Of a stretch of 34,791 nucleotides of DNA, positions 1 through 34,791 are shown in pieces. The stretch is from Candidatus Aminicenantota bacterium. GTDB lineage: Bacteria > Acidobacteriota > Aminicenantia > Aminicenantales > Aminicenantaceae. Under the pieces are notes generated by a model. It was not told the origin of the DNA. It made no database searches and worked only from the letters and a program-made list of their open reading frames with translations. The stretch covers positions 1-34,791 of the forward strand of contig JACUUK010000006.1 of the NCBI GenBank assembly GCA_014859315.1. Reading direction: 5' to 3'. Made by a program: the position numbers and the translations under genes. Position 1 is the stretch's first letter. Every line of letters begins with the position of its first letter.

Positions 1-82
1 AGCACTTTTTCCATATTTTGATTTTAGCAGAGGCACCAAGGATTGTAAACGCATTTAGGCCTGTTAAGAGACTTATGTCAAG

Positions 83-218
83 CGGCGTATACCCTTACGA
101 GGTAAATCGGCGTATAGTTTTACGAGATTAACATAAAAAATATAGCCGTCCCAATTTAAATTTATACATGTTAAGAGGCGTGATATTTTACGAATGAATC
201 GGCGCATTTATTTACGAG
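83..218. repeat. Cluster of four degenerate ~19-bp direct repeats, consensus CGGCGTATAnnnTTACGAG (83-101, 108-126, 177-194, 200-218)
   Basis: cggcgtatacccttacgag / cggcgtatagttttacgag / ggcgtgatattttacgaa / cggcgcatttatttacgag read directly; resembles multiple terminal repeats of an IS element. Confidence 0.55.
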
Positions 219-503
219 CTTATCTCGATGAATTTAAGAATAAAATATCAGGAGTATTTAGCGAAAAGAGAATAGATGGGGCAAAGGTTAGACATGGATA
301 AAGCTGAATTTGGTGCTTATATGGCTGGTGAAAGCCTTGTTTTTGGCGGTAGAGTTCATCTGAGATGGATTGGCTCTGAAAACAGGTATTTGAGTTGTCG
401 TTTGGAAAAAAATATGGCATCCTCTCCTCTTAAAAATTACCAACGAAACAAGAGGAGGCATGGATGCCACAATCGAGGTTTTCGCCTATCGTGAGATGAA
501 CTA

Positions 504-746
504 TTATCTCTTTTTAATATTTAACTCAATCCCTGCATCCTCTAATGCTTTATGAAGAGGCCACTTTTTAAAAGCTAAATAAAATATGGCAATTATCGCA
601 ATAGGATATAAAAGCATAACAACGCTGTACCAACCCGGAAAGCCTGCCTTATAAAAAATCTTCCAAAAAGGAAACACCACGAAAACTAATGAAAATAACA
701 ATAAAATTAATAATTCGCTTATACCCAATGTTCCAAACATAGTCAT
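504..746 (-). CDS. Small membrane protein, 80 aa, about two TM segments, unknown function
   Basis: ORF track; hydrophobic segments; same strand as and downstream of the RiPP operon. Confidence 0.6.
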   Translation of the reverse strand: MTMFGTLGISELLILLLFSLVFVVFPFWKIFYKAGFPGWYSVVMLLYPIAIIAIFYLAFKKWPLHKALEDAGIELNIKKR

Positions 747-798
747 TATCCTTTCTATAATTTTAGAAATTTATCAAAAAATAGGGATTGACCTTCCC

Positions 799-957
799 CT
801 AATTATTGAACCATTTCCAAGGTTTGAATCTTAGGTTTAAAAGTCTCTGGGGCCGGTGGTCTGTATCCCACCAAAGGACTGTGCTGCAAGCACATTGCTC
901 GTTGCATACTATTTTTTCTAAAATTTGAGGTGATGAAAGTGCAATTGGACTCAGCAT
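799..957 (-). CDS. Divergent/orphan RiPP precursor-like peptide, 52 aa (MLSPIALSSPQILEKIVCNEQCACSTVLWWDTDHRPQ...)
   Basis: N-terminus matches the leader of the 9406-9543 precursor (MLNPVGFSSHQILEK); strong SD gaggagg upstream of ATG; the -1 frame downstream reads GYRPPAPE, reminiscent of the GYPPAE tail. Confidence 0.6.
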   Translation of the reverse strand: MLSPIALSSPQILEKIVCNEQCACSTVLWWDTDHRPQRLLNLRFKPWKWFNN

Positions 958-994
958 TCTTCTCCTCCTCTTTTTTTAAATATTTTAAATAACC

Positions 995-1993
995 TTACTC
1001 TCCTTTAGGGGAGGTAACACTACACACATGGAATATAAAATTAAGATCACACAATAATAATCTCTGATAATTATCAAATGATAAAGAAATAGTTAAATAT
1101 GGAAGTTTTGATATTTGCTTTTGGTTAAGTTTTTTGTCCAATATTATCATATAATTGCCTTCTTTAAGAGCATCTTGAATTGAACCATGAGCAGGAACCT
1201 GAGGAGCAGTAATTATATATACATCGTTTCCATTACAGGCAATATCAAGAAAGACTGAGGTTACCTGATATCCTCCGCCTTTGGTTTCTTGAGGGCGAAC
1301 GGTAAAAGGCAAATCAGCTTCGATCTCTTTTATTAAATTGCCTTTAAAGTCGTATCTTTGTATCCGATTCGCATATCTAATGCAAACATAGAAATTTCCT
1401 TCCGCATCCATACACATTTTTACAGCATCATTAAAAAGCGTAAGCTCTTTTTCCTTTAGGGCACCAAAGGATCTTATCAAATTTCCTTTCAAGTCATATT
1501 CATGGATAAGCCTGCCTTCAATATCCGGATAAGCTATAAATATTTTGTTATCAGGAGCACAAATTAAGTCGCTTACTTTGCCTTTTATTTTAAAACTCGA
1601 CATAAAGTTTCCTTCTAAATCATAAACATTTACTCTCAAAAGTTCATCATCAGCTACTAAAACATACTTTTGATCATAAATTACACCTGCAACTATCGAA
1701 GCTAATTCTCCTGGACCTTGTCCTTTTTTTCCTATTGTCCTAATGAATTTCCCATCTTTGTTAAATACCTGTATCCTAAAATTTCCTTTATCGAGAAGAT
1801 AATAGTTGTTTTTCGAATCTATAAAGCTGCCTATTAAGTTAAAAAACATCTGATTTGCATCTGCCTCATCTGCTCCAATAGCAATCTGCTCTTTTAGAGA
1901 AATAGCCTGAACTTTACTTTTACCAATCGAAAGGTTCATACTGCAAGATACTATTATAAATCCCATAACTAAAAATTTTATTTTTTTTCTCAT
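995..1993 (-). CDS. Exported 6-bladed beta-propeller (NHL/BF3164-like) protein
   Basis: Signal peptide MRKKIKFLVMGFIIVSCSM; repeated FNKDGKFIRTIGKKGQGPGEL / YDLKGNLIRSFG / YDFKGNLIKEI blade motifs. Confidence 0.75.
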   Translation of the reverse strand: MRKKIKFLVMGFIIVSCSMNLSIGKSKVQAISLKEQIAIGADEADANQMFFNLIGSFIDSKNNYYLLDKGNFRIQVFNKDGKFIRTIGKKGQGPGELASIVAGVIYDQKYVLVADDELLRVNVYDLEGNFMSSFKIKGKVSDLICAPDNKIFIAYPDIEGRLIHEYDLKGNLIRSFGALKEKELTLFNDAVKMCMDAEGNFYVCIRYANRIQRYDFKGNLIKEIEADLPFTVRPQETKGGGYQVTSVFLDIACNGNDVYIITAPQVPAHGSIQDALKEGNYMIILDKKLNQKQISKLPYLTISLSFDNYQRLLLCDLNFIFHVCSVTSPKGE

Positions 1994-2054
1994 AATAACC
2001 TCCTTTTTATTTGTATTTTTTTTAACTCAGTTATTGCCAACATTTTATTAACTT

Positions 2055-3554
2055 TTAAATTCCAATTTTCAGTATGTGATAATTTGTCTTTGATATAAAG
2101 TGAGTTAATATTAGACCCATTTCTGTTATAGACTTCTCGCTAAGATCAGAGCTGGCAAAAGCTATATGAGTTGCATCCACTCCAATTTGTTGAAATGCGG
2201 GATCTACATCAATCCATTCCTTACACCACACTTGAACCCACATATGATAAGCAAAATATTTGCCATCATATACTACCCCGCCTACTACTCTAGAAGGAAT
2301 CCCAAGAGCCCTAGCTAATGAAGCAAATAATACTGCATATTCTGTGCAATCTCCTGATTTTAATGATAAAATTTCTTTAGGTCGAGCCAGTCCAATTTTA
2401 ATGTTTTTTTCAAGATTCAACGATAAACATTCAAAAACAAAAGCATTGATTTTTCGTAGAATTCTTAATAAGTTTTTTTCATTTTTTACAATTTTATTGG
2501 CTAGGCTCTTAATTTCGCTGTCATTTGATTGTGTGTATACGGTATGTTTTAAATATCTTTCTTCTTTATTGTTTAACTCAGAAATAGAGTAGGGAAACAA
2601 ATTGGCCTGAGAGTATTCTTTTGACTTTATACTTAAAATAATAAAATTATTTCCTACTTCAATTATTCTTTGAATGGAAGAAGAAGATTTCAATTCTTTT
2701 TTTAACTCAACTATATTTTCATTTTCAATTTTTATTTCTAATTCTTTAATGTATCGGGGATTATATGTGATATTCTCTGATATTGGCACACTATATGAAA
2801 GATCTGCAACTTCAGGGATTTGAATTTCGTGTAATAATGCAACAAGAATTTTTTCCATTTTCATAGAGGGATAAATCACTTTGTATGTTGTTCCATTTCT
2901 GTTGAGCCAGGCATAAAATTTAATTTTCATATTTGGATAATAATATGTTCCTTCAACCTTAAATAGCTTGTATATTTTTTTATTGATGACTTTATTGTCT
3001 AAAGATTTAACATCAATAAACAAATCGATTATCGTTTCAAGAGAAGGCTCAAAGACTTTAAGATTATACTTAGAACCTATTTTTAGGCCCTCCCTCTTCA
3101 TCTGATTTTCTACATAACTTGGAAATAAAAATAGCTCTCTTGTTTCGATTTTTTTTAAACTATCATCATCTTTTTTTAATAATATAAATCCATTTTTCAC
3201 CCTTCCTGAAGTTTCAATTTCATCTTGATATCCGTGTATTCTTTTGCTACTGAAAAAAATTGGTTTTCCCGTTAAGCTTTCTATAAATAAATAGGATTCA
3301 TACATTTTTGAAATGTCTTCTTTTTTTCGGATAGAAGTTACTATTTCCCTTTTTGTCTTAATAACTTTTTTAAATCTAAAATAGCTAGAAAAATTGTCTA
3401 CTTTTTCTTCTCCAATTTTAAATCCATTAAGAAGAATCGCATATTTTCGCGATGAGATGGGGCTTTTTCCATATTTTTCAATCAGAAAATTTAAAGACAT
3501 GAAAGTCGCGCTTAATAAAATAATAATGGACAATAAAATTTTCCTGTATCTCAT
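2055..3554 (-). CDS. Transglutaminase-like (papain-fold) domain protein with N-terminal signal anchor
   Basis: C-terminal LKSGDCTEYAVLFASLARALGIPSRVVGG...YHMWVQVWCKEWIDVDPAF: Cys-His-Asp triad of the transglutaminase core. Confidence 0.85.
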   Translation of the reverse strand: MRYRKILLSIIILLSATFMSLNFLIEKYGKSPISSRKYAILLNGFKIGEEKVDNFSSYFRFKKVIKTKREIVTSIRKKEDISKMYESYLFIESLTGKPIFFSSKRIHGYQDEIETSGRVKNGFILLKKDDDSLKKIETRELFLFPSYVENQMKREGLKIGSKYNLKVFEPSLETIIDLFIDVKSLDNKVINKKIYKLFKVEGTYYYPNMKIKFYAWLNRNGTTYKVIYPSMKMEKILVALLHEIQIPEVADLSYSVPISENITYNPRYIKELEIKIENENIVELKKELKSSSSIQRIIEVGNNFIILSIKSKEYSQANLFPYSISELNNKEERYLKHTVYTQSNDSEIKSLANKIVKNEKNLLRILRKINAFVFECLSLNLEKNIKIGLARPKEILSLKSGDCTEYAVLFASLARALGIPSRVVGGVVYDGKYFAYHMWVQVWCKEWIDVDPAFQQIGVDATHIAFASSDLSEKSITEMGLILTHFISKTNYHILKIGI

Positions 3555-3562
3555 ATTGCTAT

Positions 3563-5374
3563 TTACCCATCAATTTTATGATAACCTGAAAATTGTTCGT
3601 CAAATAGCTTTGCATAAGTGCCATTTTTTTTGTATAACTCATCGTGATTCCCTACTTCAATTAATTTCCCCTTTTCTAAGACAAAAATTCTATCAGCATT
3701 TAAAACAGTAGTCAACCTATGAGCAATTACAAAGGTTGTTCTTCCTTGTACAATAGAATCAATAGCTTTTTTAAGTAAATTCTCTGTTTCATAATCTAAA
3801 TTGGATGTCGCCTCGTCAAAAATTAATATTTTTGGATCCTTCAATAATACTCTTGCCATTGATATTAGCTGCTTTTGACCTCCGGATAATTTTGTTCCTA
3901 AAACTCCAACATTAGTACTATAATCTATCGACAATCTCTTGATAATATCATCAACACCAGTTGCTTTAGCTGCAAAGAAAACCTCTTCATCTGTTGCATC
4001 CATTTTAGAAAACTTAATATTATCCAAGATTGTCCCTTCAAACAAGAAAGCATCCTGAGGAACATAACCTACAACTTTTCTTAACTGGACTTTTGGAATC
4101 TGTTTAATATCGAGGTTATCAATAAATATCCTCCCTTTTAAAGGATCATAAAATCGAGGGATTAAATTAACTAGCGATGTTTTTCCGGCACCACTTCTTC
4201 CAACAATGGCTATTAATTCTCCCCTTTCAACATTAAAGTTAATATTTTCGAGAATTTTGTCTTTACTGTTATAAGAGAAGGACACATTTTGAAATGAAAC
4301 TAAACCTTTTATGTCCACCGGTTTTTCTTTAATTTCATCCACTTCAAATTCGGGAGAGTGATTTAAAATTTCAAAGATCCTCGATATCGCGGCAGCTGAT
4401 CTTTGAAACTGGGCATTTATTCCTATCAGACTTGAAAGAGGACTATAAAGATATGCTAAAAAAGCATTAAAGGCGATTAATTTTCCAATAGTTAAATGAC
4501 CATTTATTATTTCCAAAATACCATACCAAAGTACTATTAAACTTCCTAAACCTCCAACAAGTGAGCTGAAAGAGCTATTTACCGAATTTAAAATGGACAT
4601 TTTTATGTTATCGCGCAAGTTCTTTTCCAAAATTTTCTCAAATTTGGAAATAATTTCTTTTTCCTTAGCAAATATTTTTATAACAAAAACTCCTAAAAAA
4701 CTTTCTCCGAGTAAACGGCCTATTTGGGCAGCATTTTCTTGGATTACTGGTGAATGCTTTCTTATTTTAAACCCGGTAAGATTGCTGCCAAAAATATAAA
4801 AAGGAAGCACAATTATTGAAATAAGCGCAAGTTTCCAATGAATATAAAACAAAGCTGAGACTCCGATTACAAAAGTCAAAATATTAGAAGCAATTGTTAG
4901 TAAATTATCGGCAAATACTCCCTGCGTCGCACTCGTGTCATTTGTTAATCTCGATAAAATATATCCAGAATCATAAGTTTTAAAAAATGATACAGGAAGA
5001 GATAGAATATGATTGAAAAAAGATAATCTCATGTTAAGTAATAGCTTTTCTCTGAATTTAGCTAGAATGTATCTATTAAATATGAAAACAATAACATTCA
5101 GAATTAGCAATGCTAATATAATGGAGGCAACAATAAAGACGAGGTACTTGTTTTTTTGGGGAAGAGCATGGTCAATCATATATTGAGAAAGGAAAGGTCC
5201 AGGGATCTGGAGCAATGATACAAGTAATATTCCCCCTCCTCCAACAAGAACTAATGACCATTTAGGTTTAAAAACTTTAAAAAAAGACTTAACTAATTCC
5301 AAGTCAAATTTCATATTTTTTTTGATACTGATTGGACCATTTGTATTATTTAAATAATTTAGTTTTTTCATCAT
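3563..5374 (-). CDS. ABC exporter, fused TMD-NBD, no N-terminal C39 peptidase domain
   Basis: Walker A GRSGAGKT, signature LSGGQKQ, Walker B ILIFDEATS, H-loop IAHRLTTV; six-TM N-terminal half. Confidence 0.9.
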   Translation of the reverse strand: MMKKLNYLNNTNGPISIKKNMKFDLELVKSFFKVFKPKWSLVLVGGGGILLVSLLQIPGPFLSQYMIDHALPQKNKYLVFIVASIILALLILNVIVFIFNRYILAKFREKLLLNMRLSFFNHILSLPVSFFKTYDSGYILSRLTNDTSATQGVFADNLLTIASNILTFVIGVSALFYIHWKLALISIIVLPFYIFGSNLTGFKIRKHSPVIQENAAQIGRLLGESFLGVFVIKIFAKEKEIISKFEKILEKNLRDNIKMSILNSVNSSFSSLVGGLGSLIVLWYGILEIINGHLTIGKLIAFNAFLAYLYSPLSSLIGINAQFQRSAAAISRIFEILNHSPEFEVDEIKEKPVDIKGLVSFQNVSFSYNSKDKILENINFNVERGELIAIVGRSGAGKTSLVNLIPRFYDPLKGRIFIDNLDIKQIPKVQLRKVVGYVPQDAFLFEGTILDNIKFSKMDATDEEVFFAAKATGVDDIIKRLSIDYSTNVGVLGTKLSGGQKQLISMARVLLKDPKILIFDEATSNLDYETENLLKKAIDSIVQGRTTFVIAHRLTTVLNADRIFVLEKGKLIEVGNHDELYKKNGTYAKLFDEQFSGYHKIDG

Positions 5375-5389
5375 GATTCAGTATCTTTT

Positions 5390-6790
5390 CTAAATAGTAC
5401 GATCAGGATTTATAATGTTGAAATTAGAATCTTCTAAATATTTTTTCATATGGGATAAAGGAATTTGTGAAGAGGTCCACATTCTTTCGATTTGTTCTTG
5501 TTTTAAATATTTACAATAAAAATTATTGTTTGAATAGAAGTCACCATAAATATTGTAATTCATACTTAAACATCCGCCTCCACATAAATATTTGAAATCG
5601 CACTTATTACAAACTTCTATTTCGTTGACATTAAATTCGCGTAACCTTTTCAAAATTTCTGATTCTTTTAATATTCTTTCAAGGTTCTGTACCATTAAAT
5701 TCCCACATCTCATTTCTGGTTTATGCAAAGTATGACAGGGATATACAAATCCTTCAGGCCCCACGCTAATTTCTCCATTTGCTATTCCACAGCTAAATCT
5801 TATATTTGGATATTTGACTGCAATGCCTGGCTTATCTTTAAAATATTTTCTAATATTATCCTGTTCTTTTATTAAACTTTTCATATCAGGCAGAAATCTT
5901 TTATAAAACTTGGGGTCATTCGTACCAGGAGCATACAAAGCAGGCGTATAATGAGAGCAATCGAGTTCCTCTATAACCCATCGCCATGTATTTAAGACAG
6001 TATTGACATTGACGTTAGTAATCACAGAATTAATTCTAATTCTTGCATTATAGGCTTTTAGAAGCCCTACACTTCGGATAATTTTCTCAAACGTGTTCTT
6101 GCCCCTCATATGTTCATGTAATTTCTTGTTCACTGAATCAAGGCTAATGGTAATGATATTAAAGCTTTCACTAATCTTTTCTGCGTTAGCCTTATTAATT
6201 AAGAGGCCGTTTGTAATCAATTCTGATTCTAATCCCTTTTTTACAATATAATCCCCGAGTCTCAAAGTATGATGATTCAGTAAAGGTTCACCCCCTGTAA
6301 AAACGAATTTCTTCACCCCTAAATTCCCTGCTTCATCAACGAGTCTCAGGTAATCTTTGTAAGTCAGATACTTATATTTGTATTTATCAAATTCTGTTCT
6401 ATCTTCAATGTTATAGCAATATTTACATCTTAAATTGCATTTGTAAGTCATTAACAAATAAATCTCACTTGGAACTTCCTGGAAAAAATGACGTATTGGG
6501 CGCATCTTATATTGGCCTTTATGCAAAAAGCCGACTGAAACTAAATTATTGGTGAATAATTGAACTTTATCCTGCACTTCTTCTTTCGATTGCTGCGTGT
6601 ATTCTTTTGCTAAAATAGGAATTATGGAATCAATATTTTTAAATTCCTTTATCAATTCTACAATTTTTACTCCATCTTTATTAAGCCTGATCCATATGAC
6701 ATTAACAGGGTCATACAGGAGATACCAGCCATCACGGGAAAACGTGTAGTATTTTTCAGGAGCTAACACTATTCCGTTTTCATTTATCAT
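5390..6790 (-). CDS. Radical SAM/SPASM peptide maturase with N-terminal PqqD/RRE-like domain (copy 2)
   Basis: CNLRCKYC rSAM motif; C-terminal SPASM Cys cluster CHTLHKPEMRCGN...CNKCDFKYLCGGGC; start placed at internal ATG 6790 preceded by aaagga (track gives 6808). Confidence 0.9.
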   Translation of the reverse strand: MINENGIVLAPEKYYTFSRDGWYLLYDPVNVIWIRLNKDGVKIVELIKEFKNIDSIIPILAKEYTQQSKEEVQDKVQLFTNNLVSVGFLHKGQYKMRPIRHFFQEVPSEIYLLMTYKCNLRCKYCYNIEDRTEFDKYKYKYLTYKDYLRLVDEAGNLGVKKFVFTGGEPLLNHHTLRLGDYIVKKGLESELITNGLLINKANAEKISESFNIITISLDSVNKKLHEHMRGKNTFEKIIRSVGLLKAYNARIRINSVITNVNVNTVLNTWRWVIEELDCSHYTPALYAPGTNDPKFYKRFLPDMKSLIKEQDNIRKYFKDKPGIAVKYPNIRFSCGIANGEISVGPEGFVYPCHTLHKPEMRCGNLMVQNLERILKESEILKRLREFNVNEIEVCNKCDFKYLCGGGCLSMNYNIYGDFYSNNNFYCKYLKQEQIERMWTSSQIPLSHMKKYLEDSNFNIINPDRTI

Positions 6791-6828
6791 TTGATAATCC
6801 TTTCTCATTTATAAAAATGAATTTTAGA

Positions 6829-8202
6829 TTAAAAACATTCTGGAACATATTCTTCATTGTTTATCTCTGATTGAGATTCATCTTTACTTGAAATGACAGC
6901 GCTTTCAAACATAGAGTTAATTATTATTTCTTTATTAAACTTGCAAAATAACGGAAAAGTCTTCTTCAGGTCTTTAAATATCCCATATTGAATGGCCCGG
7001 CAACCTCCTCCACATAAATATCTGAAATCACAATCAGAACATAATTCATATTTATCTACTGAAAGGGCTCGAATTTCTTTGAACACGGCAGAATCTTCCA
7101 ATATTTTGCTTAACGATTCTCTCCTGACATTGCCTCCACAGAATTCCTCTTTTAAAAGAGACTGACATGGAAATACTTTCCCATCCGCTCCTACGGCCAG
7201 TTCTCCAGAACACATTCCACAGTTATTTCGCAGACCAATGTTACGATAAACTCCCATTGTTTTATTTATTTCATTTCTGATTGTCCCGTATTTTCCTGAA
7301 AGATCTTTCAGCTCTTTATTCTCGTTTGAAAAGTAATCAGAATTGTTCTGATTATGCGGGATGAAAAATTGGGGAAGAAATGAATTGCATCCCAATTTTC
7401 TTATAAAGAAATCCCTTGAATCTAATAAGCTGTCAATATTTCCCTTGTGGGCCACTCCTAAGCATGAGACATTCCCTTGAAATGATTTTAAAATTATTAT
7501 TCCATTTATCACTCTCTTATAAGTGCCTTTTCCTCGCATTTGATCATTTTCCGCTTCTTTATAGCTATCTATACTGACAGATATATGGTCAAAAAGCTCA
7601 ACAATTTTCTTTGCATTTGATGGAGTGATTAATGTTCCGTTTGTGATTAAAGAGTTATGAAAGCCAAAATCCTTTGAAAATTTGGCAATGGAAAAAATAT
7701 CTTTTCTTAAAAGTGGCTCTCCCCCCGTAAATACAAGATTTCTAATTCCTATTTCTTTCACTTCTGTTAGTAATTTTTTGTATTCCTCAAATGTTAGTTC
7801 ATCGTAAAAACCTTCAGCTGAATATTTCTCTCTGTCATCTAAATTATAACAGTAATAACAATTCAAATTGCATCTATAAGTTGGATGAATATAGAGAGAA
7901 GATGGATATAAAGCTTTTCCAAAATTAAATTCTCTTACTTTGTAGCTATCAATATGAAGATAATTTGCATTTATAAGATATTCTATGAATTTGATGATTG
8001 TCTCTTCTTTTGCTTTAAACCTTTTCTTAAGACTGTTTATTACATCTTGAAGAAGCGAAAATCTTTCTATTGTTAATATAATTTCTTTTCCGGCCTCGTT
8101 AACTTTAATCCACCTGACATTTACTGGATCATAGAATAGATACCAGTCATTTTTTTTAAAATTCTTTCTTTTTGAAGGTGCAATTATTTTCTTGTCCAGC
8201 AA
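6829..8202 (-). CDS. Radical SAM/SPASM peptide maturase with N-terminal PqqD/RRE-like domain (copy 1)
   Basis: CNLNCYYC motif; SPASM CQSLLKEEFCGGN...CSDCDFRYLCGGGC; TTG start at 8202 with aaaaggg SD proposed because the track start (8304) overlaps a precursor gene and aligns poorly with copy 2. Confidence 0.85.
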   Translation of the reverse strand: MLDKKIIAPSKRKNFKKNDWYLFYDPVNVRWIKVNEAGKEIILTIERFSLLQDVINSLKKRFKAKEETIIKFIEYLINANYLHIDSYKVREFNFGKALYPSSLYIHPTYRCNLNCYYCYNLDDREKYSAEGFYDELTFEEYKKLLTEVKEIGIRNLVFTGGEPLLRKDIFSIAKFSKDFGFHNSLITNGTLITPSNAKKIVELFDHISVSIDSYKEAENDQMRGKGTYKRVINGIIILKSFQGNVSCLGVAHKGNIDSLLDSRDFFIRKLGCNSFLPQFFIPHNQNNSDYFSNENKELKDLSGKYGTIRNEINKTMGVYRNIGLRNNCGMCSGELAVGADGKVFPCQSLLKEEFCGGNVRRESLSKILEDSAVFKEIRALSVDKYELCSDCDFRYLCGGGCRAIQYGIFKDLKKTFPLFCKFNKEIIINSMFESAVISSKDESQSEINNEEYVPECF

Positions 8203-8261
8203 TTTTTTAACCCTTTTAAAAGTAAAAATGAGTATTCGAGGAGCACGGGCTTGGTTTTTTG

Positions 8262-8399
8262 CTATTCTTGAGGTGGATACCCTTTGCCACCTAACCATCC
8301 ACATTCACAGTCTCCTATTCCTGATCCTGCTAACAGTCCGCAAGAACACCCGTTCTTATCAATTATTTGATTAGGGAGAAAAACAATTGGGTTTAGCAT
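8262..8399 (-). CDS. RiPP precursor peptide I, 45 aa: MLNPIVFLPNQIIDKNGCSCGLLAGSGIGDCECGWLGGKGYPPQE
   Basis: Hand translation; SD aaggagga; CxCG repeats shared with neighbours. Confidence 0.85.
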   Translation of the reverse strand: MLNPIVFLPNQIIDKNGCSCGLLAGSGIGDCECGWLGGKGYPPQE

Positions 8400-8459
8400 C
8401 TTCATTCCTCCTTTTTTGTGAAAATATTTCCTCTAATAGTCTTCATTTGTGTCTTTGAC

Positions 8460-8591
8460 TTAAAGAGGATGTCCTCCCCCAATTAAAAACCCACACTTGC
8501 AGTCATTAAATCCTTCTCCGATCAGGATTCCACATCCGCATGCCCTACCACACATTAATTGTTCTGGAAGAAATGCCACAGGTTCTAACAT
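8460..8591 (-). CDS. RiPP precursor peptide II, 43 aa: MLEPVAFLPEQLMCGRACGCGILIGEGFNDCKCGFLIGGGHPL
   Basis: Hand translation; SD aaggagc; shared leader and CxCG core. Confidence 0.85.
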   Translation of the reverse strand: MLEPVAFLPEQLMCGRACGCGILIGEGFNDCKCGFLIGGGHPL

Positions 8592-8626
8592 TGTTTTAGC
8601 TCCTTTCAATTTGAATTAGTGGATTA

Positions 8627-8764
8627 TCATTCGGCGGGATATCCCGAGCCTTCTATAAATCCACATTTACATTCACCTGTTCCTCCTCCCCAAAGTAGCC
8701 CACACTTGCACTTTTTCATTTCTTCGAGAATATTATTGGGCACATAAACAATCGGATTTATCAT
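8627..8764 (-). CDS. RiPP precursor peptide III, 45 aa: MINPIVYVPNNILEEMKKCKCGLLWGGGTGECKCGFIEGSGYPAE
   Basis: Hand translation; SD aaggaga; shared leader and CxCG core. Confidence 0.85.
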   Translation of the reverse strand: MINPIVYVPNNILEEMKKCKCGLLWGGGTGECKCGFIEGSGYPAE

Positions 8765-8832
8765 TTTTACTCTCCTTTTAATTTTTTTAATTTAATGAAT
8801 TTTTTCTTACAATCCCTAATCAACGCTCAAAA

Positions 8833-8967
8833 CTACAGAGGATGCCCTCCCCCTATTAAAAATCCGCACTTGCAGTCATTAAATCCTTCTCCGATCAGGA
8901 TTCCACATCCACATGCTCCAGCAAGACCCATTGACTGTAATGGCAAAAAACCAACTGGATAGAACAT
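8833..8967 (-). CDS. RiPP precursor peptide IV, 44 aa: MFYPVGFLPLQSMGLAGACGCGILIGEGFNDCKCGFLIGGGHPL
   Basis: Hand translation; SD aaggaggt; last 27 aa identical to precursor II. Confidence 0.85.
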   Translation of the reverse strand: MFYPVGFLPLQSMGLAGACGCGILIGEGFNDCKCGFLIGGGHPL

Positions 8968-8999
8968 TGCTCTACCTCCTTAAAACAATGAGAGGATCA

Positions 9000-9140
9000 T
9001 TATTCTTTGGGGGGCGGCAATCCAGCGCCGTGGAACAATCCGCAGTCACATTTACCTGTTCCTGCTCCAGTAAACCATCCGCAGGCACATTCTTCCATTT
9101 TTTCGAGTGCCTGATGAAAGAAAGCAATTGGATTTAACAT
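9000..9140 (-). CDS. RiPP precursor peptide V, 46 aa: MLNPIAFFHQALEKMEECACGWFTGAGTGKCDCGLFHGAGLPPPKE
   Basis: Hand translation; SD aaggaggg; shared leader and CxCG core. Confidence 0.85.
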   Translation of the reverse strand: MLNPIAFFHQALEKMEECACGWFTGAGTGKCDCGLFHGAGLPPPKE

Positions 9141-9297
9141 TTTTTTCCCTCCTTTCTTATTGTTCTTATTGTGTTATTGGCCCGACTCTTATGAATCCGG
9201 GCGCATGGTCATTCCAACTCACTCTAATGAGTGATGTCCTAACCTAGTCAAACAAATTACGACCTCCGAATTCTTCCCCTCTTTAAATCCCGCATTT

Positions 9298-9393
9298 TCA
9301 TTCCTCAGCTCCTGAGCCAGTAAAGTAGTCGCACTCACATTTGTGAATGAAGTTCTCAATTTGTTTTGGAACAAGAACAATAGGCTTTAACAT
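9298..9393 (-). pseudogene. Truncated RiPP precursor VI, 31 aa: MLKPIVLVPKQIENFIHKCECDYFTGSGAEE*
   Basis: Leader and first CxC retained; TGA falls where siblings have the first Cys of the second CxCG (GAG GAA TGA AAA TGC GGG); weak SD taggga. Confidence 0.65.
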
Positions 9394-9405
9394 TTTATTC
9401 CCTAT

Positions 9406-9543
9406 TTACTCCGCAGGTGGATATCCACCGCCATGGAACCAACCACAAATACACATGCCATATCCTTCGCCAGTAGTTAAAAAGCAGAAGCATCCCTCTT
9501 TTTCCAAGATTTGATGCGATGAAAACCCAACAGGATTTAACAT
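9406..9543 (-). CDS. RiPP precursor peptide VII, 45 aa: MLNPVGFSSHQILEKEGCFCFLTTGEGYGMCICGWFHGGGYPPAE
   Basis: Hand translation; SD aaggaga; shared leader and CxC core. Confidence 0.85.
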   Translation of the reverse strand: MLNPVGFSSHQILEKEGCFCFLTTGEGYGMCICGWFHGGGYPPAE

Positions 9544-9654
9544 TTTTTTTCTCCTTATATGGATTGTATCTGTTCAAAACTAGTTAACATATTGATATTT
9601 AAATAGATATCTGGAATATTTGATATTCTTTACCTCCCCTAAGTATAAGTAATA

Positions 9655-10539
9655 ATGAAAAGACAACTCAGTTTTGTCGATTGGATCATCTCCCGGAATA
9701 TCTCCGAGGATGACCCCTTGAAGAAGATTTTCTCCTCCATCGATTTCTCTTTCATCAGAACCATTATCCCAGAAGCTTCCTTGGGAAGAGAAGGGTTTGA
9801 CCCTGTTAGCCTCTTTAAAGCTTTGCTTTTGATTCCCCTTGGAGAAGACCATTCCCAGAGACACCTTGCCCGAAAACTGCGGTTCGACGGACGTCTGAGC
9901 TATCTTTGCGGATTCTCCTACGGTAAAACCCCTTCTCATAACACTTTCACTGTCTTTAAAAAAAGAGTGGGTGAGAAAAGATTCAGAGAGATTCTGGAAA
10001 CCCTCGCCGCCCAGGCTCTCGCTGATGCCGCCTATGATAGCCTGGCCAATATCTCCTTTTCTGAGAAAGAGAAGATTCAACCCTTTATCGCTTGTAATCC
10101 CAGAAACTCTAAAAACTCCACCTTGCTCTCTCATCTGACCATTACTCCCGAAGGAGAGGTGTTCTGCCCAGCAGGGAAACAACTTATCTACTGGGGCAAA
10201 GAGAAAAGACGAGAAAGGATGAAATTTCGCTGCCCTCTTAACAGAGAGAAAGGCGACTGTCTCTTCAAAAACAGCTGCTGGAAGGGAAAATATGGAAAGT
10301 CTTTCTATATCAGTACCCATCACCGTCTCTCTGAGAAGATGAAGCTTTTTAGAGCCACTAAAAGATTCAAAAAGATCTACAAGAAGCGCCAGGCTATCGA
10401 AAGATTCTTCTCTTTGCTTAAAGAAAGTTTCTCCCTGGATAAAAAAATGAGAGTCAGGGGCGCTGAGAGAGTTCGCATATACGTCTACCTTGTCCTCTCT
10501 GCTTATGTTGTCTCCCTCTCCACTCATGGATTTGGCTAA
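9655..10539 (+). mobile_element. IS1182/IS5-superfamily (DUF772-type) DDE transposase, probably internally deleted
   Basis: N-terminal IDFSFIRTIIPE...FDPVSLFKALLL...FKKRVGEKRF and C-terminal RQAIERFFSLLKE present; central region with the expected first catalytic Asp appears missing at ETLAAQALADAAYDS. Confidence 0.75.
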
Positions 10540-10860
10540 ATGAGGATTCTTCACTTCTTTGAGAAAGGAAAGAGTAGGATAAAAAGGAGGAATTTCTACT
10601 GAATGGCATTCTAAATTATATAAATAGTATTCATCAACGAAAGGGGATTTATATTTTAACTTGTTCATCGCTTTAATTGATTGATTTTTCTTCCCCTAAT
10701 TCCTTTCCATCAAAATCTATCATTTTTGAACAGCCTCTTTATATTTACAATATTTTCAAGCAAATTACGTGCCAAGTTGACTAAAAAGTATTAAGTGATT
10801 GAAATTAATAGAATTATCGGTTTGAAATTAGAAATTGGGAAATGGGAATTAGATATATAG

Positions 10861-10963
10861 ATGTCACACTTTTTGGTAAGTATTTATTCTAATTTATTTT
10901 ATATCAGTAAATTAATCTAAGTGTGACATGACACATTGTGTGACATTTTAAAATGTCACACTT
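10861..10963. repeat. Four copies of ATGTCACACTT/AAGTGTGACAT in alternating orientation, the last two forming a 24-bp perfect palindrome
   Basis: atgtcacactt 10861-10871; aagtgtgacat 10919-10929; gtgtgacattttaaaatgtcacac 10938-10961. Confidence 0.85.
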
Positions 10964-10999
10964 CAACTTATTGAATTTATTATAATTGTGATGATATTT

Positions 11000-11145
11000 T
11001 GTTTATTAGGTGCAACATACCAACTTTTTCTATTTCTCAATATAATTGTTTTCTATGCATTCTTAACTTTTCAGCAGCTCTTTTTTTGTTCCATTGGCAA
11101 ACTTTTAGTACTTGCTCTACTTGTTCACGAGTTACTTTTGAATCT
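11000..11145 (-). pseudogene. Decayed Fis-type (HTH_8) DNA-binding domain fragment
   Basis: Minus-strand frame reads DSKVTREQVEQVLKVCQWNKKRAAEKLRMHRKQLY*EIEKVGM; preceded by in-frame stops. Confidence 0.6.
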
Positions 11146-11644
11146 ATTTTTTATTAATCTTCATCTAATTTTTCACTTGGAAGCATCTTTTTTTCCGTGA
11201 TATTTGAAGTTATATCAATTTGCCTTAACGATTAAAGACCAGGGGAATGGCTTTGCTCCCCTCAGATTTTATAAGCCATTCCTGAATCTTTTCTTTTGAT
11301 GTTTTGATACATTCCTTCCCCACACAACATAGAAGAGAACCAACTAATTTAAAGCAAAAATATTAATTTTATAAGGAATATTAAATAAAGATAACCTTCT
11401 GGGTTTTTTTGTTTTGTGGAGTTCCCCCAAAAATTTTAAGGGTCGAATAAACATAGTTGTATACTCTCTGTTTTTTGGATATGGCTGAAGCTTTCTAAGC
11501 CTTTCTGACGGCCGAAAAGGAGTTCTCGAATACCATCATCCAGCCAGGGCATAAAAACGAAAATCCGGTATTCCGAACAGCCGCCGCGCTGCTTTATAAG
11601 AAAAATTGACTTCAACAAATAAATTTCCTATAGTTATTCTCATA

Positions 11645-12847
11645 ATGGACCGGGAAAAAATTGCAAAAGAGCTAAGTTTCAAAACAGACTCAAAAATCAT
11701 TCTTTTGGTCATCGATGGCCTTGGCGGACTCCCAAGGAATGGAAAAACCGAACTCGAAACCGCTCACACTCCAAACCTGGACCGCCTCGCTGCTCAAAGT
11801 GTCTGCGGGCTTACAGATCCTGTTTTCATGGGGATTACTCCTGGAAGCGGCCCTGCTCACCTTGCTCTTTTTGGTTATGATCCTACAAAGTATCTCCTTG
11901 GAAGGGGGATTTTAGAGGCGATCGGCTTAGACATTGAAGTAGGGAAAGAAGACCTCGTTGCCCGGGGAAACTTCGCAACATTAAAAGGAGATGTCATTGT
12001 TGATAGGAGGGCTGGCCGTATCCCAACTAATGTGAACGATAAAATCTGCCAGAAAATTAATGCGTCGATTCAGGGCAAAGATGGAACAGGCATCGTCCTT
12101 TATCCTGGAAAAGAACACCGTTTCGTAGTCAAATTCAGTGGAAAAGGCCTCTCGGATGAGCTCTCAGATGCTGACCCTCAAAAAGAAGATAAACCCCGAG
12201 CATACACTGAACCATTATCGCCTGGCGCCACACATACAGCCGAAATCATAAACGCCTTCCTCGATGATGCAACTGCGATTTTACATGATGAGCCAAAAGC
12301 AAACACAATTCTTCTCAGAGGGTTTTCAAAATACCCATCCATTCCATCGATGAAGGAATTGTATAAACTTTCTCCTGTAGCTATCGCCAATTATCCCATG
12401 TACAAAGGGCTGGCAAGACTTGTGGGCATGGATGTTTTAAGCGTGGGGCCTCACATGGAAGAATTGTTCAGCAACGCAGAAAAACATTACAAGGATTATG
12501 ACTTCTTTTATGTCCATGTGAAAAAAACGGATTCTGCAGGAGAGGATGGAAATTTCGAGGCAAAAGTCCAGGTGATAGAAGAGGTTGATGGCTATATCCC
12601 AAGACTTCTTGCCCTTCAACCTGCTGTCCTTGTAGTCACGTCAGATCATTCCACCCCATGCCAAATAAAGGGCCATTCCTGGCATCCTAATCCCTTTCTT
12701 CTTTTTTCCTCTACAGCCCAGGTAGATCATGTGACTCGCTTTTCAGAAAGAGATTGCGCCAACGGATATTTAGGCCGCTTTCATGCAGTTTTTGCCATGC
12801 CTCTTATGATGGCGCACGCAGGAAAACTCAAGAAGTTCGGGGCCTGA
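11645..12847 (+). CDS. apgM: 2,3-bisphosphoglycerate-independent phosphoglycerate mutase, archaeal/apgM type
   Basis: LLVIDGLGGLPRNGKTELETAHTPNLDRLA...GITPGSGPAHLALFGYDP; alkaline phosphatase superfamily; start chosen at the internal ATG. Confidence 0.9.
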   Translation: MDREKIAKELSFKTDSKIILLVIDGLGGLPRNGKTELETAHTPNLDRLAAQSVCGLTDPVFMGITPGSGPAHLALFGYDPTKYLLGRGILEAIGLDIEVGKEDLVARGNFATLKGDVIVDRRAGRIPTNVNDKICQKINASIQGKDGTGIVLYPGKEHRFVVKFSGKGLSDELSDADPQKEDKPRAYTEPLSPGATHTAEIINAFLDDATAILHDEPKANTILLRGFSKYPSIPSMKELYKLSPVAIANYPMYKGLARLVGMDVLSVGPHMEELFSNAEKHYKDYDFFYVHVKKTDSAGEDGNFEAKVQVIEEVDGYIPRLLALQPAVLVVTSDHSTPCQIKGHSWHPNPFLLFSSTAQVDHVTRFSERDCANGYLGRFHAVFAMPLMMAHAGKLKKFGA

Positions 12848-12903
12848 TGCTTTCTTGTTTAATTGACAATAATGTATTGTACTCCTAAAATTTATATAGA
12901 ACG

Positions 12904-14088
12904 ATGGAAGGTAAAAGACTTTTCTTTTTCTTTATAATTCTTATTCCACTTGTCATTCCATGTTCATCCTCTATCCCCTCGAAAGCTGACCTTAGAGTAG
13001 AAATCTATAATCTTCGTTCTTTTACCCATCCTTCTTATACGCGTATTGTTGTCGACATCGGCCAGTTGAGAGAATATGCATATAATGAACTTAAAGCTCC
13101 TGACCGAGTTTATGTGGATATCTACCAAGTCAAATTGAATCCCATCCTGCACGGTAAACAGTTTATCGTCAACAACGGCTACCTTCAGCAAATTCGAATA
13201 GCCCAGAAATCTCCTTCTACAGTCAGGGTTGTCATGGACCTGGACTTTAAAAAAGTAAAACGCTATAACATCTTCCATCTGTTTGATCCTTTCAGGATTG
13301 TTATTGATATTTATCCTAAAACCCCTGTTTCTCAACCAGCAACCGAGAAAGTGTCTCAGCCAGCACAGCCAACAAAAGATGGCTATAGCATGGCCCGTCA
13401 ACTTGGGCTTGGCATTCAAAGAGTTGTGCTTGACCCAGGACATGGTGGAACTGATCCTGGCTGCATTGGCCCGCATGGAGTCAAAGAAAAAGATCTTGTT
13501 TTGGATATCTGTCTCCGGCTGAAGGAACTCCTGCTGAAGAATGCAAATCTCGATGTCATCCTTACGAGAGAATCTGACCTCTATGTCCCCCTTGAAAACC
13601 GCACCATCATTGCAAACCAGAAACAGGCAGATCTTTACATATCCATACATGGGAACGCAAACCGTAATCCAAAGCATTCTGGAATAGAAACCTTTTTCCT
13701 GAATTTCAGCAAGGATCGCCATGTAAACGAAATTGCAGCAAGAGAAAACGCCACTTCTACCAAGAACATTGGCGAAATGAAAGAAATCATCTTGAAAATT
13801 GTACAAAACAGCAAAATTGTTGAATCCATGGAGCTTGCTAATATGATCCAAAAAAACCTGGTATCATGCCTATCTCAAAAACATAAAAACGTCAAAAACC
13901 TGGGCGTCAAAGGCGGCCCTTTCTGGGTTCTTATTGGGGCAGAAATGCCGTCTGTTCTTATTGAAGTCTCTCATTTAAGCAACCCTACCGAAGAATTAAG
14001 GCTTAAGACACCAGGATACCGCCAAGAGATAGCTCAGGGCATTTATAATGGGATTATTAACTACGTTCATTCCTTAGGAAAAGGATGA
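12904..14088 (+). CDS. N-acetylmuramoyl-L-alanine amidase with N-terminal AMIN domain
   Basis: VVLDPGHGGTDPGCIG...LTRESDLYVPLENRT...SIHGNANRN Amidase_3 motifs; signal peptide. Confidence 0.9.
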   Translation: MEGKRLFFFFIILIPLVIPCSSSIPSKADLRVEIYNLRSFTHPSYTRIVVDIGQLREYAYNELKAPDRVYVDIYQVKLNPILHGKQFIVNNGYLQQIRIAQKSPSTVRVVMDLDFKKVKRYNIFHLFDPFRIVIDIYPKTPVSQPATEKVSQPAQPTKDGYSMARQLGLGIQRVVLDPGHGGTDPGCIGPHGVKEKDLVLDICLRLKELLLKNANLDVILTRESDLYVPLENRTIIANQKQADLYISIHGNANRNPKHSGIETFFLNFSKDRHVNEIAARENATSTKNIGEMKEIILKIVQNSKIVESMELANMIQKNLVSCLSQKHKNVKNLGVKGGPFWVLIGAEMPSVLIEVSHLSNPTEELRLKTPGYRQEIAQGIYNGIINYVHSLGKG

Positions 14089-14094
14089 GTGCAC

Positions 14095-14982
14095 ATGAAA
14101 AGAAGAGAGTTTTTAAAAGATATTGCCATAGGAAGTCTTTTTCTCAATATTAGTACGCTGCTTCATCCACAAGAAAAAGGATTTCCACATATTGCCTTGA
14201 TACAAGGGGAGTCGCCTTCGGATATTACCAGAGAAGCCATCAATACGCTTGGAGGCATGAAGAAGTTTATTGCCAGGGGAGATCTTGTTGTGGTCAAGCC
14301 GAACATTGGCTGGGACCGCAATCCACAGCAAGCAGCCTGTACTAATCCTGAGGTTGTCAAGACGGTTATCGAGCTTTGTTTCGATGCGGGAGCCAAACAG
14401 GTGAAAGTCCTGGATAACCCTTGCAATCCAGCCAGAAGAACCTATGTCCGTTCAGGAATTGCCGAAGCAGCAAAAAAGGCAGGCGCAACGGTTCTGTTTC
14501 CGAATCCTCACCATCTAAAAAAGATCGCCATTAAAGGCGAATGGCTAAAAGAATGGGAGGTTTACACGGATTTTATCGAAACCGATAAAATCATTAATGT
14601 TCCTATCGCAAAAACACATAGTCTATCGCGGCTCACCATGGGCATGAAGAACTGGCTTGGTGCAATAGGCGGCAAAAGGAATCAGCTTCATCAAAATATT
14701 GACTTTGCAATGATTGATCTTTCTTCCTTCTTCAATCCTGTGCTCACAGTCCTCGATGCATACCGCATTCTTCTACGAAACGGACCTCAAGGAGGCCGTC
14801 TTTCTGACGCGATGCTTTACAAAACAATCGTTGCAGGAACAGACTATGTTGCTGTGGATGCTCTTGGTGCAACCTTTTTCGGCATAAAGCCAGAAGAACT
14901 TAGATATTTACAACTCGCACATCAAAAAGGGATGGGAGAAATTCATCTGGAAAATTTGAACATTGCAAAAAAAACGCTCTAA
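14095..14982 (+). CDS. DUF362 domain protein with Tat-like N-terminus (MKRREFLKD)
   Basis: VVKPNIGWDRNPQQAACTNPEVVKTVIELC...GMKNWLGAIGG motifs typical of DUF362. Confidence 0.85.
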   Translation: MKRREFLKDIAIGSLFLNISTLLHPQEKGFPHIALIQGESPSDITREAINTLGGMKKFIARGDLVVVKPNIGWDRNPQQAACTNPEVVKTVIELCFDAGAKQVKVLDNPCNPARRTYVRSGIAEAAKKAGATVLFPNPHHLKKIAIKGEWLKEWEVYTDFIETDKIINVPIAKTHSLSRLTMGMKNWLGAIGGKRNQLHQNIDFAMIDLSSFFNPVLTVLDAYRILLRNGPQGGRLSDAMLYKTIVAGTDYVAVDALGATFFGIKPEELRYLQLAHQKGMGEIHLENLNIAKKTL

Positions 14983-16555
14983 GAAATACCGGATTATTCA
15001 AGCCCTGAGGATTGTTTCTCAATCATTCTTTTTCATTCTTTTCTTCTATTTACTAATCAACACCCGCTTTCCAGGAGAAGACTATATCGGGCACGTAGAA
15101 ATCTTCTTCCATTTTGACCCGCTTTTGGCTATTACTACATTTTTAGCTTCCAGGGCATTCTTTGGAACTTTTCTTTTTGCTCTAATCACTATAGCCATTA
15201 CTATTATTCTTGGACGGGTAGCCTGCGGCTGGATTTGCCCTTTAGGAGCATTACATCAATTCTTCTCTTTTGTGTTTAAAAAATCAAAGCTTCTGAACCC
15301 CAAAATGCCTCAGGACAACCATACTGTTTGGAAATATTATCTTCTTCTGTTCATCGTTGCAGGTTCTGTCTTCACTCTTAACCTTGCTGGCCTCTTTGAC
15401 CCTTTCTCCCTTCTTTTCCGATCTTTTACAGCCAGCATCATCCCTGGATTAAGCTATATTTTCTCAAACTTTCTTGGACTTTTATATAAACTCAATCTTT
15501 CCTCCCTGGGTGATAGTCTCGTTCAACTCGTCGAGAATATAGATATCAATGCCATTTTTTCCCAGAGCTTTGCAATCGGAATAATCTTCATCAGCATTGT
15601 GCTCTTGAATATCAAAAAAGAGCGATTCTGGTGCCGTTACATCTGCCCTCTCGGAGCCCTCCTGGGCTTGTTTTCCAAATGGAATCTTATAAAGCTCAAA
15701 ATAGATTCTAAAAAATGCATCCAGTGTGGCCTCTGCACAATTCACTGCCAAACACAAGCCAATCCATTCCCTGAAGACCAATGGAAGGTCTCTGAATGTG
15801 TATACTGTTACACATGCAGTGCAATATGTCCCACGAGTGCAATTCAATTCCACTTGAAAGCTATCCCGGAGCGAACCGCGCCTATAAACCTTTCCAGGCG
15901 CAGGTTGATTTTCACTTCCATTCTTGGAGCTTTGGCTGTTCCCTTTTTCCGCATATCTCCCTCTACTGCAAGAGCTTCTGAAAAGTTGATTCGCCCCCCG
16001 GGGGCCCTTCCCGAGAAGGATTTCCTTCAAAAATGTGTGAAATGCGGGGAATGCTTGAAGGTGTGTCCTACAAATGGCCTTCAGCTTGCCTTGACAGAAG
16101 CAGGACCTGAAGGCATCTGGACTCCAATCCTTGTTCCGCGCATCGGTTATTGTGAATACTATTGTTCACTCTGTTCTCAAGTGTGCCCTACAGGAGCAAT
16201 CAAAGAACTAACAATAGAACAAAAAACCGAGGTCAAAATCGGAACATCCTGGATTAACAAGGATCGCTGTATCCCATGGAAATTTGGAGACCCATGCATC
16301 GTCTGTGAAGAACACTGTCCGGTTTCTCCAAAGGCAATAAAACTCGAAAAAATAGAAGTGAAACTTCCTGATGGAACTATCAAAACTCCATTGGCCCCTT
16401 TCATAGATATAGAACTTTGCATTGGATGTGGAATTTGCGAGAACAAATGCCCTGTAGTTGATGCGCCGGCAGTCTATGTCACAAGCATAGGTGAGAGCCG
16501 CTCTGAAAGAAACCAGATGCTTCTCGATATTATTAAATCAGAAGAAGATATTTGA
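14963..16555 (+). CDS. NapH-like membrane polyferredoxin (multiple 4Fe-4S clusters)
   Basis: GRVACGWICPLGALHQF; several CxxCxxCxxxC motifs; N-terminal TM helices; overlaps the upstream gene. Confidence 0.85.
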   Translation: MQKKRSKKYRIIQALRIVSQSFFFILFFYLLINTRFPGEDYIGHVEIFFHFDPLLAITTFLASRAFFGTFLFALITIAITIILGRVACGWICPLGALHQFFSFVFKKSKLLNPKMPQDNHTVWKYYLLLFIVAGSVFTLNLAGLFDPFSLLFRSFTASIIPGLSYIFSNFLGLLYKLNLSSLGDSLVQLVENIDINAIFSQSFAIGIIFISIVLLNIKKERFWCRYICPLGALLGLFSKWNLIKLKIDSKKCIQCGLCTIHCQTQANPFPEDQWKVSECVYCYTCSAICPTSAIQFHLKAIPERTAPINLSRRRLIFTSILGALAVPFFRISPSTARASEKLIRPPGALPEKDFLQKCVKCGECLKVCPTNGLQLALTEAGPEGIWTPILVPRIGYCEYYCSLCSQVCPTGAIKELTIEQKTEVKIGTSWINKDRCIPWKFGDPCIVCEEHCPVSPKAIKLEKIEVKLPDGTIKTPLAPFIDIELCIGCGICENKCPVVDAPAVYVTSIGESRSERNQMLLDIIKSEEDI

Positions 16556-16560
16556 AATTC

Positions 16561-17538
16561 CTAATCTCTCTGGAATATTTTCAATTCTTCTTTTAAACTT
16601 GGGATGACCTGAAACAAATCTCCCACAATCCCAAAGTCGCATACCTTAAAAATCGGTGCTTCTGGATCCTTGTTTACTGCTACAATGTACTTTGAGGATG
16701 CCATTCCTGCCATATGTTGAATGGCACCAGAAATGCCAAAAGCCATATAAACATTAGGAGAAACTGTTTTTCCTGTCTGTCCCACTTGATGTTGATGGTC
16801 AATCCATCCAGAATCAACGGCTGCCCTGGATGCACCTATCGCAGAATGAGGGATAATGCTGGTAAGCTCCTTGAGCAAGCCAAAATTCTCAGGGCTTTTC
16901 ATTCCTCTCCCCCCAGATACAACAATTTCTGCTTCAGTTACATCCAGCTCTGCCCCTTCTTCTTTTAAAATCTCTTCCACACGGGCTCTAATTTGTTCCT
17001 CAGTCAAAATAACTTCTTTTCTTATCACTTCTCCTTGTTTCTCAATAGGTTCATTCAGGGGAAAAACATTTGGCCTTAAGGTTGCTATCTGGGGGCTCGA
17101 TTGAAAAGTAAAAGTAGCCAATGCTTTCCCGGCAAAAATTGGGCGTACAACCGAGAATGTCCCATCATGTACTTCAGTTCTTGTGCAGTCAGAAGCCATG
17201 CTTACTCCAAGTTTGGCGGCAAGCCGTGGAGCCAGGTCTTTTCCCATCGCAGTGGCAGAGAGTAAAATTATGCCAGGTTGAATTTCTTGAACCAAAGAAA
17301 AAAGCGCCTGCGCAAAACCTGAAGAAGAATATTTGCTTAGGAGATTATGTTCCAAGACATATGCTCTTGAAGCCCCATACTGGAATGTCGAGGAAGCAAG
17401 GCCTTCCACATTACCCCCTGCAAGGACAGCATTGACCTCTGTCCCCAGTTCATTTGCTCTTCTCCATCCTTCGGAAAGAACCTCAAAAGATGACTTTTTT
17501 ATCTTCCCTTCTCTTACTTCCATGAACACTAATATCAT
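16561..17538 (-). CDS. etfA: Electron transfer flavoprotein alpha subunit
   Basis: IVVSGGRGMKSPENF...AAVDSGWIDHQHQVGQTGKTVSPNVYMAFGISGAIQHMAGM. Confidence 0.95.
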   Translation of the reverse strand: MILVFMEVREGKIKKSSFEVLSEGWRRANELGTEVNAVLAGGNVEGLASSTFQYGASRAYVLEHNLLSKYSSSGFAQALFSLVQEIQPGIILLSATAMGKDLAPRLAAKLGVSMASDCTRTEVHDGTFSVVRPIFAGKALATFTFQSSPQIATLRPNVFPLNEPIEKQGEVIRKEVILTEEQIRARVEEILKEEGAELDVTEAEIVVSGGRGMKSPENFGLLKELTSIIPHSAIGASRAAVDSGWIDHQHQVGQTGKTVSPNVYMAFGISGAIQHMAGMASSKYIVAVNKDPEAPIFKVCDFGIVGDLFQVIPSLKEELKIFQRD

Positions 17539-17548
17539 TTTTATCCTC

Positions 17549-18331
17549 CTAAATCACCTTGGCTTCTTCACGCAAAAAATTCACTAATTTCTTGGTGGTT
17601 TCTGATGCTTCGCCTTCAACAATAGTCCCTGCTTTTCTTGGAGGCGGACTTTCTATCTTCATAAGAATCAAGTTAAGTGAAAGATCTTCCTCGCCAAGCC
17701 CCAAATCCTGAACTGTCACAGCAGGGATTTCCTTTCTTTTGGCCATCATGATTCCTTTTAGTGTTTCATACCTTGGCTCATTTAACCCCTTTTGCGCACT
17801 TATGACCGCAGGCAAAGAAAAAGACGCTTTCTCCAATGCTCCTTCTATTTCCCTGTGTGCCACACCATTAGCACCATTGATTTCAAGTTTTGTTACTACG
17901 TTAACCTGCGGCAATCCCAACAACTCTGCAACCATCGAAGGAACCTGGGCATTGTCAGCCCCTACTGACTGCTTTCCAAATAGAAGTAAATCATAATCAG
18001 AAAATTTCTCTTTCAGTGCCTGGGTAATAATCTTTGCGGTCCTAAGCCCATCATAAGTTTCAATAGCGTCATCCTTTAAAAGAACAGCTTCGTTCGCTCC
18101 CATTGCAAGGCATTTCTTTAAAATCGTCAGAGATTCTTCAGTGCCTACTGAAAAAACCGTTACTTTGCCTTCATGTGTTGCTCTCAACTGGAGTGCTTCC
18201 TCCACTGCATATTCATCAAAGGGGCTCAATACAAAGTTGAGGTCTTCCTCAATAATTTTTTTCCCATCCGGGGCTATCCTGATTTTGGATTCAGTATCAG
18301 GAACTCTTTTAACAAAAACAAAAATGTTCAA
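17549..18331 (-). CDS. etfB: Electron transfer flavoprotein beta subunit
   Basis: MNIFVFVKRVPDTESKIRI...LNFVLSPFDEYAVEEAL...GKQSVGADNAQVPSMVAELLGLPQ. Confidence 0.95.
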   Translation of the reverse strand: MNIFVFVKRVPDTESKIRIAPDGKKIIEEDLNFVLSPFDEYAVEEALQLRATHEGKVTVFSVGTEESLTILKKCLAMGANEAVLLKDDAIETYDGLRTAKIITQALKEKFSDYDLLLFGKQSVGADNAQVPSMVAELLGLPQVNVVTKLEINGANGVAHREIEGALEKASFSLPAVISAQKGLNEPRYETLKGIMMAKRKEIPAVTVQDLGLGEEDLSLNLILMKIESPPPRKAGTIVEGEASETTKKLVNFLREEAKVI

Positions 18332-18452
18332 TGGAACCTCCTTATAGAGATTGTCTCAATCTCTTCGGCGGAAACAACCAACATCGTTTTTTCCAAACAG
18401 ATTGGCCTTTCGTAAATGCTTTATGTTTGGGGACGGGTATTATGTTCCCCTT

Positions 18453-19727
18453 TTATCCGTTAAATTTTTTCAAAACCAAAGAGCCATTCGTCCCGCCAAA
18501 CCCGAATGAATTACTTAGCGCATAGTTTATTTCTGCAGGGCGGGCTTTATTGGGGACATAATCCAGGTCACATTCAGGATCTGGATTCTCATAATTCCTT
18601 GTCGGGGGTATTATTTGGTTGTATATGCTCATGGCAGTAATCCCTGCCTCAAATCCTCCAGCGGCCCCTAACAAGTGTCCTGTCATCGATTTTGTGGAAT
18701 TCACTCCAATTTTATAAGCATGCTCTTTGAAAAGCTTCTTTACAGCTAATGTCTCGATTTTGTCGTTATATTGAGTTGATGTACCATGCGCATTTATATA
18801 TTCAACTTCCTCTGGATAAGCCCCCGCATCTTCGAGAGCATTCTTCATTGCCCTGGAGGCCCCATCTCCATCCAAAGAAGGAGCTGATACATGGTATGCA
18901 TCACCGGTCATTCCATATCCAACCACTTCCGCATAGATTTTTGCCCCTCTTTTTAGGGCAGAGCCCAGTTCCTCAAGGATTACAATTCCTGCTCCTTCGC
19001 TTACCACAAAACCATCTCTTTTGGCATCGAAAGGCCTTGATGCTCTATGGGGCTCATCGTTGCGGGTAGATAATGCCCGCATGGCACAAAAGCCAGCCAG
19101 CCCAAGTGGAGTAATCGGAGATTCGCTTCCACCAGCAATCATGATATCGGCATCTCCCCGGGCAATTATTCGAAAGGAATCTCCAATAGCATGCAAGCTC
19201 GTGGTACAAGCTGTTGCAGTTGCAGAATTCGGTCCTTTTGCTCTAAACCTGATAGAAACTCGTCCAGATGCCTCATTAATAATGGCTGAGACAAGGAAAA
19301 AGGGAGATACTCGGCTTGGGCCTTTTTCAAGCAGCACCTTATGTGTTTTTTCAATTGAGCCAATGCCTCCGATTCCAGAACCAATGTAAACTCCTGTGCG
19401 GTCGCCCTCCAGCTCTTCCATCTTTATTCCGGAGTCTATGACAGCTATATGGGCCGCTGCTATGGAATACTGGATAAACAGGTCCATCTTCCGTGCTTCT
19501 TTCTTGTCCATAAAACCAAGAGGGTCAAAGGACTTAATTTCTCCTGCAATTCTACTTGGATAATCTGAGGCATCAAATCTTGTTATTGCACTGATTCCGT
19601 TTTTTCCCTCTAAAATTGCGCTCCAATTTTCTTCTGTCCCGATGCCTAATGGAGAGACTAATCCAATCCCCGTGACAACTACACGCCTTAAAGAGAGTTG
19701 TTTTGAATTATATTTGGAAATACCCAT
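18453..19727 (-). CDS. fabF: Beta-ketoacyl-ACP synthase II
   Basis: RRVVVTGIGLVSPLG; ATACTTSLHAIGD; NAHGTSTQYND; STKSMTGHLLGAAGG. Confidence 0.95.
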   Translation of the reverse strand: MGISKYNSKQLSLRRVVVTGIGLVSPLGIGTEENWSAILEGKNGISAITRFDASDYPSRIAGEIKSFDPLGFMDKKEARKMDLFIQYSIAAAHIAVIDSGIKMEELEGDRTGVYIGSGIGGIGSIEKTHKVLLEKGPSRVSPFFLVSAIINEASGRVSIRFRAKGPNSATATACTTSLHAIGDSFRIIARGDADIMIAGGSESPITPLGLAGFCAMRALSTRNDEPHRASRPFDAKRDGFVVSEGAGIVILEELGSALKRGAKIYAEVVGYGMTGDAYHVSAPSLDGDGASRAMKNALEDAGAYPEEVEYINAHGTSTQYNDKIETLAVKKLFKEHAYKIGVNSTKSMTGHLLGAAGGFEAGITAMSIYNQIIPPTRNYENPDPECDLDYVPNKARPAEINYALSNSFGFGGTNGSLVLKKFNG

Positions 19728-19743
19728 GAAATGTTATTATGGC

Positions 19744-19992
19744 TTATTTTGCTGAAATATGAGCTAACACATAATCCATAGCCTTGCCGACTGTGGTTAA
19801 TTGTGCCGCTTCTTCGTCAGGAATATCCATATCAAACTCATCTTCTAAAGCCATTACCAGCTCAACAGTATCCAAAGAGTCTGCGCCTAAATCATCGATA
19901 AAAGAAGCATCTTCTGTTATCTGGTCCTCACCAATGCTGAGCTTGTCTGCAATGATAGCCTTTACTTTCTTTAAAAGTTCTTCTCTTTCCAT
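19744..19992 (-). CDS. acpP: Acyl carrier protein
   Basis: [28 protein letters not shown]. Confidence 0.97.
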
Positions 19993-20034
19993 ATTTGTCC
20001 TCCTCTTAAATGTTTCCTTTTGACTTCTGTAAAG

Positions 20035-20781
20035 CTACATAAGCATGCCACCGTTAACGCTTATGACCTGCCCTGTGATATATGCTGACTCCTCAGAAAG
20101 CAAGAATTTGACCACATAGGCTACTTCCTCAGGAGTTCCAAATCTTTTTAAGGGAATAACATCCATGAACATCTTTTTTGTAGATTCAGGCAGATTTTCC
20201 GTCATGGGGGTTGCAATATATCCAGGAGCAACAGCATTGACAGTAATTCCCCTTGATGCCACCTCTCTTGCCAGCGATTTTGTAAACCCTATAACACCTG
20301 CCTTTGAGGCGGAATAATTAGTCTGTCCAACATTTCCCATTAATCCCACTACAGAAGATATGTTCACAATTCGGCCGCTGCGGCGGCTCATCATGTGCCT
20401 TATCACAGCTTTTGATAAATTAAAAACCCCTTTCAGGTTGACAGACAAAACAGCATCCCATTCTTCTTCCTTCATCCGCATCAACAAATTGTCCCTTGTT
20501 ATGCCGGCATTGTTGACCAAATGGTCAATCTGGCCATGCTTTTCAATGATTTCATCAGTAACCTTCGTCACTTGCTCAAAAGAGGAGACATCCACGCAAA
20601 AAGCCGCCGCCTTCCCGCCTTCAGATATTATTCTCTGGGCTACGGCCTCTAATTTTTGTTTTTGGATGTCGATGAGAATAACCTCAGCCCCTTCCTTAGA
20701 AAGCGTTTGTGCTATGGCTTCCCCGATTCCTTGAGATGCCCCAGTGACAACAGAAACTTTCTTCGAAAAAAGCATTTTCAT
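20035..20781 (-). CDS. fabG: 3-oxoacyl-ACP reductase
   Basis: TGASQGIGEAIA; NNAGITRDNLLMRMKEEEW; YSASKAGVIGFTKSLA. Confidence 0.95.
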   Translation of the reverse strand: MKMLFSKKVSVVTGASQGIGEAIAQTLSKEGAEVILIDIQKQKLEAVAQRIISEGGKAAAFCVDVSSFEQVTKVTDEIIEKHGQIDHLVNNAGITRDNLLMRMKEEEWDAVLSVNLKGVFNLSKAVIRHMMSRRSGRIVNISSVVGLMGNVGQTNYSASKAGVIGFTKSLAREVASRGITVNAVAPGYIATPMTENLPESTKKMFMDVIPLKRFGTPEEVAYVVKFLLSEESAYITGQVISVNGGMLM

Positions 20782-20787
20782 CCCCTC

Positions 20788-21789
20788 TCAGGCCTGGCTC
20801 TGAGATAGCTTGGCCATTTCGTTTTGTATTTTTTCCTGCACCTTGTTCTCAACAAAATTTTTAGCTAATTTCACAGCATTTTTGACTGCATTGGGGGTAG
20901 AGCGTCCATGTCCAATAATACAGATTCCATTTAATCCTAAAAGCTGTGCCCCACCATATTCGGAATAATCCACTTTCTTGTAAAGCTTTTTCAAATTTCT
21001 TTTCATCAAAAAAAGTCCGATTTTGGACAAAAAATTCTTCATTATCTCAAACTTTGCCATTCGAGAGAAACTCTCAATGACCCCCTCGCTGACTTTTAAT
21101 GCCACATTTCCTGTAAAGCCATCGCTTACAATCACATCGGCTTTTCCTGAATAAAGATCCTTCCCCTCAACGTTTCCAATAAAATTTAAGTATGTGGATT
21201 TTAATCTTTCAAAAGTTTCTTTGGTCAATTCATTACCTTTACTCTCTTCCTCGCCAACGCTCATAAGTCCAATGCGAGGATTAGGCAGTCCAGTGACGTT
21301 CTCCATAAAAATCTTTCCCATAACTGCAAACTGTTCCAAATGACGAGGCTTGCAGTTAACATTGGCACCAACATCAATCAGAAGAGTCACGCCTTTTAAA
21401 CTCGGAACAAGCAGGGACAAAGCTGGCCGTTCCACTCCCTCCATCACTCCTAATTCTTTCATTGCGAGATACAAAACAGCAGCGGTGTTTCCTGTGCTCA
21501 CAAACGCGTCTGCCTTCCCTTCTTTTACCAGCTTAAGCCCCACACGGATGGAAGAATTCCTTTTCTTTCGAAAAGAAAATATTCCTTCTCCCATGTCAAT
21601 TGCTTCTGCGGCATTAATAACAGTCACGCTTGCGCCCGAATGGTCGATTCGGTCAAGCTCTTTTTTTATGAGCTTTTCCTTCCCAACCAACAGGACTTCG
21701 ATTTTTTCCTCTCTGGAAGCATTTACGGAGCCTTCGACGATAACCCGGGGGCCGAAATCACCACCCATGGCATCTACCACAACCATCAT
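20788..21789 (-). CDS. plsX: Phosphate acyltransferase PlsX
   Basis: MMVVVDAMGGDFGP...VSTGNTAAVL...DVGANVNCKP; start set at internal ATG 21789. Confidence 0.95.
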   Translation of the reverse strand: MMVVVDAMGGDFGPRVIVEGSVNASREEKIEVLLVGKEKLIKKELDRIDHSGASVTVINAAEAIDMGEGIFSFRKKRNSSIRVGLKLVKEGKADAFVSTGNTAAVLYLAMKELGVMEGVERPALSLLVPSLKGVTLLIDVGANVNCKPRHLEQFAVMGKIFMENVTGLPNPRIGLMSVGEEESKGNELTKETFERLKSTYLNFIGNVEGKDLYSGKADVIVSDGFTGNVALKVSEGVIESFSRMAKFEIMKNFLSKIGLFLMKRNLKKLYKKVDYSEYGGAQLLGLNGICIIGHGRSTPNAVKNAVKLAKNFVENKVQEKIQNEMAKLSQSQA

Positions 21790-21803
21790 TTTGTCCACCT
21801 GTA

Positions 21804-21989
21804 TTAAGATTCTTCTGTTCCTTCGAGCACCTGGCGTTCTTTGTAATAACCACACTCAGGACAAGCTCGATGGGGAAGCTTCGGTGTCCCACAATTGGAA
21901 CACAGGGACAAAGAAGGCACGGTTAAGGCATCGTGTGTTCTTCTTTTGTTTTTTCGTGAATGAGAATGTCTTCTTTTAGGATTTGGCAT
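21804..21989 (-). CDS. rpmF: 50S ribosomal protein L32
   Basis: MPNPKRRHSHSRKNKRRTHDAL, CSNCGTPKLPHRACPECGYYKER. Confidence 0.97.
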   Translation of the reverse strand: MPNPKRRHSHSRKNKRRTHDALTVPSLSLCSNCGTPKLPHRACPECGYYKERQVLEGTEES

Positions 21990-21990
21990 T

Positions 21991-22509
21991 TTATCTTTTT
22001 TCCCTCAAAAATTTTTTTAGTTTCTCAAGCCGAGGGTCTGAAACGTTTGAAACACAAGAACATTGTCCATCTTGAATCCTCTTCCCACAAACGGGGCAGA
22101 TTCCATGGCAATCTTCAGAGCATACTGGTTTCAAAGGAAAAATTAAATTAAGCTGCTCCAGCACAATTTCCCTAAGGTCGATCTTCCTGTGATGATAGAA
22201 CAACTGACCCAGATCCTCTTCCTCTAATTGCTCTTTAACAACATCCAATTCTTCAGGAATGCAGATAAGGTCAAAGGCAGAATCGACTGGGAATTCATAG
22301 GGGGCCAAACAGCGGCTGCAAACAAAACTAATATTGGTTGTTATCTGTCCTTTAATAAAGACGTTATCTCCAGACTTTTTAATGGACAATTCCACATGGA
22401 GAGGACTAAGAAAAACAGCATCTTCTTCTACAATCTCTGCGTTGAGAACCTCAAAGTCCTTGCAGATTTGTAGCCCTTCTTGTGGCAAACAATCGACATC
22501 TATAATCAT
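21991..22509 (-). CDS. yceD: DUF177/YceD family protein
   Basis: Position directly upstream of rpmF; CSRCLAPYEFPV...CSEDCHGICPVCGKRI. Confidence 0.9.
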   Translation of the reverse strand: MIIDVDCLPQEGLQICKDFEVLNAEIVEEDAVFLSPLHVELSIKKSGDNVFIKGQITTNISFVCSRCLAPYEFPVDSAFDLICIPEELDVVKEQLEEEDLGQLFYHHRKIDLREIVLEQLNLIFPLKPVCSEDCHGICPVCGKRIQDGQCSCVSNVSDPRLEKLKKFLREKR

Positions 22510-22574
22510 CGGCTTCCTCTTCTTTAAAAAAAGTTATACTATTATAACATCTTGTCTTAGTTTGTCAATAATAC

Positions 22575-23145
22575 TTAACGCTCCACGCATGACCAATCAA
22601 ATAGCTCGGCATGAGGCCATAAATGGAAATATATCTGTTCTCGTTCAGATACATTAGTGACACTTTGCCGCCGAATTTAACACTCTGGCCAACTTTCCCC
22701 CGCTTTACCGACCTCACATACGGACGGGGAAAACCCACGATCCGCTCCTTTTTCCGTTTCATCTTGGTTTTATACATCTCAAGCTGTTGCCAGCATGTCT
22801 TCTCCTTGATGATCTTCCGCTCAATCAATACCTTTCTCTTGAAAAACTCCAATCCTAAGCGTTAATTCTAAACGTTCCCACATCTTCGAAATCGTGCTCG
22901 GATCTAAAATGTCCTCGGTCACAAACTCACTAAACCCACAAAAACCCTGCATGTACGGGTTTTCATTCACCTTAACCACCACATCCTCATCGCTTAGCCC
23001 CGTCATATGCTTAAGCAGTAATAATCCAATCACAAGCTGCGCATCCGTGGCCAGCAGTTATTTTCATTCAATTTCCCACCAAAGGGAAACAATTCCGGAA
23101 ACATGGGTATAGTCTTGCGGTCTCTGTTTTTATACATTGCTTGCA
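22575..23145 (-). pseudogene. IS5-family transposase remnant, broken over several frames
   Basis: MYKNRDRKTIPMFPELFPFGGKLNENN; IGLLLLKHMTGLSDEDVVVKVNENPYMQGFCGF; RIVGFPRPYVRSVKRGKVGQSVKFGGKVSL. Confidence 0.7.
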
Positions 23146-23404
23146 ATCTCCATGAAAAGTGCAAGGTTTTGGAGGGGTTTTTGTCGAAAAGCTTGCATTT
23201 TGACCTTGAAATACCACTCTAATTTATCATGTAATTATAATATTATCAATGATTTATTTGATTTTTTTGAGTTTTTCAGTAGATTCTATTTAATTGAAAG
23301 ATGTTAAAAAATTCAGGAAAGAATTATATTCATAAATTCTTAGGCTCTCCCAATTGTTTGGACAGAAAATAGCCTTGTTAAGCAACGATATTCATAGTAT
23401 ATTA

Positions 23405-23875
23405 CTAAAAGAAAAATCTAATACCAATAGCCCCGTTCAAGTCAAAATCGGTACTTGGAGACAGATCAAGCACAGGAACAAGTTCAAGGAAAATATCCAA
23501 AGGTGCTTTTGCAAAGATATATTCTATACCTATAGGAAAACGAATCCCAACTCTAGTCTTGTCATCAGATCTATTTCTTTCATTAAATACAAATCTTCCC
23601 CCGATACCATAATATAATGGGAGACTTCCTCTTGTCACTTTAAACAGGTTGAATTTGTGGAAAAGGAAATCTCCATGCACCTGCAAAACATCCTTCTCGC
23701 CCAAAGACCAAGCCACTGCTCCATCAAGTGCCGTGTTACTTCCAGTCCACAGCTTACAACTTAATCCCGTAGGTTCACCTATAATAACTCCTAATCCAAA
23801 ATTACCGGCCTGCGCTACAGTCGTGCCACAGAGTAACACAATTGTTAAGGTAAAAAACGCAATCGACTTAACCAT
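23405..23875 (-). CDS. Small outer-membrane beta-barrel-like protein with signal peptide
   Basis: MVKSIAFFTLTIVLLCGTTVAQAG, alternating amphipathic strands ending in ...GAIGIRFFF (terminal aromatic). Confidence 0.65.
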   Translation of the reverse strand: MVKSIAFFTLTIVLLCGTTVAQAGNFGLGVIIGEPTGLSCKLWTGSNTALDGAVAWSLGEKDVLQVHGDFLFHKFNLFKVTRGSLPLYYGIGGRFVFNERNRSDDKTRVGIRFPIGIEYIFAKAPLDIFLELVPVLDLSPSTDFDLNGAIGIRFFF

Positions 23876-24012
23876 TTTAGACCTCCTTTTTTTCAAGATA
23901 ATGTTGCCTAACTTGTGCATATACGAACTATTTCGTCTATCCTTCCCTTTTGAAGTGGGCCACAAAGCAAGTTCAACAATAAGATCTTCACTAAAAAGAT
24001 TTTGTCTATTCT

Positions 24013-24507
24013 TTAAAAACAAAAGCCTACTCTCAATTCAACTCCTTTGACCCATCTGTTTTTATCAGAATTTTTCCAATCTATCTCATGCCCAACGAAT
24101 CCTATTATGCCTATTGTTATAGGCTCTGGACATAAATTGAATCCTATCTCTCCTGTTGGCGTCACTATATTGTCCTCAGGCCGAGTATCAAATCCTACAC
24201 CTAAGGAAATAAGATGAGGTGCTGCTTCCATTAAGAAATTTCTCCATCTAAACCCTAACTCCCAATGTCTTTTATCTCCTGAATATTTCTCTGTTGAATC
24301 TTCAAGATATTGATAATAGCCGATTCTTACTGCATAAGCAGATCTGAAGCCAGCAACTATCATAAATTCTCCTTGGTAATCCTTATCAAGCAACTCCAGA
24401 AAATCTGTCGTAAAAGAATAACTAACCGAAGAAAAACTCCATGCAGGAGGGATATTTAGTATAAATAGGAATGCAATTGTAAAAAAAAGTATTAATATTT
24501 TTTTCAT
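24013..24507 (-). CDS. Secreted/outer-membrane hypothetical protein
   Basis: MKKILILFFTIAFLFILNIPPAWS signal peptide; beta-rich sequence ending VELRVGFCF. Confidence 0.6.
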   Translation of the reverse strand: MKKILILFFTIAFLFILNIPPAWSFSSVSYSFTTDFLELLDKDYQGEFMIVAGFRSAYAVRIGYYQYLEDSTEKYSGDKRHWELGFRWRNFLMEAAPHLISLGVGFDTRPEDNIVTPTGEIGFNLCPEPITIGIIGFVGHEIDWKNSDKNRWVKGVELRVGFCF

Positions 24508-24580
24508 TTTACTCTCCATTGCTTATAGGAACGATTCGCATATTTTTATGTTACGAATATAATTTCTGATTCTAAAGACA

Positions 24581-25120
24581 TTATTTCGCTATTAAGCCAT
24601 CTATCCTTTGCCATAAGTTATCTAATTCTCTCTGAGCTTTTTCTACATTACTCTCTAATATGCCTTTTACCGTAGCTAAATCAAGCCTTGTTTTTTCAAT
24701 CTTTTCCCCAAGCTCTTTTCCTGATAAAACTAAAGCATCCTTTAAAGTATATATAGCATTCTCAATTTGCCCGAATGCTTTTTCTGAATTGTTGTCAGCC
24801 AAAGACAATTTACAGGAAATTATTTCTCCTTTGGCTTTTAGTAATAGACTCCTCAACTTAATCCTGTTTACCTGTTCTTCGGTTTCTCCTTTTCTTTCAG
24901 AGATAAAAGCTATTGTTTTACTGACATCTGACTCAATTGATGTTAAGCGATATTCATAACTAGCCCTAAATTTGTCGGTCTCGGAAGAAAGAAGTTCAAA
25001 CTCTTTCTCATACTTTAACATGCTCAGATAATAACCAACTCCCAAGGCTATAAGGACAAAAACAATAACCGTAAGCAAGACAACTATTATCTTACCGCTT
25101 TCTTTTTTCCTGTAATCCAT
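24581..25120 (-). CDS. Single-TM coiled-coil protein of unknown function
   Basis: N-terminal TM IIVVLLTVIVFVLIALGVGYYL followed by heptad-rich helix. Confidence 0.6.
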   Translation of the reverse strand: MDYRKKESGKIIVVLLTVIVFVLIALGVGYYLSMLKYEKEFELLSSETDKFRASYEYRLTSIESDVSKTIAFISERKGETEEQVNRIKLRSLLLKAKGEIISCKLSLADNNSEKAFGQIENAIYTLKDALVLSGKELGEKIEKTRLDLATVKGILESNVEKAQRELDNLWQRIDGLIAK

Positions 25121-25257
25121 TTACCCTCCTCATGATAAAATATTAAGAAAGTTGATTCAAACCAAAAAAGCAAATTCCTTAAATACTGGCTAAACTCAAA
25201 AGACACGCACATACAATATTAATCTACAGACTTAAAGTACGAGTTAGTAGGTAATTA

Positions 25258-25302
25258 GCATCTCATCAGTTGCTATTAATAGATAAGCAACCGATGAGAT
25301 GC
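25258..25302. repeat. Imperfect 17-bp inverted repeat (one mismatch), 11-nt loop; mRNA hairpin/terminator candidate
   Basis: gcatctcatcagttgct - attaatagata - agcaaccgatgagatgc. Confidence 0.75.
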
Positions 25303-25332
25303 AATAGAAAAAGGGGAAGGTTTGGAGTAGAA

Positions 25333-25668
25333 TCAGCTTGACTCTTTTGCTTTGACAGTAATAGTCTTAACTTTTGAGTTTTCTAATTCAATATCAACTA
25401 AGTCATCTATCCGAATATCTGCTAGGGTAATTTCTTCCTCTCCTTTTTTGATTACAGTTGATTCTTCAATGACAAAAGTAAGTTTTGTACTAGTCTCATC
25501 TTCTCTTATCTGAAGAGCATTGCTTTCCACATCAACTGCGATTACTGTTCCTGAAACTGTTTTTACTTCTTCTGAAGTAGGCTCTTCTTCAGAATAAGCA
25601 GATGAGCTGAATAAGCCAATCATAGCTACAGCTAAGAATGAAATGAATAGCTTTGATGAAATTTTCAT
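25333..25668 (-). CDS. Periplasmic small beta-rich protein (DUF5666-like) of unknown function
   Basis: Signal peptide MKISSKLFISFLAVAMIGLFSSSAYS; SGTVIAVDVESNALQIREDE...; SD aggaggt. Confidence 0.65.
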   Translation of the reverse strand: MKISSKLFISFLAVAMIGLFSSSAYSEEEPTSEEVKTVSGTVIAVDVESNALQIREDETSTKLTFVIEESTVIKKGEEEITLADIRIDDLVDIELENSKVKTITVKAKESS

Positions 25669-25706
25669 TCTAGCACCTCCTTTAATTTATTATCACATGA
25701 TAGATC

Positions 25707-25722
25707 AGCAAAAATTGTGCCA
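25707..25722 (-). promoter_or_regulatory. Sigma-54 (-24/-12) promoter TGGCACAATTTTTGCT
   Basis: Matches consensus TGGCACR-N4-TTGCW with correct GG-GC spacing, 39 bp upstream of the ATG at 25668. Confidence 0.85.
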
Positions 25723-25853
25723 AACTTTAGATGAAAACAATGAAGCAATTATAAATATCTTTTAACTAATTGATTAAGAAAGGGATACTAAGATGTATGA
25801 ACTGGTTTTTTATTTTATAAAATATTGATTTTAATTTTTTTCTTTGAGTTTAT

Positions 25854-25871
25854 TGTCTGGATTTTCAGACA
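25854..25871. promoter_or_regulatory. GlrR-type upstream activating site 1: TGTC-TGGATTTTCA-GACA
   Basis: Perfect match to TGTC-N10-GACA, about 148 bp upstream of the -24/-12 element. Confidence 0.75.
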
Positions 25872-25924
25872 GTAAATCTTCTTCGAATATTCTATAATGA
25901 GGTGTAGTATATGTTTTGCTTAAT

Positions 25925-25942
25925 TGTCTATATTTTTAGACA
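25925..25942. promoter_or_regulatory. GlrR-type upstream activating site 2: TGTC-TATATTTTTA-GACA
   Basis: Perfect match to TGTC-N10-GACA; 71 bp centre to centre from site 1. Confidence 0.75.
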
Positions 25943-25943
25943 A

Positions 25944-27311
25944 TTATCTATAATCCTTTGGATTAATTTTGTATTTTTTTATTAAATTATAAAGATCTGA
26001 CCTATGTTTTTTAGCCATTTTTGCGGTATTAGTAATGTGCCCCTTATTAATTTTTAATAGGTAAATGAGATATTCTTTTTCAAAATCTTTTTTTGCTTCC
26101 TTAAAGGATTTTATCTCCTTTATTTTTCTTCCCAGAGTTAAAAAGATGTCTTCAGAAGAAATTTGTGTCTTAGTACACATAGCCACTGCATATTCTATTT
26201 TATTTTCTAATTCTCTAACGTTCCCTGGCCAGTTGTAAAGCATCATTTTTCGAATTGCAGAAGGTGTAATACCATCAATTTTCTTATCTAATTTTCTACA
26301 ATATTTTTCTAACAAATAATTAGCCAAAAGAGGGATGTCTTCTTTCCTTTCCCGAAGAGGGGGAAGATGAATAGGAATAACATGTATTCGGTAAAACAGG
26401 TCCTCCCGAAACTTTCCTTCTTCCACTGCTTTTTGAAGGTTTTTATTAGTGGCGACGATTACTCTGATATCAACTCTTACGGAGCAATTACTGCCAATTG
26501 GTTTAACTTCTTGTTCTTGGAGGGCTCTAAGTAATTTCACTTGTAATGAGTGAGGTGTTTCACCAATTTCATCTAAGAATATTGTTCCTTTGTCAGCCTG
26601 AGCAAATAAACCTTTTTTGGTTTCATGAGCATCTGTATATGCTCCCTTGACATGGCCAAAGAGTTCATTTTCTAAGAGGGTTTCTGGGATAGCTCCACAA
26701 CTCACAGCAATGAAAGGTCCATCCGCTCGGTGGCTGCTGCAATGAATGGCTTTAGCTACTAATTCTTTTCCAGTTCCAGTTTCGCCATAGATATAAACAG
26801 TGGAATCGGTTTTAGCTATTAGGGTAATTTGTTCAAAAACTTTCCTCATTTTTCCGCTCTTTCCTACGATGTTATCAAAACTGTATTTTTCTTGAATAAT
26901 GGTCTGGAGGGTCTTAATTTTATAGGTTAGCTGTTGTTTCTCTAAAGCATTTTTAATATGTAAAATCAGCTCTTTATGATCAAAAGGTTTAGTTAAATAA
27001 CTGTAAGCCCCTTTTTTTATGGCTTCAACAGCATTCTCAATAGTTCCATGAGCAGTGAGAATGATAATGGGCATTTCGGGATTAATGAGTAATAATTCTT
27101 CCATCAGTTTTATTCCGTTTTTAGGAGACATTTTCAGATCAGTAACAACTAAGTTGAAGAGGTCATTTTGGGCTTCAACTAAAGCTTGTTCTCCGCTTGT
27201 AGCTGTGGTTACTTTATATCCAGCAACCTCTAATCTCATTTTAATTACTTCTAAAATATTGGTATCATCATCTACAACTAAAATTTTTTCAGGTGACATT
27301 TTTAAACTCAT
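25944..27311 (-). CDS. glrR: Sigma-54 dependent response regulator, GlrR/QseF-like
   Basis: REC domain, AAA+ GETGTGKE and GTIFLDEIGE, WPGNVRELEN; C-terminus FKEAKKDFEKEYLIYLLKINKGHITNTAKMAKKHRSDLYNLIKKY resembles E. coli GlrR. Confidence 0.9.
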   Translation of the reverse strand: MSLKMSPEKILVVDDDTNILEVIKMRLEVAGYKVTTATSGEQALVEAQNDLFNLVVTDLKMSPKNGIKLMEELLLINPEMPIIILTAHGTIENAVEAIKKGAYSYLTKPFDHKELILHIKNALEKQQLTYKIKTLQTIIQEKYSFDNIVGKSGKMRKVFEQITLIAKTDSTVYIYGETGTGKELVAKAIHCSSHRADGPFIAVSCGAIPETLLENELFGHVKGAYTDAHETKKGLFAQADKGTIFLDEIGETPHSLQVKLLRALQEQEVKPIGSNCSVRVDIRVIVATNKNLQKAVEEGKFREDLFYRIHVIPIHLPPLRERKEDIPLLANYLLEKYCRKLDKKIDGITPSAIRKMMLYNWPGNVRELENKIEYAVAMCTKTQISSEDIFLTLGRKIKEIKSFKEAKKDFEKEYLIYLLKINKGHITNTAKMAKKHRSDLYNLIKKYKINPKDYR

Positions 27312-27359
27312 TTCTCATTTATTTTTTTGAGCAATTCTGGTTGCCAGATGATTCTTTTT

Positions 27360-27989
27360 TCACTTTCTTCTTTTTTTTTCCAGTTGAATATCAACTTCCT
27401 TAATTTTTTTTATTTGGGCTTGCAAAAGGTCTATAGCTATTTCTTGAATATGGATTTTCTTTTCTAATTTCTTAATTTCTTGCTCCTTAAGCAAAATTTC
27501 CTGTGACATTGAGGACTGAATTTCAATCTTTTCTTTCTTCAAACTATTTATTTCATCTCTTAAATTGTTTGTCTTTCTTTCTTTTGATAATATTTCACCT
27601 AATATTGCCAACCAGAGATTACTTTCTTTTTGATAAGAGCTTTGAGGAAATTCTTTGATTAATCTTTGGAAATAAATTATTGCTTTGTTATAGTCCTTTT
27701 GAGGATTGTCATAATAAGCATAGAGGCAAGCCAGATTGAAAAGAACTTCATCTTGCCAAGGATTTTCAGGATGTTTTTCCAGTATCATCTCGTTTTCTCT
27801 TAAAGCTTGTTCATACTTTGCCTGTTTTGAAAGCTTTTTTGCCAAGGAGAGATGTTTTCGGATTTCAATATTTTTAGCTGAGAGGATAAAAGTAGCGCAG
27901 CCGAAAGAGACAAGAAGTATGTATGTGGTAGCCAGAATAAATAGAATAATACATTTATTTTTTAGAGAAAACGCCTCATTTAATATCAT
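27360..27989 (-). CDS. Lipoprotein with TPR and coiled coil, QseG-like by position
   Basis: ILLVSFGCATF lipobox-like; repeated EKHPENPWQDEVLFNLACLYAYY; lies between kinase and regulator; start at internal ATG 27989. Confidence 0.7.
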   Translation of the reverse strand: MILNEAFSLKNKCIILFILATTYILLVSFGCATFILSAKNIEIRKHLSLAKKLSKQAKYEQALRENEMILEKHPENPWQDEVLFNLACLYAYYDNPQKDYNKAIIYFQRLIKEFPQSSYQKESNLWLAILGEILSKERKTNNLRDEINSLKKEKIEIQSSMSQEILLKEQEIKKLEKKIHIQEIAIDLLQAQIKKIKEVDIQLEKKRRK

Positions 27990-29511
27990 AGTTATTTCTC
28001 CTTTTTTTCTCAGTAGAATTAGTATCTGTTTTCTCATCCACGGGAAGAATGAAAGTGAAAGTACTCCCTTTTCCTGTTTGGCTTTCAGCCCAGATTTTCC
28101 CTTTATGTGCTTCGACAATATGTTTAGCTATGGATAAACCTAAACCAGTTCCTTTAATGGAACCAGTTCCTTCTGGAGACACTTGCTGAAATTTATCAAA
28201 GACTTTATTTAGATGTTCTTGAGGGATGCCTACCCCAGTATCTGAGACACCAACTTGGATGAAATGATTATCCTCGGCTTTAAGTTTCTGGTTTTTGATT
28301 CTAATAAGTTTGGCATTTACTTTAACAGTTCCTTTCTCTGGCGTAAATTTTACTGCATTACTTAATAAATTGTTCAATACTTGCTGAATTTTATCAATAT
28401 CCATAGTGATTAAAGGCAATCCCTTCTCTACAGAGCTATGAATTAGAATGTCTTTTTTTTCGGTTAGAAGTTTTATGTCTGTAATATTTTGCTCAATAAT
28501 CTGAGAAATGTCAGCTCTAACTAAATTATAATCCATCATTCCAGCTTCCATTTTGGAAAGATCCAATAGTTCATTAATTAGTCTAATTAATTTATTATTT
28601 CCTTGCTCAATGATTTTTAGGAGACGTTCTTGTTTTTCTGTGATATTTCCGGCTGCTTTATCTAATAACAAACGGTTTGCTTCATTTATAGAAGTAAAGG
28701 GAGTGCGGAGTTCATGAGAGACATGAGAAATAAATCCTGATTTCATTTCGTCTATTTCTTTAAGTCTATTGCACATTTGGTTAAAAGAAGAAGCCAATTC
28801 CGCTAACTCAGCTGGAGAATTTATCTCTATTTGAGAATCAAAATTTCCATCAGCAATATGTTTTGTCTTTGCCTCTAATTTTTTTAAAGGTTTATCAATA
28901 CTCCGAGTAATAAAAAAAGCCAATGTTATTCCTAGGATAAGATTAAGTATAACCAGGCCTTGTGCTGTCAGGATGGCTCGAGCTCCTATTTTTTTAGAAT
29001 ATTTTACTTTATTATTGATTGTAGTTTGGCTCAAAGTAATCAATTTGTCTATGGTACCATTTAAACGATCAACAATTTCATTTTTTTCTTTTTCGTATTG
29101 ATGCCTTGAGGCTTCATTGTTTTTTAATGAATTTATTTCTTTTGTCACTAATAGACAATAACGATAATGCAGATCTTTAATCCGGTCTTTTAATCTATTC
29201 TCTTCCGGAGTATCAAGCAAAATACTTAATTGATTAAGATGTTCAGTAAAGTCAGATGAGTGTGACTGGAAAAGTTTATAGAAAGTCATGTCCTGCGTAA
29301 TGAGATACTTTTGTTCATTACGAACTTGAGATAATAGCGAATCAATCATTTTCTTTTCATTGTCTATTGAGGGTTGGTCAATGGTCAGAATAGAATTGGT
29401 GTTTTTATTTAATTGACTCAATTTGAGCATAGAATATGAATTAATAACTACAACTAGCAAGACAACAATTAAATAACCAATAATCATCCTCCAAAAGATA
29501 TTTAATTTCAT
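27976..29511 (-). CDS. glrK: HAMP sensor histidine kinase, GlrK/QseE-like
   Basis: Two TM helices, HAMP, HVSHELRTPFTSI H-box, DTGVGIPQEHL, GTGLGLSIAKHI. Confidence 0.88.
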   Translation of the reverse strand: MKLNIFWRMIIGYLIVVLLVVVINSYSMLKLSQLNKNTNSILTIDQPSIDNEKKMIDSLLSQVRNEQKYLITQDMTFYKLFQSHSSDFTEHLNQLSILLDTPEENRLKDRIKDLHYRYCLLVTKEINSLKNNEASRHQYEKEKNEIVDRLNGTIDKLITLSQTTINNKVKYSKKIGARAILTAQGLVILNLILGITLAFFITRSIDKPLKKLEAKTKHIADGNFDSQIEINSPAELAELASSFNQMCNRLKEIDEMKSGFISHVSHELRTPFTSINEANRLLLDKAAGNITEKQERLLKIIEQGNNKLIRLINELLDLSKMEAGMMDYNLVRADISQIIEQNITDIKLLTEKKDILIHSSVEKGLPLITMDIDKIQQVLNNLLSNAVKFTPEKGTVKVNAKLIRIKNQKLKAEDNHFIQVGVSDTGVGIPQEHLNKVFDKFQQVSPEGTGSIKGTGLGLSIAKHIVEAHKGKIWAESQTGKGSTFTFILPVDEKTDTNSTEKKRRNNYDIK

Positions 29512-29689
29512 TGTTAAAAACCTATTTTTGGCTTATGGATGTGTCGTCCTTTTTTCGAATCACTTTGAAGATTATTTTTAGCTAGAATCTTTGCAGAATA
29601 ATTTACCTCTAATGACCCCAAAAATCAAGACAAATTTTATCATTTTCAAAGATAGAGGTTTATTCTATAAAAAACGAGGCTCGCAGAAG

Positions 29690-29985
29690 CCCTACAATCG
29701 ATTTTCCCAAGGCAGGGATCTATCGTCAGCATCATCCAGAGAAGACCATTTTCTATCGAGTGCTCTTTCACTACTTTGATACGTTTCTCTTAGAATATGA
29801 GAACCGGTTCAAACGAGAGCACGAGTACTTCCGTCCGGTCATCCAGGAGGTTGTTGAAAAATACCTGGACTGCGGTAATCCGAAGTGTTGCTTTGCCCGG
29901 ATTCGGTGCGGGGACTGCGGCAAGGAGGTCTTCTCCCTGCTTCTACCTAATCTGGTGCGGTGCCAGGGATGTCATCTCTCAATGT
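29690..29985 (+). pseudogene. IS91-family transposase N-terminal fragment
   Basis: YRQHHPEKTIFYRVLFHYFDTFLLEYENRF...CGNPKCCFARIRCGDCGKEVFS zinc-binding region, then truncated. Confidence 0.7.
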
Positions 29986-29999
29986 GACGGACTTAGAGC

Positions 30000-30405
30000 C
30001 TATTGCAGACAAAGCAGTTTTGTTGCTTCTCTGTTTTTGCAATATCTGGAGAGGAACTTTCCCTTTAAAATCAAAGCCATCCAAATAGATGGTAGTTCAG
30101 AGTTTAAGAAACGCTTTAAACAAGCCTGTCGATATAGAGGAATATTTCTTTTTGTTCTTCCTCCCAATTCACCCAAGTTGAATGGGCATGTGGAAAGAGC
30201 GAACCGAACTCATAGAGAGGACTTTTATGAAGTGGAAGAAATAGAGCTCACATTATTAGAGGATGATAATAAACAAGAGATGGGAATATGTTTATAATCA
30301 CATAAGACCTTAGCAAGCTCTTGATTATCTAACTCCATATGAATATTATCAACAATGGTTAAAAAATCACAAAACAAATGTGTCACTAAGGTATTGAACG
30401 AGTAC
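30000..30405 (+). pseudogene. IS481/IS3-like integrase-core (rve) C-terminal fragment
   Basis: IQIDGSSEFKKRFKQACRYRGIFLFVLPPNSPKLNGHVERANRTHREDFY, then frame-broken ALDYLTPYEYYQQWL. Confidence 0.75.
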
Positions 30406-30465
30406 AATATCTTGATATAAACCTCAATCCGAGTATAATATTATAGACAAGGAACCGCAGGAAAA

Positions 30466-30717
30466 ATGGCAGTTTATAACACAGAAGTCGAGCATAAAGG
30501 CACAATTTTTCACGTCCAAACTCAGGACAAAGGCCTGGGGGTAAATTATATAGAATCCATTATTTATAAATCCGGAAGAGTCATCTCCTCTCGCAAGACA
30601 TTTTATACTGCTTTTCTGGGCAGTCCTAATCTCAAAGAAAAAATTACCCAAGTGGTTAAAGACCAGCATGAAGCAACTTGCAAAGAAATATCTTCGGGAA
30701 AATTCGACCACCTGTAA
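30466..30717 (+). CDS. Conserved-type hypothetical protein, 83 aa
   Basis: Intact ORF between IS remnants and polA; charged, soluble composition. Confidence 0.6.
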   Translation: MAVYNTEVEHKGTIFHVQTQDKGLGVNYIESIIYKSGRVISSRKTFYTAFLGSPNLKEKITQVVKDQHEATCKEISSGKFDHL

Positions 30718-30788
30718 TCTGTTAGGTGAAAAAATACTACTGAATTTAGCACCGCCAAATAGCTCCTGGCCAATCAAAGGATTTTTAT

Positions 30789-33464
30789 ATGAGTGAAAAA
30801 AAACTTTACTTAATCGATGGCAATTCTCTTTTCTACCGAGCTTTTTACGCAATCCGTAATCTTTCCACATCCACGGGATTCCCAACCAATGCCATTTATG
30901 GTTTCATTCAAATGCTCCGCAAGCTTCTTGAAGAACAGAAGCCTTACTATCTTGGAATCGTATTCGATACAAAAGGCCCTACAATCCGCCATGAAGCATT
31001 CAAAGATTACAAGGCCCACCGAAAACCCATGCCAGATGATTTGGTCGTTCAAATCCCTGTGCTAAAAAAAGTTATCAGGGCATTGAACATCCCGTTTTTT
31101 GAGCAGGAGAAATATGAAGCAGATGATGTCCTTGGGAGTCTTGCACAGAAAGCATTGGCTGAAAACATCCCTTCTGTAATTGTAACCACAGATAAAGACC
31201 TTCTCCAGCTTGTAAATAGCAAAATCACAATCTTCAACCCTGTAAAGGACATGCATCTGGATATCCAAAAGGTTAAAGATACATTTGGGGTCTCCCCTTC
31301 ACAAATCGTTGACGTTCTCGCCCTTTGGGGAGATCCTACAGACAATATTCCTGGAGTCCCAGGAATTGGAGAAAAAACCGCAAAGGCACTCATTCAGCAG
31401 TTCGGTTCGTTGGATAATCTGCTGGAAAACCTTGACAAGATAAAAAATCCACGCTTAAAAGAAAACATTAAAAACAACCTTGATCAGCTGTCTTTGAGCA
31501 GACAATTGGTTACAATTGAAAAAAATCTTGAGTTGCCATTTAGGTTAGAGGAGTTTTCTATCTCTACCCCTAATGAAAAAGAGCTCCTGGCGCTTTTTCA
31601 AGAATTAGAGTTTTCCTCGCTTCTTGCCGAGCATATGAAAAACAAGGACCATCTCCCTGAACAATATGAGACTATTTGGACAGAATCTCAACTTAAATCA
31701 GTAATTTCCCAGATAAAACAAACAAAGCAGGTGTCTATAGACACAGAAACAGACAGTCCTTTTCCTACAAGGGCTCGTTTGGTTGGAATGTCTTTTTCTG
31801 TCAAACCGAACCATGCTTATTATCTCCCTCTCCGCCATGATTACCTTGGTGCTCCAAAACAGCTTTCAATGAAAACCGCTTTCAATCTTCTTTCAGAAGT
31901 TATGGCTGATTCTGCGATTAAAAAATTTGGCCAAAACATAAAATACGACCTAATCGTTCTAAAAAGAGAAGGAATGCCCATTCAAGGAATCAATCTTGAT
32001 TCCATGATTCTTTCCTATTTGTTAGAGCCAAACTGGGGAAAGCATAATCTCAACAGGCTGGCCTTGCATTATCTTCACGTGAACGCCATTCCCTACCATG
32101 ATATCGTCGGAAAAGGAAAGAACGAATTAACCATGAATCAGATAGAGATTCAACGTGTAGCCCCATACGCCTGTCAGGATGCTGATTTGGCCCTTCAACT
32201 CAGCACCCTGCTTTGGAAAAAAGTTCAGGATAAAAAGCTGGATTCTCTATACTGTGATATCGAACGTCCTATTATAGAAGTCCTTGCTCACATGGAAACG
32301 TCAGGCGTAAAAATAGACGCGGATGCGCTCAAATCTCTTTCCTTGGAACTTAAAGAAAAACTGTCTCGCTTAAAGGAAAGTATATTTGCTATCAGCAGCG
32401 TGAAGTTTAATGTTAATTCTCCACAACAATTAGCTCAAATCCTTTTTGGGAAACTTCAACTGCCGACATTTGGAAAAACCAAGGCTACCCAATGGTATTC
32501 AACGAATTTTACTGTGCTTCAGGAACTTGCAAAAACTTATCCTGTTGCTCAATATGCTTTAGAATACAGGCAGCTCGCCAAGTTAAAGTCTACATATGCT
32601 GATTCTCTGCCTCTGCTCATCAATCCAGAAACAGGAAGAATTCACACCTCATACAACCAAACCGTAACCGCAACAGGAAGACTGTCAAGCAGTGATCCAA
32701 ACCTTCAAAATATTCCTGTTCGGGGGGAATTAGGACAGCGCTGCCGCCAAGCTTTTATCCCAGAACAAGGGCACCTCTTCCTCTCGGCTGACTATTCACA
32801 GATAGAACTCCGGGTTTTAGCCCACCTTTCAGAAGACCCCGCCTTAATAGAAACTTTTCTTAACGACCGGGATATACATCTTGAAACTGCGACAAGAGTG
32901 TTTGGAGACTCTTCGTCTCTTTTCCCTGATGAGCAAAGGAGGCGGGCAAAAATCATAAATTTCAGCATCATCTATGGTGCCACTGCTTTCTCGTTGGCAA
33001 AAGAGCTTGGCACCTCCACCTCAGAGGCCCAAAAATTCATCAACCTTTACTTCGAAAAGCATCCTAAAGTGAAAGACTTCTTAGACCAATGCGTGAAAGA
33101 AGCCAGAGAGAACGGATATTCAAAAACTCTCTTTGGACGTCAACGACAGGTTCCTGAACTCAAACATAAAAATAAAATGGCTCAACAAGCAGGCCGCCGA
33201 ATCGCTTTAAATACTCCTATTCAAGGGACTGCTGCTGATTTAATAAAGAAAGCCATGATAGATATATGGCATGAGATGAAAAAGCGGAAACTGAAAAGCA
33301 AGATGATTCTACAGGTTCACGATGAATTAGTTTTTGAAGTCCCCGAGAATGAAAAAGGAATGCTCGAACATATAGTTCAAGAAAAGATGGAAAAGGTCTT
33401 TCCTCTAAGAGTTCCGCTCAAAGTTCATCTTGGATGGGGCACCAACTGGGCTGAAGCCAAATAG
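30789..33464 (+). CDS. polA: DNA polymerase I
   Basis: 5' nuclease N-terminus LIDGNSLFYRAFYA; 3'-5' exonuclease SIDTETDSPF; polymerase motifs DYSQIELRVLAHLS, QVHDELVFEVP. Confidence 0.97.
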   Translation: MSEKKLYLIDGNSLFYRAFYAIRNLSTSTGFPTNAIYGFIQMLRKLLEEQKPYYLGIVFDTKGPTIRHEAFKDYKAHRKPMPDDLVVQIPVLKKVIRALNIPFFEQEKYEADDVLGSLAQKALAENIPSVIVTTDKDLLQLVNSKITIFNPVKDMHLDIQKVKDTFGVSPSQIVDVLALWGDPTDNIPGVPGIGEKTAKALIQQFGSLDNLLENLDKIKNPRLKENIKNNLDQLSLSRQLVTIEKNLELPFRLEEFSISTPNEKELLALFQELEFSSLLAEHMKNKDHLPEQYETIWTESQLKSVISQIKQTKQVSIDTETDSPFPTRARLVGMSFSVKPNHAYYLPLRHDYLGAPKQLSMKTAFNLLSEVMADSAIKKFGQNIKYDLIVLKREGMPIQGINLDSMILSYLLEPNWGKHNLNRLALHYLHVNAIPYHDIVGKGKNELTMNQIEIQRVAPYACQDADLALQLSTLLWKKVQDKKLDSLYCDIERPIIEVLAHMETSGVKIDADALKSLSLELKEKLSRLKESIFAISSVKFNVNSPQQLAQILFGKLQLPTFGKTKATQWYSTNFTVLQELAKTYPVAQYALEYRQLAKLKSTYADSLPLLINPETGRIHTSYNQTVTATGRLSSSDPNLQNIPVRGELGQRCRQAFIPEQGHLFLSADYSQIELRVLAHLSEDPALIETFLNDRDIHLETATRVFGDSSSLFPDEQRRRAKIINFSIIYGATAFSLAKELGTSTSEAQKFINLYFEKHPKVKDFLDQCVKEARENGYSKTLFGRQRQVPELKHKNKMAQQAGRRIALNTPIQGTAADLIKKAMIDIWHEMKKRKLKSKMILQVHDELVFEVPENEKGMLEHIVQEKMEKVFPLRVPLKVHLGWGTNWAEAK

Positions 33465-33501
33465 AAAATACCTTTTTTATTTAACAAACAAAAAAATGAG
33501 C

Positions 33502-34626
33502 TTAAAGTGCTTTCTGAAAAACGCGAAAACGCTTGTAAATCTTTCCCCCCATTTTTTCCATTTCTGCACGGACCCTTACATTTGTTTCCATTTCATGATG
33601 GGTATCAATCCATTCCAAACCTGCCTCCTGTGCAGAAGACAGCATTTTGACTCCCATCATGACATCGAGTCCCCTTCCGCGATACTCCTCTTTAATGGCG
33701 CCAAGGAGCAGGTCCAACTGCTTTGTTTTTTTCGCAGCTCGAAGAATCCTTAAGAAGCCGAAGGGAAAGAGTCGCCCTCTTGCTTTTTGAATGCCTTCTG
33801 TCATATCTGGCATTCCAATAACAAAGGATACTGTTTCGTCCCCTTTTTTCACTACTTTCACAAATTTTGGGTCGAGGACAGGGATATACCGCTTCGCCAG
33901 GGACTTCATCTCCTTTTCATCTAAGGGAGTGTATCCATAAATCATGCTTTGGGAATAACATTCGTTCATCAAGCTTAATACTGGCTTGACTATCGGTTTT
34001 AATTCTTTTCTTTTCCGGAATTCAACAATCTTAAAGTTGGCTTTTCTTTGCGCCCGCTCATAAATCTTCTTATAAAATTCGGGAAGTTCTTTAGGAACAT
34101 CCAGCTTGTACACAACATAATCTACATCTTTTGTGTATCCTTGTTTCTCCACAAAGCGTGGCATCCATTCAAAGTTATAAATGGTTGCGATTGTTGCGCG
34201 GCTCTCAAACCCTTCAATCAAAAATCCTTCTGGATCTTGGTCAGTAAAACCATAGGGGCCGACAATCTTTGTCATTCCTTTCCTGCGGGCCCAATCCTCA
34301 ACATGGGTTAATAATGCCTTGATAACCTCTTCATCTTCCCATGTTTCCAAGAAACCAAAACGCGCGGTTTTTTCCTTCCGGAATTCATTGTACCGGCTAT
34401 TGATTATGCCCATTATACGGCCAACTGCTTTCTTCCCTCTATAAGCAAGCAATAAAATAGTATCGCAGTAAGCGAAAGCTTTGTTCTTTTTCGCGTTAAA
34501 ATACTTCCACTCATCAATATATAGAGGAGGGACCCAATTTTTATGCCCTACATGAATCTTCTCTGGAAGATAAATAAAAGTTTTTAAGTCCTTGCGACTG
34601 GTTACCTGCTTGATAGAAACATCCAT
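33502..34626 (-). CDS. GNAT-fold acetyltransferase-like protein (YghO-like)
   Basis: GRIMGIINSRYNEF...GPYGFTDQDPEGFLIEGF...LGAIKEEYRGRGLDVMMG. Confidence 0.75.
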   Translation of the reverse strand: MDVSIKQVTSRKDLKTFIYLPEKIHVGHKNWVPPLYIDEWKYFNAKKNKAFAYCDTILLLAYRGKKAVGRIMGIINSRYNEFRKEKTARFGFLETWEDEEVIKALLTHVEDWARRKGMTKIVGPYGFTDQDPEGFLIEGFESRATIATIYNFEWMPRFVEKQGYTKDVDYVVYKLDVPKELPEFYKKIYERAQRKANFKIVEFRKRKELKPIVKPVLSLMNECYSQSMIYGYTPLDEKEMKSLAKRYIPVLDPKFVKVVKKGDETVSFVIGMPDMTEGIQKARGRLFPFGFLRILRAAKKTKQLDLLLGAIKEEYRGRGLDVMMGVKMLSSAQEAGLEWIDTHHEMETNVRVRAEMEKMGGKIYKRFRVFQKAL

Positions 34627-34791
34627 TTTCTTTCCTTTTTTATTATATTTTTCACTTGTTACACATTACCTCAGAATTAAGTATCTTCTACATTATTATA
34701 TAATTATATACATTAAATCAATATTATTGGTAAGGGTCTCTATTTCCGTGATGAGGGAAACCTCTGACCTAATTGAGAAGTGCGGCGACGG

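Follow-up and report, generated by a model that had tools for sequence, protein, structure and literature searches.

The sequence analysed here (the window) comprises 34,791 nucleotides from Candidatus Aminicenantota bacterium (GCA_014859315.1, contig JACUUK010000006.1, positions 1 to 34,791, forward strand). Six intact precursor genes (I-V and VII) and one pseudogene (VI) lie on the minus strand between 8262 and 9543. The order along this strand is VII, VI (broken), V, IV, III, II and I (9543 to 8262), followed by the genes of two radical-SAM enzymes (rSAM1 and rSAM2), an ABC exporter, a transglutaminase-fold protein, a propeller protein and an orphan ORF (8199 to 799).

9406-9543, minus strand: precursor VII, class A, MLNPVGFSSHQILEKEGCFCFLTTGEGYGMCICGWFHGGGYPPAE; two CxC-x4-GxG modules
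9298-9393 (decayed stretch 9274-9393), minus strand: precursor VI, pseudogene; 31 aa, truncated, in-frame TGA with TAA downstream
9000-9140, minus strand: precursor V, class A
8833-8967, minus strand: precursor IV, class B
8627-8764, minus strand: precursor III, class A
8460-8591, minus strand: precursor II, class B; 27-aa C-terminus identical to that of IV
8262-8399, minus strand: precursor I, class A; homology and ribosome-binding site place the start at 8399, in-frame ATG at 8405
6829-8199, minus strand: rSAM1; RRE-like N-terminus, radical SAM core, SPASM; start inferred from orthologues
5390-6808, minus strand: rSAM2; PqqD-like RRE, radical SAM core, SPASM
3563-5374, minus strand: ABC exporter, fused permease/ATPase
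2055-3554, minus strand: exported transglutaminase-fold protein; conserved C403-H437-D451
995-1993, minus strand: 6-bladed beta-propeller (DUF5128/NHL) with signal-like N-terminus
799-957, minus strand: orphan leader-type ORF VIII, MLSPIALSSPQILEK...; strong ribosome-binding site, core without the two modules

The ABC exporter was searched for a C39 peptidase domain, and none was found; the transglutaminase-fold protein is a candidate leader or processing peptidase. ORF VIII is an eighth leader-like ORF at the far end of the operon. Its leader closely resembles that of VII (MLSPIALSSPQILEK versus MLNPVGFSSHQILEK), and its C-terminus (CNEQCACSTVLWWDTD...) is unlike that of precursor VII; it is either a decayed copy or a leader fused to a new core. 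Beyond it, a small membrane protein of 78 aa is encoded at 504-740 (minus strand). At the other end, an IS1182-type transposase gene (9655-10539, plus strand) lies directly upstream of the precursor array on the opposite strand, and clear inverted ends were not found for it. Its insertion may have displaced the promoter or regulator that the array had before.

The intact precursors are 43-46 aa long, each is preceded by a GGAG-type ribosome-binding site, and all share a short leader with the consensus M[LIF]xP[VILM]xF. When four loci were scanned for the leader motif plus ribosome-binding site, only the listed precursors and their counterparts were returned. A profile of the array recovered four independent homologues in another genome (E 1e-12 to 1e-17), so the array does not consist of chance ORFs. 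The alternating order V-IV-III-II-I, corresponding to A-B-A-B-A, was described in a first-pass annotation of this DNA and was confirmed. The same holds for its report that II and IV have a common 27-aa C-terminus behind leaders that differ at the protein level (MLEPVAFLPEQLMCGR versus MFYPVGFLPLQSMGLAG): the two genes differ at 6 of 81 nucleotides in this stretch, and all differences are silent. The class descriptions needed small corrections. The GxG linker, given as a mark of class A, is not class-specific because II and IV have GEG at that place, and the tail of precursor V (LPPPKE) has one Pro more than the pattern proposed for class A. The real differences between A and B are the third Gly (GxGxG versus GEGFND) and the tail ([YL]P..E versus HPL). 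The class B pair II/IV clustered in 100% of NJ bootstraps; judged from these comparisons, class B is a private, recent and local pair of the window locus. Precursor VI is a decayed class-A-like gene, where TGA replaces the first Cys codon of the second CxC. Reading of this TGA as selenocysteine was rejected, since TAA follows five codons later.

Related loci were sought in the phylum, sampled twice (396 genomes each), in the window's own class (143 genomes) and in the class that contains locus L013 (94 genomes). The rSAM pair was present in three genomes of this survey: the window genome, G111 (locus L013, JAADGL010000016.1) and G524 (locus L036). L013, from another acidobacterial class, matches the window locus in all five genes and in their order, with identities of 44% (rSAM1), 48% (rSAM2), 52% (ABC), 28% (transglutaminase-fold) and 35% (propeller). 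Its four precursors are all different and have class-A-like linkers with longer acidic or polar tails. No class B peptide was found among the four, and ORF VIII has no counterpart there. L036 lies at a contig start and shows one precursor, then rSAM1, rSAM2 and the beginning of the ABC gene. Its contig begins about 520 bases before the precursor, so further peptides could lie upstream; within the visible part of the locus no class B-type partner was found. Natural loci hold between one and six intact precursors. A fourth locus, L033 (G467, 8660-10350), has one rSAM with an ABC exporter and a propeller nearby. Its precursor (MFQPVAFGAPGTPGPGGSCGCGCGCENGSGGGGGGGTGGGNDGRP) has a leader of the type found in the window locus, starting MFQPVAF, and four Cys in one cluster (SCGCGCGCENGSGGGG), spaced so that every second residue is Cys, with a run of Gly after them. 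The L033 product would differ from the two-module peptides while sharing their leader type. The rSAM of G338 (28% identity) was excluded, as its precursor type is different. One scan of genome contigs returned the L013 contig as the only close relative, and a plasmid search with rSAM1 gave no match. The cassette is rare and patchy, being found in 3 genomes and absent from the other sampled members of the window genome's family and order, which suggests that it was acquired by horizontal transfer.

A feature overlooked in the first-pass annotation is that every intact core repeats itself internally with a period of 13. The three two-enzyme loci together have 11 peptides, and each shows the pattern [CxC-x4-GxG]-x3-[CxC-x4-GxG]. 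Nine columns are invariant in the alignment of these peptides, namely P4 in the leader and C18, C20, G25, G27, C31, C33, G38 and G40 in the core. The first set of four core residues recurs exactly 13 positions further on as the second set, or one position later than that in L036. In cores shuffled at constant composition, two modules appeared with per-peptide frequencies between 0.0001 and 0.004. The idea that modules 1 and 2 of one peptide co-vary was dropped (p=0.07; 0.14 without IV).

The two enzymes of the window are 34% identical. The longest ORF of rSAM1 (491 aa, 6829-8304, minus strand) overlaps precursor I, and homology indicates a TTG near 8199 as the start, a point on which automatic annotation may thus err; the first ~35 codons of the 491-aa ORF are probably not coding. 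Pfam Radical_SAM and SPASM matches were obtained for both enzymes. The marks of sactipeptide maturases, a CX3CX2C core with the SPASM Cys set and an N-terminal RRE, were found as follows. CX3CX2C and the seven SPASM Cys (all 3+7) are present in rSAM1 and rSAM2 of the three loci. PqqD/RRE matches were above the cutoff for window rSAM2 and L013 rSAM1 and weak for window rSAM1 (E 0.11), and the N-termini of rSAM1 and rSAM2 align with an hhalign probability of 99.6%. In the tree of the paralogues from three loci, rSAM1 and rSAM2 formed two clades with 100/99 support each, which indicates separate, old lineages whose split predates the divergence of the loci. The L033 enzyme branched outside the rSAM1+rSAM2 group (94/93). 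Only the rSAM1 clade has an extra Cys326 (CGMC) and a Cys350 shifted by one place (FCGG instead of CGN), both near the first auxiliary cluster; the L033 enzyme has the rSAM2 form at these sites. Because of the 34% identity and the differences near the auxiliary cluster, one of the two enzymes could catalyze a different reaction or play a helper role. An AlphaFold model of rSAM1 had low confidence (mean pLDDT 55). Viperin matches in PADLOC reflect the shared radical SAM core only.

Among NCBIfam models, StsB was by far the best match of the four enzymes tested (E 4e-49 to 6e-58). The scores against NF045574 were 175.2 and 176.4 for the window and 167.7 and 196.9 for L013, far below the cutoff of 625. 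For the precursor model NF045558, the best score was 14.9 (V), below the cutoff of 42, and most peptides gave no match. With enzymes and peptides both below the curated cutoffs, the locus was not filed under the streptosactin family.

The array had been proposed to result from duplication of an A+B unit, and silent sites and spacer alignment, although comprising a small number of sites, give this moderate support, with the V-IV pair as the one copied into III-II. If so, III should be the A gene nearest to V at silent sites, about as near as II to IV. The lowest dS values of all gene pairs were those of III-V (0.78) and II-IV (0.60), and the remaining A-A pairs ranged from 1.2 to saturated. III and V use the same codon at 16 of their 21 shared residues; for the remaining A-A pairs the figure is 59 of 119 (Fisher p=0.02). 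The spacers before IV and II (32-35 bases; V-IV versus III-II) align, with p=0.004 before correction for 15 spacer pairs, and those after IV and II (IV-III versus II-I) showed no alignment. II and IV are 373 bases apart, and the II-III and IV-V steps are both 173 bases. A duplicated B-A unit (IV-III copied into II-I) was rejected: besides the spacers, the silent sites of I and III are no closer than those of other A-A pairs (12/24 identical codons). The six silent differences speak against a recent gene conversion of the II/IV core. Since the copying, the core of II-IV has had no amino-acid change despite 6 silent ones, and that of III-V has had many (Fisher p=0.0015). We read this pattern as constraint on class B and not as proof of positive selection on class A; no positive selection was shown in the A cores, with dN < dS in every pair. 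Because the B core has stayed unchanged in protein while the A cores diverged, class B may have a role of its own in the Candidatus Aminicenantota organism.

The genes, their synteny and orthology, the internal repeat and the silent-site pattern were observed directly. Taken together, they point, with a probability of about 0.7, to a ruminococcin-C-like double-hairpin cassette of the sactipeptide type of RiPP, with multiple products and with both rSAMs acting on every precursor. For the thioether chemistry, ring topology, joint enzyme action, processing and biological role, we infer the following. Both radical-SAM/SPASM enzymes would bind the leader via their N-terminal RRE, and rSAM1 and rSAM2 would jointly cross-link every precursor. 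The predicted substrate is the core, in which a spacer of 3 residues lies between two 10-residue modules, C-x-C-x4-G-x-G. Within each module, both Cys would most likely be bonded to alpha-carbons located at the two Gly or close to them, so that each peptide would form two small hairpins as ruminococcin C does; an internal repeat made of two 2-Cys modules is consistent with such a double hairpin. As Gly lacks a beta-carbon, any Gly acceptor would have to be bonded through its alpha-carbon, which is the bond of sactipeptides. The conserved Gly may also be turn residues only. The ABC protein would export the product, and the transglutaminase-fold protein may cut off the leader. The number of precursors would grow by local duplication, with V-IV copied to III-II, VI decayed, B held fixed and the A cores diversified.

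How the two enzymes share this work allows a special case of the double-hairpin reading, in which the enzymes divide the two CxC-x4-GxG hairpins of each precursor between them, one being closed by rSAM1 and one by rSAM2. We regard this as possible, though the smaller part of the probability falls to it. Two modules accompany two enzymes in 11/11 peptides, and the four Cys of L033 form a single cluster beside a single rSAM that lies outside the rSAM1+rSAM2 group (94/93) and resembles rSAM2 where the rSAM1 clade has its specific Cys326 and shifted Cys350. However, the one-enzyme comparison comes from one locus, a single enzyme forms both hairpins of ruminococcin C (PMC8188230, PMC6779426), and the thuricin CD enzymes act as one complex (PMC12093266). 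From the one case of L033, the comparison suggests a joint origin of the two modules and the two enzymes. We consider it rather unlikely that an ancestral system with one enzyme and one cluster was the starting point, and that joint duplication of module and maturase left each rSAM with a hairpin of its own to close in one and the same peptide.

An arrangement of two CxC pairs flanked by Gly, four Cys in all, is also a metal-site pattern. The peptides could accordingly be metallothionein-like, metal-binding thiol peptides, with the rSAMs installing some other modification, and to our knowledge the transglutaminase-fold and propeller neighbours are not typical sactipeptide genes. We consider this improbable, as the maturases with RRE and SPASM are closest to a sactipeptide maturase, the Gly pairs are invariant at fixed spacing and an export system is present.

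The first-pass annotation had offered two further readings of the two classes and had named homologous loci with one class beside both enzymes as evidence against its proposals; L013 is such a locus, and so, as far as it is visible, is L036. A two-component product of A and B, in the style of thuricin CD, would fit the alternating gene order and a B core that is frozen while A diversifies. However, A/B pairs were sought in the homologous loci and none was found in L013 or in the visible part of L036: the pair of different precursors has not been kept with the two rSAMs, L013 has four different A-like peptides, and the window itself has four divergent intact A copies rather than one partner. 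Such a product is therefore quite doubtful. One enzyme per class, with rSAM1 and rSAM2 each modifying A or B, would match the two peptide types and two paralogues of the window and is the mode of many two-component lanthipeptides (PMC12093266), but it is very improbable, because the two enzymes are kept together at loci without B (L013 with four class-A-like peptides, L036 with one visible peptide) and their split is older than class B.

Two maturases are found in many radical-SAM peptide clusters, for reasons that are still debated: the two form one complex in thuricin CD, and each modifies precursors in ruminococcin C. The present cassette offers a clean test of this question, because it combines exact double-repeat substrates, old and distinct enzymes, one to six intact precursors per locus and a one-enzyme relative. 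It would also extend sactipeptide-like clusters to Acidobacteriota, where none was described in the open-access papers searched. In addition, it is an example of selection apparently fixing one core (class B) beside diversifying neighbours.

Among known systems, streptosactin (GggA/GggB; StsA/StsB in NCBIfam) shares a short Gly-rich precursor and the best NCBIfam enzyme match with the window locus, and its Gly34 is a thioether acceptor in one of two rings (PMC8172795). It differs in having one enzyme, four-residue rings (C25-S28, C31-G34) and a streptococcal context with protease and regulator; its models score 168-197 against a cutoff of 625 for the window and L013 enzymes and 14.9 against 42 for the peptides. 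Thuricin Z/huazacin (ThzC/ThzD) also combines two distant rSAMs with duplicated precursor genes, and both enzymes form identical bridges (PMC8172795). Its precursors, however, are identical and form a single nested hairpin. Thuricin CD (TrnC/TrnD) likewise has two diverged rSAMs and more than one precursor, but a defined alpha/beta pair and a hairpin with three nested bridges. It was once generally believed that each peptide of this system had its own enzyme; this was later disproved, TrnC and TrnD forming one complex that acts on both precursors (PMC12093266); equal caution applies to the window locus.

In ruminococcin C (RumC, Ruminococcus gnavus), five small precursor genes are accompanied by two RRE-bearing SPASM rSAMs, and the peptide has four Cys and two hairpin domains, an arrangement like that of the window locus (PMC6779426). 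The first hairpin opens with CxC and links Cys22/Cys24 to residues 31/35, so that an acceptor lies 9 residues past the first Cys, which equals the offset between G27 and C18 in the window peptides (PMC6779426). RumMC1 and RumMC2 are highly homologous and each modifies precursors, whereas rSAM1 and rSAM2 are 34% identical and separately conserved. The RumC acceptors are Ala, Glu, Asn, Arg and Lys, compared with the Gly proposed here, and its hairpins are not an exact repeat, as the window modules are. This likeness is drawn from published descriptions, no RumC-specific model being among the scan matches. By analogy, ruminococcin C is the system that the window locus would work most like.
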